A stretch of 64,000 bases of DNA from Stenomitos rutilans HA7619-LM2 (lineage in GTDB: Bacteria > Cyanobacteriota > Cyanobacteriia > Leptolyngbyales > Leptolyngbyaceae), in NCBI GenBank assembly GCA_019358945.1, contig JAHHIE010000001.1, positions 310,001 through 374,000 of the forward strand, written 5' to 3'. The notes under the pieces were generated by a model. The model did no database searches, had not been told where the DNA came from, and worked only from the letters and a program-made list of their open reading frames with translations. A program made the translations under genes and the position numbers. Shown one piece after another: positions 1 through 64,000 of this stretch. Each line of letters opens with the position of its first letter. Position 1 is the stretch's first letter.

Positions 1-638
1 TCAGCCGAAAATTCACGCGTCCGAGAAATGGCAAGCTGGAGCAACATTGCAGACAGAGGAGCCAGGATGATGAGAAACAGCAACCCAAAGGGATTAGCCC
101 CCCGTTGATCGTCACGGGTGACAGGGCCGTACAGCGCACCCAGACTTAGCAGCCGTCCTAAGTAGGTGATCGCTCCTGCTACAGTGCCAGCAACAGCCTG
201 AGTCAGTGTATCTCGGTTTTTAACGTGAGTCAGTTCGTGGGCAATCACGCCTTCTAGCTCCTCAGTAGTCAACAGTTTAGTAATGCCTTCTGTCACCGCG
301 ATCGTGGCATGGTTAGGATCGCGCCCTGTAGCAAACGCATTTGGAGATTTGGTCGGCGCGACAAATAGCTTGGGCATGGGAATGCCCGCGCGATCGCTGA
401 GACGAGCCACCATATCGTAGAGTTCCGGCGCTTGCTCACAGGCGATCGGTTGCGCTTGATAAGCGGCTAAGGCGGCTTTGTCCGAATAGAACCAGGAGCT
501 AAAGCTAGTAACCGCAGCAATCCCTAATCCCAACAAAAGACCGGACTCGTCACCGACTAGATAGTAACCAGCGAGTACAAAGATCCCGCTCAGTAAGCCT
601 AACAGTCCGACGGTTTTGATTTCATTGATACCAACCAT
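1..638 (-). CDS. htpX: Zinc metalloprotease HtpX (C-terminus cut off by window edge)
   Basis: Membrane-bound M48 peptidase that degrades misfolded membrane proteins. About 212 N-terminal residues are present; the rest lies beyond base 1. Two hydrophobic segments occupy roughly residues 8-28 and 34-50. The zinc-binding HEXXH motif reads HELTH at residues 134-138, and further hydrophobic segments follow it. The start ATG at 638-636 gives the usual MVGINEIK-type N-terminus. The gene reads away from ileS, so the two have a divergent promoter region. The family assignment is secure; the third zinc ligand is not in the window. Confidence 0.93.
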   Translation of the reverse strand, partial: MVGINEIKTVGLLGLLSGIFVLAGYYLVGDESGLLLGLGIAAVTSFSSWFYSDKAALAAYQAQPIACEQAPELYDMVARLSDRAGIPMPKLFVAPTKSPNAFATGRDPNHATIAVTEGITKLLTTEELEGVIAHELTHVKNRDTLTQAVAGTVAGAITYLGRLLSLGALYGPVTRDDQRGANPFGLLFLIILAPLSAMLLQLAISRTREFSA

Positions 639-1081
639 ACATGCTTCCTAACGAGAACAAATAACGAATACGGCATTAGCGTTCCAATTAGAGTCTCAAA
701 TTCAGAGCTGTATTGTCTCTATCCAGTGAATGAACTTGCGCTCTCACCGCCATTTTCATTAGCATTCTCAACACCCAAAACCCTACACTCGCAAAGGCAG
801 CGCTCTCGCTTTCCCCAATAAATTACCGCTGCGGTTTAGGTCTGCAATACCGTGATTCGCTAAACTTGAAGCTTCAGATCACTGACCAACGGTAGTAAGC
901 TTTAGCTTGAAGCGTCGAGGTAGCGGTCTTGCATGGTCAACTGTTATACTACACGTATACTACACGTATACTACAAGTATCACTTATAGCATCTGACGCA
1001 TCTGTTGCAGCTATGCGCCAACGCTAAATATTCAAGCTTCTATTCATTCGCATCGAACCCTAACCTCTAGTCTTCAATTCC
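639..1081. other. Divergent intergenic region htpX / ileS
   Basis: This 443-base region must carry the promoters of both divergent genes. I see no open reading frame with coding character. The only clear structure is a triplicated 11-base unit at 945-977, annotated separately. No T-box-like leader was recognised in front of ileS. Confidence 0.6.
945..977 (+). repeat. Three tandem 11-bp units containing a TATACT box
   Basis: The unit TATACTACACG occurs at 945-955 and 956-966, and TATACTACAAG at 967-977. Each unit holds a TATACT hexamer resembling a -10 box. The 11-base period is close to one helical turn, so the boxes lie on the same face of the DNA. The array ends about 105 bases before the ileS start. 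A role as stacked promoters or as an operator is inference. Confidence 0.7.
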
Positions 1082-4000
1082 ATGACTGTGACAGAACCCG
1101 GCTCCTACAAAGACACTGTTAATCTTCCCAAGACCAACTTTGACATGCGCGCCAACGCAAGCAAACGGGAACCGGAACTACAGGCATTCTGGGAGGCGGA
1201 ACAGCTTTACCAGCAGCTATCGCAGGAGAACCCAGGCGAATTGTTTGTGTTACATGATGGGCCACCCTATGCCAACGGTTCGCTGCACATGGGGCACGCG
1301 CTCAACAAGGTGCTGAAAGATATCATCAACAAATATCACCTGCTGCGGGGACGGAAAGTGCGCTACGTGCCGGGTTGGGACTGTCATGGGTTGCCGATCG
1401 AGCTAAAAGTGCTGCAAACCCTTAAATCTGAGGAGCGTAAAGCGTTAACACCGCTCAAATTACGTCAGAAAGCAAAAGAATTTGCGCTCAAAACTGTTGA
1501 CGAGCAGCGACAGGCTTTCAAGCGCTACGGCGTGTGGGGCGACTGGGAGCATCCTTACCTAACGCTGAAGCCCGAATACGAAGCTGCACAAATCGGCGTG
1601 TTTGGGCAAATGGTGCTCAAAGGCTACATCTACCGGGGCTTGAAGCCTGTGTATTGGAGTCCCAGTTCTAAAACGGCGCTGGCAGAGGCGGAACTGGAGT
1701 ATCCCGAAGGGCACACCTCACGGAGTCTTTACGCCGCGTTTGAAGTCAAGCAGCTTTCGCCTGCGCTGATGATGGGTCTCGATTCTTTTATGGGTACGGG
1801 CGAATTGGGCGTTGCCATCTGGACGACGACTCCCTGGACAATCCCCGCGAACCTTGCCGTGAGCGTGAACCCAGAGCTAATCTACGCGGTTGTGGAAGTG
1901 GGCGAAAACGCGCTTGGTCGGTTTAAGTACCTGATCGTGGCGAAGGATCTGGTCGATCGCCTCTCCGAAGTCCTCGGCACCACGCTGACGGTGCAAGCAA
2001 CGATGGTGGGCAGAACGCTGGAGCATACGACGTATCAGCATCCCCTCTTTGACCGTCGCAGCGAAATCGTGATCGGCGGTGATTACGTTACGACAGAAGC
2101 TGGCACAGGCTTGGTGCATACTGCGCCAGGACACGGGCAGGATGACTATATTGTCGGCCAACGCTACGGTTTGCCCATCCTTGCACCCGTCGATGATGAT
2201 GGCAACTTCACCGAAGAAGCGGGACAATTTGCGGGTTTGAATGTGCTGGGCGACGGCAATACAGCGGTGATTGCTGCGTTACAAGACGCAAAAGCCTTAC
2301 TGAAAGAAGAACCCTACGTCCACAAGTATCCTTACGATTGGCGTACCAAAAAGCCAACGATCTTTCGCGCTACAGAACAATGGTTTGCCTCGGTCGAAGG
2401 CTTTCGCGATCAAGCCGTGAAGGCGATCGCAGACGTGCGCTGGATTCCTGCTCAGGGCGAAAACCGCATCACGCCAATGGTCGCCGAGCGATCGGACTGG
2501 TGTATCTCGCGTCAGCGCAGTTGGGGTGTGCCCATTCCCGTCTTCTATGACGAAGCGACTGGAGAGCCATTGTTGACCCGGGAAACGATCGCGTTTGCGC
2601 AGGCGATCGTCGCTGAAAAAGGCTCCGATGCCTGGTGGGAACTGCCCGTTGAAGAACTGTTGCCAGAACCTTACCGCTCCAATGGCCGCAGCTATCGCAA
2701 AGGCACCGACACGATGGATGTGTGGTTTGACTCCGGTTCTTCCTGGGCAGCGGTTTTGGAAAGTGATGAGTTCAAAGTTTCGAGTGATGAGTTACCAGAA
2801 AACTCAAAACTCTCTAGTGCAGCGGCGCAAAGCACACCTCAAAACTCAAAACTCAAAACTCAAAATATTCCCTTCGGGAACGCTACGCGAACAAAACTTG
2901 CCTACCCCGCTGACATGTATCTCGAAGGGTCTGATCAGCATCGCGGTTGGTTTCAGTCCAGCCTGCTGACCAGCGTGGCCGTGAATGGATTCGCACCGTA
3001 CAAGACCGTCCTGACTCATGGCTTTGTGCTGGATGAGCAGGGCTACAAGATGAGTAAGTCCCTCGGCAATGTCGTTGATCCAACAGTCATTATCAATGGT
3101 GGCAAAAACCAGAAAGAAGAACCACCTTATGGTGCTGACGTGCTGCGCCTGTGGGTATCGTCGGTGGATTACTCCTCAGATATGCGCCTGGGCAAAACGG
3201 TTTTGAAGCAGATGGCGGATGTTTATCGCAAGATCCGCAACACGGCGCGCTTTCTGCTGGGGAATCTGCATGATTTTGATCCCGCTAAAAAGGCGGTTCT
3301 TTATGAGCAACTGCCGGAACTCGATCGCTATCTTCTCCATCGCATGACCGAAGTGTTCAGCGAAGTAACGGATGCCTTTGATAGCTTCCAGTTCTTCCGC
3401 TTCTTTCAAACCGTGCTCAACTTCTGCGTGGTTGATCTGTCTAACTTCTATCTAGACAGCGCTAAAGATCGGCTGTATATCAGTGCGGAAGATTCTCCCC
3501 GTCGTCGCAGTTGCCAAACTGTTTTAGCGATCGCCCTCGAAAATTTGGCAAAAGCGATCGCGCCCGTGCTTTCCCACATGGCAGAAGACATCTGGCAAGC
3601 GCTGCCGTATACTACGCCTCACAAATCAGTCTTCCAGGCGGGTTGGGTTAAATTGAAGGATCAGTGGCGTGCACCAGATCTGGCGACGAAATGGCAAACG
3701 CTTGCCCAAAGCCGCGATGAGGTTAATAAGGTGCTGGAGAAAGCTCGCGCTGACAAGGCGATCGGCTCTTCTCTAGAAGCCAAACTGCTGCTGTACACCA
3801 CGGATGCTCAACTCAAGCAAACCCTGCAAACGCTCAATCCTGCCGATAGCTTGAGCGGGAATGGCGTGGATGAGTTGCGCTACCTGTTTCTTACGTCTCA
3901 AGTGGAACTTTTAGACTCTACGGAACGCTTGGACGGCTTGAAATATAGCGCTCAAACGAACGCTCTTCAAATTGGCGTGGTGGATGCAGATGGCAAAAAG

Positions 4001-4099
4001 TGCGATCGCTGCTGGAACTACTCAACCCACGTCGGCGATTCAGAAGACCATCCACTTCTGTGTGAACGTTGCATTCCCGCATTGGAAGGAAAGTTTTGA
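1082..4099 (+). CDS. ileS: Isoleucyl-tRNA synthetase
   Basis: Charges tRNA-Ile in the cytoplasm. Class I signatures are visible: the HIGH equivalent HMGH at residues 69-72, the editing-domain region with TTTPWTIPANLAV near 250, the SDWCISRQRSWGVPIP segment, and KMSKS at 656-660. A C-terminal zinc finger uses Cys974, Cys977, Cys994 and Cys997. The 1005-residue length is larger than usual because residues 561-606, between the conserved FDSGSSWAAVLE and YPADMYLEGSDQHRGW blocks, are encoded by repetitive DNA rather than the normal short linker. The frame stays open through the insert, so the enzyme is probably functional. The ATG at 1082 is the start. Confidence 0.97.
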   Translation: MTVTEPGSYKDTVNLPKTNFDMRANASKREPELQAFWEAEQLYQQLSQENPGELFVLHDGPPYANGSLHMGHALNKVLKDIINKYHLLRGRKVRYVPGWDCHGLPIELKVLQTLKSEERKALTPLKLRQKAKEFALKTVDEQRQAFKRYGVWGDWEHPYLTLKPEYEAAQIGVFGQMVLKGYIYRGLKPVYWSPSSKTALAEAELEYPEGHTSRSLYAAFEVKQLSPALMMGLDSFMGTGELGVAIWTTTPWTIPANLAVSVNPELIYAVVEVGENALGRFKYLIVAKDLVDRLSEVLGTTLTVQATMVGRTLEHTTYQHPLFDRRSEIVIGGDYVTTEAGTGLVHTAPGHGQDDYIVGQRYGLPILAPVDDDGNFTEEAGQFAGLNVLGDGNTAVIAALQDAKALLKEEPYVHKYPYDWRTKKPTIFRATEQWFASVEGFRDQAVKAIADVRWIPAQGENRITPMVAERSDWCISRQRSWGVPIPVFYDEATGEPLLTRETIAFAQAIVAEKGSDAWWELPVEELLPEPYRSNGRSYRKGTDTMDVWFDSGSSWAAVLESDEFKVSSDELPENSKLSSAAAQSTPQNSKLKTQNIPFGNATRTKLAYPADMYLEGSDQHRGWFQSSLLTSVAVNGFAPYKTVLTHGFVLDEQGYKMSKSLGNVVDPTVIINGGKNQKEEPPYGADVLRLWVSSVDYSSDMRLGKTVLKQMADVYRKIRNTARFLLGNLHDFDPAKKAVLYEQLPELDRYLLHRMTEVFSEVTDAFDSFQFFRFFQTVLNFCVVDLSNFYLDSAKDRLYISAEDSPRRRSCQTVLAIALENLAKAIAPVLSHMAEDIWQALPYTTPHKSVFQAGWVKLKDQWRAPDLATKWQTLAQSRDEVNKVLEKARADKAIGSSLEAKLLLYTTDAQLKQTLQTLNPADSLSGNGVDELRYLFLTSQVELLDSTERLDGLKYSAQTNALQIGVVDADGKKCDRCWNYSTHVGDSEDHPLLCERCIPALEGKF
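2837..2892 (+). repeat. CAAAACT heptamer array plus a GGGAACGCTACGCGAAC-type repeat inside ileS
   Basis: Tandem copies of CAAAACT occupy about 2837-2866. Directly after, 2868-2892 is a second repeat with a small TTCCC/GGGAA inverted stem followed by CGCTACGCGAAC. The same heptamer array recurs between genes at 24327-24353 and 48017-48049. Here both repeats are translated in frame as part of IleRS, giving a Ser/Gln/Lys/Asn-rich linker. Confidence 0.85.
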
Positions 4100-4402
4100 A
4101 GACGACAAAAGATAATTAATCTAGACTGAAGCAAAAGTCGCAATTGAGATTGGTATTTTGATCATCGACGACCAAAATTAATCTAACGAACCAAGTCGGT
4201 CTAGCTGGATATAACTCAATGCAGAGAAATTTACGAAGGTTTCTGCATACGACATAACGTACCTGGAGGAGTTTGATTTAAGGCTCATGGGCAGTAGGCA
4301 TTAGTATTTTTAGGCTTAGAAAGCTTTTGGACTGCCAGATCTGTTTTGTGTTTTAGTACAATACCCATAATCTTTTCGAAACCCAAAAAACCAACCATAT
4401 CT
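4100..4402. other. Spacer between ileS and the accessory ATPase
   Basis: AT-rich spacer of about 300 bases. A Shine-Dalgarno-like TGGAGGAG at 4264-4271 is not followed by an extended frame. No terminator with a clear stem and T-run was found after ileS. The drop in GC begins here and continues to about 6660. Confidence 0.4.
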
Positions 4403-6418
4403 ATGACATCTAAAACTAATTCTAATTCTCTTAATAGACAAATCAACGGGATGATGGATAAGTTCAAAAATAGTGCTCGAGGTATTCTTGAGTTTACGTT
4501 TCAAGAAGTGCAGAGTTATGAAAATGGGGTTTATGGAGTAGCTTTCGCAAAACCTTCGAAGAGATTGGCAGCTTCACTGGCTGTTGATCGAGAGTTGCTG
4601 ATGCTGTTTTCTAATTTCCCAGATCAACAGGTGCGGACAATCAAATTTGCTAATAAATTAATCAGTAGCTCCGAAGCCAGACTCGAATCCACAGTTGCAA
4701 TCATTGTGCATAAGGATAGAAGAGGCAACATGAAGCTTAAGAATTGGGGGCGAGAACTTGGTTTAGCCATTCTTCCAGTATTAGCTGCGGATACTATACC
4801 AGCAGGCGAAGAGCTTCAAAGACATCTAGCTTTTGAATTATTCTCTCACGATCCATTTGATGTAACGGGTCCAGTATCTGATGACGCACAATTTTATGGG
4901 CGACGTTCTGAAGCACAGGATTTAGCACGTAAATTGCAAACAGGTCAGATTAGGACCTGTTTGGGAATTCGCAAGATCGGTAAAACATCAATTCTTAATC
5001 GTATTATCAATGAAACTAAGGCTAATCATGATTGTGTATGCATAATGATTGACTGCTCCAAAGACATGGTTTGGCAAATGGGAGCAGCTCAACTAATGGC
5101 TTCAATTGCAGATGCCATCAAATCTTGCCAAAAGGAGCAAAAAATATATCGCGCAGTGGAAGTCAATACAAGCGAGCTTGAAATTTCAGCTTGCGCTAAG
5201 GATTTAGAAAAATTAATTTTAGATAGCGACCGTCCAATAATTCTGTTTATGGATGAAGTAGATTACATTACTCCAAGTAGTCCTACTAGTCATATTTGGA
5301 AGGGTGACTTTAATATATTTTGGCGTAATTTAAGAGCTGTTTATCAGGAGGTGCTGAGACATAATTCCATGCTCTCGCTACTAGTAAGTGGAGTCTCAAG
5401 TAGATGGTTCGCTGCTGGAACAATCGAGGGGATTGAGAATGCAGCATTAGCTTTTGTTCCCGAAGAGTATGTCTCTCCACTTCCGCGTGGCGCGACAGTA
5501 GCCATGCTGAAACGGTTAGCACGTCATGCCGGTCTACAATTTGACGAGAATGGTTTAGAGAGCATTGCAGAAGTATGTGCAGATATGCCCTATTGGGTTC
5601 GAAAAGCATCTTCTTATATTCATCGAAGAACTGAAATTGCTTCACGCCCCTTAAAGCTTGAGTTCGAACAAGTATCTAAATTGTTAGAAGAATTCGTCAG
5701 CTATGAAGGTGCGACGCTTGCTCAAGTTGCACTATCTCATCTTTTTAGCGTTCATCATGAATTAGAGAAGTATGTGAAGCTATGTAGTTTAAAAAGTGCT
5801 GAAATAGTTCCCAAATATTATCTTTCAGTTTTAGAAAAATATGGAATTATATCAAAGCCTACTCAATTCGGCACACCCGACAGCGCCTACGAAATATCAG
5901 GATTGATAATGAGAGAAGGATTAAAGCTTTATCTGGAAAGGCAGGATTCCACTGAGATATTTACCTCGGAAACAGTCAAGAAACTTGATACTGTTTCCAG
6001 TGAACTTGGAGAATGGGCAGAAGAGCTTGCATTAATTAGTAGACGGCGTAACTTACTTGAAAAAAAGCTCCGCCAAGTTTCCTTAAACTTTATAAAGTAC
6101 GACTCTTTGATGGATAAAAATAAGGCTTCTACAGCTTCAAGAATTTCTGCGATTATTGGGGGAACAAGCGATCGAAAAATTGCGAATCTTAGTGCAGACG
6201 AGATAATTGAGAAGTTCAATTGGACTGACTTATCTAAATTAATAGCTAAGGAATGGCAATTATTTGCAAAAGTCTTCGGAGACCAAAAACAGTTTGAACA
6301 GGATTGCAATGTCATCAACGATAGATTCGATGCTCACGCAAAAGATTTTGATGTCGCTGATATGGCTTTGTATCGTAGAAGTCTGAAGAGGCTTGAGGAT
6401 TCTATCGCTAAGTTATAG
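4403..6418 (+). CDS. STAND-like P-loop ATPase with HEPN-like C-terminal domain (putative defence protein)
   Basis: A 671-residue protein if started at ATG 4403; an in-frame ATG at 4346 would add 19 residues of poor coding character. Residues 1-165 form an unassigned N-terminal domain. A core ATPase follows, with Walker A GIRKIGKTS at about 188-196 and Walker B IILFMDEVD with acidic residues near 284-285, in the style of archaeal-type/STAND ATPases. A winged-helix-like region follows. The last 80 or so residues resemble Swt1-type HEPN domains and contain an Arg641...His645 pair (RFDAHAKD), with RxxxH spacing instead of the usual Rx4-6H. It is AT-rich, HIP1-poor and just upstream of MntA-HepT. 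Nucleotide-gated nuclease activity and antiviral function are inference; the ATPase call is firm. Confidence 0.75.
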   Translation: MTSKTNSNSLNRQINGMMDKFKNSARGILEFTFQEVQSYENGVYGVAFAKPSKRLAASLAVDRELLMLFSNFPDQQVRTIKFANKLISSSEARLESTVAIIVHKDRRGNMKLKNWGRELGLAILPVLAADTIPAGEELQRHLAFELFSHDPFDVTGPVSDDAQFYGRRSEAQDLARKLQTGQIRTCLGIRKIGKTSILNRIINETKANHDCVCIMIDCSKDMVWQMGAAQLMASIADAIKSCQKEQKIYRAVEVNTSELEISACAKDLEKLILDSDRPIILFMDEVDYITPSSPTSHIWKGDFNIFWRNLRAVYQEVLRHNSMLSLLVSGVSSRWFAAGTIEGIENAALAFVPEEYVSPLPRGATVAMLKRLARHAGLQFDENGLESIAEVCADMPYWVRKASSYIHRRTEIASRPLKLEFEQVSKLLEEFVSYEGATLAQVALSHLFSVHHELEKYVKLCSLKSAEIVPKYYLSVLEKYGIISKPTQFGTPDSAYEISGLIMREGLKLYLERQDSTEIFTSETVKKLDTVSSELGEWAEELALISRRRNLLEKKLRQVSLNFIKYDSLMDKNKASTASRISAIIGGTSDRKIANLSADEIIEKFNWTDLSKLIAKEWQLFAKVFGDQKQFEQDCNVINDRFDAHAKDFDVADMALYRRSLKRLEDSIAKL

Positions 6419-6667
6419 TTATAAAAATTTCCACCACTAGCGTGAATAGACCATTAAGATTTCTAAGGCGATGAGTAGTAAACTCAATTTTTTAAGATTT
6501 ATATCAATGCAGCTCTTGAAGGCGTTATATGTCAACAGCATCAAGCTGATTCATTATATCTGAAAGATATCTGGAAGATGCTGAATTAATTCATTAATCT
6601 CCTAAGTATTGGACTGGTATTTTCACAATGATGATGCTTTATAGCCTTCTGGAGCATAGAAAAAATC

Positions 6668-7021
6668 GTGATGAATACAAAATATAAACAGGCTCTTTTG
6701 CCAACAATGTCTGTACAAACAAAAGCTCAAGTGTTGTCTCTTCTTCAGAAATATCAACCAGAACTACAGCAGTTTGGTGTCAATCGGTGCGGTATTTTTG
6801 GGTCGTTTGTTCGTGATGCTAACGTTCATGAACAAAGTGATGTTGATATTCTAGTTGCATTTGAGCCAGACCAAAAAACCTTTGATAACTTCATGCACTT
6901 GTCTTTTTTCTTAGAAGAGCTTTTTGGTAGAAGCGTTGACCTCATCACGATCGAATCACTCAGCCCTTACATCGGTCCGCGCATCTTAGACGAGGTGGAG
7001 TATGTCTCCATCGGCTCGTGA
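6668..7021 (+). CDS. mntA: MntA-type nucleotidyltransferase antitoxin
   Basis: Minimal nucleotidyltransferase of the DNA polymerase beta fold. Characterised MntA proteins neutralise HepT by attaching AMP to a tyrosine beside its active site. The catalytic signature GSFVRDANVHEQSDVD is visible, with Asp-x-Asp metal ligands; the spacing from GS to the first Asp is 11 residues, one more than the textbook GSX10DXD. The frame opens with GTG at 6668 and has ATGs at 6671 and 6707, so the start is uncertain. Its 3' end overlaps hepT by 20 bases, indicating translational coupling. Confidence 0.88.
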   Translation: MMNTKYKQALLPTMSVQTKAQVLSLLQKYQPELQQFGVNRCGIFGSFVRDANVHEQSDVDILVAFEPDQKTFDNFMHLSFFLEELFGRSVDLITIESLSPYIGPRILDEVEYVSIGS

Positions 7022-7346
7022 GTATTTGCAGCATATTCTCGATGAAACGGCTTACCTCATAGCCAGTTCTGACAATCTCAGTAAACTAACTTTCGTACAG
7101 GATGAGACCCTAAAACGCGCGTTTGTTCGGAGCATTGAAGTAATCGGTGAGGCAGTGAAACAACTTCCTGACGCGCTGCGACAAAAATACGATGCGATTG
7201 AATGGCGCGCACTGGCGGGAATGCGCGATCGATTAATCCACAGCTACTTCGGCGTTGATTACGATATCGTATGGGACGTGGTCGTTAACAAAATCCCTGC
7301 ACTCAATGCAGAAATCAGAAAAATACTTGAGCATGAATATCCATAA
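7002..7346 (+). CDS. hepT: HepT-type HEPN ribonuclease toxin
   Basis: Small all-helical HEPN toxin of 114 residues that cleaves RNA when released from MntA. The catalytic RX4HXY motif is intact as RDRLIHSY. This Tyr is the known AMPylation target in the family. Overlap with mntA and the antitoxin-first order fit the classical operon. The preserved catalytic motif suggests an active toxin, not a relic. It lies directly downstream of the STAND-like ATPase, forming a small defence or stress island. Confidence 0.92.
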   Translation: MSPSAREYLQHILDETAYLIASSDNLSKLTFVQDETLKRAFVRSIEVIGEAVKQLPDALRQKYDAIEWRALAGMRDRLIHSYFGVDYDIVWDVVVNKIPALNAEIRKILEHEYP

Positions 7347-7463
7347 ACTTTGACGCTTAGATTGCTACTGCATAGAGAGCATAATTGCAATCCCATCACA
7401 GTTCAATGGCAGTAAAAGAATTGACACATCCAAAGTTCAGGTACGATTCACAGAATAGCAATC

Positions 7464-7500
7464 AGGCATTTCTCCTCAAAACACACAAGTAGAAATGCCT
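7464..7500. terminator. Perfect 10-bp hairpin between hepT and ferredoxin
   Basis: AGGCATTTCT at 7464-7473 pairs perfectly with AGAAATGCCT at 7491-7500 across a 17-base loop. On the + strand it is followed by ATCTTTTTC, so it can terminate transcription from mntA-hepT. It sits 14 bases beyond the ferredoxin stop on the other strand and may work in both directions. Confidence 0.7.
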
Positions 7501-7514
7501 ATCTTTTTCACCAG

Positions 7515-7817
7515 CTAGACCAACTCTTCCTCTTTGTGAGTTTCGATCGTGCAGTCAGAGGTGGGATGAGACACACAGATCAACACATAGCCAGCCGCAA
7601 TTTGATCTTCATCCAAATATGACTGTTCTGATTGATCAACAGAGCCTTCAACTAACTTTCCAGTACAGGTAGAACATACGCCCTGCCGACAAGAATAGGG
7701 CAACTCCATCCCTTCATTTTCTGCCGTTTCAAGGATGTACGCATCATCGGGAACGTCTACGGTTTGGTCAATGCCTTCTGCTTCGTTTGTGAGCTTGATC
7801 TTGTATGTTGTCGCCAT
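7515..7817 (-). CDS. Plant-type 2Fe-2S ferredoxin
   Basis: Soluble one-electron carrier of the photosynthetic ferredoxin family, 100 residues. Cluster ligands are Cys43, Cys48, Cys51 and Cys81. The loop reads [12 protein letters not shown] where the main photosynthetic ferredoxin usually has CRAGACSTCAGK, and there is an extra Cys89, so this is probably a secondary isoform and not the major PetF. The C-terminal ETHKEEELV is typical. It is transcribed alone. Confidence 0.93.
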
Positions 7818-8209
7818 AACGGTAAACCTCTAATTAACATCTTGAATGAGAAAAAGGAAGTCTGATTCATTGCCGAAGCGGTTAACCAACAGGCGAAAGT
7901 AAAGGTGGGTGAGAAAGCAAATTTAATGTGCAAATGACGCTTTCACTGCAAAGATTAGCTCAGGGACTGTTGTGACCTCTCTGCCGAGAGGTAGCCCTTG
8001 AACTCTTATACGGTCTGCAAAAAGATGGATTTCCGCGATCACTCTGCTTCTCAGGCACTCTCTGCAACAAAAAGCCCTCACCGTATACAGTGCTTTTCTT
8101 CAAAGAAGAAGCCACAATGGTGAAGGCTATGGGTAGAAGATACTAGTTGAGAGTTAGCCAGCTAAGGGCAAAAAGCGGCACGATCGCCCCTTGCAGTCGA
8201 GATCATCAT
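7818..8209. other. Intergenic region between ferredoxin and pgk
   Basis: About 390 bases holding the ferredoxin promoter side and the pgk 3' side, both genes being on the minus strand. The only structure noted is a 7-bp hairpin, ACCTCTC at 7975-7981 with GAGAGGT at 7986-7992 and a TGCC loop. It has no T-run on either side. No gene was seen. Confidence 0.5.
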
Positions 8210-9430
8210 TTAGGCATTATCCAGCGCTGCAATACCGGGCAATTCTTTGCCTTCCAGCAGTTCCAAACTGGCACCGCCGCCCGTAGAAATGTGGCTCATT
8301 TGCTCAGCAACGCCGACTTTCTCGACGGCTGCAACGGAATCACCACCACCAATGATAGTTGTTGTACCTGTTTTGGTGAGGTCTGCGAGGGTGCGGGCGA
8401 TCGCCTCGGTGCCCACCGCAAATTTATCAAACTCAAACACACCCATTGGGCCGTTCCAGATCACCGATTTGCAGGTGGAAAGCGCATCCTGGAAGACTTT
8501 TACGGAGTCGGGACCAATATCCAGACCCATCCAACCGTCGGGAATGCTTTCAACGCTAACGGTTTGAGCATTTGCATCAGCCGCGAAATTGTCTGCAACG
8601 ACCACATCAGTAGGCAGGAGCAAATCAACGCCTTTTTCTTTGGCTTTCGCTTCCAGTGCTTTTGCCAATTCCAGCTTGTCTTCTTCCACCAGAGACTTAC
8701 CAACGCTGAGACCACGCGCCTTGTAGAAGGTGAAGATCATGCCGCCACCGATCAGAAGCTTGTCTACTTTATCCAACAGGGTTTCGATGACGGTGATTTT
8801 GCTGGAGACTTTGGAACCGCCCACGATCGCCGCCAAGGGACGCTGGGGGTTTTCGATCGCGTCTTGCAAAAATTGCAGTTCTTTCTCAATCAGGAAACCA
8901 GCCACGGAGGGTTTGAGATAATGAGTCACGCCTTCGGTAGATGCATGGGCGCGGTGCGCGGTGCCAAACGCATCGTTTACATACAGGTCAGCTACCGATG
9001 CCAATTGCTTGGCAAATTCGGGATCATTTTTCTCTTCACCTGGATGGAAGCGCACATTCTCTAGCAGGAGAACATCACCATCCTTGAGAGCCGCCACTTT
9101 AGCCGCCACATCATCGCCAATACAGTCGTCTGTTTTTACGACTGGCTTACCTAGAAGGTCAGACAAGCGCTTGGCAACAGGCGTTAGGCGAAACTTGTCG
9201 GTCACGCGAGCAGCATAATCGTCCCCTTTGGGTCGTCCAAAATGACTTGCCAAAATAACCTTTGCACCTTTAGAAGACAGGTCTTGAATCGTTGGCAAAG
9301 CAGCACGGATGCGTGTATCGTCTGTGATGTTGCCCTGGTCATCTAAAGGAACATTAAAATCTACCCGCACGAGGACGCGCTTACTAGACAAATCAGAGGA
9401 TGATAAACTTGCTAGAGTCTTCTTAGGCAC
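8210..9430 (-). CDS. pgk: Phosphoglycerate kinase
   Basis: Transfers phosphate between 1,3-bisphosphoglycerate and ADP/ATP in glycolysis and the Calvin cycle. The 406-residue length is normal. Visible signatures are the N-terminal [13 protein letters not shown] motif, the substrate-binding HFGRP segment, [14 protein letters not shown], the KVSSKI loop and the C-terminal nucleotide region with [10 protein letters not shown] and [13 protein letters not shown]. The start ATG at 9430 follows a GGAGG-like site. A long open frame on the opposite strand is its shadow. Confidence 0.98.
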
Positions 9431-9498
9431 CGAAAGAACCTCCTAAATGAGTCTTTTTACCTATTGTACCGAAGTACGTCCCTCCGGTCATAACTACC

Positions 9499-9903
9499 AT
9501 GTTCAAGACTGTACTTTTTCCGATCGACCGTAGCCGCGAATCGCAGCAGGCGGCTGAAACCGTGGCTGGCGTAGTCAAAATTCACAACAGTCGCTTGATT
9601 CTGCTGTCAGTGGTTGAACCACCTGCTGAAGATGGCACGAGTGATGCTATGTCTTCGCCAGAGGCGATCGCCGAACTCTTGACCACTGCAAAGTCTTTGT
9701 TTTCTCAGCAAGGAATTGAAGCCGACGCGATCGAGCGCGAAGGGAAACCCGCCTTCACCATCTGCGATGTGGCTGATGAAGTCGATGCCGATTTAATTGT
9801 GATGGGCTGTCGTGGCTTGGGTCTTACCGATGAAGGCGTTTCGGATAGTGTCACCAACCGTGTCATTAACCTATCGCCCTGTCCCGTACTGATTGTGCCT
9901 TAG
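9499..9903 (+). CDS. Universal stress protein (UspA family)
   Basis: Single-domain Usp of 134 residues. The N-terminal TVLFPIDRS strand and C-terminal SPCPVLIVP are typical. The nucleotide-binding signature G-x2-G-x9-G-S/T is present as GCRG, nine residues, then Asp-Ser, so the second-last Gly is replaced by Asp and ATP binding may be altered. It is divergent from pgk, with 68 bases between starts. Confidence 0.92.
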   Translation: MFKTVLFPIDRSRESQQAAETVAGVVKIHNSRLILLSVVEPPAEDGTSDAMSSPEAIAELLTTAKSLFSQQGIEADAIEREGKPAFTICDVADEVDADLIVMGCRGLGLTDEGVSDSVTNRVINLSPCPVLIVP

Positions 9904-9928
9904 ACAACGCTGTGTCTTCTAAAGAGCA

Positions 9929-10504
9929 ATGGTTGCACATTTCCAGAAGTTGACACCGCAAGAGTATCTGCACTGGGAGCAGCAGCAGGAATGTCGTTAC
10001 GAGTATGTCAACGGTGAAGTGTTTGCCATGACAGGCGGCACGATTCCTCATGGCACCATTGCGTTAAATCTGGCAACAGCCCTGAAGCTGCATCTTCGCG
10101 GAAGTGGTTGCCGCGTTTTTAATTCTGATATTAAGGTTGGCATTACAGAGAAGGGACCGTTTCACTACCCTGATCTATCAGTCAGTTGTGATGAGCGCGA
10201 TCGCACAGCGATTGAGTTTATTGAGCATCCTTGCTTAATCGTTGAAGTGCTCTCACCCAGTACCGAAGCGTATGATCGAGGTGGAAAATTTGCCCACTAT
10301 CGCACTATCAAAACGCTTCGAGAATACGTTCTGATTGATGCTGAGCAGGTTAGCGTTGAGTGCTTTCGGCTGAATCAAGCAGGCAAATGGGAGTTGACGC
10401 ACTATTTGGCTGGCGATGAGGTTGAGCTGACGAGCATTACGTTTCGCTGCCCGATCGCGCTGCTTTACGAAGATGTGCCACTCCCATCCAGCCATGATGG
10501 TTGA
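9929..10504 (+). CDS. Uma2 family protein (DUF820, PD-(D/E)xK fold)
   Basis: A 191-residue member of a family greatly expanded in cyanobacteria. The N-terminal YLHWEQQQECRYEYVNGEV and central YPDLSV...LIVEVLSPST segments match the family, and supply the Asp and Glu expected of a PD-(D/E)xK nuclease core. The Lys position appears less canonical. Cellular function of the family is unknown. It starts 25 bases after the usp stop and may be cotranscribed with it. Confidence 0.88.
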   Translation: MVAHFQKLTPQEYLHWEQQQECRYEYVNGEVFAMTGGTIPHGTIALNLATALKLHLRGSGCRVFNSDIKVGITEKGPFHYPDLSVSCDERDRTAIEFIEHPCLIVEVLSPSTEAYDRGGKFAHYRTIKTLREYVLIDAEQVSVECFRLNQAGKWELTHYLAGDEVELTSITFRCPIALLYEDVPLPSSHDG

Positions 10505-10510
10505 TTAAGG

Positions 10511-11332
10511 CTAGCTCCAATGGGCAGGATCAAGCTGGTAGTAGTTTCGCAGCACATCATAGAGTTCTGAATGATAGCGCTGCATTAGTTCAGCTCGTTC
10601 AAAGAAGGTTTCCGTCGCTACTGCAAAAAATTCTGCGGGAGCGGTTGCGCCATAGGCATCCAGGACTGTTTTGGCTCCACGCTGCACGTCGCGTTGCAAT
10701 TGCTCATATGCTTGCCGAAAGACACGTGCCCAAGTGGTGCGATCGGTAGCACACGCAAGAAAAGGTACTCCATCAGCCGTGCCATCTTCTTGATCAAGCT
10801 GATGGGCAAACTCATGGAGGATCACGTTATGACCATCGTGCTCGTGCATCGTATCGTACTGGATGCTATCCCAAGACAGCACAACCAGACCCCGATCCCA
10901 CGATTCGCCCCGTCTCGCGGTCTTCTCTTGCACCACGTAGCCGCCTAGTGATTGTGTGGCATTCACCACAAATGCGCCTGGGTAAACCAAAATAGCGCTG
11001 AGTCTTGGGTAAAACCGTTCGTTTTGATTAAGCAACAGCAGGCAGGCTTGGGCAGCGATCGTCACTCTCATTTCATCGGTAATACTCAAGCCACCGCAAC
11101 CTGTAAAAGTTTTTTCTGCCAAAAAGATCTGCATGTAACTCCGTAATCGCTTTTGCAGTGGTTCGGGCAGACAGCTATACAGAGGGACGTTGCGATCAAG
11201 GATTTTCTGCCATGAAGGAGGAAACGGGCGATCGCGAATGTGATTGCGTCTCAGGCGCTTAAACAGCGGTGCCGCCAAGATCAAGCCAACGACGATCGCC
11301 AACCCACATAAAAAGAGAATGGTTTGAACCAT
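10511..11332 (-). CDS. mtfA: MtfA-like zinc peptidase (M90 family) with N-terminal membrane anchor
   Basis: A 273-residue protein. Residues 5-25 are hydrophobic and would anchor it to the membrane, unlike soluble E. coli MtfA. The zinc motif HEFAHQLD lies at 173-180 (His173, Glu174, His177). The downstream APAEFFAVATETFFE stretch supplies the expected glutamate ligand and is characteristic of the family. E. coli MtfA binds the repressor Mlc; no mlc-like gene is in the window, so the substrate is unknown. Convergent with the Uma2 gene, 6 bases apart. Confidence 0.88.
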   Translation of the reverse strand: MVQTILFLCGLAIVVGLILAAPLFKRLRRNHIRDRPFPPSWQKILDRNVPLYSCLPEPLQKRLRSYMQIFLAEKTFTGCGGLSITDEMRVTIAAQACLLLLNQNERFYPRLSAILVYPGAFVVNATQSLGGYVVQEKTARRGESWDRGLVVLSWDSIQYDTMHEHDGHNVILHEFAHQLDQEDGTADGVPFLACATDRTTWARVFRQAYEQLQRDVQRGAKTVLDAYGATAPAEFFAVATETFFERAELMQRYHSELYDVLRNYYQLDPAHWS

Positions 11333-11510
11333 AGCGGTGCTGACCAGAAAGTGGCTGGATCTATGCGTCTCATCAATCCACTGTAGCCCGATGGTTAAAG
11401 CCGCGACATTAACGCCAATCGCTCAGGCAGATCTATACTCTCCCCTGACGATCGTCATATATAAAAGGGCACTGTAAAAGAGACCTTCACCGTCCTAAGA
11501 GTTCTTTTGT

Positions 11511-12179
11511 ATGTCTCGTGCTGGCAACAATATTCGCAAAATGGCGCTGAGGCGGCGCTTCAAAGCTATTCAACTCTTCATCGCAACTGCACTGCTAGCC
11601 TGTCTGCCCTTTGCAGGAAAAGCCTTTATCCAACAGTTAGCAGTCATTACAAATACAGCGATTGTCGTGCCTGCCTGGTTATATCTAGTGTGCTTCAGCA
11701 TGGCAGCCTTAACGCTGTGGAGTGGGTTATTTCTTTGGAAACGCGCCAACCATGCAGATCAGGGTGCAAAAGGGGAGGAAGACATTGCCGCGATGTTGAC
11801 ACCATTAAGCAGCGAGGGATGGCAGCTTGAGTATGGCATTCGTGATCGTCGTCTGGGAGACATCGACATCTTTTTGCTCTCACCCAAAAAGCGCGCTTAC
11901 ACGATCGATGTCAAATCGCACAAAGGGCAGGTTAGCAGTCAGGACGGCAAGCTCTATCGACAGTACGGCAAGAAAAGATATCCTTTTGAGAAAGATTTTT
12001 TGAGTCAAGCCAAGCAGCAGGCGATCGCGATGAAAGAGCAAAAAGGGTGACGAAGCGTAACCCCGATCGTTGTTTTTTCCGCTGCTAAGGTTGAAATTAG
12101 TGCAAATCCTATCAACCATGTCTATGTCTTTGGCAAAGAAACTCTCCTCAGTCAGCTACGATCGCTAGAGCGAATGTAA
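11511..12179 (+). pseudogene. NERD-domain membrane protein interrupted by an in-frame TGA
   Basis: Two hydrophobic segments (about residues 19-40 and 48-76) precede a NERD nuclease-related domain: GAKGEED near 85-91, LGDIDIF at 115-121 and YTIDVKSHKGQV at 130-141. Translation from ATG 11511 stops at TGA 12048-12050 after 179 residues. The same frame then continues without interruption for 42 codons, with VTPIVVFSAAKV matching the conserved final strand of the family, to TAA at 12177. The domain is therefore truncated by one nonsense codon. Options are a recent pseudogene, a sequencing error, or UGA readthrough (the next base is C). RbgA follows 31 bases later. Confidence 0.82.
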
Positions 12180-12210
12180 TTTCTTGCTCAACGTTTATGT
12201 GGCTTCTCCC

Positions 12211-13053
12211 ATGACAACGCCTTCGATTCAGTGGTATCCCGGACACATCGCTAAAGCCGAAAAAGCGCTGATGGAGCAGCTCAAGCGGGTTGATGTCGTG
12301 CTGGAAGTGCGAGATGCGCGGATTCCTCTTACGACAGAGCACCCTCAAGTGCAGCAGTGGTTAGGCAGCAAAGGGCGAGTACTGGTGCTGAACCGGATTG
12401 ATATGATCCCTGCATATGCGCGGCAACAGTGGACGGAATGGTTTCGATCGCAGGGCGAAGAACCGTACTTCACCGATGCTCAACATGGAAAAGGCATTGA
12501 GACGGTGTTGCAAGCCGCTCAAAAAGCAGGGGAACAGATGAATCAGCGTCGGCGCGATCGAGGCATGTTACCCCGACCTGTGCGCGCCGTTGTCATTGGC
12601 TTTCCAAACGTCGGCAAATCAGCACTCATCAACCGTTTGCTGAAGCGACGTGTGGTGGACAGCGCTCGTCGTGCAGGGGTCACCAAGCAATTACGCTGGG
12701 TCAGAATTTCTGACGAAATTGAACTGTTGGATGCACCTGGAGTATTGCCATCCCGACTCTATAATCAGGATGCTGCACTTAAGCTGGCGATTTGCGATGA
12801 CATTGGTGAAGCGGCGTATGACAACCAACGGGTCGCGGCAGCATTGGTGGAGATGCTCAAGGATTTGGTGATCGAGTCCGTCTTGCAAACGCGCTACAGC
12901 CTGGATGCACAGACGCTCACAGGTGAAAGCTATTTACATGAACTGGCAGCCCGTCGGCACCAGGGTGACGTCGAACGGACTGCACGGCAATTGCTGAATG
13001 ACTTTCGGACAGGTGTATTAGGCGCGATCGCGCTAGAGCACCCACTGCTGTAA
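12211..13053 (+). CDS. rbgA: Ribosome biogenesis GTPase YlqF/RbgA
   Basis: Circularly permuted GTPase acting late in 50S subunit assembly. The motif order is permuted as expected: G4 as LNRIDM, then G1 as GFPNVGKSAL, then G3 as DAPG. The N-terminal IQWYPGHIAKAEK is diagnostic. The ATG at 12211 gives this canonical N-terminus; an in-frame TTG at 12184 would add nine residues without conservation. The C-terminal helical domain is complete. Confidence 0.95.
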   Translation: MTTPSIQWYPGHIAKAEKALMEQLKRVDVVLEVRDARIPLTTEHPQVQQWLGSKGRVLVLNRIDMIPAYARQQWTEWFRSQGEEPYFTDAQHGKGIETVLQAAQKAGEQMNQRRRDRGMLPRPVRAVVIGFPNVGKSALINRLLKRRVVDSARRAGVTKQLRWVRISDEIELLDAPGVLPSRLYNQDAALKLAICDDIGEAAYDNQRVAAALVEMLKDLVIESVLQTRYSLDAQTLTGESYLHELAARRHQGDVERTARQLLNDFRTGVLGAIALEHPLL

Positions 13054-13505
13054 CGAAAAGGCCAACAACATTGAGTAGCCGTAGAAAGATCTAACGATCA
13101 GGGCTTGGTTGATGACGAAACGCTCTCCCCCCAAGCACTCTCCCAGAGCGGGAGCAAGAAGATTCGATTCCGGTTCTCTCTTGCAAGTTGAGAGAGGGTG
13201 GTTTGGGCAATTCAACAGGCTCAGTTTAATTGCATCTATTTGCTTATTAGATAGATTTCTTAATAGTTGACAAGTTTATAGATTAATGGGACATCTTTAT
13301 TCATTCTTTACAGAAATTCTCCTGACCTTCAGTATGATTGCGCAAGAAGCTTTTCGCTAGCGTCTTCCATTAGCGCTTTACAGGTTTTAACCACTTCGTG
13401 TAGACATCAAGATCGGTGTGATTTTGAGCATGCACATTAATCAACATCAAAGCTGGATTTGTTTCTAAGGCGTGCTCTGATCAGCGATTCCAGAGAGACA
13501 TTCTT
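13054..13505. other. Non-coding region with short inverted repeats
   Basis: About 450 bases. At 13130-13205 there is repeat-like DNA with small stems, CTCCC/GGGAG near 13141-13155 and CTCTC/GAGAG near 13178-13196, of the type scattered through cyanobacterial genomes. The AT-rich second half probably carries the promoter of the methyltransferase gene. No gene was recognised. Confidence 0.45.
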
Positions 13506-13556
13506 ATGTTTAGCTCTCTCAAACCCTCAACTTTTATATATAAAGGTACTTTACTA

Positions 13557-14444
13557 ATGCATACGAAGCAGCAGTTAAGCTTACAATCGTTTCTCGTTGC
13601 GGATCACCAGGTCAGTTTTGAAGCTGATATTCCAGCATGCGTTCTTCCTGATAGCCCTTCGGTGCAGGCCAATCGCGTTTACTTCAGCAATCCTAAATGG
13701 GCAAAAACTTATTTTGAAGCTTGTCACCGCGATCGTGCATTTAGGGAGCGTTGGTATGCCGCCGCCGGCAGTTGGGACGACAAGATTGTAGTAGACATCG
13801 GCTGTGGTCCGGGCAATCTCTACGCAAACCTGGGTGGCAAACCAACGTTATTACTGGGGGTCGATGTTGCCCAGGGTTCATTGAAAATGGCGCAAGAGCT
13901 CGGTTACACGCCCTTACTGGCTGACGCTCATCACCTGCCACTGGTTTCAGAGTTTGCTGATGTTGTGGCAATCAATGCCAGTTTGCATCACTGCGATGAT
14001 ATGGAAACCGTTTTGGCGGAAGCGGCACGATTAGTCCGACCTGGCGGCATTTTAGTCGTTGACCATGAGCCACAACTGACCGCCTGGGACTACAAAGGAT
14101 TAGGGCTGTTGCTTTACAAGATGCGTTTGGGAATTATTTATCGCTTTTTTCTACGCAGCCTAGACGCTCCTGACGAAGAGCGATCAAAGGCATTGGCAAC
14201 GGAAGTGCATCATCAGCCAGGTCATGGCGTTACCTCAGCGTTGTTTCATCAAACGCTAGAACCAATGGGCTTTCGCGTGAATGTTTATCCTCATAACAAT
14301 GCGATCGGCGCTGATGCCTTGAACGGTGTGTACGGCGACCCACCTCACTGGCGTTATCGCATCGGACAATTGCTCTCTGGTCTTAATCCCTATTCTGCGG
14401 ATGCGGCGTTGTCGTTAATGTGCGTTGCTGTACGTCAGGTTTGA
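13557..14444 (+). CDS. Class I SAM-dependent methyltransferase
   Basis: Motif I is clear as VDIGCGPGN, followed by GVDVAQGSL, ADAHHLPL and the post-motif region LVRPGGILVVDHEP, all typical of methyltransferase family 11. About 295 residues from ATG 13557, which is preceded by AAAGGT; an in-frame ATG at 13506 would add 17 residues. The substrate cannot be told. It is convergent with the polysaccharide export gene, with only 16 bases between stops, so it may or may not belong to the cluster. Confidence 0.87.
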   Translation: MHTKQQLSLQSFLVADHQVSFEADIPACVLPDSPSVQANRVYFSNPKWAKTYFEACHRDRAFRERWYAAAGSWDDKIVVDIGCGPGNLYANLGGKPTLLLGVDVAQGSLKMAQELGYTPLLADAHHLPLVSEFADVVAINASLHHCDDMETVLAEAARLVRPGGILVVDHEPQLTAWDYKGLGLLLYKMRLGIIYRFFLRSLDAPDEERSKALATEVHHQPGHGVTSALFHQTLEPMGFRVNVYPHNNAIGADALNGVYGDPPHWRYRIGQLLSGLNPYSADAALSLMCVAVRQV

Positions 14445-14460
14445 CACCATAACGCTTAGC

Positions 14461-15912
14461 TCAAAACCCCAGCAGGTTGATGATGCTGAACACACCGCCG
14501 ATCGGCGACAGCACCGAACCCAATGTATCCGTCACAGCGGCAAAGCCCGATCGCCGCACGACGATCGTGTCATTGTTGCGCATTGCGGGATTAGTCTTGT
14601 CGTTTAAGCCCTGAGCAAAATCAACATCAACATCGCGTCGTGCCACAGTGCCGTTCGGATTCAACCGAATGAAGGTCACTTCACCTTTTTTCGCGCGATT
14701 ATTAAAGCCACCCGCTGCCAGCAATGCTTGGTTGAGGGGCGTATTGGGTGGCACCTGAACAGGACCAGGACGAATCACTTCACCGACCACATTTACGGTG
14801 ATGCGATCGGGCGCAAAGCTAGCGACCGCGATTTTTGTCGCTTCGGTGTTGTTCAGAGCCGTTGCAGTAGGAATGACGATCGTATCGCCTTCCTGCAAGG
14901 GTAAATCCTGGCGCAGATCACCCGATTGCAGCAAGCTCCAAAAATCAACGTTGATGGTTTGGGTCGCACCGGCCTGCGTCGTGCGTCGAATCTCTACACG
15001 CCGAATATCGGCAGCTTGAGTGATACCACCCGCCGTCTGAATCGCCCGCGTGACCGTAGGAAGCTTCAAATTTGCGTTGGTCGGCAGTGGATTAGAAGAC
15101 GAACCATTGGGCTGATTGGTTGGGTTAGTTTGGTCAGGTGTCAGAATGTAGGGGCCGGGACGGTTCACCTCGCCCACTACTGCAATCCGTAAAGGGCGAT
15201 CGCTGGGAGCCGCAAACGTAGCAGCCGCCAACCGCTGAGCTTCTGCCAAATTGGTTGTGGTTGCCGATGGAATAAAAATACTGTCACCATCCTGCAAGCG
15301 CAGATCTTGTCGCAAGTTGCCTGTGCTCACAAGCTGCCACAGATCTACCTTGATGATCTCATCCGCACCCACGTTATAAGGACGAGGGCGGTGGACTTCA
15401 ATCTGTCGAACATCGGCGGACTGGGTGACACCTCCAGCCAATTGAATTAACCGTGTCACGCTGGGAACCCCAGTATCAACATTGGTTGAAACCGCTTGCA
15501 CATTGTAGGTGCCCGGTCGATTCACTTCACCCGCAATCGCCAGTCGCAGTGGTCGCGCCGCCAGTAGTCCAATGGTGACGATCGGTCGCGTTAAATACGG
15601 TTCATACTTTGCAGCAATGGCGGCGGATGCTTGTTTTAACGTTCTGTTCTGCACAACAACGGCACCGACCTGGGGTAGATTCACTGCACCATTAGGCAAC
15701 ACCAAATATTCGCCGCTGTACTCCGGTACGTTGAAAAAATCAATGCGAACACGATCGCCAGAACCGAGCAAATACCCATCCTCAGTCAGGCTTTGCGACG
15801 CCTCAACTGTCGGCGCTACGGAAGGATTTGATGTGCGATTAGGAACTTGAGCCATACTTGCAGATGGCAGCAGAAGTAACCCGATGACAATGGCAGACGA
15901 AACTTGCACCAT
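14461..15912 (-). CDS. Wza-like polysaccharide export protein with SLBB domains
   Basis: A 483-residue periplasmic/outer-membrane export protein. A signal peptide covers about residues 1-21 (hydrophobic core ending at ASMAQ). No lipobox Cys is present, unlike E. coli Wza. A Poly_export domain at about 45-115 (GYLLGSGDRVRIDFFNVPEY) is followed by three SLBB units, each introduced by a GEVNRPG or GEVIRPG motif. The C-terminus is hydrophobic (SPIGGVFSIINLLGF). It faces away from the glycosyltransferase cluster across a 900-base divergent region and probably forms the exit channel for its polymer. Confidence 0.93.
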   Translation of the reverse strand: MVQVSSAIVIGLLLLPSASMAQVPNRTSNPSVAPTVEASQSLTEDGYLLGSGDRVRIDFFNVPEYSGEYLVLPNGAVNLPQVGAVVVQNRTLKQASAAIAAKYEPYLTRPIVTIGLLAARPLRLAIAGEVNRPGTYNVQAVSTNVDTGVPSVTRLIQLAGGVTQSADVRQIEVHRPRPYNVGADEIIKVDLWQLVSTGNLRQDLRLQDGDSIFIPSATTTNLAEAQRLAAATFAAPSDRPLRIAVVGEVNRPGPYILTPDQTNPTNQPNGSSSNPLPTNANLKLPTVTRAIQTAGGITQAADIRRVEIRRTTQAGATQTINVDFWSLLQSGDLRQDLPLQEGDTIVIPTATALNNTEATKIAVASFAPDRITVNVVGEVIRPGPVQVPPNTPLNQALLAAGGFNNRAKKGEVTFIRLNPNGTVARRDVDVDFAQGLNDKTNPAMRNNDTIVVRRSGFAAVTDTLGSVLSPIGGVFSIINLLGF

Positions 15913-16825
15913 AACCCTACTTGACTAGGACAGCGATGACACGATCGCACCAAACCTGGACGTACACTGTGTCTTAACAGACTAGATTAAGTTCGTAAAG
16001 ACGAAGATAGGAAGCTGAAAGTTCCTTAATTGGAAAAAATGGATTTGCGTGATTAAGCTTCGCATGTCGATTTAAGTGATTGGACACCCACTAGCGAAAA
16101 AAATCTCTTTTTTAAAGTGCTTTAGCTTTATAGCAAACACCAACTTTTTGATACCACATAAAACTATGCGTTACTTGCCATCAGATCGACGCAGCTCCGC
16201 TACTTTAGCCATCATAGTTCATTTTCGGGTAGCAGCAGCGGTAGAATTGATCCGTAATTAAACGCCTTAAAAGGTATAAGATTTACACCTTGACACGTAG
16301 AGTTTGTGGGGAGTCACAAAAAATATGCTTTACTATTTCTGCGTTTTAGTATTGAATCAAACTGTCGTGTCTGGTCGCTTTTACTATAGTGACGGCTAAT
16401 AGCAACACTACATTTCTCTGGAAAGATTTGGTAATCTAAGCCTCAAGGGAGATGCTTTGTCCCTGAGTATTCTTTACGCTTTGTTAAGTTTAGCGATTGG
16501 AGTAATCGTCAACGTTAGCTAGTGACATAGGTTTCCTTACTGACGTTCTCTGCATCAATGAATACTTAACGCAATCCAGGTTGGTTTCTGCTGGTAGTTC
16601 CTTTTGAGTTGATGCGCTTAAAGTTGATGTGCTTGAACCTGCCCATCGTCGATCAATCGCGATCGAATGCAGTCCACGAGTTCATCTGTTCTCCGATTCG
16701 ACCTTGACCATCACAGGAGCTTTGAACTTTATCGCCTAAAGCAGTTTGGCAAAATCGCGATTATGCCGTGAGTTGAGCCACTGTACAGAGATTGAGTTCG
16801 TCACCACAGCGTCACATTATTAGCT
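15913..16825. other. Long divergent control region of the exopolysaccharide locus
   Basis: A 913-base, relatively AT-rich region between the divergent wza-like and first glycosyltransferase genes. It contains several short stems, for example CTCAAGGGA with TCCCTGAG near 16441-16467 and TTCGT with ACGAA near 15990. A 61-codon frame at 16076-16261 has no ribosome site or recognisable protein. Length and position suggest regulatory binding sites or long leaders; none could be identified from sequence alone. Confidence 0.45.
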
Positions 16826-17902
16826 ATGAAAATTGCCTTGGTGCATGACTACCTAACCCAACGAGGTGGGGCAGAGCGCGTTTTTGAACTGCTTTGCAAA
16901 CGCTACCCTGAAGCGGATATTTTTACGTCGCTGTATGATGCCGAACGCACCATTGATCTCCACGATCGACTGGTGCACACAACGGCTTTGCAGCAAATTC
17001 CCGGCGCTAGCAAGCACTTTAGGCTGCTGGCTCCGCTCTACTTCCCAGCCTTTCGATCGCTGGATCTGCAAGACTACGATCTCATTATCAGCAGCAGCAG
17101 CAGCTTTGCGAAAGCTGTTCGTAAGCGCCCTACAGCGCATCACATTTGCTTCTGCCATAACGTTACCCGCTTTCTGTGGGATACCCGCAATTACCTGCGG
17201 GAATACACGACGTTTAGAAAGCTGTATCCACTGCTAGAAAAAATCTTTCAGCAGATGCGAAAAGTGGATCTAAACTACTCTCAAGAACCGGATCTTTATA
17301 TTGCCAATTCAAGCATTGTCGCAAAACGTATTGAAACCGTTTATGGCAAGCCTGCAATGGTCATTAACTATCCGATCGACAGCAGCAAATTTGTGTTCTC
17401 TGGGCAAAAAGAAGACTTTTACCTCACCTCGGCTCGGCTGATTAGCTATAAACGCACAGACATTATTATCGAAGCGTTTAACTGGTTGGGTTTGCCATTA
17501 CTCATTACAGGCGATGGCCCCGAACGAAAACGTCTAGAGGCAAAAGCGATGCGTAATATTCGCTTTCTAGGGCACGTTAGCGATGTCGATCGCACCCATT
17601 TGATGTCGAAAGCGCGCGCAGTGATTGTAGCAGCGTTAGAAGATTATGGTCTTGTGCCCGTTGAGGCAAATGCCAGCGGTACACCCGTCATTGCCTACGG
17701 GGCGGGCGGCGTTCTAGACACTCAGGTTCCTGGTGAAACAGGGATCTTATTTAATCGTCAATCGCCAGAGGCCGTGCAGTCAGCGCTCCTAAAAGCTAAT
17801 GCGATTAAGTGGAATTATCGCAACATTCGAGAACATGCATTAAGGCATTTTTCAGAGGAAGCCTTTTTTGGCAAAGTAGAGCATGTTATTGGAGCAATCT
17901 AA
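16826..17902 (+). CDS. Glycosyltransferase family 4
   Basis: A GT-B fold enzyme of 358 residues. The N-terminal MKIALVHDYLTQRGGAERVF is the acceptor-side Rossmann start with the glycine-rich loop. The donor-side signature reads ALEDYGLVPVEANASGTPVIAYGAGG, carrying the EX7E-type glutamates as far as can be seen. First gene of the plus-strand polysaccharide block. Sugar donor and acceptor are unknown. Confidence 0.92.
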   Translation: MKIALVHDYLTQRGGAERVFELLCKRYPEADIFTSLYDAERTIDLHDRLVHTTALQQIPGASKHFRLLAPLYFPAFRSLDLQDYDLIISSSSSFAKAVRKRPTAHHICFCHNVTRFLWDTRNYLREYTTFRKLYPLLEKIFQQMRKVDLNYSQEPDLYIANSSIVAKRIETVYGKPAMVINYPIDSSKFVFSGQKEDFYLTSARLISYKRTDIIIEAFNWLGLPLLITGDGPERKRLEAKAMRNIRFLGHVSDVDRTHLMSKARAVIVAALEDYGLVPVEANASGTPVIAYGAGGVLDTQVPGETGILFNRQSPEAVQSALLKANAIKWNYRNIREHALRHFSEEAFFGKVEHVIGAI

Positions 17903-17986
17903 TGGGTCTCAAGCTTTTTTACTGACACGAGATTGCGGCAGTAAGCCGATTTGTCGATTCGATGGGTTATAAGAGGGGTGGTAGTT

Positions 17987-20185
17987 GTGACTGTTGGTCA
18001 TGTCGTCAGCACAGTTGAATCTGATCCAGGTTATGGGCAACTAGTCGTTGCTCTATTTCGCCGAAGGCTTTGGCTGATCGGAATTTTTCTGGGCGTTCTA
18101 TCAACGGTTACGGTTTACACTCTGCTCAAAAAGCCGCTTTACCAAAGTTCGATGCAGCTCTTAGTAGAGCCTAACTATCAAAGCAAGAAAGACTCTGGAG
18201 CCGGAGCCGAAAATCAGTTCGCCGACAGCACCGTTGAAGTGGATTACTCAACGCAGCTCACTCAAATGCGAAGTTCTCAATTGTTGCAAAAAGCGGTGGC
18301 CTTACTACAGTCTGATTACCCCAAACTTGAGGCGGCAGAACTTCAAAAGGCGCTGATTTTAACTCAGGTTGAAGAAGACAAGGTGAAGACCAAAATTTTT
18401 CAGGTGGTCTACACCAGCGACGACCCGGAAAAAACGCAGAAAGTACTCAAAGCTGTCCAGCGCGTTTATCAGGACTACAACCGAGAGCAACAAAAGCTGC
18501 GGTTGACTCGCGGCTTAGCGTTTGTCGATGAGCAACTGCCGCTGGTAGAAAAGCAGGTCGATCGCGCTGAGAATGAGATGGAGCGGTTCCGCAAAAGCCA
18601 GAATTTGGTCGATCCGGAAGTGCAGTCGAAGGCGTTGATCGATGCACTGAGCGGTGTGCAAAAAGAGCAGCAAAGCAACCAGGCGCAAATGCGAGAAGTG
18701 CAGGGTCGCTATCAAACGCTGCAACAGGAACTCGCGCTGTCGCCTCAACAGGCACTGATCGCAGCCCGGTTGAGCCAATCATCTCGCTATCAGAGCCTAC
18801 TGAACGAAATTCAGAAAAGCGAGCTGGCGATCGCGCAACAACGTCTGCGCTTCAAGTCCGCCAGTCCCTATGTGCAACAGGCGATCGACCAGCGCCAACG
18901 CCAACGCGACCTCCTAGCAACCGAAGTACGGAGAGTTTTGGGCAGCAATGCTGCTCAGGTCAATACCACAGGTGAGTCTGGGCTGAGCGTCGGGCAGTTG
19001 AGCGCCACCGATCTCACCCTAGCGAGTGCCCTGGTCGATGCTCAAGTGAACCTGTCAGCGTTGCAGGGGCGTGCCCAAAGTCTGAGTGAAGCAGAGCGAT
19101 CGCTCCAGCAACAACTCCGACGCTTTCCCGGTCTGCTGGCAGAGTACGGTCGCCTTCAGCCCAAGGTGGAGATCGGACGCAACACCTTGCAGCAACTGCT
19201 AAAAGCCCGCCAGGATATTGCCCTCGAAATTGCGCGCGGTGGCTTTGACTGGCAAGTGGTAGAAGACCCTAAGCTTGGCAAACAAATTGGCCCTAACCTG
19301 AAGCAAAACATTTTGCTGGGAGCCGTTGCTGGCCTCATGCTGGGCAGTGTCGCCGCCTTCATTCGAGACACGATGGACGATGCCGTGCATACGCCGGATG
19401 ATCTCAAGCAGGTGGATGTGCCGCTGTTAGGCATGGTGCCAGCACTCCAGCATGAGGAGGGGCTGGCGGCGCTAGTGCCCTTCCGTGAGGCTGGTTTCCC
19501 TGAGCCATCTACGATGCAGGTCGTCCACTGGCAACCCTTTCGTGAATCCCTGGACTTGATCTATAAGAATATCCAGTTGTTACCCAGTGCGGCTGGCTTA
19601 CGTTCCCTGGTGGTCACTTCTGCTTTGGCAGGTGAAGGCAAATCGACGATCGCCCTTGGGTTAGCTATCAGCGCTGCTCGGTTGCATCAGCGTGTGTTGC
19701 TCATTGATGCCGATCTGCGTCGCCCTAGCTTGCATCAGCAGCTTGACCTGCCGAATGGCTATGGGCTTTCCACCTTGCTAACCCGGCAAACCTCTTTCCG
19801 GCAAAGCAGCGAAATGCAGCCATCGCATCGCTATACCGATCTTCCCCTGTCGATTCTCACGTCTGGGCCAGCGCCCACCGACCCTGCCCAACTTTTAAGT
19901 GCCGAGCGCATGGGCGATTTGATGCAGGCACTGGAGCAAGCCTATGACCTTATCATCATCGATGCGCCGCCAGTGCTGGGCATTGTCGATGCCATGCTGG
20001 TTGCGTCATTTTGCAGCAGCGTGGTCTTAGTTGGGCGGATTGGTCATGTCACCCGTGCCGAACTAACGCAAGCAACGGCACTTCTGAGCAAACTCAACGT
20101 GATTGGTGTCATTGCAAATGGCTCTGACCTGACGACCAATCACTACGTCTCCTACGAGCGAAAAGGACAATTAGCCCCCCTGTAG
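17987..20185 (+). CDS. Wzc-like polysaccharide co-polymerase / BY-kinase
   Basis: Inner-membrane chain-length regulator fused to a cytoplasmic tyrosine-kinase-type ATPase. An N-terminal Wzz domain with one membrane segment is followed by a long coiled-coil region, a second membrane segment (NILLGAVAGLMLGSVAAFI) and the ATPase with Walker A GEGKST, Walker A' LLIDADLRRP and Walker B LIIIDAPP. The C-terminal tail has only two tyrosines (HYVSYERK) instead of a tyrosine cluster. GTG at 17987 is chosen because AAGAGGGG lies about nine bases upstream; a TTG at 17951 adds 12 residues. Confidence 0.92.
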   Translation: MTVGHVVSTVESDPGYGQLVVALFRRRLWLIGIFLGVLSTVTVYTLLKKPLYQSSMQLLVEPNYQSKKDSGAGAENQFADSTVEVDYSTQLTQMRSSQLLQKAVALLQSDYPKLEAAELQKALILTQVEEDKVKTKIFQVVYTSDDPEKTQKVLKAVQRVYQDYNREQQKLRLTRGLAFVDEQLPLVEKQVDRAENEMERFRKSQNLVDPEVQSKALIDALSGVQKEQQSNQAQMREVQGRYQTLQQELALSPQQALIAARLSQSSRYQSLLNEIQKSELAIAQQRLRFKSASPYVQQAIDQRQRQRDLLATEVRRVLGSNAAQVNTTGESGLSVGQLSATDLTLASALVDAQVNLSALQGRAQSLSEAERSLQQQLRRFPGLLAEYGRLQPKVEIGRNTLQQLLKARQDIALEIARGGFDWQVVEDPKLGKQIGPNLKQNILLGAVAGLMLGSVAAFIRDTMDDAVHTPDDLKQVDVPLLGMVPALQHEEGLAALVPFREAGFPEPSTMQVVHWQPFRESLDLIYKNIQLLPSAAGLRSLVVTSALAGEGKSTIALGLAISAARLHQRVLLIDADLRRPSLHQQLDLPNGYGLSTLLTRQTSFRQSSEMQPSHRYTDLPLSILTSGPAPTDPAQLLSAERMGDLMQALEQAYDLIIIDAPPVLGIVDAMLVASFCSSVVLVGRIGHVTRAELTQATALLSKLNVIGVIANGSDLTTNHYVSYERKGQLAPL

Positions 20186-20197
20186 ATGGATCAAACG

Positions 20198-20244
20198 CTT
20201 ACCGCCTGGGTAACAACGGCACTTACCGCCTGGGTAACAACGGC
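20198..20244 (+). repeat. Tandem duplication of a 23-bp sequence
   Basis: The same 23 bases, beginning CTTACCGCC and ending ACAACGGC, occur at 20198-20220 and 20222-20244, one base apart. They lie between the stop of the Wzc-like gene and the start of the sugar transferase. Each copy contains a weak CCG...CGG dyad. The identity of the copies points to a recent duplication. Confidence 0.85.
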
Positions 20245-20282
20245 TTAGTCAAACGGCACTCTAACCCCCAAAAGTCCCCATT

Positions 20283-21197
20283 ATGTCTACCCTTTTCCTT
20301 TCCCAGCAGGCTACAAAAGGCAAAACTCACCGCGATCGCGCAGCCCATTACGCGCTCACATGGCGGCAGAAACAACTCTTACTCACGCTGACTCCTCAGC
20401 CGACGACTCCACCCCTGACCGCTTTGGATAGTGAACAACTCTTAGCAGAGTGCCTGGAGCGATCGCCTATTCACCTGGTAAAGCTTGCACCTGAGATCGG
20501 CGAGGCGTCCCTGGCGATGTGGGCCGATGCCTGCGCGAAAACCAACAAAGCTGCTTATCTGAGCGTACCCAGTACAGCTTCTCTGCCCAAAAAGCAAAGC
20601 CGCTTGAAATGGTGGCTGAAGCGCATCGTTGATTGGAGTGTAGCAGTGCTGCTCATGCTGGTCATCGGGCCTCTGATGCTGGGACTGAGCGGGCTGATGC
20701 TGCTACAATCTCCAGGGCCTATTTTCTTCAGTCAGTGGCGTGTGGGTGAACGCGGCAAGCTCTTTCGGATTCTCAAATTCCGCACGATGGTGACGGGTGC
20801 AGAGTTGTATCACCATCAGGTCATGGGGCATCAGGTCGGTCTACACAAGTGCGAAGATGATCCTCGCGTCACGCCGATCGGTCGTTGGATGCGGAAATAT
20901 AGCCTGGATGAGTTGCCACAGATCATTAATGTGCTGCGAGGCGAGATGAGCCTGGTCGGTCCGCGTCCCTGGGCACTGTATGATGCGGTGCGCCTCAGCC
21001 CGACTGTCCAACAACGCTTAAACGCCCTTCCTGGCATCACGGGCATCTGGCAAGTGACGGGTCGATCGCACCTGCGGGATCTGGATGCCGTGAATCGGGT
21101 TGATTTACGCTACCTCGGCGATTGGTCGCTTCGTCAAGACTTCAAAATCCTGCTGCTGACCGTGCCAAAAGTGCTTTCAGGGTTTGGTGCGTTCTAA
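20283..21197 (+). CDS. Polyprenyl-phosphate sugar-1-phosphate transferase (WbaP/WcaJ/HepC type)
   Basis: Initiates repeat-unit synthesis by moving a sugar-1-phosphate onto undecaprenyl phosphate. The first 100 residues are poorly conserved. A membrane helix (VAVLLMLVIGPLMLGLSGLM) precedes the catalytic bacterial sugar transferase domain, with SPGPIFFSQWRVGERGK, LKFRTM, KYSLDELPQIINVLRGEMS, LVGPRP and LPGITGIWQVTGRS. It stands immediately before a HepA-like exporter, as hepC and hepA do in Anabaena. Confidence 0.93.
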   Translation: MSTLFLSQQATKGKTHRDRAAHYALTWRQKQLLLTLTPQPTTPPLTALDSEQLLAECLERSPIHLVKLAPEIGEASLAMWADACAKTNKAAYLSVPSTASLPKKQSRLKWWLKRIVDWSVAVLLMLVIGPLMLGLSGLMLLQSPGPIFFSQWRVGERGKLFRILKFRTMVTGAELYHHQVMGHQVGLHKCEDDPRVTPIGRWMRKYSLDELPQIINVLRGEMSLVGPRPWALYDAVRLSPTVQQRLNALPGITGIWQVTGRSHLRDLDAVNRVDLRYLGDWSLRQDFKILLLTVPKVLSGFGAF

Positions 21198-21274
21198 ACT
21201 CAGGTGGACGCGCTTGCTGACGCTTCAGCTTCCATTGACAATGAAGGCAACGGCAACCACTTTACCGAGAATTC

Positions 21275-23185
21275 ATGCTGCTAAGACTTCCTGCGCCGAT
21301 CCAACGATCGCTCAAAAACACGCTGAAAGCCACGACATTCTGGCAAGAAAACCACACGATCCTGCGTGAGTTCAAGCATTTTCCGCTCGTAGCCACGATC
21401 GCGATCGGGTGCGCCATTGGGGCAGCTTCCTTTGAAGGGTTTAGCTTTGGCTTTCTGCTGGCATTCTTACAAAGTTTGGTCAGCCCCGATGCACCACCCT
21501 TTCAAACAGGTGCAGGCTGGTTTGATCAATGGATTCTAGGGGTTAATGAGTCATCGACCAATCGCCTTTATCGGGTTTCAGCACTGATTTTGGCGGCCAC
21601 CTGGATTCGTGCAGGTTTTAACTACTTAACGCAGGTTTATACCGAGTTGACCCAGCAAAAGCTGGTCGATCGCCTGCGGAAACAAATTTTTGAGCAACTG
21701 CAAGCCCTGAGCCTTGGCTATTTCTCGAAAACAAATGCGGGTGAGCTACTGAACACGCTTACCAGTGAAATCGGTCGGCTGCAAGCGGCTTTTGGCCTGC
21801 TGTCATTCATCATCACCCGTAGCCTGACGCTGAGCGTCTACGTGTTTCTGATGTTTCGGCTCTCCTGGCAACTCTCGATCGTGTCGCTGACGCTGTTCTT
21901 TTTGCTAGCAGTCGGCATCTCTCAACTCACTACATACATTCGGCAGGCCAGTGCAGGCGTGTCTACGGCAAACGGTCGCTTTACCGCGATCGCGATGGAG
22001 TTCATCAACGGCATTCGCACCGTCCAGGCCTTTGCAACCCAGGACTTTGAGCGGCGGCGCTTCTACGCAGCCAGTGGTGAGGTTGTAGAAGCCTCACTAC
22101 TGGCATCGAAACGCTATGCGCTCGTGAGGCCACTGGCAGAAGGATTAGCCACAACGGTACTGATTGGCATGATCATCCTGGCGCTGACCGTCTTTGTCAC
22201 AAACGGCATTATGCAAACGGCGTCGTTGCTGACGTTCTTGTTTATTCTGTTTCGCCTGGTGCCTGCGGTGCATGAAATTAATGGCAGTCGCGCGGCGATG
22301 AGCGGCTTTTGGGGATCGCTCAACAATATTCGAGAATTACTAGATACCCACAACAAGCCGTACCTGAAGAGTGGGCATCGTCCCTTTCCGGGCTTACAGC
22401 AGGCCATTACCTTCCGATCGGTTGACTTTGGCTACGATCCCGAACAGCTCGTCCTTACCAACGTCAACTTGACCATCAAGCAGGGTGAAATGACGGCCTT
22501 GGTTGGTGCATCTGGAGCAGGTAAAACAACGCTCGTGGATTTAATTCCCCGCTTCTATGACCCCACCAAAGGCAGCATTCTCATTGATGGCGTTGACCTG
22601 CGAGAGTTCCAGACTAACTCGCTGCGGCGGCGCTTTGCGATCGTCAGTCAAGACACCTTCATCTTTAACACCACGGTGCGCAACAACATCGCCTATGGCA
22701 GTGAAGATGCGACCGAAGCAGATATTATTGAAGTCGCCAGACTGGCAAATGCGCTGGAGTTCATTCAGGACATGCCAGAAGGGTTTGATACTCGCCTCGG
22801 CGATCGTGGGGTACGGCTCTCAGGTGGGCAGCGCCAGCGGATTGCGATCGCCCGTGCCATTCTCCGCGATCCAGAAATTTTGATTCTTGATGAAGCCACC
22901 AGCGCTCTGGATTCCATCTCCGAACGGCTCATTCAGGCATCGCTCGAAAAGCTGGCAGAAGGACGCACCGTGCTGGCGATCGCCCATCGTCTTTCCACCA
23001 TTATTCGAGCAGACAAAATTGTCGTCATGGAGCAGGGGCGCATCGTCGAAGAAGGGCCGTATCAAGCATTGCTAGAGCAGCGCGGCAAACTCTGGAACTA
23101 TCACCAGATGCAGTACGAAATGGGTGATCAAGCCCAAGCCAGCCCTTCTGCGATCGCGGCGACTACAACCCCTGAAGCGTTCTAA
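21275..23185 (+). CDS. HepA-like ABC exporter (membrane domain fused to ATPase)
   Basis: A 636-residue half-transporter. Six-helix type I exporter domain at about residues 35-340, then an ATPase with Walker A GASGAGKTT, signature LSGGQRQRIAIARA, Walker B ILILDEATSALD and the switch His in AIAHRLS. The closest function I can suggest is HepA of the heterocyst envelope polysaccharide island, based on the neighbouring sugar transferase and glycosyltransferases; MsbA-type lipid export is the alternative. No Wzx-type flippase is visible in the cluster, so this protein may translocate the lipid-linked glycan. Confidence 0.9.
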   Translation: MLLRLPAPIQRSLKNTLKATTFWQENHTILREFKHFPLVATIAIGCAIGAASFEGFSFGFLLAFLQSLVSPDAPPFQTGAGWFDQWILGVNESSTNRLYRVSALILAATWIRAGFNYLTQVYTELTQQKLVDRLRKQIFEQLQALSLGYFSKTNAGELLNTLTSEIGRLQAAFGLLSFIITRSLTLSVYVFLMFRLSWQLSIVSLTLFFLLAVGISQLTTYIRQASAGVSTANGRFTAIAMEFINGIRTVQAFATQDFERRRFYAASGEVVEASLLASKRYALVRPLAEGLATTVLIGMIILALTVFVTNGIMQTASLLTFLFILFRLVPAVHEINGSRAAMSGFWGSLNNIRELLDTHNKPYLKSGHRPFPGLQQAITFRSVDFGYDPEQLVLTNVNLTIKQGEMTALVGASGAGKTTLVDLIPRFYDPTKGSILIDGVDLREFQTNSLRRRFAIVSQDTFIFNTTVRNNIAYGSEDATEADIIEVARLANALEFIQDMPEGFDTRLGDRGVRLSGGQRQRIAIARAILRDPEILILDEATSALDSISERLIQASLEKLAEGRTVLAIAHRLSTIIRADKIVVMEQGRIVEEGPYQALLEQRGKLWNYHQMQYEMGDQAQASPSAIAATTTPEAF

Positions 23186-23250
23186 TTCAAACTCATTTTC
23201 ATACACCAGATTGTCCAAGCCTTGACGCATTACACCCCGCATCGTCTGCT

Positions 23251-24321
23251 ATGAAAGCGCTGTTTATGAACAACTACCCAATGGATCAGGCTTGGGAAAG
23301 CTGGCAAAACGGCGAGTATCCCGGACATCATCTTTGGGGCGCAACGCATCTTGCCAAGCATGGTATTGAAGTGGAAATCGTTCCCTATCAAACCTTGAAG
23401 CTCTTGAATAAAATTGGATGCAAACTAGGCTTAGGGGATCATCTCGACCAGCAGCTACGCGTTTTGTTTCATCGCGCTGATTTTGATGTGGTGTATTCTG
23501 CCTGCCAGACGACAACGTTTCTGCTGTCGGTACTGCGATCGCTCCGCCTCTTTCACAAACCGATTGTGGCTCTCATTCATCATCCCCTGAACCACACACT
23601 CAAAGAGACGCTTTTTCTCAAGGGGCACGATCGACTTCTGTGCCTGAGTCCAACCATTATGGAACCCTTCGCTCAAACCCCAAGAATTCACAAAAAAATG
23701 GACTTAATTGAATGGGGAGCCGATTTACCGTTCTATGATCAGATGCAACCGGAAGCGCTAGAACAAGAAACCGTTTTGAGCGCGAATCAAGCACCTTTTA
23801 TTGTTAGCGCTGGCAAAACCGAGCGCGATCACGACACATTAGTCAACGCGTTGCTTCATCTTGATTGCTCACTTCAAATTTACTGCTCTGCCCATACAGC
23901 CCCGACCTTCAAAAACTTACCCGATCGCATCACCATTCATGCCAGTCATTCAGCCCACAATGCCGTTTCTTACCAGGAAATCTTAGCTGCTTATCACCGC
24001 GCCTTTGCGATCGCCATTCCACTCACAAGCACCAACAATCTAGCGGGTTTGACCAGCCTGTTGGATGCAATGGCTGTTGGCAAACCCGTCATTATGACGC
24101 GCAACTCACACATTGAACTAGATATTGAAAAAGAAGGCATTGGCTTCTGGGTTGAACCAGGAGATGTTCAAGGTTGGCAACGGGCGATCGCCTATTTATT
24201 AGCAAACCCTGAAGAAGCTTCAGCGATAGGCGATCGTAGTCGCCATCTCTGCGCAACGAAATATAACCTGGATACCTTTACCAACACCCTCGCTAGAACA
24301 TTGAAAAGCGTCCTGGTCTAA
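23251..24321 (+). CDS. Glycosyltransferase, GT4-like
   Basis: A 356-residue GT-B fold protein, third in the HEP-like gene order. N-terminal MKALFMNNYPMDQAWESW is unusual; the C-terminal half has SAGKTERDHDTLVNAL and a donor-binding region NLAGLTSLLDAMAVGKPVIM, with the second glutamate of the EX7E motif replaced around ASLDAM. Followed closely by GT2 genes on the same strand. Donor and acceptor are unknown. Confidence 0.85.
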   Translation: MKALFMNNYPMDQAWESWQNGEYPGHHLWGATHLAKHGIEVEIVPYQTLKLLNKIGCKLGLGDHLDQQLRVLFHRADFDVVYSACQTTTFLLSVLRSLRLFHKPIVALIHHPLNHTLKETLFLKGHDRLLCLSPTIMEPFAQTPRIHKKMDLIEWGADLPFYDQMQPEALEQETVLSANQAPFIVSAGKTERDHDTLVNALLHLDCSLQIYCSAHTAPTFKNLPDRITIHASHSAHNAVSYQEILAAYHRAFAIAIPLTSTNNLAGLTSLLDAMAVGKPVIMTRNSHIELDIEKEGIGFWVEPGDVQGWQRAIAYLLANPEEASAIGDRSRHLCATKYNLDTFTNTLARTLKSVLV

Positions 24322-24326
24322 CCCTT

Positions 24327-24353
24327 AAAACTCAAAACTCAAAACTCAAAACT
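24327..24353 (+). repeat. CAAAACT heptamer array
   Basis: About four tandem CAAAACT units in the 69-base gap between two glycosyltransferase genes. Identical in unit to the array translated inside ileS and to the array at 48017-48049. Followed by a pyrimidine-rich run. Confidence 0.85.
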
Positions 24354-24390
24354 TTTCCCTCCCCTCCTAGCCCCTTTTGTAGGAGAGACT

Positions 24391-25344
24391 ATGCCCCCCA
24401 TTGATGCTCACTTAAACCAGGTTAAAGCGCTGTCTGACCACGCAGGTTCTCTTGCGTTTGCAGGAGCCGCCCCGTTGTCGATCACCATTCCTACCTACAA
24501 CCGCTGTGAGTCAGTCGTTGCGCTGGTGCAGCAATTGCTTCCCCAACTATCACCAGAAGACGAGCTTTTGGTTGTAGACGACGGTTCGCAGGATGGCACA
24601 ACGGACGCATTGCGTAACCTGAATGCTGTCAAACTGGTGCCCAACCCATCCAACTATGGCATGGTCAAAACCTGGAATCGTTGCCTGGAGGTTGCATCAC
24701 GGGATTGGATTTGTATCATTCACGATGACGATCGCGTGGCACCCACTGCACTTGCCACCATTCGACGCGCCTGCACCATCGTCGGTGAACCCGCACTGAT
24801 TGCCCACCGCTCCGTTGACTCGCACCTGGATCAAGCGTTTCGCTATCGCTTGGCGGCACCCGGAGCTTGGGCCGTGATGCATACTCCGACCACGCCATCT
24901 GGTGTAACGGTGCACCGTGCTGTTGTGGATGCGATCGGCGGCTTTGACAAACAATTTCCTTACTCTTGTGACCTGGAATATTTTGCGCGGATTTGCGCTC
25001 GTTATCCGTCGCTGGTGATCGAAAGTCCTGAGCTTTTGTATTACAACCAGCACGATCAAAACTATCAGTATAAAACCTGGCGACAGGCCGATTTTTGGCA
25101 GCAATTAGAAGCCATTGAACAAACCGTCCTCAAGTATGCAGGACTCAGTACCACAGGTGAAAATCACTTTCGCGATCGCATGTCTCATTACGCACAACAC
25201 ATGCTGCAAAATGCGGCGCAAGCAGACGATCAAACCCTGCTCCGACATATCGGTTGGATGCTGTGGAAACAGCCCTATTTAGGTCGTCGAGTCCGTCTTA
25301 CTGCGGGTATCGCGGCACTCTTCAATTCGTATGTAAAACTCTAA
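24391..25344 (+). CDS. Glycosyltransferase family 2
   Basis: A GT-A fold enzyme of 317 residues. The N-terminal nucleotide-binding strand ITIPTYNRCESV, LLVVDDGSQDGTTD and the metal-binding IIHDDDR (DXD) are all visible. The third conserved region GGFDKQFPYSCDLEYFARI carries the putative catalytic acid. No membrane segment. Soluble cytoplasmic enzyme adding one sugar to the lipid-linked repeat, by inference from context. Confidence 0.92.
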   Translation: MPPIDAHLNQVKALSDHAGSLAFAGAAPLSITIPTYNRCESVVALVQQLLPQLSPEDELLVVDDGSQDGTTDALRNLNAVKLVPNPSNYGMVKTWNRCLEVASRDWICIIHDDDRVAPTALATIRRACTIVGEPALIAHRSVDSHLDQAFRYRLAAPGAWAVMHTPTTPSGVTVHRAVVDAIGGFDKQFPYSCDLEYFARICARYPSLVIESPELLYYNQHDQNYQYKTWRQADFWQQLEAIEQTVLKYAGLSTTGENHFRDRMSHYAQHMLQNAAQADDQTLLRHIGWMLWKQPYLGRRVRLTAGIAALFNSYVKL

Positions 25345-25371
25345 TGTTTCTGACCCTAATATTCCTGAACC

Positions 25372-26202
25372 ATGCTCAGCATTATTACCCCGGTTTATAA
25401 CAGTGAACGCTTTATTGCCGACTGTATTGAAGGCGTGATCGCGCAGCGCTGCTCTAACCTTGAACACATTATTGTGGATGGTGGCTCCACCGATCGCACC
25501 GTAGACATCATTCAACACTATGTCGATCGCTACCCTCATCTTCGTTGGCGTTCAGAACCTGATCAAGGACAATCGGATGCGATGAATAAGGGCATCGTCA
25601 TGGCGAAAGGCACGGTTATGGGCGTGCTGAATGTCGATGATAGCTACGAGCCTGATGTCTTGAATCAGATTGGCGATCGCTTCAAAACTCTGCCGGAACC
25701 AACGCTTTTGGTGGGAAACTGCAATATTTGGGATGATGCGGGCAATCTCCTTGAAGTCAATAAGCCAAGTAAACTCCAATTATTTGATTTAGTCACCGGG
25801 CTAAATGTTAATCCCTATCCCTGTAATCCTGCCGCTTACTTTTATCACACCTCACTCCATCAAAAAATTGGCTTTTATAACCTGAATGATCACTACTCTA
25901 TGGACTTAGAGTTTTTGCTCAGAGCCGTGCAAGTGGCAGACGTTGTTTATGTTGATCAAGTCTGGGGCAATTATCGCCGTCTGGAAGGCACGAAAACCGT
26001 AAACGACATGAAAAATGGACAGACAAGCCAGCGAGTCATGCAGTTATTAAAACAGTACCGCAACGATCTATCCACATTACAGCGATGGCAGCTAACCCTG
26101 TACGATCGCTGGGCAACCATCGCCTATTTTCTCAAAAAACCTCAAGCATTCCCCCAGGCTGTGAAAGCAAAACTGTTCAAAGCCTCACCAAATTTAAGCT
26201 AA
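25372..26202 (+). CDS. Glycosyltransferase family 2 (WcaA-like)
   Basis: A 276-residue GT-A enzyme. MLSIITPVYNSERFI, IIVDGGSTDRTVDII, the SEPDQGQSDAMNKGI block and the metal-binding LNVDDSY region place it in the WcaA-like group that uses SDAMNKG. HYSMDLEFLLR supplies the catalytic acid region. It starts 27 bases after the previous stop, so it is probably in the same operon. Confidence 0.93.
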   Translation: MLSIITPVYNSERFIADCIEGVIAQRCSNLEHIIVDGGSTDRTVDIIQHYVDRYPHLRWRSEPDQGQSDAMNKGIVMAKGTVMGVLNVDDSYEPDVLNQIGDRFKTLPEPTLLVGNCNIWDDAGNLLEVNKPSKLQLFDLVTGLNVNPYPCNPAAYFYHTSLHQKIGFYNLNDHYSMDLEFLLRAVQVADVVYVDQVWGNYRRLEGTKTVNDMKNGQTSQRVMQLLKQYRNDLSTLQRWQLTLYDRWATIAYFLKKPQAFPQAVKAKLFKASPNLS

Positions 26203-26361
26203 TTTTATTTTTGAAATCTTTTTAAAGCATGAGCATTCAATCACACCAATTAGCACTAAAAAAAGCGCAAAAGACCTTCTCTGCGCCTCCGCGCCTCTGC
26301 GGCCGAGCAAGCGCTAGACAACTGATTTAACCCGATCCTAGGCAAGTTTTTGAGAGGCTGT

Positions 26362-27297
26362 ATGCAGTTGAACTCTATGCATTTGAAAATAAGCGTTTTA
26401 ATTCGGACGAAAAACGAAGCGAAGGATATTACCAAAACACTTGCCCTGGTGATGGATCAATCGCTGCCGCCCGATGAAATCATCGTGGTTGATTCTGGCT
26501 CGACGGATGGGACGGTAGCGCTGGTTCAGCAGCACAGCCATGTCCGGTTACTCACCATGCGTCCTGAAGACTTCACCTTTGGACGATCGCTCAACCTCGG
26601 CTGTGCTGCAACAGACGCAGACATTATCGTCATGCTGAGTGCCCATGCGTTTCCCTACGATCGCAATTGGTTGAAACATCTGGTACAACCCTTTGAAGAC
26701 CCTTACGTAGCAGGGGTGTATGGTAAGCAAGTTCCTCATGTGGATGCCGATCCTCCGGTTGAGCGGGATTACCGCAGCTTCTATAATGATCAACCTCGTA
26801 TGCAGACCAATCCAAACGATGGTGGCGATCGTGCGTTTTCTAACGCCAATGCCGCCATTCGTCGCCAGTGGTGGGAAAAACGTCCGTTTGATGAAACGCT
26901 CTCTGGCTGTGAAGATGTGGCCTGGGCCTGGGCAGTGCTCTCGCTGGGCACCAAAATTGCTTATGCCCCAGAAGCAGCGGTCTACCATTCACACAACGAG
27001 CAATTACGTCAGGTTTACAAGCGCACCTGTCGAGAAACGCTCGCACTGCATGCTCTCTATGGTCACGAAATGGGGTTGCGCGATGCCTGGAAAACCTGGC
27101 GTAAAGCCGTATCAGCAGATTGGCAATTCATTCTACATGAGAAGAAAAGCCGCCAATGGCTACTGAGATCGCCGCTGTACCGTTTGTTCTGGACGTATGG
27201 CTATCTGAGACCCAGCCTGCCAGTCGCCTTGTGGAAACCCATGCACAAATGGTGGGCACGGAAACAAGCCGCCCCCAATGAGGCTGGCAGCGTATGA
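26362..27297 (+). CDS. Glycosyltransferase family 2 (rhamnosyltransferase-like)
   Basis: About 311 residues from ATG 26362, which has GAGAGG just upstream; an in-frame TTG at 26350 is less likely. ISVLIRTKNEAKDI, IIVVDSGSTDGTV and VMLSAHAFP correspond to the donor and metal sites, with the usual DXD replaced by SAHAFP as in several rhamnosyltransferase-like members. CEDVAWAWAV is the catalytic acid region. Its stop overlaps the next start as ATGA at 27294-27297, showing translational coupling. Confidence 0.92.
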   Translation: MQLNSMHLKISVLIRTKNEAKDITKTLALVMDQSLPPDEIIVVDSGSTDGTVALVQQHSHVRLLTMRPEDFTFGRSLNLGCAATDADIIVMLSAHAFPYDRNWLKHLVQPFEDPYVAGVYGKQVPHVDADPPVERDYRSFYNDQPRMQTNPNDGGDRAFSNANAAIRRQWWEKRPFDETLSGCEDVAWAWAVLSLGTKIAYAPEAAVYHSHNEQLRQVYKRTCRETLALHALYGHEMGLRDAWKTWRKAVSADWQFILHEKKSRQWLLRSPLYRLFWTYGYLRPSLPVALWKPMHKWWARKQAAPNEAGSV

Positions 27298-28532
27298 GGG
27301 TTTTGATCATCACATCCGCAACCGTATGCGGTGGAGCAGAAGCCTATGCCCTCACGATCGCTCAGGCTGCCGCCCAGTCTGGTTGGGAAACCCATGCCGC
27401 CTTCCCGCTAGCTGACGCAACGGCCTCTCTACGGCATGAAATGACAGCGCATCACGTCACCTATCACTCGTTGGAGATTGCAGAGCCGTTGAGTCGAGGT
27501 ATACGGGCAATGGGCGATGCCTTTGTGCGATGGTGGCGCACGCGATCGTTGCTGCTGACCCTCAAACCCGACGTGGTGTTGATCAACTTACCCTGGGCTG
27601 ACCATTGCCTGGGTAGCATACTTGCCTGCGGTCAACTACGCGTACCCACTGCCGTCATGTTTCACCTGATACCGCCAGAGAAGATTCCGCTGAGTCGATC
27701 GCGCCGTCAACTCTACACCTGGGCACGCAACCGGGGGCAACAGTGGCTCACCAACTCGACTACAAACTGCTGCTTGCTCGCTGAATTATTTGAGATGTCT
27801 GCCGACGACTTACAGTTCATTTACAACGGCATCACGCTGCCCGCGCTAGAAGACTGCACGCCTGAAAAACGAGCAATGCTTCGTCAAGCAGTGCGTCAGG
27901 AGTTAGGCATACCCAGCAGTACCCGATTGCTGCTTACGGTAGGTCGGCTTGCGCCTCAAAAAGGGTATACCGATTTGCTGGCAATCATTCCAAGCGTTCT
28001 GGCAGACCATCCCGACACCCGCTTTGTGTGGGCTGGAGCAGGTGAACAGCAGCAGGAATTGCACGATCGCTTACGTGAGGCCGAAATCGATCACGCTGTA
28101 CTCATGCTCGGTCATCGGACTGATCTGCCTCGACTACTTCAAGCCGCCGATTTATTTGTCTTTCCCACTCGCTTTGAAGGTCATCCCTTTGCGCTGCTAG
28201 AAGCAATGGCCTACAGGCTACCGATCGTCACCACCAACGCCAGCAGCATTCCCGAATTTATTGAGCATCGGGAACAGGGGTTGCTCTGTCCAGTAGGTGA
28301 CAGCAAAGCGCTGCTGCATACACTCCATTGGGCACTGCAACATCCAAAGCAAATGCAGCAAATGGCGGAGAAGGCAAACCAACATGTGAACCATTTTTCT
28401 CAAGAACATATGCTTGAACAGACCTTAAATCGGCTTCAAACACTCGCATTTTTGACAAAGAAAGAGAGCAATCCAACAACAGCTAGAAATCGTGCACTGG
28501 AACCTGTAGTTAAGGAGCAAAAGCGATGCTGA
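27294..28532 (+). CDS. Glycosyltransferase family 4
   Basis: A 412-residue GT-B enzyme. MRVLIITSATVCGGAEAYAL is the N-terminal Rossmann start. TVGRLAPQKGYTDLL and the donor-site signature FEGHPFALLEAMAYRLPIVTT with two glutamates are clear. Coupled to the preceding GT2 gene by a four-base overlap. The last 30 residues are low complexity. Sugar specificity is unknown. Confidence 0.93.
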   Translation: MRVLIITSATVCGGAEAYALTIAQAAAQSGWETHAAFPLADATASLRHEMTAHHVTYHSLEIAEPLSRGIRAMGDAFVRWWRTRSLLLTLKPDVVLINLPWADHCLGSILACGQLRVPTAVMFHLIPPEKIPLSRSRRQLYTWARNRGQQWLTNSTTNCCLLAELFEMSADDLQFIYNGITLPALEDCTPEKRAMLRQAVRQELGIPSSTRLLLTVGRLAPQKGYTDLLAIIPSVLADHPDTRFVWAGAGEQQQELHDRLREAEIDHAVLMLGHRTDLPRLLQAADLFVFPTRFEGHPFALLEAMAYRLPIVTTNASSIPEFIEHREQGLLCPVGDSKALLHTLHWALQHPKQMQQMAEKANQHVNHFSQEHMLEQTLNRLQTLAFLTKKESNPTTARNRALEPVVKEQKRC

Positions 28533-28701
28533 AAAATAGTGACTATTGTTTTATTAAATTCAGATTGAATGTGACTTAAGTCCTGATTCATCTCTCTTTA
28601 ATTGTAATCAGAGTGATACGTTTCAAACAGATAAGGAGCAAGGTTTATGGTTAGATCAGGCTTGAAGTTCATAAGCTTGATTGATTCAAGCCATCGCCTA
28701 T

Positions 28702-29730
28702 ATGCTGAAAGTCTCAAAGAAGCTGGTTACAGAGGATGCTGAAGCGTTTGATCAACCCCGTATTTGTCTACTTGATCCTGGTATTGAAGACCATGACAAT
28801 AAGCCCAGTGCTAATTTAGGCGATCTCATTATTCAGCAAGCTGTTTTTCGCGAACTAAGTTATTTATTTGGGCACCAGAAAATTCTCAATCTCTCCACCC
28901 ATACACCGCTAGAAGAAAAGCACTTTCAGCACATGCAAACCTGTGCTGTTATTTTAGTAGGCGGCACAAATTTATTGTCATCTAACATGAATCACTATAA
29001 TCAATGGAAAATTTTCTTTCGTGATGCCCTGCGTCTGCGAAAGCGCGTCCTCCTTTTGGGGGTGAGCTGGTGGCAATATCAGGGCCGACCCAACCTCTAC
29101 ACAGCAGGATTATTGCATTTGGCTCTCTCGTCCAGCGGAATGCATTCAGTGAGAGATAATTATACGAAGTCGAAATTAAAGTCCATTGGCATTTGGAATA
29201 GTTTGAATACAGGTTGTCCAACTATGTGGCCGTTAGCCAACCTGAGTGCTGACGAGATTCCACAGCAAAAAGCCCAAAATGTGCTGTTGATGCTAACCGA
29301 TTATGCTCAGAAACCTGTCCTCGATCGCAGGCTGCTAGAGTTAATCTCTACTCACTACAAAACCGTTTATTTTTGGCCCCAGGGAGCAGGCGATCGTGAC
29401 TACGTTACCAGCTTCGATTTGCCTGTACATATCCTTGATCGATCGCTGTCTGCACTAGAGAATTTCCTAGAATCAAATTTGTCATTGGATTATATTGGCA
29501 CTCGACTACATGGTGGCATTCGATGTCTGTTAGCCAAGCGACGAACGTTAATTCTGAAGATTGATCACCGTGCCACCGAAATTGCCCATGAAACAGGGTT
29601 ACCCTCTGCCGATCGAGACGACTTTAAACTGATAGAGCAATGGATTCAAGAACCTTTCATGACCAAGATTTCGATTAATACCGCTGCCGTTGAGCAGTGG
29701 CGAAATCAATTTGCACTCACGAATGCTTAA
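28702..29730 (+). CDS. Polysaccharide pyruvyl transferase family protein
   Basis: About 342 residues, predicted to add ketal pyruvate (or another group handled by this GT-B-like family) to a sugar of the repeat. Visible features are NLGDLIIQQAV near the N-terminus, VILVGGTNLLS, and YIGTRLHGGIRCLLAKRRTLILKIDHRA, the C-terminal hallmark. ATG 28702 is used; a TTG at 28681 is in frame. A strong AAGGAG followed by ATG 28647 opens a different, 31-codon frame that runs into this gene, which is odd. Pyruvylation would make the polymer acidic. Confidence 0.88.
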   Translation: MLKVSKKLVTEDAEAFDQPRICLLDPGIEDHDNKPSANLGDLIIQQAVFRELSYLFGHQKILNLSTHTPLEEKHFQHMQTCAVILVGGTNLLSSNMNHYNQWKIFFRDALRLRKRVLLLGVSWWQYQGRPNLYTAGLLHLALSSSGMHSVRDNYTKSKLKSIGIWNSLNTGCPTMWPLANLSADEIPQQKAQNVLLMLTDYAQKPVLDRRLLELISTHYKTVYFWPQGAGDRDYVTSFDLPVHILDRSLSALENFLESNLSLDYIGTRLHGGIRCLLAKRRTLILKIDHRATEIAHETGLPSADRDDFKLIEQWIQEPFMTKISINTAAVEQWRNQFALTNA

Positions 29731-29767
29731 GATAGTTCCCACGACAAGAAATTCAGCCCGTAGCTAG

Positions 29768-31240
29768 ATGTCAAGACAGTTTGTGTCGTGTCATTCCTTC
29801 ATAACGGGCTCGCTGGATGAGTGGCCATTGGTTGAGTATGCTATCAAGCAAGAACGGGAACATTTCCGCGTCCTTTTCCATCGCGTTTATCAAGACTTAC
29901 GACCTTGCCGTCATTTGTTGAAAGCTGCCCTTCAGCGCTACTACCCACTCATTTTTCCAGTTGTTTCGCCTGAGTGTTGTCCTATGCGGGTGCTCTTCGT
30001 TTCCACTCACTTTCCTCAAGATCTGCGTTTAGATGTGCAGGGCACGTATAAGCGCATGGCGATGTTTTTAGAAGCAATCAAGTCGTTTGCCCACATTGAT
30101 CTGCTCTTTTATGTGCCACCTGGAACCGATACGTCCCGATCGGCGATCGCGGCAACCGAAAAAGCCCTCTCGCAGCACTGGCAGGTTCCGGTCACGCTCT
30201 TTCTGTGCCCAGAATTTGAGCATCCCTATCCCTTACCGAAGTGGCAGCAGCAAGCACCAGGGATGTTTAATTTCTTTCAACAGCGCGATCTGATACGAAC
30301 GAGTCAACCAGAGCAGATTCAAGCCTTTGAAGCGTGTCTGAACCGTAAGCCCGATGCAATCTTTAGCCATCGGTTGCGATCGATGTGTCCTGCTTTGCTC
30401 ACCCGCAAACCGCTGCCACCCGTGTTCTTTGACCTGGATGACATTGAACACATCGCCTTCCTGCGAGACATTCGGCAACCGCCTACTCGACTCATTACGT
30501 TGCTCTACTACCTGCAAATGCCCGCGCTGTGGTGGGGTGAGCGGCAGGCCATCAAAGTAGCGCAACAGACTTATGTGTGTTCACAGCAGGATCAGGCTTA
30601 CCTGACCAATCAGGGCTTAGGAGGCGTCGTAACCATTCCGAATGCGGTCAACATTCCACGTCCGCAACCGCTGACAACTGAGCCAACCCTACTCTTACTG
30701 GGTGCTTACCATTACTATCCCAACATTAACGCTGCTAATTTTCTGATTGAGCAAGTTTTTCCTTATATACGGCAGCAAAGGCCAGAGGCACGGCTCATCA
30801 TTGCTGGTAAACAACCGGAGAATATCCGCAGCTATGGCAGTGGTGTACCGGGAGTCGAATTCACTGGCTTTGTGGATGATTTAGACGCGTTATATCGCCG
30901 ATCGCGAATCGTGTGTTGCCCCATCCTGTCGGGAGGTGGTACACGAGTCAAACTGGTCGAAGCGGCGGCCTACGGAAAACCAATGGTTTCCACGCGCATT
31001 GGTGCGGAAGGATTGAATTTTGTGAATGGTCAGGATTTTTTGCAGCGAGATGAGCCACAAGCTTTTGCAGATGCCTGTGTAAAGCTGTTGCAAAACGATG
31101 ACCTGTGCGATCGCTTGGGTGCTGCCGCTCGGATGACCGCGATCAAACATTACGATCGCGCCAACATTATTCATCTCATCCGGAGGTCTATACAACAGAC
31201 GTTAGGCGCAAACTCAAAGCGTCCTGTACTCAGCCAATAA
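29768..31240 (+). CDS. Glycosyltransferase family 4, possibly with N-terminal extension
   Basis: The glycosyltransferase proper starts at Met73 (ATG 29984, MRVLFVSTHFPQDLRLD) and ends with a donor site GGGTRVKLVEAAAYGKPMVSTRIGAEG. The 72 residues before it form an open extension with no known domain, and neither ATG has a good ribosome site, so the true start is undecided. The middle region has LLLGAYHYYPNINAANFL, typical of the group. It follows the pyruvyltransferase-like gene by 37 bases. Confidence 0.85.
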   Translation: MSRQFVSCHSFITGSLDEWPLVEYAIKQEREHFRVLFHRVYQDLRPCRHLLKAALQRYYPLIFPVVSPECCPMRVLFVSTHFPQDLRLDVQGTYKRMAMFLEAIKSFAHIDLLFYVPPGTDTSRSAIAATEKALSQHWQVPVTLFLCPEFEHPYPLPKWQQQAPGMFNFFQQRDLIRTSQPEQIQAFEACLNRKPDAIFSHRLRSMCPALLTRKPLPPVFFDLDDIEHIAFLRDIRQPPTRLITLLYYLQMPALWWGERQAIKVAQQTYVCSQQDQAYLTNQGLGGVVTIPNAVNIPRPQPLTTEPTLLLLGAYHYYPNINAANFLIEQVFPYIRQQRPEARLIIAGKQPENIRSYGSGVPGVEFTGFVDDLDALYRRSRIVCCPILSGGGTRVKLVEAAAYGKPMVSTRIGAEGLNFVNGQDFLQRDEPQAFADACVKLLQNDDLCDRLGAAARMTAIKHYDRANIIHLIRRSIQQTLGANSKRPVLSQ

Positions 31241-31274
31241 ATTAGTCTAACTGCATTCGTTTTTGCATTCGTCT

Positions 31275-32336
31275 ATGGAAGTTTTACAACTATGTCCCAA
31301 GCTCCCGCCTGCGATCGATGGCATTGGTGATTATGCTATCGCATTAGCCAATGGCTTGCAGCAGCATGATATTCACACGCATTTCATGACGTTTAAGCAG
31401 GGCAACGAAGCGGTTGGCTTCCCTATCAGTGAGCTAAACACCGAGAGTCCTCAAGCCTTTGTGAATGCCATCCCTACAACCATTCAAGCCGTTCTTTTAC
31501 ACTATTCAGACTACCCCTACGATCCCAAATTTGGCGCGCCTTATTGGTTAGTTGAAGCACTTAAGGCGATGCAACAGCAGCGATCGCTGCCCCTACTGAT
31601 CATCTTTCACGAATTTCCCTCTTTCTACCTACTCAAGAAAACCTTTTACCGCTTTCCCTGGCAGCAGCAAGTTGCCTGGAAACTTGCCAACCTCGCAACT
31701 GGCATTGTCACTAACAATGCCGTCACAAAAACAGTATTAGCAGAACGTTTACAGCAGCCTATCCTGAATCTTCCGGTCTTTTCTAATATTGGTGAATTGC
31801 ATGAGCCTACGCCACTAAAGCAAAGAGAAAAGAGCTTAATCGTCTTTGGCACACCCGGACGACGTGCCAGAATTTATCAGCGATCGCGCGCCATGCTCAT
31901 CAATAGCTGTCAACTTCTCGGCATTGAAGAAATTTGCGATGTGGGTCCATCATTAGACCTTGAGCAGTTAGATATTGCAGGGATTCCTCTAATACAAAAA
32001 GGCGAACAATCTGCTCAAGCGATTAGCCGCTTACTCTCTGACTCATTGGCAGGTATTGTCTATTCAACTGATAATGGACGCTTAGCAAAATCAGGAGTAT
32101 TTGCGACCTACTGCGCTCATGGTTTAGTGCCGATCGTGACGCAGAAACAATCTCCCTTGATGGATGGTCTGCAAGCGCAAACTCATTTTTTGTTCGCTGG
32201 GTTGCAAACACAGTCATTGTCTATGCAAGACTTGCAGGCGATCGCTCAGAAAGCCCATCAATGGTATAACAAGCACAACCAGGAGAACACCGTTAAATAC
32301 ATTACGTCTGAACTTCAAAAAATAAGCAGGATATAG
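31275..32336 (+). CDS. Probable glycosyltransferase (GT-B fold, divergent)
   Basis: About 353 residues from ATG 31275. MEVLQLCPKLPPAIDGIGDYA resembles the N-terminus of GT4 enzymes with a glycine-rich acceptor loop. The C-terminal donor region is divergent: GVFATYCAHGLVPIVTQ takes the place of the usual EAMA signature and the EX7E glutamates are missing. It may use a different mechanism or be inactive. Position within the cluster supports a role in glycan assembly. Confidence 0.72.
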   Translation: MEVLQLCPKLPPAIDGIGDYAIALANGLQQHDIHTHFMTFKQGNEAVGFPISELNTESPQAFVNAIPTTIQAVLLHYSDYPYDPKFGAPYWLVEALKAMQQQRSLPLLIIFHEFPSFYLLKKTFYRFPWQQQVAWKLANLATGIVTNNAVTKTVLAERLQQPILNLPVFSNIGELHEPTPLKQREKSLIVFGTPGRRARIYQRSRAMLINSCQLLGIEEICDVGPSLDLEQLDIAGIPLIQKGEQSAQAISRLLSDSLAGIVYSTDNGRLAKSGVFATYCAHGLVPIVTQKQSPLMDGLQAQTHFLFAGLQTQSLSMQDLQAIAQKAHQWYNKHNQENTVKYITSELQKISRI

Positions 32337-32390
32337 AAGTAAGCATCAGCAATATCAGCTTTTTCCTAATTCATCTACGAGCATCGACCT

Positions 32391-33209
32391 ATGCAAAGGA
32401 GCCAGACCGAACCATCCACAAAGGCAGCACCAAAACCATTGAGGCCAATTTCGGTTGTCATCATTGCTCAGAATGAAGAGGAATGCATTGCGAATGCCAT
32501 TCGATCGTGCCAACCGTTTGCCGATGAAATTGTCGTAGTGGACAGTGGCAGTCAAGATGCTACGGTTCAAATTGCTCAAGACCTTGGCTGTCAGGTGTAT
32601 CACAACCCCTGGTCGGGCTACTCAAATCAGCGTAATTTTGGTGCTGATAAGGCACAACACGATTGGATTTTCTTTATTGACGCGGACGAAGTCATTGATC
32701 AGCCGTTAGCAACCGCCTTGTTGAAGTGGAAACAGGCACCGATGATCGCGGCCAATGCCTTCTCTGCCATCCGTATTGGCGACTTTTGGGATACATGGCT
32801 TGACACACGACCGGAGTATCACACCCGCCTCTACAACAAGACAATCTTTCGGATTAAGAATGTGTTGGTACATGAAGGCCCTGATATTAAGGATGCGCCC
32901 GTTGTAAAACTGCCAGGAGTCATCTGGCATTACGGCTTTCGCGATATTAGCGATCTGGTTATTCGCTTTAATCGGTACACCGATCTGGATGCCCAACAAG
33001 CTCACCGCAACGGCACCCGCTTTAGTCTGCTCCGCTTACTGCTCAAACCCTTTGCCAAGTTTGTGCAGCAATACCTCTGGTACGGCATGTTTCGTCACGG
33101 CATGGCAGGCTTTGCGCTTTCTGGCTTATGGAGTTTCTACATCTTTTTAAAGGAGATTAAGCTGTATGAAATTGATTGGAAAGAAGGGCGATCGCAACGC
33201 AAGGAATAG
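32391..33209 (+). CDS. Glycosyltransferase family 2 (WaaE/KdtX-like)
   Basis: A 272-residue GT-A enzyme. ISVVIIAQNEEECIANAI, EIVVVDSGSQDATVQIA, NPWSGYSNQRNFG and DWIFFIDADEVID are the hallmarks of the WaaE-like subgroup seen in lipopolysaccharide core and exopolysaccharide loci. The C-terminal amphipathic region with LWYGMFRHGMAGFALSGLWS may contact the membrane. Confidence 0.92.
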   Translation: MQRSQTEPSTKAAPKPLRPISVVIIAQNEEECIANAIRSCQPFADEIVVVDSGSQDATVQIAQDLGCQVYHNPWSGYSNQRNFGADKAQHDWIFFIDADEVIDQPLATALLKWKQAPMIAANAFSAIRIGDFWDTWLDTRPEYHTRLYNKTIFRIKNVLVHEGPDIKDAPVVKLPGVIWHYGFRDISDLVIRFNRYTDLDAQQAHRNGTRFSLLRLLLKPFAKFVQQYLWYGMFRHGMAGFALSGLWSFYIFLKEIKLYEIDWKEGRSQRKE

Positions 33210-33314
33210 TTTTGAGTGAAGGGAGCGGTCAGCCGTCAGCTATCAGCGGTCAGCTTCTTTCCAACAAACTCCTTCTGCCTTGTACCTTTTGCCTTTTACC
33301 TGCCCCCTACCTCC

Positions 33315-34733
33315 ATGCAAACCGACTCCGCCGCACCTATTCATCGTCCCCAGTTTGGTTTACAGCCAACGCTGGCGTGGACGGCGATGCTGGCACTGGT
33401 TGGGTTTTCGCTGCTGTGCCTTGTGGCTCATGCGGGTGGCCTGTTGCGGCTAGCGTATCCGGCAGGAGCATTGCTGGTTGGGTTACTCCTATTCCAGCGG
33501 TATCCCATTCTTTACGTCGGGTTTGCCTGGTGGGTCGCGTTTCTAACACCGTTTGTCCGGCGCTTGATTGATGTTCAGAGTGGATGGGTTGATCCAAGTC
33601 CTGTGCTGTTGGCACCGTTTCTGGTGATGATGTTGACTGGCTTGACGTTTGTTCGCCATTTGCCCCGATACCTGCGACAGGATGGGTTGCCGTTTATTTT
33701 GTCGGCTGCGGGTGTGATCTATGGCCTGCTGATTGGGTTAATTAAGTATCCGCCAACCGCTGTCGTGGTGCCGTTATTGAACTGGTTAGCCCCGATTTTG
33801 TTTGGCTTTCATTTATTTGTCCATTGGCGTCATTACCCTGCCTACCGCCAAAATTTAGGGCGCGTATTTTTGTGGGGAGTGCTGGTGACGGGCGCTTATG
33901 GAGTGCTGCAATACCTGATTGCACCGGAATGGGATCGCTTCTGGCTGATTAATTCCAAGTCGATCGCGTTTGGTACGCCGGAGCCGTTAGGCATGCGCGT
34001 CTTTAGCACGATGAATTCACCAGGGCCTTTCGCAACTGTCATGATGGCGGGCTTACTGCTGCTGTTTAGCAGTCATAGTACGCTACGTTTTGCGGCAGTG
34101 GGGGTTGGCTATCTATCGTTTCTGCTGTCGCTGGTGCGATCGTCCTGGCTGGGCTGGGCCGTCGGGGTGGCGATGTACATTCCTTCGCTAAAGCCAAAAT
34201 TACAGATGCGGCTGATTGTCACGATTCTGGTGATGGCAGTCTGTGTAATTCCGTTAGTGAATATGCCACCTTTTGCAGGGGCGATCGCTGCACGGTTGCA
34301 AACCTTTTCCAACACACAGAACGATGTGAGCTACAACCAGCGCTTGGAGGGCTATGGGCAGATTTTAGGCGATGCTCTAGCAGAGATTCCTGGCAATGGG
34401 TTGGGCTTTGTTCTTACCAATGACAGTCTGGGAAGCAACGATAGCGGCATTCTAGCGATGCTGTTTAATCTGGGTTGGTTTGGCACCATTCCTTACTTAG
34501 GCGGTATGATTCTGCTATTTTTTAGCCTGTTTCGTGGCACAGAAACTCAGTCTGACTCGTTTGTGAGTGCATCCCGCGCTATTAGTCTGGGAGTGTTTGC
34601 TCAAATTGGGTTAGGCAGCTCAACACTCGCGCTATCAGGCGTTGTGATGTGGGGCTTTGCAGGCATTGCTTTGGCAGCCCAACGTTATTACCGCTATCAA
34701 CATCTACGTCCACCCGACGTGAACAGCGAGTGA
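33315..34733 (+). CDS. O-antigen ligase/polymerase family membrane protein (Wzy/WaaL type)
   Basis: About 472 residues with roughly ten to twelve hydrophobic segments. The conserved periplasmic loop region contains SYNQRLEGYGQILGDALAEIPGNGLG fragments, matching the Wzy_C/ligase pattern. It likely polymerises lipid-linked repeats. ATG 33315 is preferred; an upstream in-frame start at 33216 would translate a dispersed repeat (CAGCCGTCAGCTATCAGC type). No other polymerase candidate is in the cluster. Confidence 0.87.
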   Translation: MQTDSAAPIHRPQFGLQPTLAWTAMLALVGFSLLCLVAHAGGLLRLAYPAGALLVGLLLFQRYPILYVGFAWWVAFLTPFVRRLIDVQSGWVDPSPVLLAPFLVMMLTGLTFVRHLPRYLRQDGLPFILSAAGVIYGLLIGLIKYPPTAVVVPLLNWLAPILFGFHLFVHWRHYPAYRQNLGRVFLWGVLVTGAYGVLQYLIAPEWDRFWLINSKSIAFGTPEPLGMRVFSTMNSPGPFATVMMAGLLLLFSSHSTLRFAAVGVGYLSFLLSLVRSSWLGWAVGVAMYIPSLKPKLQMRLIVTILVMAVCVIPLVNMPPFAGAIAARLQTFSNTQNDVSYNQRLEGYGQILGDALAEIPGNGLGFVLTNDSLGSNDSGILAMLFNLGWFGTIPYLGGMILLFFSLFRGTETQSDSFVSASRAISLGVFAQIGLGSSTLALSGVVMWGFAGIALAAQRYYRYQHLRPPDVNSE

Positions 34734-34776
34734 CGAGGGTGGGGCGTGGATGACTGTGCGTGAGGAGGATTGAGCT

Positions 34777-37149
34777 GTGAAACCGTTTGTGAAACCGTTC
34801 GTTAATGATGGCGTAACCAACACGATCAAGACCAAAATGAGCGATCGTGCCCTTCCATCGGGGGCGTCACAGCGATCCACAAAACCTCGTCTGGATGGCA
34901 TTCAAATCTGCCGAGGCATCGCTGCGCTGTTGGTGCTCTTGTTTCACATGACTCAATTGAGCCAAGAAAAGCTGGGCCAATCTTTTTTAGGCAATCTTTT
35001 TGCGTTTGGTAGCGCTGGGGTCGATTTTTTCTTTGTTCTCAGCGGCTTCATTATTTTCTTTGTGCATCAGGCAGACGTAGGGCGGCGCGATCGCGTACAA
35101 CCGTTTCTTCTTAAGCGTTTAATTCGGATTTACCCGCTTTATTGGCTGATCACAGTAGCCATTTTGCCCATTTATTTTCTGTTGCCAAAGTTTGGGTATG
35201 GTTATGAGCGCAATCTAACCGTTATTGTCAGATCGTTGTTACTCATACCACAGCAGCATTTTCCAATTTTAATTGTGGGCTGGTCATTGAGCCACGAAAT
35301 GCTCTTTTACCTCCTTTTTGCCCTTGCCATTGTCTTTCCTGTCCAGCATTCTATTCGCTTACTGTCAGGATGGCTCTTTGGAACACTCATTCTCTTTTTA
35401 AGCAATCTTCTTAGTTTGGGAAATCTGGAGCAATACGGTTTCATTCAATTTCTTTTTAATGCTCATAACTTAGAGTTTGCATCTGGCTGCCTGGTTGCTT
35501 CTCTCGTTTTACAAAAGCGCTTTAGAGAACAAAAACCCTTCTTTCTTCTGTTTGGAACATCTTTATTCCTCCTCTTTGGCATTGCCCAAGCCGAGCGATC
35601 GGTCAACTTCAGTCCCATTCTGGCTTACGGCATTCCTTCAACGCTGATTGTACTGGGAGTCGCCTCTTTAGATTTACAGCGATCGCACCAGCCGTCAAAT
35701 AATCGCTTACTACGATTTTTTACGTCTTTAGGGGATGCGTCTTACTCCATTTATTTGACACACTATCTTTGCTTATCTTTGCTGTTGAAATTGATCCTGG
35801 CGACCCATCTGATGCAAGTCATTGGGTATCCGGCAACCATCAGCTTACTGCTACCGATCACAATCGGTATCGGCTATCTAACGTACAAATGGCTTGAGCA
35901 ACCCATGACGATAGGGTTAAGACAGATACTTTTTAGCAAAACGATCGTGAATCCAACCGCAATAACGACTCAGCCTCCCAACCTGGCTAGCCCAACCAAA
36001 GCAATGAAGATTCTTTTTCTTGATCAAAGTGGCGAACTGGCGGGTGCGGAACTTTGTTTGCTGGATCTTGTGCAACCGTACCGCGATCGTAGCCTCGTTT
36101 GTTTATTCACTGATGGCCCCTTCCGAACCACCTTAGAACAGCAAGGAATATCTGTAAAAGTACTCGCCAGCCAAGCGATAGAAGTGCGCAAAGACAGTGG
36201 TTTGGTGCGAGGGCTACAAAGCCTCAGTCAACTGCTGCCGCTCGCCGTCATCGTTTCAAAACTTAGCCGCGACTATGATGTGATCTACGCCAACACGCAG
36301 AAAGCTTTGATAGTTGGTGCATTGGCAAGCTTAGTCAGTCATCGTCCTCTGGTTTATCATTTGCACGACATTTTGTCGATCGACCACTTCAGCCGTACCA
36401 ATCGCCGTCTCGCGGTCACATTGGCAAATCGCTTTGCTCGTCAGATCATTGCCACCTCTAGCGCCAGTCGAAGGGCGTTTATTCAGGCAGGTGGACGAGC
36501 AAATATCGTCACTGTCGTCTACAACGGCTTTGAGCCAGCCGCTTATCAGGAGCCGAGTGTGGATAAAACTCAGCTCAAGCAACAGCTTGGGTTAGACGGT
36601 CAATACATCGTCGGGCACTTCAGCCGTCTGTCGCCCTGGAAAGGACAGCACATTTTGCTAGAAGCCCTTGTTGACTGTCCTACCGATGTTGCAGCCATTT
36701 TTGTCGGTGATGCCCTGTTTGGTGAACAAGACTATGTGCAAACACTCAAGGCGCAAGTCGAATCTTTGGGACTACAAAGCCGAGTGCATTTCTTAGGCTT
36801 CCGTTCAGATGTGATACCGCTCATGCACGCCTGCGACCTCGTGGCTCACACCTCCACCGCACCCGAACCTTTTGGGCGCGTCATTGCCGAAGCCATGCTT
36901 TGCGGAAAGCCTGTCGTGGCCTCTGCCTCCGGTGGCGCTGTCGAACTGGTAGAACCAGGCGTCACGGGTTGGCTAGTGCCTCCTGGCGATGTCAAAGCCT
37001 TGGCAGCCACGATCGCCCATTGTCGTACACAGCCAAACGAAGTAAAGACGATCGCTCAGACCGCTCAGTCTACAGCCGCTCAGCGCTTTGATCTCAACCA
37101 GATTCGTCAACAGATTGACCACCTGTTAAGGAACGTTGTTGGTTTTTAG
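34777..37149 (+). CDS. Fusion protein: membrane acyltransferase 3 + GT4 glycosyltransferase
   Basis: One continuous 790-codon frame. Residues 40-385 are an Acyl_transf_3 domain (LDGIQICRGIAALLVLLFHM with the conserved His, SAGVDFFFVLSGFIIFF, about ten helices). A linker of about 25 residues leads to a complete GT4 enzyme from Met410 (MKILFLDQSGELAGAELCL) to the donor site EPFGRVIAEAMLCGKPVVAS. GTG 34777 follows a perfect GAGGAGG at 34762-34768. No ribosome site precedes the internal ATG at 36004, so a true fusion is likely. It would transfer a sugar and an O-acyl group in the same repeat, by inference. Confidence 0.9.
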   Translation: MKPFVKPFVNDGVTNTIKTKMSDRALPSGASQRSTKPRLDGIQICRGIAALLVLLFHMTQLSQEKLGQSFLGNLFAFGSAGVDFFFVLSGFIIFFVHQADVGRRDRVQPFLLKRLIRIYPLYWLITVAILPIYFLLPKFGYGYERNLTVIVRSLLLIPQQHFPILIVGWSLSHEMLFYLLFALAIVFPVQHSIRLLSGWLFGTLILFLSNLLSLGNLEQYGFIQFLFNAHNLEFASGCLVASLVLQKRFREQKPFFLLFGTSLFLLFGIAQAERSVNFSPILAYGIPSTLIVLGVASLDLQRSHQPSNNRLLRFFTSLGDASYSIYLTHYLCLSLLLKLILATHLMQVIGYPATISLLLPITIGIGYLTYKWLEQPMTIGLRQILFSKTIVNPTAITTQPPNLASPTKAMKILFLDQSGELAGAELCLLDLVQPYRDRSLVCLFTDGPFRTTLEQQGISVKVLASQAIEVRKDSGLVRGLQSLSQLLPLAVIVSKLSRDYDVIYANTQKALIVGALASLVSHRPLVYHLHDILSIDHFSRTNRRLAVTLANRFARQIIATSSASRRAFIQAGGRANIVTVVYNGFEPAAYQEPSVDKTQLKQQLGLDGQYIVGHFSRLSPWKGQHILLEALVDCPTDVAAIFVGDALFGEQDYVQTLKAQVESLGLQSRVHFLGFRSDVIPLMHACDLVAHTSTAPEPFGRVIAEAMLCGKPVVASASGGAVELVEPGVTGWLVPPGDVKALAATIAHCRTQPNEVKTIAQTAQSTAAQRFDLNQIRQQIDHLLRNVVGF

Positions 37150-37168
37150 TTTTTAGAAAGCTGGCTCC

Positions 37169-37228
37169 TGGCTTCTGATTCCTGACTTTTAATTTCTGGC
37201 TTCTGATTCCTGGCTTCTGAGTCCTGAC
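37169..37228 (+). repeat. Degenerate TGGCTTCTGATTCCTG repeats
   Basis: Three imperfect copies of TGGCTTCTGATTCCTG(AC) lie in the 159-base gap between glycosyltransferase genes, followed by a C-rich run at 37246-37290. Similar low-complexity spacers appear at other intergenic sites here. Confidence 0.65.
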
Positions 37229-37308
37229 ACTTAACCTCAAAGCGCTCCCCCCGTCCCCTGCTCCCCTGCCCCCCCGCCCCCCCTGCTCCTCTATACTCTC
37301 TTAATCCC

Positions 37309-38457
37309 ATGCCGCAACCTTCACCTAACCCAACCCTCAGTGTCTTCCTCCCCGCCCTTGAAGGTGGTGGTGCCGAGCGTGCCATGCTGCACCTGGCAGA
37401 AGGTCTGGCCGATCGCGGCTTTGAAGTCGATCTCGTTTTGGCAGAAACGAAAGGAGCCTACCTGGATACGGTGCCATCTTCCATTCGGATTGTGGACTTA
37501 AAGGCACGATCGCCGCTACTGGTATCGAAAACCTTTGCCTTGCGTCGCTATTTACAGCAGGAGCAACCATCCGTCCTATTTTCGGCACTGGATATTCTCA
37601 GTTCTGCCACCTGGGCACAACGGCTAGCCGGAGTACCCACCCGCATTGTGATGTGCGTGCAAACAAACCTCTCACAGCAGTTTCGGGATCATCAGCCCAA
37701 CACGATCGGGCGCATCAGACCCAAACTGGTGCGCTTGTTTTACCCCTGGGCGGATGCGATCGTGGCGGCGTCTAGAGGTGTAGCAGACGATGTGGCAAAG
37801 CTTACAGGCATCCCAGCAGACACCATTCGCGTGATTTACAACCCGGTTGTCACGTCCGCCGTACTCGCAAAAATGCAGCAGCCCGTTGACCATCACTGGT
37901 TTGCACCAGATGAACCACCCGTCATTTTGGGCGTGGGGCGACTGGTCAGCCAAAAGGACTTTCCAACGCTCGTTGACGCCTTTGCAATTGTGCGTAAGCA
38001 GCGATCGGCCCGACTCATGATTCTGGGTGAAGGGGAAGACCGGGCAAAGCTAGAAGCACAAATCCGCCAACTGGGTTTGCAAGACGATGTAGCGCTTCCT
38101 GGGTTTGCCGAAAATCCCTATGCTTACATGGCTCACGCCAGCATCTTTGCTTTGTCCTCCATCTTTGAAGGCTTTGGCAATGTGGTTGCCGAAGCAATGG
38201 CGACAGGTACGCCGATCGTCTCCACCGATTGCCCCAGTGGCCCCGCCGAAATTTTGGACGGTGGCAAATACGGCAAGCTTGTTCCTGTCAACGATCCAGC
38301 AGCTTTGGCAGGCGGCATCTTAGCAACCCTGGTAGACCCGATCGCTGCTAATGTCCTTCGCCAACGCGCTCTAGAGTTTTCAGTCGATCGCGTGACCGAG
38401 CAATATATTGATGTGCTCTCACAGCTTGCGCCGCCTAAAGTTCTTCAAGTTAGCTAG
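37309..38457 (+). CDS. Glycosyltransferase family 4
   Basis: A 382-residue GT-B enzyme. LSVFLPALEGGGAERAMLHLA is the N-terminal glycine-rich loop. GVGRLVSQKDFPTLV and FEGFGNVVAEAMATGTPIVST form the donor site with both EX7E glutamates, followed by CPSGPAEIL, a signature of the group close to N-acetylgalactosamine transferases such as PglJ. The exact donor is unknown. Confidence 0.94.
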   Translation: MPQPSPNPTLSVFLPALEGGGAERAMLHLAEGLADRGFEVDLVLAETKGAYLDTVPSSIRIVDLKARSPLLVSKTFALRRYLQQEQPSVLFSALDILSSATWAQRLAGVPTRIVMCVQTNLSQQFRDHQPNTIGRIRPKLVRLFYPWADAIVAASRGVADDVAKLTGIPADTIRVIYNPVVTSAVLAKMQQPVDHHWFAPDEPPVILGVGRLVSQKDFPTLVDAFAIVRKQRSARLMILGEGEDRAKLEAQIRQLGLQDDVALPGFAENPYAYMAHASIFALSSIFEGFGNVVAEAMATGTPIVSTDCPSGPAEILDGGKYGKLVPVNDPAALAGGILATLVDPIAANVLRQRALEFSVDRVTEQYIDVLSQLAPPKVLQVS

Positions 38458-38576
38458 AGCCAGTTGGAAGGCAGAAGGCAGCGGCAGCAAAGGAGGTAGA
38501 AGGTACAGGCGACCACTGATTGCTGACGGCTCTCTTTAACGCAAAACTCTCCCCTAGCGTCCCCACGCCCCTTTCT

Positions 38577-39641
38577 ATGCGCATTCTGCACCTACTCAAT
38601 CACATTCAGGAAATTGGCAACGGCATTGTCAACGTTGCGGTTGACCTGGCATGCTTACAGGCAGAAGCCGGACATACCGTTGTCGTTGCTTCTGGTGGCG
38701 GAGAGTACGATCGCCTCCTGACTCGTTACGGCGCAAAACACGTCTTGCTTGATCAGCGCCGCCAACCGCTCAACCTGCTTCAGGCTGGCAGACAATATCA
38801 GAAGCTAGTGCAGACCCTCCAACCAGAAATTATCCATGCCCATATGATGACGGGAGTGGTTATGGCGTGGGCACTGCGAGGCAACACTCGCTATGGGCTG
38901 GTATCTACAGTCCACAACGAGTTTCAGCGTAGTGCAATCCTGATGGGGCTTGCCGATCGCGTCCTTGCCGTCAGTCAATCTGTTGCCAACTCAATGGCAC
39001 AACGAGGCATTTCCCAGGTAAAGCTAAGGGTGGTCCGCAACGGCACGTTGGGAAGCCCCAGAGAACGGGTATCAGAGCTGCTGCCTATCACACTCCAGCG
39101 TCCGTCGATCGCTACTCTGGCTGGCATGTATCACCGCAAGGGCATTGCCGACCTGATTAGCGCCTTTGAACAAGTAGCAACAGAGTTTGCTGACGCGCAC
39201 CTCTACCTAATTGGCAATGGCCCCGATCGTGCCGCATTCAAGGCACAAGCACACGCAACAGCCGTGTCAGACCGGATTCACTTTGAAGGCTACCAGGCAG
39301 AACCGCAGCGCTATCTCCAGGTGACTGACATTTTCGTTCTGGCCTCTCGACAGGAACCGTTTGGCTTGGTGCTATCAGAAGCCCGCGAAGCAGGTTGTGC
39401 GATCGTCGCCAGCAACGTCGATGGCATCCCAGAAGCACTGGACGGGGGTAAAGCCGGAATATTAGTGCCAGCAAACAATCCAACCGCATTAGCAGAGGCG
39501 ATCGCCCAACTCTTACGTGACCCAGAACTGGTGAAGACGTGGAAAACGCGATCGCGCCAAAATCTCGATTGGCTCAATGTTTCGCGCGTCCATACAGAAA
39601 CCCTAACCGTCTACAGTGAGTTGCTGGCAGAAAGAGAGTGA
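38577..39641 (+). CDS. Glycosyltransferase family 4
   Basis: About 354 residues from ATG 38577 (MRILHLLNHIQEIGNGIVNV); an upstream in-frame start at 38520 adds 19 residues without conservation. The pattern NHIQEIGNGIVNVAVDLA, HAHMMTGVVMAWAL and EPFGLVLSEAREAGCAIVAS is typical of GT4. Last glycosyltransferase of the plus-strand block. Followed by another CAGCTATCAGC-type repeat. Confidence 0.92.
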   Translation: MRILHLLNHIQEIGNGIVNVAVDLACLQAEAGHTVVVASGGGEYDRLLTRYGAKHVLLDQRRQPLNLLQAGRQYQKLVQTLQPEIIHAHMMTGVVMAWALRGNTRYGLVSTVHNEFQRSAILMGLADRVLAVSQSVANSMAQRGISQVKLRVVRNGTLGSPRERVSELLPITLQRPSIATLAGMYHRKGIADLISAFEQVATEFADAHLYLIGNGPDRAAFKAQAHATAVSDRIHFEGYQAEPQRYLQVTDIFVLASRQEPFGLVLSEAREAGCAIVASNVDGIPEALDGGKAGILVPANNPTALAEAIAQLLRDPELVKTWKTRSRQNLDWLNVSRVHTETLTVYSELLAERE

Positions 39642-39728
39642 GTTAGCCATCAGCGCTCAGCTATCAGCTTTTAGCCTTCATCCCTATCCTTCATCTCTTT
39701 ACCTCCTGCCCTCTGCCTTCTTTCACTC

Positions 39729-40823
39729 CTACGTCCAATAGAGCACTTTCGCCTGCGGAAAGCGGTGGGCAATTTCCTGCTCAAAAAAGCCACGCAGTGT
39801 CTTCATTGTCTCCGTGGGGTAGACATACTTGGTGCCGCCAAACTTATTGCGCTTGACGCTGCGAGTGGACTCGTCCAGGTCGAGCGTTGTCTTGGGATAC
39901 CAACTGAGCAGCACATCCTTGGAACCTGGCGTAAAGCGATGAGAAATCAACTCAAAGGTGAAATCACAATCAAAGTCGATCGCCGCCTCGATCGCGTCAA
40001 AAAGCTGAGTATAGTGAACCTGCCAATCATCAATCGGCATGATGGGAGCAATCACCAGTCCAATGGGGTAACCGCCACCACCTTGTGATCGGGGTAAACC
40101 CAACCGTCGTAACGCCTGCAAGCGCTTGGTCACAGAGGCCGTACCCCCTTCAAGCTTCTGAGCGATCGGAGCCGCATTCACACTCACCCGGCAGCGCGTG
40201 TGCCCGTTATGCGGTAAGCCAAGCAGATGATCGACACCATCAAACTTGGAAACCCAGCGAAGATGAGCATCGGGACGGGTGCCAAAGTAGCGAATACACT
40301 CAGCCAGACTACCCGTCAAATGTTCAATGCCAAGCGGGTCAGTGTAGCAACTGACCTCATAGGATGTCATCTGATCAGGACGCTCATACGCTGCCAGGTT
40401 CTCTAGAATCTGCGGCAGATTGGCGTAGGCCCGAATCACAGGTGGCCCTTGCAAGCTACCTGCCAAATAGCAGTATTGACAATGGGCAGGACAGCCTTCT
40501 GCCAGGTGAAACTGCCAGTCTGCGGAGGGCGGAATGGGGCTGAGTTTGAAATGGCTCGGCGGAGCCACCACGACGGCAAGGGTACGCTTGGCGATCGCAT
40601 ACGTCTCGCGGTCATCGTCACCTCGCAAACCTGTCAGTCGATCGCGCGGCAAGGTTTCGATCGGCAGATCGAGAGCCTGCACACGCGACAAAATTTGCTG
40701 ACCCCAGAGCAACTCTAGGGCTGAAGGTGTAAACAAAACACGCTCAGGCATCCACAAACGCGCAGCAGAATGAGGCGATGCTGACTCTGAATGGGATAAC
40801 GACTCAAAAACGGTTGTAGACAC
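39729..40823 (-). CDS. Spore photoproduct lyase-like radical SAM protein
   Basis: A 364-residue member of the SPL family. The 4Fe-4S cluster motif CPAHCQYCYL puts Cys111, Cys115 and Cys118 in the CX3CX2C spacing. Cys159, in EVSCYTDPLGIEHLTG, sits where the catalytic hydrogen-donor Cys141 of Bacillus Spl lies, 48 residues from the first cluster Cys (51 in Bacillus). This suggests real lyase chemistry, repairing thymine photoproducts. Cyanobacteria do not make endospores, so the natural substrate is open. Convergent with the polysaccharide block. Confidence 0.87.
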   Translation of the reverse strand: MSTTVFESLSHSESASPHSAARLWMPERVLFTPSALELLWGQQILSRVQALDLPIETLPRDRLTGLRGDDDRETYAIAKRTLAVVVAPPSHFKLSPIPPSADWQFHLAEGCPAHCQYCYLAGSLQGPPVIRAYANLPQILENLAAYERPDQMTSYEVSCYTDPLGIEHLTGSLAECIRYFGTRPDAHLRWVSKFDGVDHLLGLPHNGHTRCRVSVNAAPIAQKLEGGTASVTKRLQALRRLGLPRSQGGGGYPIGLVIAPIMPIDDWQVHYTQLFDAIEAAIDFDCDFTFELISHRFTPGSKDVLLSWYPKTTLDLDESTRSVKRNKFGGTKYVYPTETMKTLRGFFEQEIAHRFPQAKVLYWT

Positions 40824-41104
40824 TATCGATAGCCTTGATGAAGATACTTTAATGGTATCGATGGCGCGATCGCTCGATCAACTTCACAGCGACGGATCTC
40901 CACATTAAGGCGACCGGATCACCCAACATAAACGGCTGCAATTACGAGCGGGTAGGTAACGGAGCTATCAGCCTTTCAAGACTCTTGTTCAGTCAATCCG
41001 GCCCTGACAGACAGCCTAGCAGTCTGACGACCTTGTTCACCCGCTGCTAGTAACCTCTCGGATTCAATCAATCAATTTAATACGGTCGGTATGCAACGGG
41101 ATTG

Positions 41105-42382
41105 TTAGACTGAATTTCTGAGAATAGGCTGTCCTGTTGCGATCGCTGATTCAATGATGTTGGCTGCCTGATGCACTCCCCCAGAATTTTGAATTGCTGC
41201 TTGCAAACGCAATGCTTGAACTTTGTACGAATCTTCAGTCAACACTTTGTGGATTAACGATCGCAAGCTAGCAACGGTTAAGCGCGAAATCGGTAGCATC
41301 TCTCCCACGCCTGCCCAGACGATGCGGGCAGCGGTTCCAGGTTGGTCATTTGCGATCGGAATAGCAACCATTGGTACTCCATTGGCTAACGATTCTAGAA
41401 CTGTGTTTGGGCCTGCGTGCGTGATTGTAAGGGCGGCTCTTTTAAGCAACTCTAACTGCGGCGCATAACCAACAACCAAAGGTTTTCCAGGCAAGGATGA
41501 CATTGCCTCCAGCGGCATTCCGCCCCCCAATGAGAGCACCAACTGAACATTGAGTCCAATACAAGCAGCAGCAATTGCCTCGAATACTGGGAAAATCTGA
41601 TTTTGAATTGTCCCCATTGATGCATAAACCAGCGGTTGCCCAGTTAACTGCTCCCACGGAAAAGAGGCGCTCTCGCGCCCAAGAGAACTGTGATAAGGTC
41701 CAGTAAAGTGAAAGTGCGGTGGCAGGTTAGCGCGAGGAAACTCGAATTCAGCAGGCTGCTGGCTGAGCTGAGCCAGTTTAGAATAGTTGTCGTTCGGATG
41801 AGCATGGGGAGGCAATTTCCACCGTTGCCGATACTCCGCCATCAACTTCCTGATAGGCTTCGTCAAGACGGTTGATAAGGTATAACCAAGTCGGTTCCGT
41901 AATTTGGCATTCCAAGTCGGGCTATACTGCCAAGTCGTAAAGATAGGTGGAATGCTAATGTCTCGATTTATTGGCAATGCGGCGCACAGGCTAATAAATG
42001 GGATCTTAAGGTAATCTGCAACTGTTCCTCCAACCGGGGAGCATTGATCAACCAATAGGGCTTCAATTCCTTGAGATTTAATCACCTCCGGAGCATCTTG
42101 GAGAATCACTCGCATATCTTGCTCAGCAGTTTTAAGAGAATGCCTCAATGAGGCTATTCCACTTAATTTGCCTCTCTGGGTCAAAATTTTGGCATCTGAA
42201 CCAATCGGTCGCTCCGACTTACCAATTGCCCTAAATCCGAAGCCCGTGGCAAGTATCTTGTCCTGAGCATCCAAAATATTCAGAAAAGTTACACGATGTC
42301 CACGTCGCTCAAGCTCGTATCCTAGGACAAAGTGAGTAGTCAAGTGGCTTCCTGTAGGAGAAATAACACCAAAATGAGTCAT
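41105..42382 (-). CDS. UDP-glycosyltransferase, GT1 (MGT/CrtX-like)
   Basis: A 425-residue GT-B enzyme of the macrolide/carotenoid glycosyltransferase type. MTHFGVISPTGSHLTTHF includes the acceptor His. The donor signature ITHAGPNTVLESLANGVPMV followed by PIANDQPGTAARI is characteristic. Resembles zeaxanthin glucosyltransferases (CrtX) in pattern, so a carotenoid or sterol acceptor is possible, but no pigment gene is next to it. Transcribed alone. Confidence 0.9.
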   Translation of the reverse strand: MTHFGVISPTGSHLTTHFVLGYELERRGHRVTFLNILDAQDKILATGFGFRAIGKSERPIGSDAKILTQRGKLSGIASLRHSLKTAEQDMRVILQDAPEVIKSQGIEALLVDQCSPVGGTVADYLKIPFISLCAALPINRDISIPPIFTTWQYSPTWNAKLRNRLGYTLSTVLTKPIRKLMAEYRQRWKLPPHAHPNDNYSKLAQLSQQPAEFEFPRANLPPHFHFTGPYHSSLGRESASFPWEQLTGQPLVYASMGTIQNQIFPVFEAIAAACIGLNVQLVLSLGGGMPLEAMSSLPGKPLVVGYAPQLELLKRAALTITHAGPNTVLESLANGVPMVAIPIANDQPGTAARIVWAGVGEMLPISRLTVASLRSLIHKVLTEDSYKVQALRLQAAIQNSGGVHQAANIIESAIATGQPILRNSV

Positions 42383-42542
42383 CAGAATTCAAGTTAATAA
42401 TTGGGAAGCAAGTGAGCATAAATTCAATTAAGGTTAACGGTTCACTTGAGCGGCTGTCAACAGCTTTTGCAATGCACAATTTTTTTCAAAAGTCCGCTCC
42501 AAGCGAATTATTAGATCGTGATTTTACTGTCATCATACTAAG

Positions 42543-43450
42543 TTAGAGTAATTGTATTTTCCTACACAAAATTGACTTTTTTATTCTGTTTCCATCTTTA
42601 TCTTTCAGACAAAAAAGACTTACTGAGTGATCTTCCTTAAAATCTATAATCTCCGTCTCAATTGTCTCATCTTCTAGAAGAATTTTATACCTTTTCACTA
42701 AATCAGAAGAAGGGAAAATTAACCTGTAAACTCCTTCATTGTTTGGACCTTCAATAACACCACCCTCTAATTTTCTTGTTTTCTTATAAAACTCAACTAC
42801 TGCATCACTCTGGGAAACCTGAAGCTCGCTGAACAAATTAAGCTCAGGAAATAGTAGAATCTGTTTGTCTCTACGCGGAATTTGTATTTCCTTGAGTAGT
42901 TGTTCATTGTTGAATATCACTAGATTGAATAGTTCCTGGATATATATAGCAACATAGTTTGAATTGTCAGGGTTAATGATTTTTGTCGAGCTAGGACATA
43001 TAACAAAAGAAAACAACTCTTCATCGACACAATCAATCTCATAAAGGTAATCAAATTCAGTTATCTTCTTTTTATAAATGGGCAAAATCTTGATATTTGG
43101 AATGTAGTAATTGAGGAAAAGATTTGCTTTTGAAATTTCATAAATTGGCTCTCCAAAGCATTTCAATCTTGAATACAAGTGGAGATTGATTTGACCCGAT
43201 GTATGATACGAAAGTTTAGGTTTTTAATGTGAACGTTTTCAACTTCGCCAAGTGGCTCTTTCCACACTTGCTTTGTAAAATTGAAGGCTCCTTGTTCTGC
43301 CGTTTCAGGTGTTTTAGACATTCCAACGAAGTATATGTATAAAGAGCCTTCATTACTGTTAAAACTGAAGTTTATAAACCTGTAAACGTTGTCGTTTGCC
43401 TTAAAAAGGATTCTACTTTGAGAGTTGGGAGGCAGTTCCATGTGTGTCAT
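42543..43450 (-). pseudogene. Uncharacterised accessory gene broken by a -1 frameshift
   Basis: Two overlapping frames, 43450-43163 (95 codons) and 43178-42543 (from a TTG), look like one gene of about 300 codons. The second frame is open upstream of its TTG and reads KLSYHTSGQINLHLYSRLK, clearly protein-like, up to about 43215, where the first frame must be left by moving back one base. The junction is in an A/T run at 43211-43227 (coding strand ATTAAAAACCTAAACTTT). The region is AT-rich and lacks HIP1 sites, unlike its neighbours, suggesting transfer. I do not recognise the family. Sequencing error or programmed shift are alternatives. Confidence 0.7.
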
Positions 43451-43752
43451 CTACTCATACCACCACACAATATCTATTTGCAACTGACAGCCTACCAACA
43501 TCTTTCATATTCACCATTCAATGCTTGGCAGTAACAGACAGCCTCAAAAAACGCCACAACGACTCAAACGAAGCAGTATGACTATGTATTAAGTGTCAAA
43601 TCTGCGGGACAATGCTCTGATTTTTCAGGATTATCTTGCAGATCTGCGGGGAAATACCCCTTTATTAAGGAATTAAATAGAAAATTCATAGTTTGAGTCT
43701 GGGAATTTGAGGTGTTATCCGTCATCTGTGATGGTTAATCCTGAAGGTTAGA

Positions 43753-43782
43753 GTGTTATCCAGCATTTTTGCTGGATAACAC
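43753..43782. repeat. Perfect 13-bp hairpin (GTGTTATCCAGCA)
   Basis: GTGTTATCCAGCA at 43753-43765 pairs without mismatch with TGCTGGATAACAC at 43770-43782 around a TTTT loop. A related half (GGTGTTATCC) lies about 40 bases upstream near 43710, and GATAA...TTATC just downstream near 43787-43801. It does not show the core sites of an integron attC element. Terminator of the frameshifted gene's neighbourhood or a recombination/repeat relic are both possible. Confidence 0.75.
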
Positions 43783-43944
43783 CCCAGATAACGGTATTAT
43801 CCCAACACTAATCTATGTTGCAACCCAGCCACCGCGTTTGCTCGATCAAGTGAGACGAAGGCTTCGCCTCAAGCGTTTCAGCTTTAAAACCGAAAAATCT
43901 TACATTCAATAGACTTCCTGCATGAATCAGATTTTGCCCCCCAT

Positions 43945-43993
43945 CCCCCCAAATTTGGGGGGCATCAGTTTTAGCTTCCCCCAAACTTGGGGG
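43945..43993. repeat. Two C/G-run palindromes (CCCCCAAATTTGGGGG type)
   Basis: CCCCCCAAATTTGGGGGG at 43945-43962 is an 18-base perfect palindrome. A second, CCCCCAAACTTGGGGG, lies at 43978-43993. These belong to a dispersed class also seen inside the MITE-like element at 50228-50387. An 87-codon minus-strand frame through them is not considered a gene. Confidence 0.75.
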
Positions 43994-44032
43994 ACGGGAG
44001 GAGGCCTTTAAGTATTCGCGCAGGAGGTCTAA

Positions 44033-44183
44033 TACATCCGCGATTACATCTTGTTCCACGACAAACGGCATCCTGGGGGGAGTCGGTGAAATAAGGGCAT
44101 ATTTGTCTCACCTTGCCATAGAGCGCAACGTAGCAGCATCCACTCAAACTGTAGCTTTGAGTGCCCTACTGTTTCTCTATCGA
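44033..44183 (+). pseudogene. Remnant of a tyrosine recombinase (integron/phage-integrase N-terminal domain)
   Basis: The + strand encodes [14 protein letters not shown] in one frame (44033-44074) and, after a shift at the G run 44075-44080, [20 protein letters not shown] and [14 protein letters not shown] in another (44082-44183). Together they match the SAM-like DNA-binding N-terminus of IntI/XerC-type integrases. The preceding frame has stops and no catalytic domain follows, so it is a relic. It overlaps into sequence running toward the GTPase gene. Points to past mobile DNA at this site. Confidence 0.75.
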
Positions 44184-44292
44184 CCCCATGCCTTGGAGCA
44201 AAAGTACCAAACGCTAATCAGCAGTGGTCGTGGCAGCTTGTCTTCCCTTCTTGGAAACGTTCGACGGTCACTTGAGTATTTATCCTTAGCCG

Positions 44293-45852
44293 TTAAAGCC
44301 CTGGCAAACCAAGCTGCTGGCTTAATTCTTGCCGCAAACGATAGATGATAGTGTTGGGTTCTAGCTGGTGAATGATGTCTTGAATTACCGTGTTCGGTCC
44401 TTGGGGTCCCCAGCTACAGCCTTGCTCAAGGTAGACCTGGACGGCGCGCCCAACCGCGTAGGCTCCGTAGCCTGCAATGCCGCCCTGGACGATCGCGGTG
44501 CCTGCGTAGGCCGAAAAGCTGGTTGAGGTTTCGATTCCAGACGCTGCTGCTGCCGCACTTTTACCCATACCCAGCAGTAAACCACTGCCTAACTCCGACA
44601 GTAAGAGACTACCGGAACTGAGCAGAATCGTTTGCCAAAGTTGACGGGCTTCGTGGCGAGTGACGGGTAGACCGTAGAGTTCAGACAGGGCGCGAATCAT
44701 TGCCAGGTCAGAAACCGCACCGCCGACCAGATCAAGAACTGCGATCGGGTTGATGCCGACCGCGATCGCCTTGTATCGCGCAAACTTCCAGATCAGCGCC
44801 TCTGCATCCGTATTGCGGACATCGAGAATTTTGCTGGCAAGCACGGCTTCTGCGTCTCGTGCCTGAAACAGGGCGTTTAGAGCCAGCAGCGTACGGCCTT
44901 CCTGGTGCAGAATGGCAAGAATCTTGTGTTTCAGGCTGTCGATCTGTCCCGTTGGCGTTTCCCATTCATAAGTGGTGCAACCATCGGGCAATTCGACACG
45001 CACTTGCACAGGCATGGGATCAGCTGCTACCAGCACAATCTCATTCACCGATAGCAGTCGTTGCAGTTGCAGACCATCCGCACTTTTGGCGGCAAGCTGT
45101 TGCAAATTCTGATAAATAGCCTGCTGGGTCTGGCCAGGATAGAGATCAATTTTGTTGAACACCAGCAGCAGTGGCTTTTGTGCCTGCCGCAAGTCACAGA
45201 GCGCCTGATACTCGGTGCGCGTAATGTCGCCTGCCACCACAAACAGAATCAGGTCTGCCTGTCGGGCGATGTCTTGCGCTAGTTGTGCCCGCGCCTGTCC
45301 GTCAATTTCATCCAACCCTGGCGTATCAATGAATTCCACGGTGAGTGGCTTTGCCGTCGTGATCGTGAGCGAGGTGCTTTCTGCCTTTTCCCGCGTGCTT
45401 GCGTCTCCTCCTGGTGACCAGTAGACCGATCGTGGGGCTTGCGTCACGCCATTCAACGGCCCTGTTGGCAGCAGCTTTTGACCCAGGAGCGCATTCAACA
45501 CAGCGGACTTCCCGCGACTCACCAAACCAAACACGGCAATGCGAACGACCTGGCTTTCGAGCTTGTTGAGCGTGACGGTGAGTTGCTCGACATCGCTGCG
45601 GAGGGTTTCGCGATCAGTGCCACTGGGCGGGCGGTTTTTTTCAGAGCGAAAAAAGGCGTTATAACGATTTAATGCCTGCCGGACACCGCTACGGGCACGA
45701 TTGAGGTAGGTTTCTTGTAAATCAACTGCCGTCGATCGCGTCGTGGAGGTCGATCGCGTCGTAGGGTCAGATGGCAAATCGGATTTAGTTTGAGGCGATA
45801 GAGGTTGAGTCAAGGCTGGCAACAGAAAGACGGACGCTAGATCCATTCTCAT
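44293..45852 (-). CDS. Dynamin/Era-like GTPase with DUF697 domain
   Basis: A 519-residue protein. G1 GLVSRGKS at 109-116, G3 DTPG at 176-179 and G4 NKID at 233-236 form a complete GTPase. The C-terminal third is a DUF697-type domain with hydrophobic stretches ([19 protein letters not shown]) that would associate with the membrane. Its first 68 bases overlap the end of the upstream paralogue, so the two are translationally coupled. Role unknown; membrane remodelling or stress sensing is conjecture. Confidence 0.88.
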
Positions 45853-47584
45853 CTAAAAGCTTGACTTCTTGCCGCTCATTTGAAGCAGAAGCTGGTTTGA
45901 GCGGAAGCCGAAGGGGTTCTGCTGCCAGCGGTGCTGCGGAGACTGGCTCTGCGGGTAAAAAGGACTCGACAGGTATAAAGAGTTCTGCTGGAAGCGGCTC
46001 TATGGTCAGTTCGGAGGGTGCTTTGGATGACGACAGTGAGACAACTCGTTCCATTGCCTGCCACACAAAGTCCTGCAGAAAGGCTAGCTGGTGATTTTTT
46101 TGAAAGACGGATTGAACGATCTGGCTGAAGCGCTCGATCGCCAGTGGGCTGGCTTCTGTGAGCGTGAGATTTGGCTCCTGCGCGTCAAAATACTCGATCA
46201 GGCTTAAGCCTACAATCCGAGTCAAGTACGCGGCACTGACGCCTTGAATGCAGCCACCCGCGACGTAGGTTAAGGCATTGACTTTGAGTAATCCGGCGAT
46301 CGTCTGCGTGGACAGTTCCACCAACCCCAGCTTGAGCATCAGGCTACCGAGGGTCGCTGCCATTTTCTGTGCCTGTTGGAGCGAAAATTTTTGGCGATAC
46401 AGCGTTCCCAAATCGAGAATCATTTGAGCGTTGATAGCGGCAGTTGCCAGCACATCTAACGTTGGGAGCGGGCTGGCAAAAGCAGTTCCGGCTGCAATCC
46501 ATTGGAACTGCTCGACTACGGGCATGGCGCGCGTTCGACGGACATCATTGAGTACCGTTTTTGCCTGCGTCTTGAGGGCGATCGCGTGGTTCAGAGAGCT
46601 TGCCAGCACGAGCTGCTGACGTTCTTGCGCCAAAATGTGCTCTAGCCGTTGAGTCAAGTCAGCTAACTGTGGCGGTTGGTCTTCCAGCCATTCGTTGATG
46701 GCTCCATCCGGTTGATGCTGCCGTACTTTGATGGGTTGTGGTGCGGTGGCGATCGCGACCACATCGGGGTTGGTCAGCACGCCGCCTACCTGAATGCGCA
46801 GTTGCTCCAAAACAGTTTGACGATCGATGGGCAAAAACTGATCCATCTTGTTAAACACCAGTACCGTCCGTTTACTGGCTGCAATCCGTTTGACCGTTTG
46901 CAGTTCAGATTCAGTGATGTCTCCCGTGACAATAAACAACACCAAATCAGCAGAGAGTGCCTGCTGGAGCGCCAAAATATCTGCCGTTAAACCGCTGGTC
47001 GTGGTGGCGGTAAAGCTTGCCACTTCATTGAACTGCACCCGTGCCAAGGCACCATCGCCCAAAGCGGACTGTACGTATTGAATAAGAGCCGTTTTGCCGC
47101 TGCCCTTAGCACCCATCACGGCAAACCGCAGTTCGCTGCGATCGAGATCCTGCGCTAGCTGTGTCACCTGCGATTGCAACCGTGAGACACGCGGCACCGC
47201 TTCGGTACAGGCAACCTTCTCAACGGGATTCTCAACCTCCGCTGCAAGGTGAGTAAGCACCTGTTTCACTTCTGTCAGCGTTCGTTTCACGGTCGCCGCA
47301 TCAAAGACCAGAGGCTTCTGTGGCTTGAGTGTTTTTTGATCAGCTTGCTTATGCAACCAGTGCACGCCTGCCGCGCCCAGCAGCGCAAAGACTGCGTAGA
47401 GACCCCATTCTCCAACGACATGATGAAGTAGTTCCAGGCTCCCAGCGCCCAGCGCCAGAAGCCCAGCGCCAATGATCAGGGGGCGTTGCAGGTTCACACT
47501 CATAGCCAATCGATATAGGGGTGGAATCATCTGGACAGCAACTGTTTGGAGCAAGACTTGTGTACGAAGACTGGCAAACCTCAT
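45785..47584 (-). CDS. DUF697 GTPase paralogue lacking switch motifs
   Basis: A 599-residue paralogue of the downstream gene. Two membrane segments lie near residues 35-75. G1 GAKGSGKT at 158-165 and G4 NKMD at 245-248 are kept, but the roughly 40 residues that carry G2 and the DTPG G3 motif in the partner are gone; VASFTATTTSG stands near the G3 position. It may bind nucleotide but is unlikely to hydrolyse it normally. The C-terminal DUF697 region and a Pro/Ala-rich tail follow. An internal ATG at codon 19 or 28 is an alternative start. Confidence 0.85.
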   Translation of the reverse strand: MRFASLRTQVLLQTVAVQMIPPLYRLAMSVNLQRPLIIGAGLLALGAGSLELLHHVVGEWGLYAVFALLGAAGVHWLHKQADQKTLKPQKPLVFDAATVKRTLTEVKQVLTHLAAEVENPVEKVACTEAVPRVSRLQSQVTQLAQDLDRSELRFAVMGAKGSGKTALIQYVQSALGDGALARVQFNEVASFTATTTSGLTADILALQQALSADLVLFIVTGDITESELQTVKRIAASKRTVLVFNKMDQFLPIDRQTVLEQLRIQVGGVLTNPDVVAIATAPQPIKVRQHQPDGAINEWLEDQPPQLADLTQRLEHILAQERQQLVLASSLNHAIALKTQAKTVLNDVRRTRAMPVVEQFQWIAAGTAFASPLPTLDVLATAAINAQMILDLGTLYRQKFSLQQAQKMAATLGSLMLKLGLVELSTQTIAGLLKVNALTYVAGGCIQGVSAAYLTRIVGLSLIEYFDAQEPNLTLTEASPLAIERFSQIVQSVFQKNHQLAFLQDFVWQAMERVVSLSSSKAPSELTIEPLPAELFIPVESFLPAEPVSAAPLAAEPLRLPLKPASASNERQEVKLLDENGSSVRLSVASLDSTSIASN

Positions 47585-47745
47585 CGGATAGCTATCCAGC
47601 GATCGTCCCCATACTTAAACGCTCAAGTCCATCTCAAGCAGCGCCCTCTCATTCTATCGGGATGGAGCGATCGTCTGAAGACAGGTAAATAAACGTAAAG
47701 CTCTCCCAGAGATACTGGTAGAGCTTTACAAGGTTTATGTGAACT

Positions 47746-47822
<77 letters not shown>

Positions 47823-47897
47823 ACGGCTCATTCAGTATAGCGACAAATTGCGCGATCGTGTCGGTTTATCAAAATCTCTTTTGAAAGAAGGCTGGGA

Positions 47898-47955
47898 AGG
47901 CGAGGGCAGCAAGGGAGGCGGGGGAAGCGAGGGAGGCGAGGGCAGCAAGGGAGGC
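47898..47955 (+). repeat. 22-bp purine-rich direct repeat, period 36
   Basis: AGGCGAGGGCAGCAAGGGAGGC occupies 47898-47919 and again 47934-47955, separated by 14 purine-rich bases. Lies between the initiator tRNA and the next gene. A similar purine-rich stretch is found at 53190-53270. Confidence 0.8.
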
Positions 47956-48016
47956 AGGATCAGCTTTGCAATTGCCATCCACTGGTTGACGGGTCATTGA
48001 TTACTGGCGCTGCTGC

Positions 48017-48049
48017 AAACTCAAAACTCAAAACTCAGAACTCAAAACT
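48017..48049 (+). repeat. CAAAACT heptamer array
   Basis: Tandem CAAAACT units with one variant (CAGAACT), 30 bases before the stop side of the coiled-coil protein gene. Third copy of the array type found inside ileS and at 24327-24353. Confidence 0.85.
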
Positions 48050-48078
48050 TCTCCCTGCTCCCCCTGCGCTCCTCCCCC

Positions 48079-49962
48079 TCACCCTTTCGGATTAAACGAC
48101 CCAATCAACTCGCTACCGTCAGCGCTATAGACTTCCAGCGGCAAGGCGGCGTTGTCAGCGATCGCTTGAAGGGCAGTTTGCAGGGTTTCAATGTGATTGA
48201 TGACACCGCCTAAGGTGCCTCGATCGCCCAATTGTCCGAGCACATAGGCTGTGCGAAGTTTACGTTCGTATACGCCAGTAAATTGCACACGAATGACGTT
48301 GCTTGCAATTGAGTAGCTGCACATTTGGGGCGATCCGGCACAAATTCGGTTCAGGTCAGCGCGCGTGCGTTGCATGGCTGCTGCAACTTGAAGTTGGGCT
48401 TCTGCCTGCTTCAGCGAAGTGTCGTAGGACGCTAGCAAGGGTTGAGCAGGTTCTGTATAAGCTGTGTTTTTAGGGACTTGCTTGACCGTGGCGAGTGCGT
48501 CTCGCCAGTTTGCAACTGCTTGTGACCATTGATTTCGGCGCTGGGCTGTTTCAGCGCGTTGAGCCGATGCAAGTGCTTGCGTAAAGGCTTTTTGGGCGAT
48601 TTGTTCTTGAGTGGCACGATCGCGGGCAGCAGTCAGCTTTGGTTGGTAGTCCGTGAGAAGTTTTTGTGCTTCGGCATAGCTTGTGGTGGTGTTAGGAATC
48701 TGCTGCAAGGTGTTGATCACCACCTGCCAAGTAGTTTGAGCAAGCTGCCAGTTCTCAGGAGTCTGAGCAATGCCTTGTCTGGCTTCTGCGATTTTGACGG
48801 TTTCTTTTGCAGTGGTCAGCTTTTTCTGTGCCTGCTGCTCTGTCTTGATGAGGGTGTCGATCGCGCCCAAGTTTGCTCCATAGCTTGTCAAGCGCTCTTG
48901 GGCAAACGCGTAAAGCGATCTGTCCTGGGGAATGGCTTGTAGTTGAGCAATTGCTTCTCGCCACAGAGTTTGTGCTGCTTGCAAGCTAGTAACTGGCTGC
49001 GGCAAGGTTTGAGTGGTCTGAGTGGCTGTGCTGGCTTTTGCCTCGGCTGCCAAGACCTGATCGAGGGTTTGTGCCTGCGATCGATAGGTTTGTTGCAGCG
49101 TCTCTGCTTCTTGATGATGGCTTGACCAGGCTGGAATACCTTGCAGCAAGCGCGTTGCCTCTGCAAGCTGCTGCTGTGCCTGTTGCAGTTCCTGTCCCGT
49201 TTTTGCCGTCTGCATTGTTTGGGTCGATCGCTGGCTGAGCGTTTGTGCCGTCTGTAACGGTTCGCAGGCCCCCAACACGCAGGGGCGCGACATGACCCAC
49301 AGCCCTGTGGCAAACCCAGCCACGCTGACCCCAATGCCTGCTAGAAGCCACGGCAGCGGGAACGATCGAGCCAGACGATGGGACGTTTCGTCACTGGGCG
49401 GCTCTATTGTTGGGTCTAATAGTGCAAGATCAGAAGGCTCGACATACGCTGGATCATAGATGGAGTCCGTTGTGCCCAGGTTCTGCTGGCTGAAGAAAGG
49501 GGTGTCGCCTCTGTCATCTTGCTCTCCAGGCTTGTCTTGCTCAAGAAAATCGGGGCGATCGTCCGGTTTTGCCAATTCAGCGACAGGGGCTTCTAACTCA
49601 TCGGTTGCCGACTTTGCAACGAAAGGAGTCTCTAGCGTTGACAGCGACAGTGGAAAACTATGAGACGCATAGGGTTGCCGTTGTCCCAATACTCTTAAAT
49701 AAAGCTTTGCCAGCGCGTCGTTTTCTAGAGCCAACTCATCACTAAATGCAGGCAGTGCGTCTTGAATCGCTTGCTCCAATGCGTCAAAAATCACCTTGGG
49801 ATGGAGGCTGTCGTCTGGCGCGTGCTGACTCAGCACCATTAAATGACCTTGCTTGACCACACACTGAATCTGCATGGGTTTAGCCTTGGGCAACGATCGC
49901 AGGTGCACCTGCAACTGTTGAGCCAGATGCTGAAGAGATGGCTGGTGTGTTGTGGCTTCCAT
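48079..49962 (-). CDS. Cyanobacterial membrane protein with long coiled coil, unknown function
   Basis: A 627-residue protein. Residues 1-100 form a small folded domain (QIQCVVKQGHLMVLSQH). An acidic, low-complexity region spans about 115-205. One membrane helix near 208-228 (PWLLAGIGVSVAGFATGLWVM) is followed by about 300 residues of Ala/Gln/Thr-rich coiled coil in repeating units of about 80 residues. The C-terminal 90 residues contain two Cys (RICAGSPQMCSY) and a compact domain ending in SFNPKG. Topology would place the coiled coil outside the cytoplasm. No function is recognised. Confidence 0.82.
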   Translation of the reverse strand: MEATTHQPSLQHLAQQLQVHLRSLPKAKPMQIQCVVKQGHLMVLSQHAPDDSLHPKVIFDALEQAIQDALPAFSDELALENDALAKLYLRVLGQRQPYASHSFPLSLSTLETPFVAKSATDELEAPVAELAKPDDRPDFLEQDKPGEQDDRGDTPFFSQQNLGTTDSIYDPAYVEPSDLALLDPTIEPPSDETSHRLARSFPLPWLLAGIGVSVAGFATGLWVMSRPCVLGACEPLQTAQTLSQRSTQTMQTAKTGQELQQAQQQLAEATRLLQGIPAWSSHHQEAETLQQTYRSQAQTLDQVLAAEAKASTATQTTQTLPQPVTSLQAAQTLWREAIAQLQAIPQDRSLYAFAQERLTSYGANLGAIDTLIKTEQQAQKKLTTAKETVKIAEARQGIAQTPENWQLAQTTWQVVINTLQQIPNTTTSYAEAQKLLTDYQPKLTAARDRATQEQIAQKAFTQALASAQRAETAQRRNQWSQAVANWRDALATVKQVPKNTAYTEPAQPLLASYDTSLKQAEAQLQVAAAMQRTRADLNRICAGSPQMCSYSIASNVIRVQFTGVYERKLRTAYVLGQLGDRGTLGGVINHIETLQTALQAIADNAALPLEVYSADGSELIGSFNPKG

Positions 49963-50543
49963 AAGGAATGCAAAGAGTGAGTTTTTAACATCCTACCCTC
50001 CCGCTCTGTTACGATCGCGACTAAAGAAGATTGCTGTTAATCACTTCTCTGCACGGTTTGCAGACAGCTCTCGCAACATCATGCTGATTCTCGCTTGAGG
50101 TCATGACGTTTTACCTTAGAGTGCCCCGTTGGCGATGCAACTATTCACCCATCTGTCATGAAACAGTCAAACGGTTGTGATACGAACGCTGGCACACTAG
50201 CACAGAATGGAGGATGCTCTCTATAGATAGGACTTACGCATTTGCCCCCTTTTCTTGTATGCCCAAAGGGCTTTAAGCCCCCAATTCTGGGGGACTTTGA
50301 GTGCTTGCTCCCCCTTTCTTGTATGCCCGCTAGGGCTATAAATTGGGGGCTGGGGGGCTAGTTTTACGAGAATTTGCGTAAGTCCTAATACTTAGGGACT
50401 CGCTGGGAAATAACATCCCACTGCTCATCTACCCCTCCACTCATTGCCCCGTTCAACCTGGGACTTTATGGGTTACCAGTTCTCCTAGTATTGTCCTAGA
50501 CACTCGCTAGCTGCTGATCGCTGACCGTTTAAAGGCAACTCAA
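49963..50543. other. Intergenic region carrying a MITE-like element
   Basis: Divergent 581-base region between the coiled-coil protein gene and the response regulator gene. Its main content is the 160-base inverted-repeat element at 50228-50387. The stretch after it presumably carries the regulator's promoter, and GCTGATCGCTGACC near 50512 is a dispersed repeat type. Confidence 0.6.
50228..50387. mobile_element. MITE-like element with 13-bp terminal inverted repeats
   Basis: TAGGACTTACGCA at 50228-50240 is the exact reverse complement of TGCGTAAGTCCTA at 50375-50387. The 160-base interior has no coding capacity, contains two near-identical CCCCCTTT(T)CTTGTATGCCC segments about 65 bases apart, and C/G-run dyads with AATT. 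No clear target duplication was found beyond the TA-type ends. The parent transposase is not in the window. Confidence 0.82.
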
Positions 50544-51254
50544 ATGGATATTCTCATTGTGGAAGATGAAGCTGAGATTGCTCAACTCATCCAGCTTTAT
50601 CTTGAAAAAGAAGGCTTTGCTTGTCGCCTCTGCCGTGATGGTATCAACGCGCTTCAGATCTTTCAGGAGCAGAAGCCAGATTTAATTATTCTCGACTTGA
50701 TGATTCCAGGTCTCGACGGCTTGGAGGTGTGCGCACGCATCCGCCAGAAAGCAGGCATCAAAGATCCCTACATTCTGATGCTGACTGCTAAAGGCGAAGA
50801 ACTCGATCGCATTATCGGCTTGTCTACGGGCGCTGATGACTACATGGTGAAACCGTTCAGCCCAAAAGAATTGGTGGCGCGAGTACGTGCGCTGTTGCGG
50901 CGAACGCTCCGTCAGGGCGGGGAAAGCCAAATCTACCGCACACAACACTTTCTGGTCGATGTTGATCAGCGATCGGCACAGCGCTACGTCAATGCTGATC
51001 AGCTTGAGCCGCTTGAACTCACCACGTTGGAATTCGATCTGCTCTCAACGTTCATGAGCTACCCTGGTCGCGTGTGGAATCGCACACAGCTAATTGATAA
51101 GCTATGGGGCAGCAACTTCTTTGGTGATGAGCGGGTTGTGGATACCCATATTGCCCGTCTCCGTAAGAAGATTGAACCCGATCCCACCAGCCCAACCTTT
51201 GTCAAAACGGTGATTGGGGTCGGCTATAAGTTTGAAGATCCCACCCTGTCCTAG
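50544..51254 (+). CDS. OmpR/PhoB-family response regulator
   Basis: A 236-residue two-component regulator. Receiver domain at 1-120 with acidic pocket Glu7-Asp8, phosphoacceptor Asp51 (LIILDLMIPG), Thr in LMLTAKG and Lys in YMVKPFSP. Winged-helix DNA-binding domain from about 140 (LTTLEFDLLSTFMSYPGRVW to VIGVGYKF). No histidine kinase is adjacent, so it is an orphan here. Its upstream region contains the MITE-like element. Confidence 0.96.
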   Translation: MDILIVEDEAEIAQLIQLYLEKEGFACRLCRDGINALQIFQEQKPDLIILDLMIPGLDGLEVCARIRQKAGIKDPYILMLTAKGEELDRIIGLSTGADDYMVKPFSPKELVARVRALLRRTLRQGGESQIYRTQHFLVDVDQRSAQRYVNADQLEPLELTTLEFDLLSTFMSYPGRVWNRTQLIDKLWGSNFFGDERVVDTHIARLRKKIEPDPTSPTFVKTVIGVGYKFEDPTLS

Positions 51255-51349
51255 TAATACCAGTTCTCAGTTCTCAGTTTTGAGTCTTGACAGACCACTA
51301 ACCTTGGTACTAGCCCTTAAGGTATGACTGTGACTGGTTCACACCAAGT

Positions 51350-51709
51350 CTAAGAACCCAGTTTGAACGCGTCCACAAACAGGCTGTAAATCAACCCAAT
51401 TTTGATTGCATTCAAACAGTCCAGCGCTAGCGATCGGGCATTTTCTGGGTTGCGACGGTAAACAACGGCACTGATAAGCTCAGCCAGAGCAACCAAAAGC
51501 GCCGCAATGACTACATCTAACTGCCCTCGCTGTCCTGCAACAAGAGAGATAGTGGGGCCTAGATAGTTGCCGAAAAGCAGGCTGATGATGATGACTGAGC
51601 TACGTCGCCACGGGTTACGTAGCCAACCACTCAGCCGATCGCCCGTCACATCGACTAACCGATTCAGTCGAGTATTTTGCATCGCTGTTTCCTCGATCGC
51701 AGCAATCAT
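51350..51709 (-). CDS. ycf20: Ycf20-like protein (DUF565)
   Basis: A small membrane protein conserved in cyanobacteria and plastids. RLNRLVDVTGDRLSGWLRNPWRRSS, SLLFGNYLGPTIS and the C-terminal LNAIKIGLIYSLFVDAFKLGS match the family; two or three hydrophobic segments. An ATG at 51682 (MQNTRLNR) is the more usual start and would remove nine residues. In algae the family is linked to non-photochemical quenching; its bacterial role is unclear. Confidence 0.88.
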   Translation of the reverse strand: MIAAIEETAMQNTRLNRLVDVTGDRLSGWLRNPWRRSSVIIISLLFGNYLGPTISLVAGQRGQLDVVIAALLVALAELISAVVYRRNPENARSLALDCLNAIKIGLIYSLFVDAFKLGS

Positions 51710-51832
51710 CTCGCACGTACAGAGAAGATGCTAACCAGGTCATTTGTTTCTGCTTAACTTTAGAATGTTTCTCTCCCCAATGGACGGAAAGATTGCTATC
51801 ACTAGGGTAGGGCTGTAGATGGCAAGTGGACG

Positions 51833-52465
51833 ATGACGGGCAAACAGGCGAGACAGATCAAGTCACGATGGCAATTTGGCCTTGGAGTGACCTTAGCAGC
51901 AGTGGTATGTGTGGCGAGTGGATGGGTTGTGTTGCAGCGCTTGACTACCAGCGCTATCGATCCATCCAGTATGGAACCGCTTACCTCACCCAGCAGCGAT
52001 CCCAAGGCCGTCGATCGACCAACGCCGTCTCCCAGCACTTCAACGATCCCCACGCCGACAGTTACCCGATCAGTGCCGCCCCTGTCAGCAAATCAGCAAA
52101 CGACTAGCACACCTCTCAGCAAAGCGGTTTTGAGGCAGGGGGTCTTCAGAGTTGGCAACCCAACCAGCTACCCTGTGCGAGTGGCGCTGCTGTCAAAAAA
52201 GGCTGTAGAGGCAGGAACAACTCCAGTGGGTAAGCCTCGCTACGAGCCTCCAGCCCATTGGGATTTTTCCCCTGAAGAAGGTGGCGCACAAGGGTTGCTG
52301 GTTTCCTTGCCCGATCGCACCCTTAAGCTCAAAACAGGGGATGTTTTGGTTGCCTTTGCCCAAGATGGCTCTGGACGCTACTGGGGACCTTACGTTGTAG
52401 ACGAAACAGCCTTACCGCTTTGGAACGCTAAAGCCGCTGAGTGGCAATTGATCCTATCGCCTTAA
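51833..52465 (+). CDS. Secreted or membrane-anchored protein of unknown function
   Basis: A 210-residue protein with an N-terminal membrane segment at about 15-35, a Ser/Thr/Pro-rich linker to about 90, and a C-terminal globular domain with YPVRVALLSKK, HWDFSPEEGG, LKTGDVLVAFAQDGSGRYWGPYVVDE. No family recognised; the domain looks like a cyanobacterial conserved extracytoplasmic module. Its last four bases overlap those of the convergent molybdoenzyme gene. Confidence 0.75.
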   Translation: MTGKQARQIKSRWQFGLGVTLAAVVCVASGWVVLQRLTTSAIDPSSMEPLTSPSSDPKAVDRPTPSPSTSTIPTPTVTRSVPPLSANQQTTSTPLSKAVLRQGVFRVGNPTSYPVRVALLSKKAVEAGTTPVGKPRYEPPAHWDFSPEEGGAQGLLVSLPDRTLKLKTGDVLVAFAQDGSGRYWGPYVVDETALPLWNAKAAEWQLILSP

Positions 52466-53184
52466 AGCCCTGCGAACCACTCATAGCCTTGATCTTCCCA
52501 GTACCCTGTCTGCTGAGATAGCTCGCTAGCGAGAGTAATGCCTGCCACCCACTTGCTCTGCTTGTAGCCCAGCTTAATTGGAGACGCTAACCGCAGTGGT
52601 GCACCATTTTTTGTAGGGAGGGGCGCACCATTCATCTGGTAGGCCAGCAGCGTTTGAGGATGCAGCACTGAAGCAAGATCCCAGCTTTCGTAATAACCAT
52701 CCGCCGACTGAAAGTAAACGTAGCGTGCCTCTGCTTTAGGTTGCGCCAGTTGAATCAAGTCGCTCAGCCTGACGCCACCCCACTGCACGATCGCCGCCCA
52801 CCCTTCCACGCACACATGGCGAATCACCATTGAGGTCAACGGCATCTGCTGAAGAGCCGTCAGGTCAAGGCTAAGCGGCTTATTGACGGCACCATCGATC
52901 GTCAGGCGAAACGCGGCATGATCGATTCGGGGCACAAAGCGAAAGGTATTTTCAAGCAACGCGGCTGGCTCGATCGCGCTCACAGGAAACTCTGGCACCA
53001 GCTTGTGTGGCTTCAGCAGCAACGCATCCAGTCGATCGTTCACAGGCATAAACAGCTTGCCTACTCCACCTTCCACCAGCGTCAGCCCGGCTGTACTTAC
53101 AACCCAACCCGCGCCCGTAAGTCCGGCAATTCTAAGAAAACTGCGGCGAGGAAGCGTATCGAAAGTGTCGTCGGGGGGGGACAT
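52462..53184 (-). CDS. Sulfite-oxidase-fold molybdoenzyme (MsrP/YedY-like) with Tat signal
   Basis: A 240-residue predicted periplasmic oxidoreductase. A twin-arginine signal (RRSFLRIAG, Arg13-Arg14) is followed by the molybdopterin domain; Cys125 in RHVCVEGW is the expected Mo ligand. The C-terminal SPIKLGYKQSKWVAGI is typical. It is shorter than MsrP of E. coli by about 90 residues. The gene upstream on the same strand encodes a cytochrome b that could donate electrons. Substrate unknown. Confidence 0.88.
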   Translation of the reverse strand: MSPPDDTFDTLPRRSFLRIAGLTGAGWVVSTAGLTLVEGGVGKLFMPVNDRLDALLLKPHKLVPEFPVSAIEPAALLENTFRFVPRIDHAAFRLTIDGAVNKPLSLDLTALQQMPLTSMVIRHVCVEGWAAIVQWGGVRLSDLIQLAQPKAEARYVYFQSADGYYESWDLASVLHPQTLLAYQMNGAPLPTKNGAPLRLASPIKLGYKQSKWVAGITLASELSQQTGYWEDQGYEWFAGL

Positions 53185-53189
53185 GGTTG

Positions 53190-53270
53190 AGGGGTGAGGG
53201 GTGAGGGGAACAGGGGAGTGGAGGGAGCAGGGGGAGCGAAGGGAGTAGGGGGAGAGCGTTGGGCACGTCG
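53190..53270 (+). repeat. Purine-rich low-complexity repeat (GGGGTGAG / GGGAG units)
   Basis: Irregular GGGGTGAG, GGAGCAGGGGGAG and GGGAGTAGGGGGAG units between the cytochrome b and molybdoenzyme genes. This dispersed cyanobacterial repeat type separates two genes that probably act together. Confidence 0.65.
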
Positions 53271-53414
53271 CTACAGAGTTTGGAGTTTGTAGCAGTCGCC
53301 GCTGCCCAATGCTCCGTCAACTAATGCATGGAAACTGCAATAACTGATCAAAGACTGATCCTTTCCTCCCTCGCTTCCCTAGGTCCCCTGCCTCCCCCGA
53401 CTTCTCTGCTCCCT

Positions 53415-54017
53415 TCATTCTTCAAAAAACATAGAATCAACCAGCCGATCGCCTCCTGCTCTGAATGCCAGCCAGGAGTGGACGATCGCAAACACAAGGA
53501 CGATCGGCACCGTGAGAAAGTGAACGACTCTGAGGGCAAACCAGTCGCCAAAGAAAGCCACAATCCAATGAAATTGAGCAGGTTTGTACATGCCAATGCC
53601 GCTTAGCAGCGCTAACAACAGGATGGGAATAATCGACGTGTAGGCAATGCGGTGCCATGCGTACACGCGCCGCTTAGGATTTTTGCTCTGCTGCAAGGCT
53701 TTGATGTCATTATCGCCGACATAGCGATGCTTCCAGCGTTGGGCCAAGAGAACGTACACGCCATACCAGAGCAAATTCAGTGAGAAAAACCACATGGCGG
53801 CAAAGTGCCAGTGCCGTCCGCCCGCTAGCCAACCACCGAGCAAGCCAATAAAGGGAAAGTGAACGCCTTCTCGTCCGCCAAACACCGGGTTGGCATTGTA
53901 AATCTGCAACCCACTCGTCAGCATGAGAAACAGGCTAATGATATTGACCCAATGAAAAAGCTTGGCAGGCGGTGCCTGAAGCGATCGACGGGGCTTAGCA
54001 ACGGACGATGAAGTCAC
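53415..54017 (-). CDS. Cytochrome b561-type membrane protein
   Basis: About 200 residues with four to five membrane helices. Candidate haem ligands are His22 (KLFHWVN), the His in RHWHFAAMW, His122 (YAWHRIAY) and the His in VVHFLTV and IVHSWLAF. It resembles the cytochrome b subunits of hydrogenases and thiosulfate reductases. It lies 230 bases upstream of the molybdoenzyme gene on the same strand and is its probable electron partner, by inference. Confidence 0.88.
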   Translation of the reverse strand: MTSSSVAKPRRSLQAPPAKLFHWVNIISLFLMLTSGLQIYNANPVFGGREGVHFPFIGLLGGWLAGGRHWHFAAMWFFSLNLLWYGVYVLLAQRWKHRYVGDNDIKALQQSKNPKRRVYAWHRIAYTSIIPILLLALLSGIGMYKPAQFHWIVAFFGDWFALRVVHFLTVPIVLVFAIVHSWLAFRAGGDRLVDSMFFEE

Positions 54018-54329
54018 TGTTTCAGTTTGTAACGACGGCTCACTCTACTGTACCGTGTTGGGCGCGATCGCGCTGACTAGCAGAGACCGAGCAGCATCAA
54101 CCACTGTGACGCACATGATAGGCGCTCTCATCGCTGCGATCAACCTTCAGCCGTCTCTTGTCCTCGTCACCCAGCTATGCGCTCGCGCCTTTTCTTGATG
54201 ACGAGTCTGAGGTGTTCTTTCTTGCCAATGTGGGCAGACCCGATCCAGACAAGCCTCTACCCTGAACAATGGAACTCTTGCACGCTTAATGGGTCTATCA
54301 CGGTAAAGATGCCATACGAGGTTAGGCTG

Positions 54330-54869
54330 ATGATTTCTACAGCGTTTAAGGTTAGTGTGCTGAGTGTTTTTGCGATCGCCAGTGGTTTAGCATCGTCTAC
54401 AGCAGCAATGAGTGCCCCGGTGACTTCAGCTCAGCCCAAAGCGCTAAAGCCACAGCTCGTGGCGCAGGCTGCCTCTTCTATTCCATCGCTAGAGCAAGCC
54501 GTTCTAACCCAAATCAATCAGTATCGTGCCAGTCGCAAATTGGCCCCATTGACGTTAGATTCGCGCATTAGCGTTCAGGCACGGGCACACAGTCAGGCAA
54601 TGGCAAGTGGGCGCACCCCATTTAGTCACGATGGGTTTCAGCAACGAGTTCAGGCGATCGCCCGCGCCATCCCTTACAGTCGTGCCGCCGAAAACGTAGC
54701 GTACAATCAGGGCTACAGCGATCCGGTACGTCAGGCTGTACAGGGTTGGCTGCAAAGCACAGGGCATCGCCAGAATATTGAAGGCTCGTTTGATCTCACA
54801 GGTATTGGCATCGCTCAAAATGCTAAAGGAGAGTATTACTTCACCCAGATCTTTATTCGTCGTCGCTAG
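54330..54869 (+). CDS. Secreted CAP-domain (SCP/PR-1-like) protein
   Basis: About 179 residues from ATG 54330, which gives a clean signal peptide (MISTAFKVSVLSVFAIASG). The frame is open back to 54177 but the extra part is not protein-like. The CAP domain includes LTQINQYRASRKLAPL, RAHSQAMASGRTPFSHDGF with the conserved His and AAENVAYNQGYSDPVRQAVQGW with the conserved Glu, then STGHRQNIEG. The function of bacterial CAP proteins is poorly known. The 312-base gap upstream has no other feature. Confidence 0.9.
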   Translation: MISTAFKVSVLSVFAIASGLASSTAAMSAPVTSAQPKALKPQLVAQAASSIPSLEQAVLTQINQYRASRKLAPLTLDSRISVQARAHSQAMASGRTPFSHDGFQQRVQAIARAIPYSRAAENVAYNQGYSDPVRQAVQGWLQSTGHRQNIEGSFDLTGIGIAQNAKGEYYFTQIFIRRR

Positions 54870-55041
54870 GGCTGTCATCAATGACTCATACACACAACTT
54901 GCAGCAAGGGTTCCAGTCCCTAGCCTTGTTTGTGAGGGCGGGCGCGGCAAGGCTAATACCTCAAGCTTTTTGAGCTTAATTGATGACGCGCCCTAGCCGA
55001 TACCCGGTACCCTATACTCTGTACTCTAGCTCTTAATTCAG

Positions 55042-55671
55042 ATGGTATTGGCAGATTTCCAGATTTGCGATCGCGACCTGTCTGAAGCACAACTCGCCGA
55101 GTATTTGCAGGCAGACGCGATCGCGGTTGACACAGAGACGATGGGATTGCTGCCCCAACGCGATCGCCTCTGCTTAGTGCAACTCTGTGATCCGAGTGAT
55201 CACGTTTCGGTGGTGCGTATCGAACGGGGACAGACTGACGCACCAAACCTCAAGCGCTTGCTAGAGTCAGACAGTAGCGTCAAGGTCTTTCACTTTGCTC
55301 GCTTTGATGTAGCGACATTACACCACCATTTGCAGATCAACGTCCAGCCGCTTTTTTGCACAAAAGTTGCCAGTAAACTTGCTCGTACCTACAGCCCCAA
55401 GCATGGCTTGAAGGATCTGGTGCAGGAGTTGGAACATGTAGAGCTTGACAAAAGCGCTCAAAGCTCAGACTGGGGCAATGCGGCAAACCTGTCACCCGAA
55501 CAACTCCGTTACGCCGCCAATGATGTCCGTTACCTGCTGAGTGCTCGTCAAAAGTTGATCACCATGTTGAAGCGTGAAGAACGATGGGAACTGGCGCAGC
55601 AGAGCTTTCAATGTATTCCTACGATCGCGCAATTAGACCTTCTGCAATACCAGGGAGTGTTTGAGCATTGA
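55042..55671 (+). CDS. rnd: Ribonuclease D-like 3'-5' exonuclease
   Basis: A 209-residue DEDDy exonuclease consisting of the catalytic domain alone, without the HRDC domains of E. coli RNase D. Exo I has Asp30 and Glu32 (VDTETMG), Exo II the FHFARFDVATL Asp, and Exo III YAANDVRYLL with the Tyr-x3-Asp pair. Short forms like this are standard in cyanobacteria. Probably trims tRNA 3' ends. Confidence 0.92.
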   Translation: MVLADFQICDRDLSEAQLAEYLQADAIAVDTETMGLLPQRDRLCLVQLCDPSDHVSVVRIERGQTDAPNLKRLLESDSSVKVFHFARFDVATLHHHLQINVQPLFCTKVASKLARTYSPKHGLKDLVQELEHVELDKSAQSSDWGNAANLSPEQLRYAANDVRYLLSARQKLITMLKREERWELAQQSFQCIPTIAQLDLLQYQGVFEH

Positions 55672-55779
55672 TGCAAGCGCTTGAACGGCGCTATACCAAC
55701 CAACGCGCCATTTAAAGGTTGGTTCTGTTCATCCTCTCCTCAATCAGATTGAGCGCTAGACAGTCGTTAAAATAGCGGT

Positions 55780-56274
55780 ATGAGCCAACAACGTATTGAA
55801 CCCCAGCCTGGGCAGGAATCCGTTTGGGATTATCCGCGCCCACCCCGACTAGAAGAAACTAACAAGCGCATCCAGGTAATCTTTAACGGTGTCACGATCG
55901 CCGATACGCAACGGGCAAAGCGCGTCCTGGAAACCAGCCATCCTCCGGTCTACTACATCCCTCTAGAAGACATCAAGCAGGAGTATCTGATCAAACGTGC
56001 GCGATCGACCTTCTGCGAGTGGAAAGGCCACGGGGCTTACTACAGCCTTGCAGTGGGCGACAAACGCGTGGATGACGTTGCCTGGTACTATCCCGAACCC
56101 ACTCTCGCGTTTGCTGCGATCGCAAACCACGTCGCATTTTATCCCGCACCAATGGATGGCTGCTATGTAGATGGTGAAAAAGTAACGCCCCAACCTGGCA
56201 ATTTCTATGGGGGTTGGATCACCAGCGATATTGTAGGCCCTTTTAAAGGAGCGTTAGGTACTTGGGGGTGGTAG
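55780..56274 (+). CDS. DUF427 domain protein
   Basis: A 164-residue protein matching the DUF427 beta-tent family: IQVIFNGVTIADTQRAKRVLE, PPVYYIPLEDI, STFCEWKGHGAYYSL and the C-terminal VDGEKVTPQPGNFYGGWI. The W-K-G-x-A-x-Y-Y core is intact. Function of the family is unknown. Stands alone, 108 bases after rnd. Confidence 0.92.
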   Translation: MSQQRIEPQPGQESVWDYPRPPRLEETNKRIQVIFNGVTIADTQRAKRVLETSHPPVYYIPLEDIKQEYLIKRARSTFCEWKGHGAYYSLAVGDKRVDDVAWYYPEPTLAFAAIANHVAFYPAPMDGCYVDGEKVTPQPGNFYGGWITSDIVGPFKGALGTWGW

Positions 56275-56341
56275 CAAAGGGCTTGCAGTAGCGACTTTTG
56301 CCTCCTACTGCTCCCGTTCAGCCACAACGCCTCCACAATGC

Positions 56342-56884
56342 CTAAAGCCGCTTTTCAAGGTATTGACCAATCATTATTTGCTCCCCTGCACGCGACATGA
56401 TGGTCTGACGAGTGCGATAGTTACGACCGACCAACTTCAACTCTTCCTCAAACACAGAGCCTTTGTACTCGGTGCGTAAGCAAAGTGTAGTGGGATGGGG
56501 AAAGTGGAATGCGGCTGAAATGGGCTTGGTTGTTGCAAAGCCGCGATCGCGGTACAACGTCGTACCAGCTGCGCCAAAAAGCGTGGAACCTGCCGATTGA
56601 GGCTTTCCAGTAGCCGAATCATGGCTATCCCAAAGAACTTCGGCCCCGCAGCTTAGCAAGGTTCCATCAAGGCCATGCAACTCTGCCAAATGGCTCAATT
56701 CAGAACTATTTTGTTCTAAAAAGCGAATTTCAATCACACTAACGACCTCTTTCGTCTCGCCATCTGGCAATGTGTAGTAGCGTCGTTCCGATTTCCAGCG
56801 CCCTACCGATTGCTGAAAAAAGTCAGCGATCAGGGATGCTTCAGATGTGGCATTCAGATTTAGTAAAGCAGTCACTTCGTTCAA
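56342..56884 (-). CDS. cpcS: CpcS/CpeS-type phycobiliprotein lyase
   Basis: A 180-residue lipocalin-like lyase that attaches a bilin to a cysteine of a phycobiliprotein. DFFQQSVGRWKSERRYY at the N-terminus and YKGSVFEEELKLVGRNYRTRQTI near the end are the family hallmarks; the ending IGQYLEKRL is typical. No phycobilisome structural gene is nearby, so the exact chromophore and target are not shown. Different CpeS, CpcS and CpeU subtypes cannot be separated by eye. Confidence 0.88.
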   Translation of the reverse strand: MNEVTALLNLNATSEASLIADFFQQSVGRWKSERRYYTLPDGETKEVVSVIEIRFLEQNSSELSHLAELHGLDGTLLSCGAEVLWDSHDSATGKPQSAGSTLFGAAGTTLYRDRGFATTKPISAAFHFPHPTTLCLRTEYKGSVFEEELKLVGRNYRTRQTIMSRAGEQIMIGQYLEKRL

Positions 56885-57335
56885 TCCTCACTCTAAGCTG
56901 AAACGATGGCTTGCAACGGTCTCACGCTGGGTACACTCCTGAGGGCTAGTTCCAGATTGTTACTTTTCTTAATATATAGCATTACGCTTCGGAGAAGTGG
57001 GTAAGCAGTCGCTACATCCTCTTGTAACCAGAAAGTGTAATCTGTCGTTTAAAAGACACTTCCCGAAAACAAGATACGGAAGCAGCGTTCACAGCAGAAA
57101 ACGCCTCTGCATGTATCTGCTCTTTACGATTACAGTTTTAACAATTCGTTGAACAAGTCGCTACTCCCATAAGGAGTACTGTCGTGCCAGACTGTTACGC
57201 TAAATGGGTTTATGCTAAGCGGGTTGAATTTGCCTGGTTGTTACTTCTTGGCTGAGATTAGCCGTGTGTTCTCCAGGACGGGTTCCCACTATTGATCCGC
57301 TTTCTCTACAATTCTTCCTAGACCACCGCACGCCT
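56885..57335. other. Intergenic region upstream of the bilin lyase gene
   Basis: About 450 AT-rich bases that should hold the lyase promoter. A small hairpin TACTCC/GGAGTA spans about 57163-57179, and an imperfect direct repeat GCTAAATGGGTTTA/GCTAAGCGGGTTGA lies at 57200-57229. No gene was found. Confidence 0.45.
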
Positions 57336-58217
57336 TCATTGATTGACTGCACGGCCTTCGCGGTAGCCGTTGAAATGCAGGGACTTCTGTGGTTTGCTTG
57401 CGCGCGCTCCGTCCTCCAACCGATATTTCAAATCGCTTCCTTCTACCACAATGTCGCCCAGCGCGGTCTTCACGTACAGCTTCCCGTGGCGAATCCGTAA
57501 CACCTGTCTCAATTCAGGATGAGAGAGGGCAGAGTCTAGCGCTTCGGGTTTGTCGAGAAAGTTCGCTGGTGTTGGAGTCGATCGTTCGAGGGTAGTCCTA
57601 GTCGGTTGGTCGGCTCTATTGAACGGCTGGAGCGATCGAGCAAGTTTGGGTGCTGTTGTTGGCGGGGTTTTCTCAATGGTCTGCGGTGTGGGCGATCGAC
57701 GTAGCCAGATCAGCCACTCGTCGCCCGTAAAAGACACTTCGCTCACCAGGGTCGTTACGAAGAGAGTGCCCTGGCTGCAAACAATGTTGCGAATGGGATA
57801 CCAGGTGTCGCGGGCAAAGATTAAAAGATCCATATGAATGCCATGTATGCCGCTGTGACGGGCGGTTCTCCACCATTCCTTCCATAGCTCTCTAGCGGTG
57901 GCATGAGCCAGCTCATAGCCTGCCGGAATATCATCGGCTCGGTACTGCAAAAAGCCTGGTTGATCACCGCTGGGAGTCGGCATAAAATGACGAGCCAGCA
58001 AAATTTGGTGGATAAGTGTACCGTACTCAGACTGTTGCCGCACCAAAAGGGTTCTACGACTGCCAGCACATTTAAGAGAGGCAATCAGCCCTCCTCGTTT
58101 TGCCAACAGCTGAATGCTATCGAAGGCGGGTTCAATCCGTAGATTCTGGTTTGCCGCTAACGTTGCTTCACCGCTGATAAATTGCTGAATTAAGGTCGCG
58201 TCATCAAAGGTAGGCAT
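57336..58217 (-). CDS. Conserved hypothetical cyanobacterial protein
   Basis: A 293-residue soluble protein. N-terminal half contains LIQQFISGEATLAANQNLRIE, GYELAHATARELWKEWWRTA and HMDLLIFARDTWYPI, which look like a folded alpha/beta domain. A Pro/Thr-rich linker at about 180-225 leads to a C-terminal RQVLRIRHGKLYVKTALGDIVVEGSDLKYRL domain. I do not recognise the family. Normal codon use and HIP1 sites suggest a native gene. Confidence 0.75.
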   Translation of the reverse strand: MPTFDDATLIQQFISGEATLAANQNLRIEPAFDSIQLLAKRGGLIASLKCAGSRRTLLVRQQSEYGTLIHQILLARHFMPTPSGDQPGFLQYRADDIPAGYELAHATARELWKEWWRTARHSGIHGIHMDLLIFARDTWYPIRNIVCSQGTLFVTTLVSEVSFTGDEWLIWLRRSPTPQTIEKTPPTTAPKLARSLQPFNRADQPTRTTLERSTPTPANFLDKPEALDSALSHPELRQVLRIRHGKLYVKTALGDIVVEGSDLKYRLEDGARASKPQKSLHFNGYREGRAVNQ

Positions 58218-59005
58218 GGCTCAAAGAAACTGTGAATGTTAGATGCGTTTTGGGTCGCTCCAGCCTTGTGGTTGACTGAAACAAGCCGCTTAAAAGCAGA
58301 AATGAGGTGGTAGCGAGGCCCGATCAACACAACGGGATGAAATGCTGAGAAGCGATATGGAGGGCGCTGTTGAAGAAGAAACGTCTGTTCTTTGTCTGAT
58401 AAGGCTTAAAGTGGTACCTGATGCCTGCACTCAATGAGACAGTTTGATTGCAACCATCAGCGCAGAGCTGTATTCAAGCATGGCTGAAGCAAGCCTTTAA
58501 GCCTGAAGATTGCATAGATAGAGCGTTCGGCAAGCACTTGCAGACTGTATTCAACACAACGCAAACTCAGTTGAGAACAGTTGAGGCGGTGCTGCTTTGG
58601 CAAACATGCGACGAGACGGTAATGCCAGCAGTTTCTAATGCCTGTTTTTGCTGGATACTTAACGCTAAAAACGGCTTTAGGACGATCAACGGCTTTGGGG
58701 GGCAGCCACGATCGTCGTCACAGTTCATGTCGTTTGGGAAACGTTCAAACGTCTTTGCGGTTAGCCAAGTGGGGGCACCGGGCTTGCTGCGTTGTGAATG
58801 AACAGCATTGCAGAAAGTTGTAATGTTGTAGATGCGACCTCACACCGATTTGCGTTCACATGTAACTTGCGATCACAATTAAAATCATAGGATCTGACAA
58901 AAGCGGTGTTGGTGTCTTTATCGAGTCTTTGAAGAAAGAGCCAGCTTTCTGAGTATGGTATGAAGCTGATTGAAATCGAATCAGTGTTTATCCCAGGTAA
59001 GCTGG
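58218..59005. other. Long non-coding region downstream of livF
   Basis: About 790 bases between the hypothetical gene and the livF stop. A 117-codon frame at 58448-58801 starts with TTG, lacks a ribosome site and has no protein-like pattern. Next to the livF stop, GCTTACCTGGG from the last codons is duplicated (58990-59022 region). No RNA gene was recognised. Confidence 0.45.
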
Positions 59006-59719
59006 TTAACCCAGGTAAGCCTTTTTGACCTGATCGTCGTTTAGCAGATCGTTGGCAGCGCCGCTGAGGGTGATCCGTCCAGCTTCTAAAACATAGCCGC
59101 GATCAGCATATTGCAACGCCAGGGTGGCGTTTTGTTCTACCAGTAGGATGGTTACGCCTGCGGTATGGAGGGTTTGAATGATGCCGAAAATCTCGCGTAC
59201 GATGGCAGGTGCCAGTCCTAAGCTTGGCTCGTCGAGCAGCAGCAGTCTGGGGCGACTCATGAGAGCGCGGGCGATCGCGAGCATTTGCTGTTCACCACCG
59301 CTGAGCGTACCTGCAAGCTGATGGCGACGTTCTGCTAAACGGGGAAAGGTGAGGAACTGTCGCTCGATATCCGCTTTGATACCGAGGCGATCAGTGCGGG
59401 TATAGGCACCCAGTTGCAAATTATCGAGCACCGTTTGTCGTGCCAAAATTCTGCGCCCTTCAGGGCTATGAGCGATGCCTAACCTGACAATTTTGTAGGC
59501 AGGTTGACGCGTAATGTTTTGTCCGCTGTAGAGAATGCACCCGTCCCGAATGCTGATAATGCGTGAAATGGCTCTCAGTGTAGTCGTTTTGCCTGCGCCG
59601 TTCGCTCCAATAAGCGTGACAATTTCGCCCTCGTTAATGTCGAGATCGATCGCCTGTAACGCTTGAATGCCACCATAGTTGACGCTGAGCTTTTGGAGGG
59701 TGAGCAGGGGGGGGAGCAT
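59006..59719 (-). CDS. livF: Branched-chain/neutral amino acid ABC transporter ATPase LivF
   Basis: A 237-residue ATPase. Walker A GANGAGKTT, signature TLSGGEQQMLAIARAL, Walker B LLLLDEPSLGLAP and LVEQNATLALQYADRGYVLE are diagnostic of LivF-type (NatE-like in cyanobacteria) subunits. Partner of LivG 45 bases upstream. A UrtE-type urea transporter ATPase is less likely from the N-terminal sequence. Confidence 0.93.
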   Translation of the reverse strand: MLPPLLTLQKLSVNYGGIQALQAIDLDINEGEIVTLIGANGAGKTTTLRAISRIISIRDGCILYSGQNITRQPAYKIVRLGIAHSPEGRRILARQTVLDNLQLGAYTRTDRLGIKADIERQFLTFPRLAERRHQLAGTLSGGEQQMLAIARALMSRPRLLLLDEPSLGLAPAIVREIFGIIQTLHTAGVTILLVEQNATLALQYADRGYVLEAGRITLSGAANDLLNDDQVKKAYLG

Positions 59720-59764
59720 GGAGCAGAAGGTAAAAGTGGGAGTGGGAATCGGGAGTGAGTTGGT

Positions 59765-60589
59765 TTATTCGGCTCCGAGGTAGGCTTCGATGACGGCTGG
59801 ATCGTTTTTGACTTGAGCGGGTTCACCGAGTGCGATGAGTTGACCGAAATCGAGAACGGCAATGCGATCGCACAGACCCATGACCAGCGGTACGTGATGC
59901 TCGATGAGTAGTACGGTCAAGTTGAACTGGTTGCGAATCTGCCGGATAAAGCCGCTAAGCTGATGTTTCTCACTGGGATTCATACCTGCGGCTGGTTCAT
60001 CTAGCAGCAGCACTTGCGGTTTTAAGGCGAGGGCACGGGCGATTTCTAAGCGACGTTGATTGCCGTAAGCGAAATTTTGGGCTTGTTCGTCAGCGCGATC
60101 GCCCAGACCGACCAAATCTAAAAGTTCGATCGCCGTGTGTCGGCTTTGCTGCTCTTCTTGAGGGGCAGGTGGCAACCCCAGTACGCCTGTAAACACGCCA
60201 CTACGGTTGTGGATGTGCTGAGCAATCATGACGTTCTCTAGCGCTGAAAGATTGCCAAACAGCCGAATATTTTGAAAGGTACGAGCGATGCCCCTGGTTG
60301 CAATTTGATGCGGGCGCAAGCGGGAAATGTCTACGCCCTGGTAAAGCATTTGTCCACTAGATGGTGGAATCAGCCCGGTTACAAGGTTGAACAGGGTCGT
60401 TTTGCCTGCTCCGTTAGGGCCGATCAGGCCAAACACCTCACCTTTTTTGACAATAAAGGAGACGTTGTTGACGGCAATGAGGCCACCAAAGCGGCGGGTC
60501 AGTCCTTTTGCCTCTAGCGTCGAGCCATGATCAGATTCTGGGCTAGCATAGGCAGGTTCCACTGGAGGCATGGAGTCGTTGGCAAGCAA
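59765..60589 (-). CDS. livG: Branched-chain/neutral amino acid ABC transporter ATPase LivG
   Basis: A 274-residue ATPase. LTRRFGGLIAVNNVSF, Walker A GPNGAGKTT, GIARTFQNIRLF, signature YGNQRRLEIARAL and LLLDEPAAGMNPSE define the LivG class (NatA-like). About 24 residues precede the domain. Forms a heterodimer with LivF. The + strand acyltransferase gene begins 95 bases upstream, separating livG from livM. Confidence 0.94.
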   Translation of the reverse strand: MLANDSMPPVEPAYASPESDHGSTLEAKGLTRRFGGLIAVNNVSFIVKKGEVFGLIGPNGAGKTTLFNLVTGLIPPSSGQMLYQGVDISRLRPHQIATRGIARTFQNIRLFGNLSALENVMIAQHIHNRSGVFTGVLGLPPAPQEEQQSRHTAIELLDLVGLGDRADEQAQNFAYGNQRRLEIARALALKPQVLLLDEPAAGMNPSEKHQLSGFIRQIRNQFNLTVLLIEHHVPLVMGLCDRIAVLDFGQLIALGEPAQVKNDPAVIEAYLGAE

Positions 60590-60684
60590 GACGAGCGGTT
60601 GATGCTCTTATTGTCTCCGATCGTGCTCAGTTTTTGATGGCTAATTTTTGATCTTGAACTGAAAGTCGTCTACGGTTTCTCGTT

Positions 60685-61917
60685 ATGACCATTACCAGCA
60701 TCTTCCCCGCGATCGGTCTTGGCATCCTGCTCTTTTGGGGTGCAAATCTCATCGTTGATCGTTCCTCTTTTTATCAAGCAGCGATTCAATCTTCTGAAAA
60801 AGCTCAATTTAAAACGTTGGACGGGCTAAGAGGCTTTTTAGCACTGGGCGTCTTTTTGCATCATGCTGTGATCAATTACCAGTATTTTCAAATTGGCACC
60901 TGGCAAACTACGCCATCTAACGTTTATGCCTTCTTAGGGCAAGGTGCAGTCGCGTTCTTTTTTATGATTACGGGGTTCTTGTTTTGGTCAAAAATGATTG
61001 CCAAACCTAGCTTTAATCTTAAGGACTTCTATGCCAAACGTGCCTTGAGAGTGTTACCAGCGTACTGGTTTTCGTTGGTGCTGATTATTCTTATTGTTCT
61101 GATTTTGTCTCAATTCTCACTCAAAGTGAGCTTGGCAAGATTTTTAATGCAAATTGGTAGCTGGGTTGTGTGCGGCGTTTACGGTTTTTCAAATACGAAT
61201 AAGGAGCTGTTTCCTGATCTTAATTACAGCTCAGTTGGGCTAATCAATGCCTCCGTGCAGTGGACATTAACCTATGAGCTACAGTTCTATCTTGTGTTGC
61301 CGCTGCTTGTTTGGTTTGTAAAACCCTGGAGGTTTTTGGGGTTATTTCTTGGGTTGCTTACGTGTAGTTTGATCACGCCTTATGTGCCGTTACTGACTGT
61401 AAGGGGCTTTCTATTTGGGATGGCAGCTGCTTACTTAGTGAAACGGTTAGGATCGAAGCAGTGGCTTTCCGGTGGATGGCTTTCGCTATGCATTCTATTG
61501 CTTTTAGCAGCGATTCCTCTTTTGATCGCACCGCCCTATATTGAGAATATGAAGGCGATCGTACTTATTTTTTGTGCCTTCGTTTTCATTGCCAGTGGTA
61601 ATGATCTCTTTGGGTTGCTGACCGCTCCTGCATCGAGATATCTTGGCACAATTAGCTACAGCGTTTATCTGCTGCACGGCATTGTGCTCTTTTGCGTTTT
61701 GCGACTGGTCAATTTGGTCTATCCCATTCAGGGTATGAACCCAATTTACTTTTGGATGATGGCAAGTGTTTGTGGTTTGCTTGTAATTGCTTTGTCGGGG
61801 ATCAGCTATCGGTATGTTGAGTATCCATTTTTGCGGTTAAAGCCCTCGATGAAGCGTGTGGAAAAGCCAGAACTTGCCCGAACAAGTCCTGTCCCAGTAA
61901 AAAGTAAGGATGGCTAA
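60685..61917 (+). CDS. Membrane acyltransferase 3 (OafA-like)
   Basis: A 410-residue integral membrane enzyme with about ten helices. KTLDGLRGFLALGVFLHHAVINY has the essential His and the R/H-x-LD-G-x-RG pattern; QGAVAFFFMITGFLFWSK and the RALRVLPAYWFSL segment are typical. It transfers acetyl or similar groups to glycans. Opposite in strand to the liv genes and inserted between them. Its stop is 6 bases from the GNAT stop. Confidence 0.93.
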   Translation: MTITSIFPAIGLGILLFWGANLIVDRSSFYQAAIQSSEKAQFKTLDGLRGFLALGVFLHHAVINYQYFQIGTWQTTPSNVYAFLGQGAVAFFFMITGFLFWSKMIAKPSFNLKDFYAKRALRVLPAYWFSLVLIILIVLILSQFSLKVSLARFLMQIGSWVVCGVYGFSNTNKELFPDLNYSSVGLINASVQWTLTYELQFYLVLPLLVWFVKPWRFLGLFLGLLTCSLITPYVPLLTVRGFLFGMAAAYLVKRLGSKQWLSGGWLSLCILLLLAAIPLLIAPPYIENMKAIVLIFCAFVFIASGNDLFGLLTAPASRYLGTISYSVYLLHGIVLFCVLRLVNLVYPIQGMNPIYFWMMASVCGLLVIALSGISYRYVEYPFLRLKPSMKRVEKPELARTSPVPVKSKDG

Positions 61918-61923
61918 CGATCG

Positions 61924-62346
61924 CTATAGTTTGAGCGCAAAATGGTGGCTGGTAATTTCCATACGCTGACGAAAATAAAAGCGATGAGCGATGAAGCGCT
62001 GCACGCCAGAATCGAGACTCAATTGCTGGCAATTATGCGCTCTGGCGTAGTTAATGAGCCATTGAAAGAGTGCTTCGCCATAGCCATGAGAACGATCGCT
62101 CGATCGCGTGACCAAATCATCGACGTATAAAAACTTGCCTGAGGCGAGGCATTCTGATAATCGAAACCCTGCAACGGCTTTAACCAGTTCTTGGTCATCG
62201 AGATAGGCCAGTTGATAGCCGTTCTGCTGTTGTCGTTGCACCTGTTGGACGAACTTGGATGCCAAGAGATGAGGGCGTAGTTCGAGCATGATGGGGAAAC
62301 AGCGATCGAACTCCCTCTCTGATACAGCAAGGGCAATATGGTACAT
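61924..62346 (-). CDS. GNAT-family N-acetyltransferase
   Basis: A 140-residue GNAT. LYVDDLVTRSSDRSHGYGEALFQWLI holds the acetyl-CoA loop, here RSHGYG in place of the usual R-G-x-G-x-A (Q/R-x-x-G-x-G/A), and SLDSGVQRFIAHRFYFRQRM is the conserved C-terminal part. Its ATG directly follows the livM stop (TAG then ATG with no gap), so its translation is coupled to livM. Substrate unknown. Confidence 0.9.
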   Translation of the reverse strand: MYHIALAVSEREFDRCFPIMLELRPHLLASKFVQQVQRQQQNGYQLAYLDDQELVKAVAGFRLSECLASGKFLYVDDLVTRSSDRSHGYGEALFQWLINYARAHNCQQLSLDSGVQRFIAHRFYFRQRMEITSHHFALKL

Positions 62347-63273
62347 CTAGGCTCTCTGTCTGGGTTTGCGTGGTTTGAGCAGGTTAGGAGTGACCAGCCC
62401 TTGTGGGAAGAAAACGGAACCGATCACAATCAGTAAGCCAAACAGAATCAGACGACCATCCCGGAGGAATTGCGCTATCCACGAGGGCAGTCCGGGTGTA
62501 TCGGCAGCCGCACGGAGAATCTCTGGTAGCGCGGTGAAGATCATGCCGCCCACTACAGGCCCAACTACCGTTCTAGAGCCGCCAATCAGCACGAAGGTCA
62601 GATAAATAATGCTGGCATCAAAGGTTCCTTGACGGGCATTCCAGGTGTTGAGGAAGTGAGCGCTAACTGCACCAACAATGCCTGCCAACATAGCACCTAG
62701 CGCAAATGCCAGGACTTTGTAGTAGGTCGGATTAATGCCCATCGCATCGGCGGCGAGTTCATCTTCACGAATGGCGATGAAGGCCCGACCGATACGGATA
62801 TTTTCAAGGCGATAAACAAACGCGATACTGATAGCCAGTAAGGGTAGGACAACCCACAGATAGTCGATCGCCGCATGAAACGGTTGTGGAATGCCGAAAA
62901 TGCCGACTGCGCCACCTGTGATCTCCAGGTTGAGCGCGAGAATGCGAAGAATTTCGACGAAGGCAATGGTGGCGATCGCGAGATAGATACCCCGCAGCCG
63001 TAGTGCTGGAATGCCCACCAAAATCCCCAACAAGCCACAAACAAACCCAGCCACCAGCATCTCTAGCAGCAGGAGTGGAATGGGAAAAACTCCTTCGGGT
63101 TTGAAGACCTGCGTTGACAAAATCGCTGCGATGTAGCCCCCTAACGCATAAAAACCAGGACTTGCCAGTGATAGCTGTCCTGCCATGAGCGGTAGGTAAA
63201 GCGATAGCCCCAGCATGGCTCCCAAAAGCATGGAGACGATGAGGAAGCCATAGGTAGAGAGAAAATCAAACAT
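62347..63273 (-). CDS. livM: Branched-chain/neutral amino acid ABC transporter permease LivM
   Basis: A 308-residue permease with about nine helices. YLPLMAGQLSLASPGFYALGGYIAAI, AIATIAFVEILRIL and the coupling loop IREDELAADAMGINPTYYKVLAFALGAMLAG are hallmarks of LivM/NatC. LivH-type permease and the periplasmic binding protein are not in the window. Coupled to GNAT downstream. Confidence 0.94.
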   Translation of the reverse strand: MFDFLSTYGFLIVSMLLGAMLGLSLYLPLMAGQLSLASPGFYALGGYIAAILSTQVFKPEGVFPIPLLLLEMLVAGFVCGLLGILVGIPALRLRGIYLAIATIAFVEILRILALNLEITGGAVGIFGIPQPFHAAIDYLWVVLPLLAISIAFVYRLENIRIGRAFIAIREDELAADAMGINPTYYKVLAFALGAMLAGIVGAVSAHFLNTWNARQGTFDASIIYLTFVLIGGSRTVVGPVVGGMIFTALPEILRAAADTPGLPSWIAQFLRDGRLILFGLLIVIGSVFFPQGLVTPNLLKPRKPRQRA

Positions 63274-63452
63274 CGGAGCCGTGTGGAGTAGTTCGTTTTT
63301 AGCGTTCAGTCTGCTTTCTCTGCGCTCAAAACTGACGATCGCAGGGACACGATCGTGAGTATTCTACACTGCTTGCTTTCTTCTCTTGATGTGATGATTT
63401 GGTGGTGAATTAAAGGACGTAGAAGCGATGCGTTCATTGCTGTAAACGAGCG

Positions 63453-63493
63453 CATGCCCTCAAGCCATCTCTCTTCGTCAGCTTGAGGGCATG
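63453..63493 (-). terminator. 13-bp hairpin downstream of the hypothetical gene at 63513
   Basis: CATGCCCTCAAGC at 63453-63465 pairs perfectly with GCTTGAGGGCATG at 63481-63493 across a 15-base loop, 20 bases after the stop of the gene. The T-run on the minus strand is weak (CTCGTTT), so termination may be partial. Confidence 0.7.
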
Positions 63494-63512
63494 AAGACGG
63501 CGCTACAAAGAT

Positions 63513-63905
63513 TTAAGCAGCCCAATAGTTTTTCTTGATCCAGTCCTGCATTTCGGTTTCAGATTGTGTCACCAGCCGTTGCCCTGTTTTGGGGTAGTAA
63601 ACGCTCCAGTACGCGTGCCCTTTGCCGTCGGCGAGTTGCGTTACTTGAAGCTGGTACAGGCTAGGAACGGTATCTGAAAAATGATCCCACAGGTGTTGAA
63701 ACCACGCTTGCACAGGGTTAAAGGATGCGTGTTGTACCGCTTTGCGCTCTCCTATCAACTGCTCATATTCACGCTCTAGCAACGCGGTCAATTGCTCGTT
63801 GTGACCAGTTCTAGCGACCTCTAAACGATGGGTGAGTGAGGCGAGCATGCTGGAGAGATGTTTAAGTTTCAGGTCAGAATCGTTAATTAGTGTAGATGTA
63901 GTCAT
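63513..63905 (-). CDS. Conserved hypothetical cyanobacterial protein
   Basis: A 130-residue soluble protein. The N-terminal half (residues 10-60) is helical and probably coiled (LKHLSSMLASLTHRLEVA). The C-terminal half (QAWFQHLWDHFSDTVPSL, AYWSVYYPKTGQRLVTQSETEMQDWIKKNY) is compact and Trp/Tyr-rich. It is a family restricted to cyanobacteria as far as I recall; function unknown. Followed by a strong hairpin terminator. Confidence 0.8.
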   Translation of the reverse strand: MTTSTLINDSDLKLKHLSSMLASLTHRLEVARTGHNEQLTALLEREYEQLIGERKAVQHASFNPVQAWFQHLWDHFSDTVPSLYQLQVTQLADGKGHAYWSVYYPKTGQRLVTQSETEMQDWIKKNYWAA

Positions 63906-64000
63906 AGTCGGTCAGGAGTGCCTTATTCGTCCAATATCACTCTTACCAGTTTATCTTTCACCCATAGCATTTCGATAATTACAGTCAAATTTGATACAAA

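Follow-up and report, generated by a model that had tools for sequence, protein, structure and literature searches.

The interval between ileS and a ferredoxin gene in this cyanobacterial genome (7.28 Mb) raises the question of what kind of system has come to occupy it, and whether its genes act together or simply lie side by side. Within the window (the whole stretch of 64,000 nucleotides that was analysed), whose HIP1 octamer density and genes suggest a cyanobacterium, three plus-strand genes fill the interval, coding for a 671-residue ATPase, an MntA-like nucleotidyltransferase and a HepT-like RNase. The original prediction saw here two HEPN-type modules that could be layered abortive-infection systems. 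The reading that we consider likely is that the gene at 4403-6418 arrived by horizontal transfer and works on its own as an NLR-like switch for abortive infection, with a predicted RNase effector. The features involved are as follows.

Stop at 4099: ileS, upstream border of the insert
4403..6418, plus strand: predicted STAND-HEPN gene, 671 aa, single-gene system (ATG 4403 to stop 6418; AlphaFold2 model; full-length homologues)
4403..4852, plus strand: N-terminal domain, residues 1-150, modelled PD-(D/E)XK-like fold, candidate sensor (domain model, structural matches)
4850..5962, plus strand: modelled STAND NOD module (NBD-HD-WHD), residues 150-520 (AAA_35 match; VIA structural matches)
4964..4990, plus strand: Walker A GIRKIGKTS, residues 188-196 (alignment of 71)
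5252..5257, plus strand: D284-E285 of Walker B FMDE, residues 282-285 (alignment of 71)
6005..6415, plus strand: putative Swt1-like HEPN domain, residues 535-671, predicted RNase effector (PF18731, PDC-M34B, hhalign)
6317..6340, plus strand: HEPN motif N639-x-R641-F-D-A-H645-A (conservation in 63 HEPN-type sequences)
6671..7021, plus strand: MntA-like minimal nucleotidyltransferase (PF01909, NTP_transf_2, 2e-11; PADLOC PDC-S09 1e-36; GSFVRx..SDVD)
7002..7346, plus strand: HepT-like RNase toxin, MntA partner (PF01934 8e-26; RDRLIHSY = Rx4HxY)
7515-7817, minus strand: ferredoxin gene, the other border of the insert

That the interval is an AT-rich insert is borne out by its composition, as G+C, about 0.50-0.57 on both flanks, drops to about 0.36-0.43 over 4250-6750, and by the genus, in which the same interval varies from one genome to another. 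The accompanying claim that it is poor in HIP1 is literally correct, the octamer being absent between 4009 and 8397 against an expectation of about 3.8, but this is weak evidence, and HIP1 scarcity was rejected as a strong sign of insertion, since comparable or longer gaps, of 4.5 and 5.9 kb, exist elsewhere in the same 64 kb. Flanking direct repeats, tandem repeats and a transposase were all looked for at the insert and none was found. A promoter scan gave fewer sites than shuffled sequences and was uninformative.

Within the genus the slot between ileS and ferredoxin serves as a hotspot for the insertion of immune-type genes. In one congener (G387) only 40 bp separate the two genes and the slot is empty; in another (G386, locus L160, G386:C111, 3999-7397) it is occupied by a STAND-TPR protein of 1132 aa whose C-terminus is a TIR domain (TIR_2 1e-8); and in a third (G391) it holds a small cupin-like ORF and an MntA-HepT pair, with no STAND gene. 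The cupin-like ORF (124 aa, positions 125-499 of L162, G391:C87) lies ahead of mntA, where the window has its STAND gene. The G391 pair is 85% identical to that of the window, the HepT copy 85.8%. In the window, mntA and hepT are both intact, as had been reported, and they overlap, with the MNT motif GS-x-D-x-D and the HepT Rx4HxY in adjacent genes, although they score 41.6 and 34.7 bits, below the NCBIfam equivalog cut-offs (60 bits each). The true start of MntA is probably ATG 6707 and not 6671, given that homology to the G391 pair begins there.

The open reading frame at 4403-6418, with its Walker A and Walker B, is indeed the 671-residue P-loop ATPase that had been described, and its full-length AlphaFold2 model, based on an alignment of 71 homologues, has a mean pLDDT of 90.5. 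On this model, residues 150-520 appear to be a STAND/NLR switch. They match AAA_35 (8e-8, above the Pfam cut-off), and in the VIA comparison, which recovers in them the NOD architecture of P-loop NBD, helical domain and winged helix, their best match is the archaeal 2qen (Z 19.1, rmsd 4.8, 311 residues), with CED-4 (Z 18.0, rmsd 4.4-4.5, 295-297 residues) and the plant NLR resistosomes (Z 14.6-18.5) also matching. Residues G188, R190, G193, K194, T195 and S196 of Walker A are invariant in 71 of 71 sequences, and so are D284, E285, P396 and R400, P396 being the conserved proline of a GxP-like motif. These matches and invariant residues sustain the reading as a P-loop STAND ATPase, for which NCBIfam contributed nothing useful. 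A C-terminal repeat sensor is common, though not universal, in STAND proteins; no repeat family was matched, and beyond the winged helix the model shows HEPN alone.

The N-terminal region had been left unassigned, with the proposal that it be modelled. Modelled alone, residues 1-150 reach a pLDDT of 92.3 and would adopt a PD-(D/E)XK-like fold, the best structural match being EndoMS/NucS (Z 9.9, rmsd 2.9, 104 residues), with another EndoMS/NucS at Z 8.3 and a Foldseek E of 1.2e-3. Further matches include nicking and restriction enzymes, the CRISPR-ancillary Can1/Can2/Card1, Cap4, McrC and RPB5; below a Z of about 8 such lists may reflect a common arrangement only, and it is the consistency of the family that was counted as telling. 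In the alignment of 71, E64, R78 and R93 are near-invariant. The catalytic (D/E)xK pair, looked for as [DE]xK at 64/66, occurs in 0 of 71 rows, so that the classical nuclease site is absent, and the modelled domain would have the fold of the superfamily without its canonical catalytic site. Two apparent cyanobacterial relatives of the domain (residues 56-146, 34%) turned out to be homologues of DNA polymerase III delta that matched locally by chance. A DrmC match to residues 3-102 (E 6e-4) was also discarded, having few members, and the fold of the domain being nuclease-like and not PLD.

For residues 535-671 the assignment as a Swt1-like HEPN domain, which agrees with the original prediction, is drawn from relatives, profiles and conservation. 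The VIA list for the whole model is filled with ATPase matches and says nothing on the HEPN fold. The protein of the window has itself no Pfam HEPN/PF18731 match reported at E up to 1; among the 71 homologues, PF18731 matches 11 (E up to 0.1; best 3.4e-6) and PADLOC PDC-M34B matches 25 (best 1.8e-9), in both cases at the C-terminus where positions are shown. In hhalign, a profile of 63 C-domains aligned with one built from eight cyanobacterial Swt1 HEPN domains at an E of 6.8e-5, with a probability of only 64%, against 0.29 for the N-domain profile used as a control, and sequence searches of the PDB with the HEPN and N-domain profiles returned no meaningful match. The 63 aligned sequences of HEPN type share six invariant residues (R549, E553, R557, N639, R641 and H645). 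The motif RFDAHAKD, at residues 641-648, is present as had been noted, with its N, R and H invariant, but the spacing between R641 and H645 departs from the canonical HEPN Rx4-6H, being Rx3H in most rows, with Rx4H in a minority at the same place. The domain can be predicted to act as an RNase effector.

The scan of 84,980 genomes gave 162 relatives, of which 80 were kept; 71 were aligned for the model and for conservation, 63 of them of HEPN type. These homologues are mostly uniform in size (650-690 aa) and are found in Chloroflexi, Proteobacteria, Actinobacteria, Firmicutes, Bacteroidetes and an archaeon, among others, the nearest relatives of the window protein being those of Chloroflexi, Proteobacteria and Paenibacillus; among 386 sampled genomes of its own phylum, this is the only one with a full-length copy. 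The viral contigs and phage records searched held no relative, and those collections therefore give no support for a phage-borne gene, the satellite-borne copies having come from E. coli chromosomes. The best reading of the gene at 4403-6418 is that of a solo gene, horizontally acquired, of a family patchily spread over many phyla. Elsewhere in this genome an open frame of 1022 aa (G000:C43:2159-2968), 30% identical over ATPase residues 143-405, codes for a separate AAA_35-type STAND protein.

The family also exchanges domains. A Nocardioides protein (L118, 7851-10259) keeps the N-domain and the NOD, with 25% identity over residues 50-445 (E 3e-29), and has in the place of HEPN a Ser/Thr kinase (540-790) resembling PD-T4-6/mad6, PD-T4-6 being a defence kinase; this replacement suggests that the C-terminus is the effector. 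In seven other homologues (L104, L107, L109, L113-L115 and L117) the C-terminal 150 aa are different, with no Pfam match and a YRx4H motif recognized by eye, and could perhaps be a second HEPN type. Two Firmicutes proteins have an N-terminal cold-shock domain added to the same chassis (L083, 7704-7895, CSD 5e-11; L105, 7680-7871, 9e-12). We would propose, with some hesitation, that all these proteins form a widespread and previously unnamed family of one-gene immune receptors, made up of a catalytically dead PD-(D/E)XK domain as sensor, a STAND switch and, at the C-terminus, an effector that can be exchanged, whether a HEPN RNase, a domain of the second HEPN-like type or a Ser/Thr kinase.

A survey of the neighbourhoods of the homologues, proposed together with the original prediction, places them in defence-type contexts and not only in housekeeping ones. 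No conserved partner gene was found near them. The two nearest genes per side matched 352 and 263 PADLOC families (132 and 133 genes), versus 137 for 131 distal genes, a crude control, in that the family counts are redundant and the distal genes were drawn from the same loci. The PADLOC matches include R-M, a Druantia methylase, RT, Cas1 and MADS, among others, to which Pfam adds BrxC, integrases and resolvases. A homologue carried by a Klebsiella plasmid is matched at 94% in 5 of the 5426 E. coli genomes, and in the three E. coli loci that were read (KL53, HH107 and UPEC-245U) the homologue is the sole cargo gene between int, at tRNA-Sec, and psu, in a P4-like satellite; this int-psu interval is an experimentally validated reservoir of defence genes (Rousset et al., 2022, PMC9122126). 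With the window protein the E. coli one shares 24% identity over 662 alignment columns (E 1e-43), and it has RGDAHA (RxDAHA) at the motif. The annotation of UPEC-245U (L177, 12001-14004) splits the homologue into two ORFs (12001-12972 and 13144-14004), and this copy may be inactivated.

The protein would probably act in the fashion of a NOD-like receptor, with one end sensing a virus and the other cutting RNA. Some cue from the invader would be detected by the degenerate nuclease-fold N-domain, perhaps together with the switch; the STAND ATPase would then exchange its nucleotide and oligomerise; oligomerisation would pair the C-terminal HEPN domains into active RNase dimers; and these could cleave cellular or phage RNA, and in this way stop the infection. 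The computed support for the proposal consists of the division into three domains, the assignment of two of them as STAND and HEPN, the conservation of the HEPN motif, the kinase replacement in one member, the residence of homologues in the P4 defence hotspot and the insertion hotspot in the genus; sensing, oligomerisation, RNase activity and anti-phage function are what STAND and HEPN biology would lead one to expect.

Other explanations have to be weighed against this one. The polarity could be inverse, in the manner of Avs: the N-terminal PD-(D/E)XK-fold domain would be the effector, a nuclease whose non-canonical site lies around E64/R78/R93, and HEPN would be the sensor and bind RNA. The resemblance of the fold to nucleases and its near-invariant residues agree with this, as does the fact that the known STAND defence proteins usually have N-terminal effectors (TIR, SIR2 or nuclease; PMC9122126); we nevertheless find it unlikely, because in no row is there a (D/E)xK on the third strand, because the invariant residues of the C-domain are the catalytic ones of HEPN, and because it is the C-domain, and not the N-domain, that the kinase replaces in the Nocardioides protein. 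Decidedly unlikely, too, would be a selfish or maintenance module, that is, a toxin triggered by the loss of mobile elements or by competition between them and not directed against phages: homologues do reside on plasmids and satellites, and HEPN proteins are frequently toxins (PMC3710099), but no antitoxin partner is conserved, the chromosomal hotspots carry STAND-TIR and other defence genes instead, and the neighbours of the homologues are of the R-M, BREX and MADS type.

The two-tier system of the original prediction, in which STAND-HEPN and MntA-HepT would jointly carry out abortive infection, is not supported by the comparison and is to be regarded as highly improbable. The genes are on the same strand and adjacent, with 252 bp from the STAND stop to the annotated MntA start; however, in G391 the pair occupies this slot with no STAND gene beside it, which indicates that MntA-HepT and STAND-HEPN were acquired separately, the flanks of about 80 STAND-HEPN homologues contain HepT in no case and MntA in one, and HepT-like matches are common in the lineage (5 in this genome; present in 26 of 30 related genomes). 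MntA-HepT is thus a separate type VII toxin-antitoxin module, an independent neighbour in the same hotspot, and its adjacency to STAND-HEPN is best read as chance co-residence there.

If the one-gene receptor reading is true, the order of its domains would reverse the effector-switch-sensor order usual in NLR-like proteins, and at some 670 aa, without an array of repeats, it would rank among the smallest NLR-like receptors that are complete; sensing would then have to fall to the compact degenerate nuclease-fold domain or to the switch itself. Since a P4-like satellite of E. coli carries a homologue, an ordinary laboratory strain would allow a direct test of the question, the kinase that takes the place of HEPN is a natural domain-swap experiment, and the ileS-ferredoxin gap offers a small and readily screened defence hotspot in this cyanobacterial genus.

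As regards known systems, fusions of STAND ATPases to Swt1-like HEPN domains were already listed in 2013, as predicted suicide RNases (Anantharaman et al., PMC3710099). No paper naming the STAND-HEPN family of the window was found in open-licence PMC text, nor does any model in PADLOC 2023 or NCBIfam 2026 cover the 671-aa protein; the open-licence PMC text that was searched yielded no description of an architecture that opens with a degenerate PD-(D/E)XK domain, lacks repeats and ends in a replaceable effector. The fusions of 2013 are like the window protein in uniting a STAND NTPase and a Swt1-family HEPN in one chain, and some of them have cold-shock or S1 RNA-binding domains, which may be counted as a further likeness; they differ in carrying either TPR and S1 domains or HEPN at the N-terminus, whereas the window protein has HEPN at its C-terminus, a PD-(D/E)XK-like domain ahead of the switch and no repeats. 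The MntA-HepT type VII toxin-antitoxin (PMC7641770) shares GSF..SDVD and Rx4HxY with the pair at 6671-7346, which is however below the equivalog cut-offs and separate from the STAND-HEPN gene. The DUF499-ATPase/HEPN proteins (Ava_2192; Hma or BREX-related, PMC12839542) likewise fuse a Swt1-family HEPN to an AAA+ ATPase, but there HEPN lies at the N-terminus, the ATPase resembles BrxC and the protein works with a methylase and a helicase, whereas the family of the window is a solo STAND gene. The TIR/SIR2/nuclease-STAND-TPR proteins of the P4 hotspot, where 18 systems were tested (Rousset et al., 2022, PMC9122126), are likewise single-gene STAND immune proteins, and a homologue of the window family occupies the same int-psu locus, but they carry the effector at the N-terminus and repeats at the C-terminus, whereas the window protein has its predicted effector at the C-terminus and no repeats.
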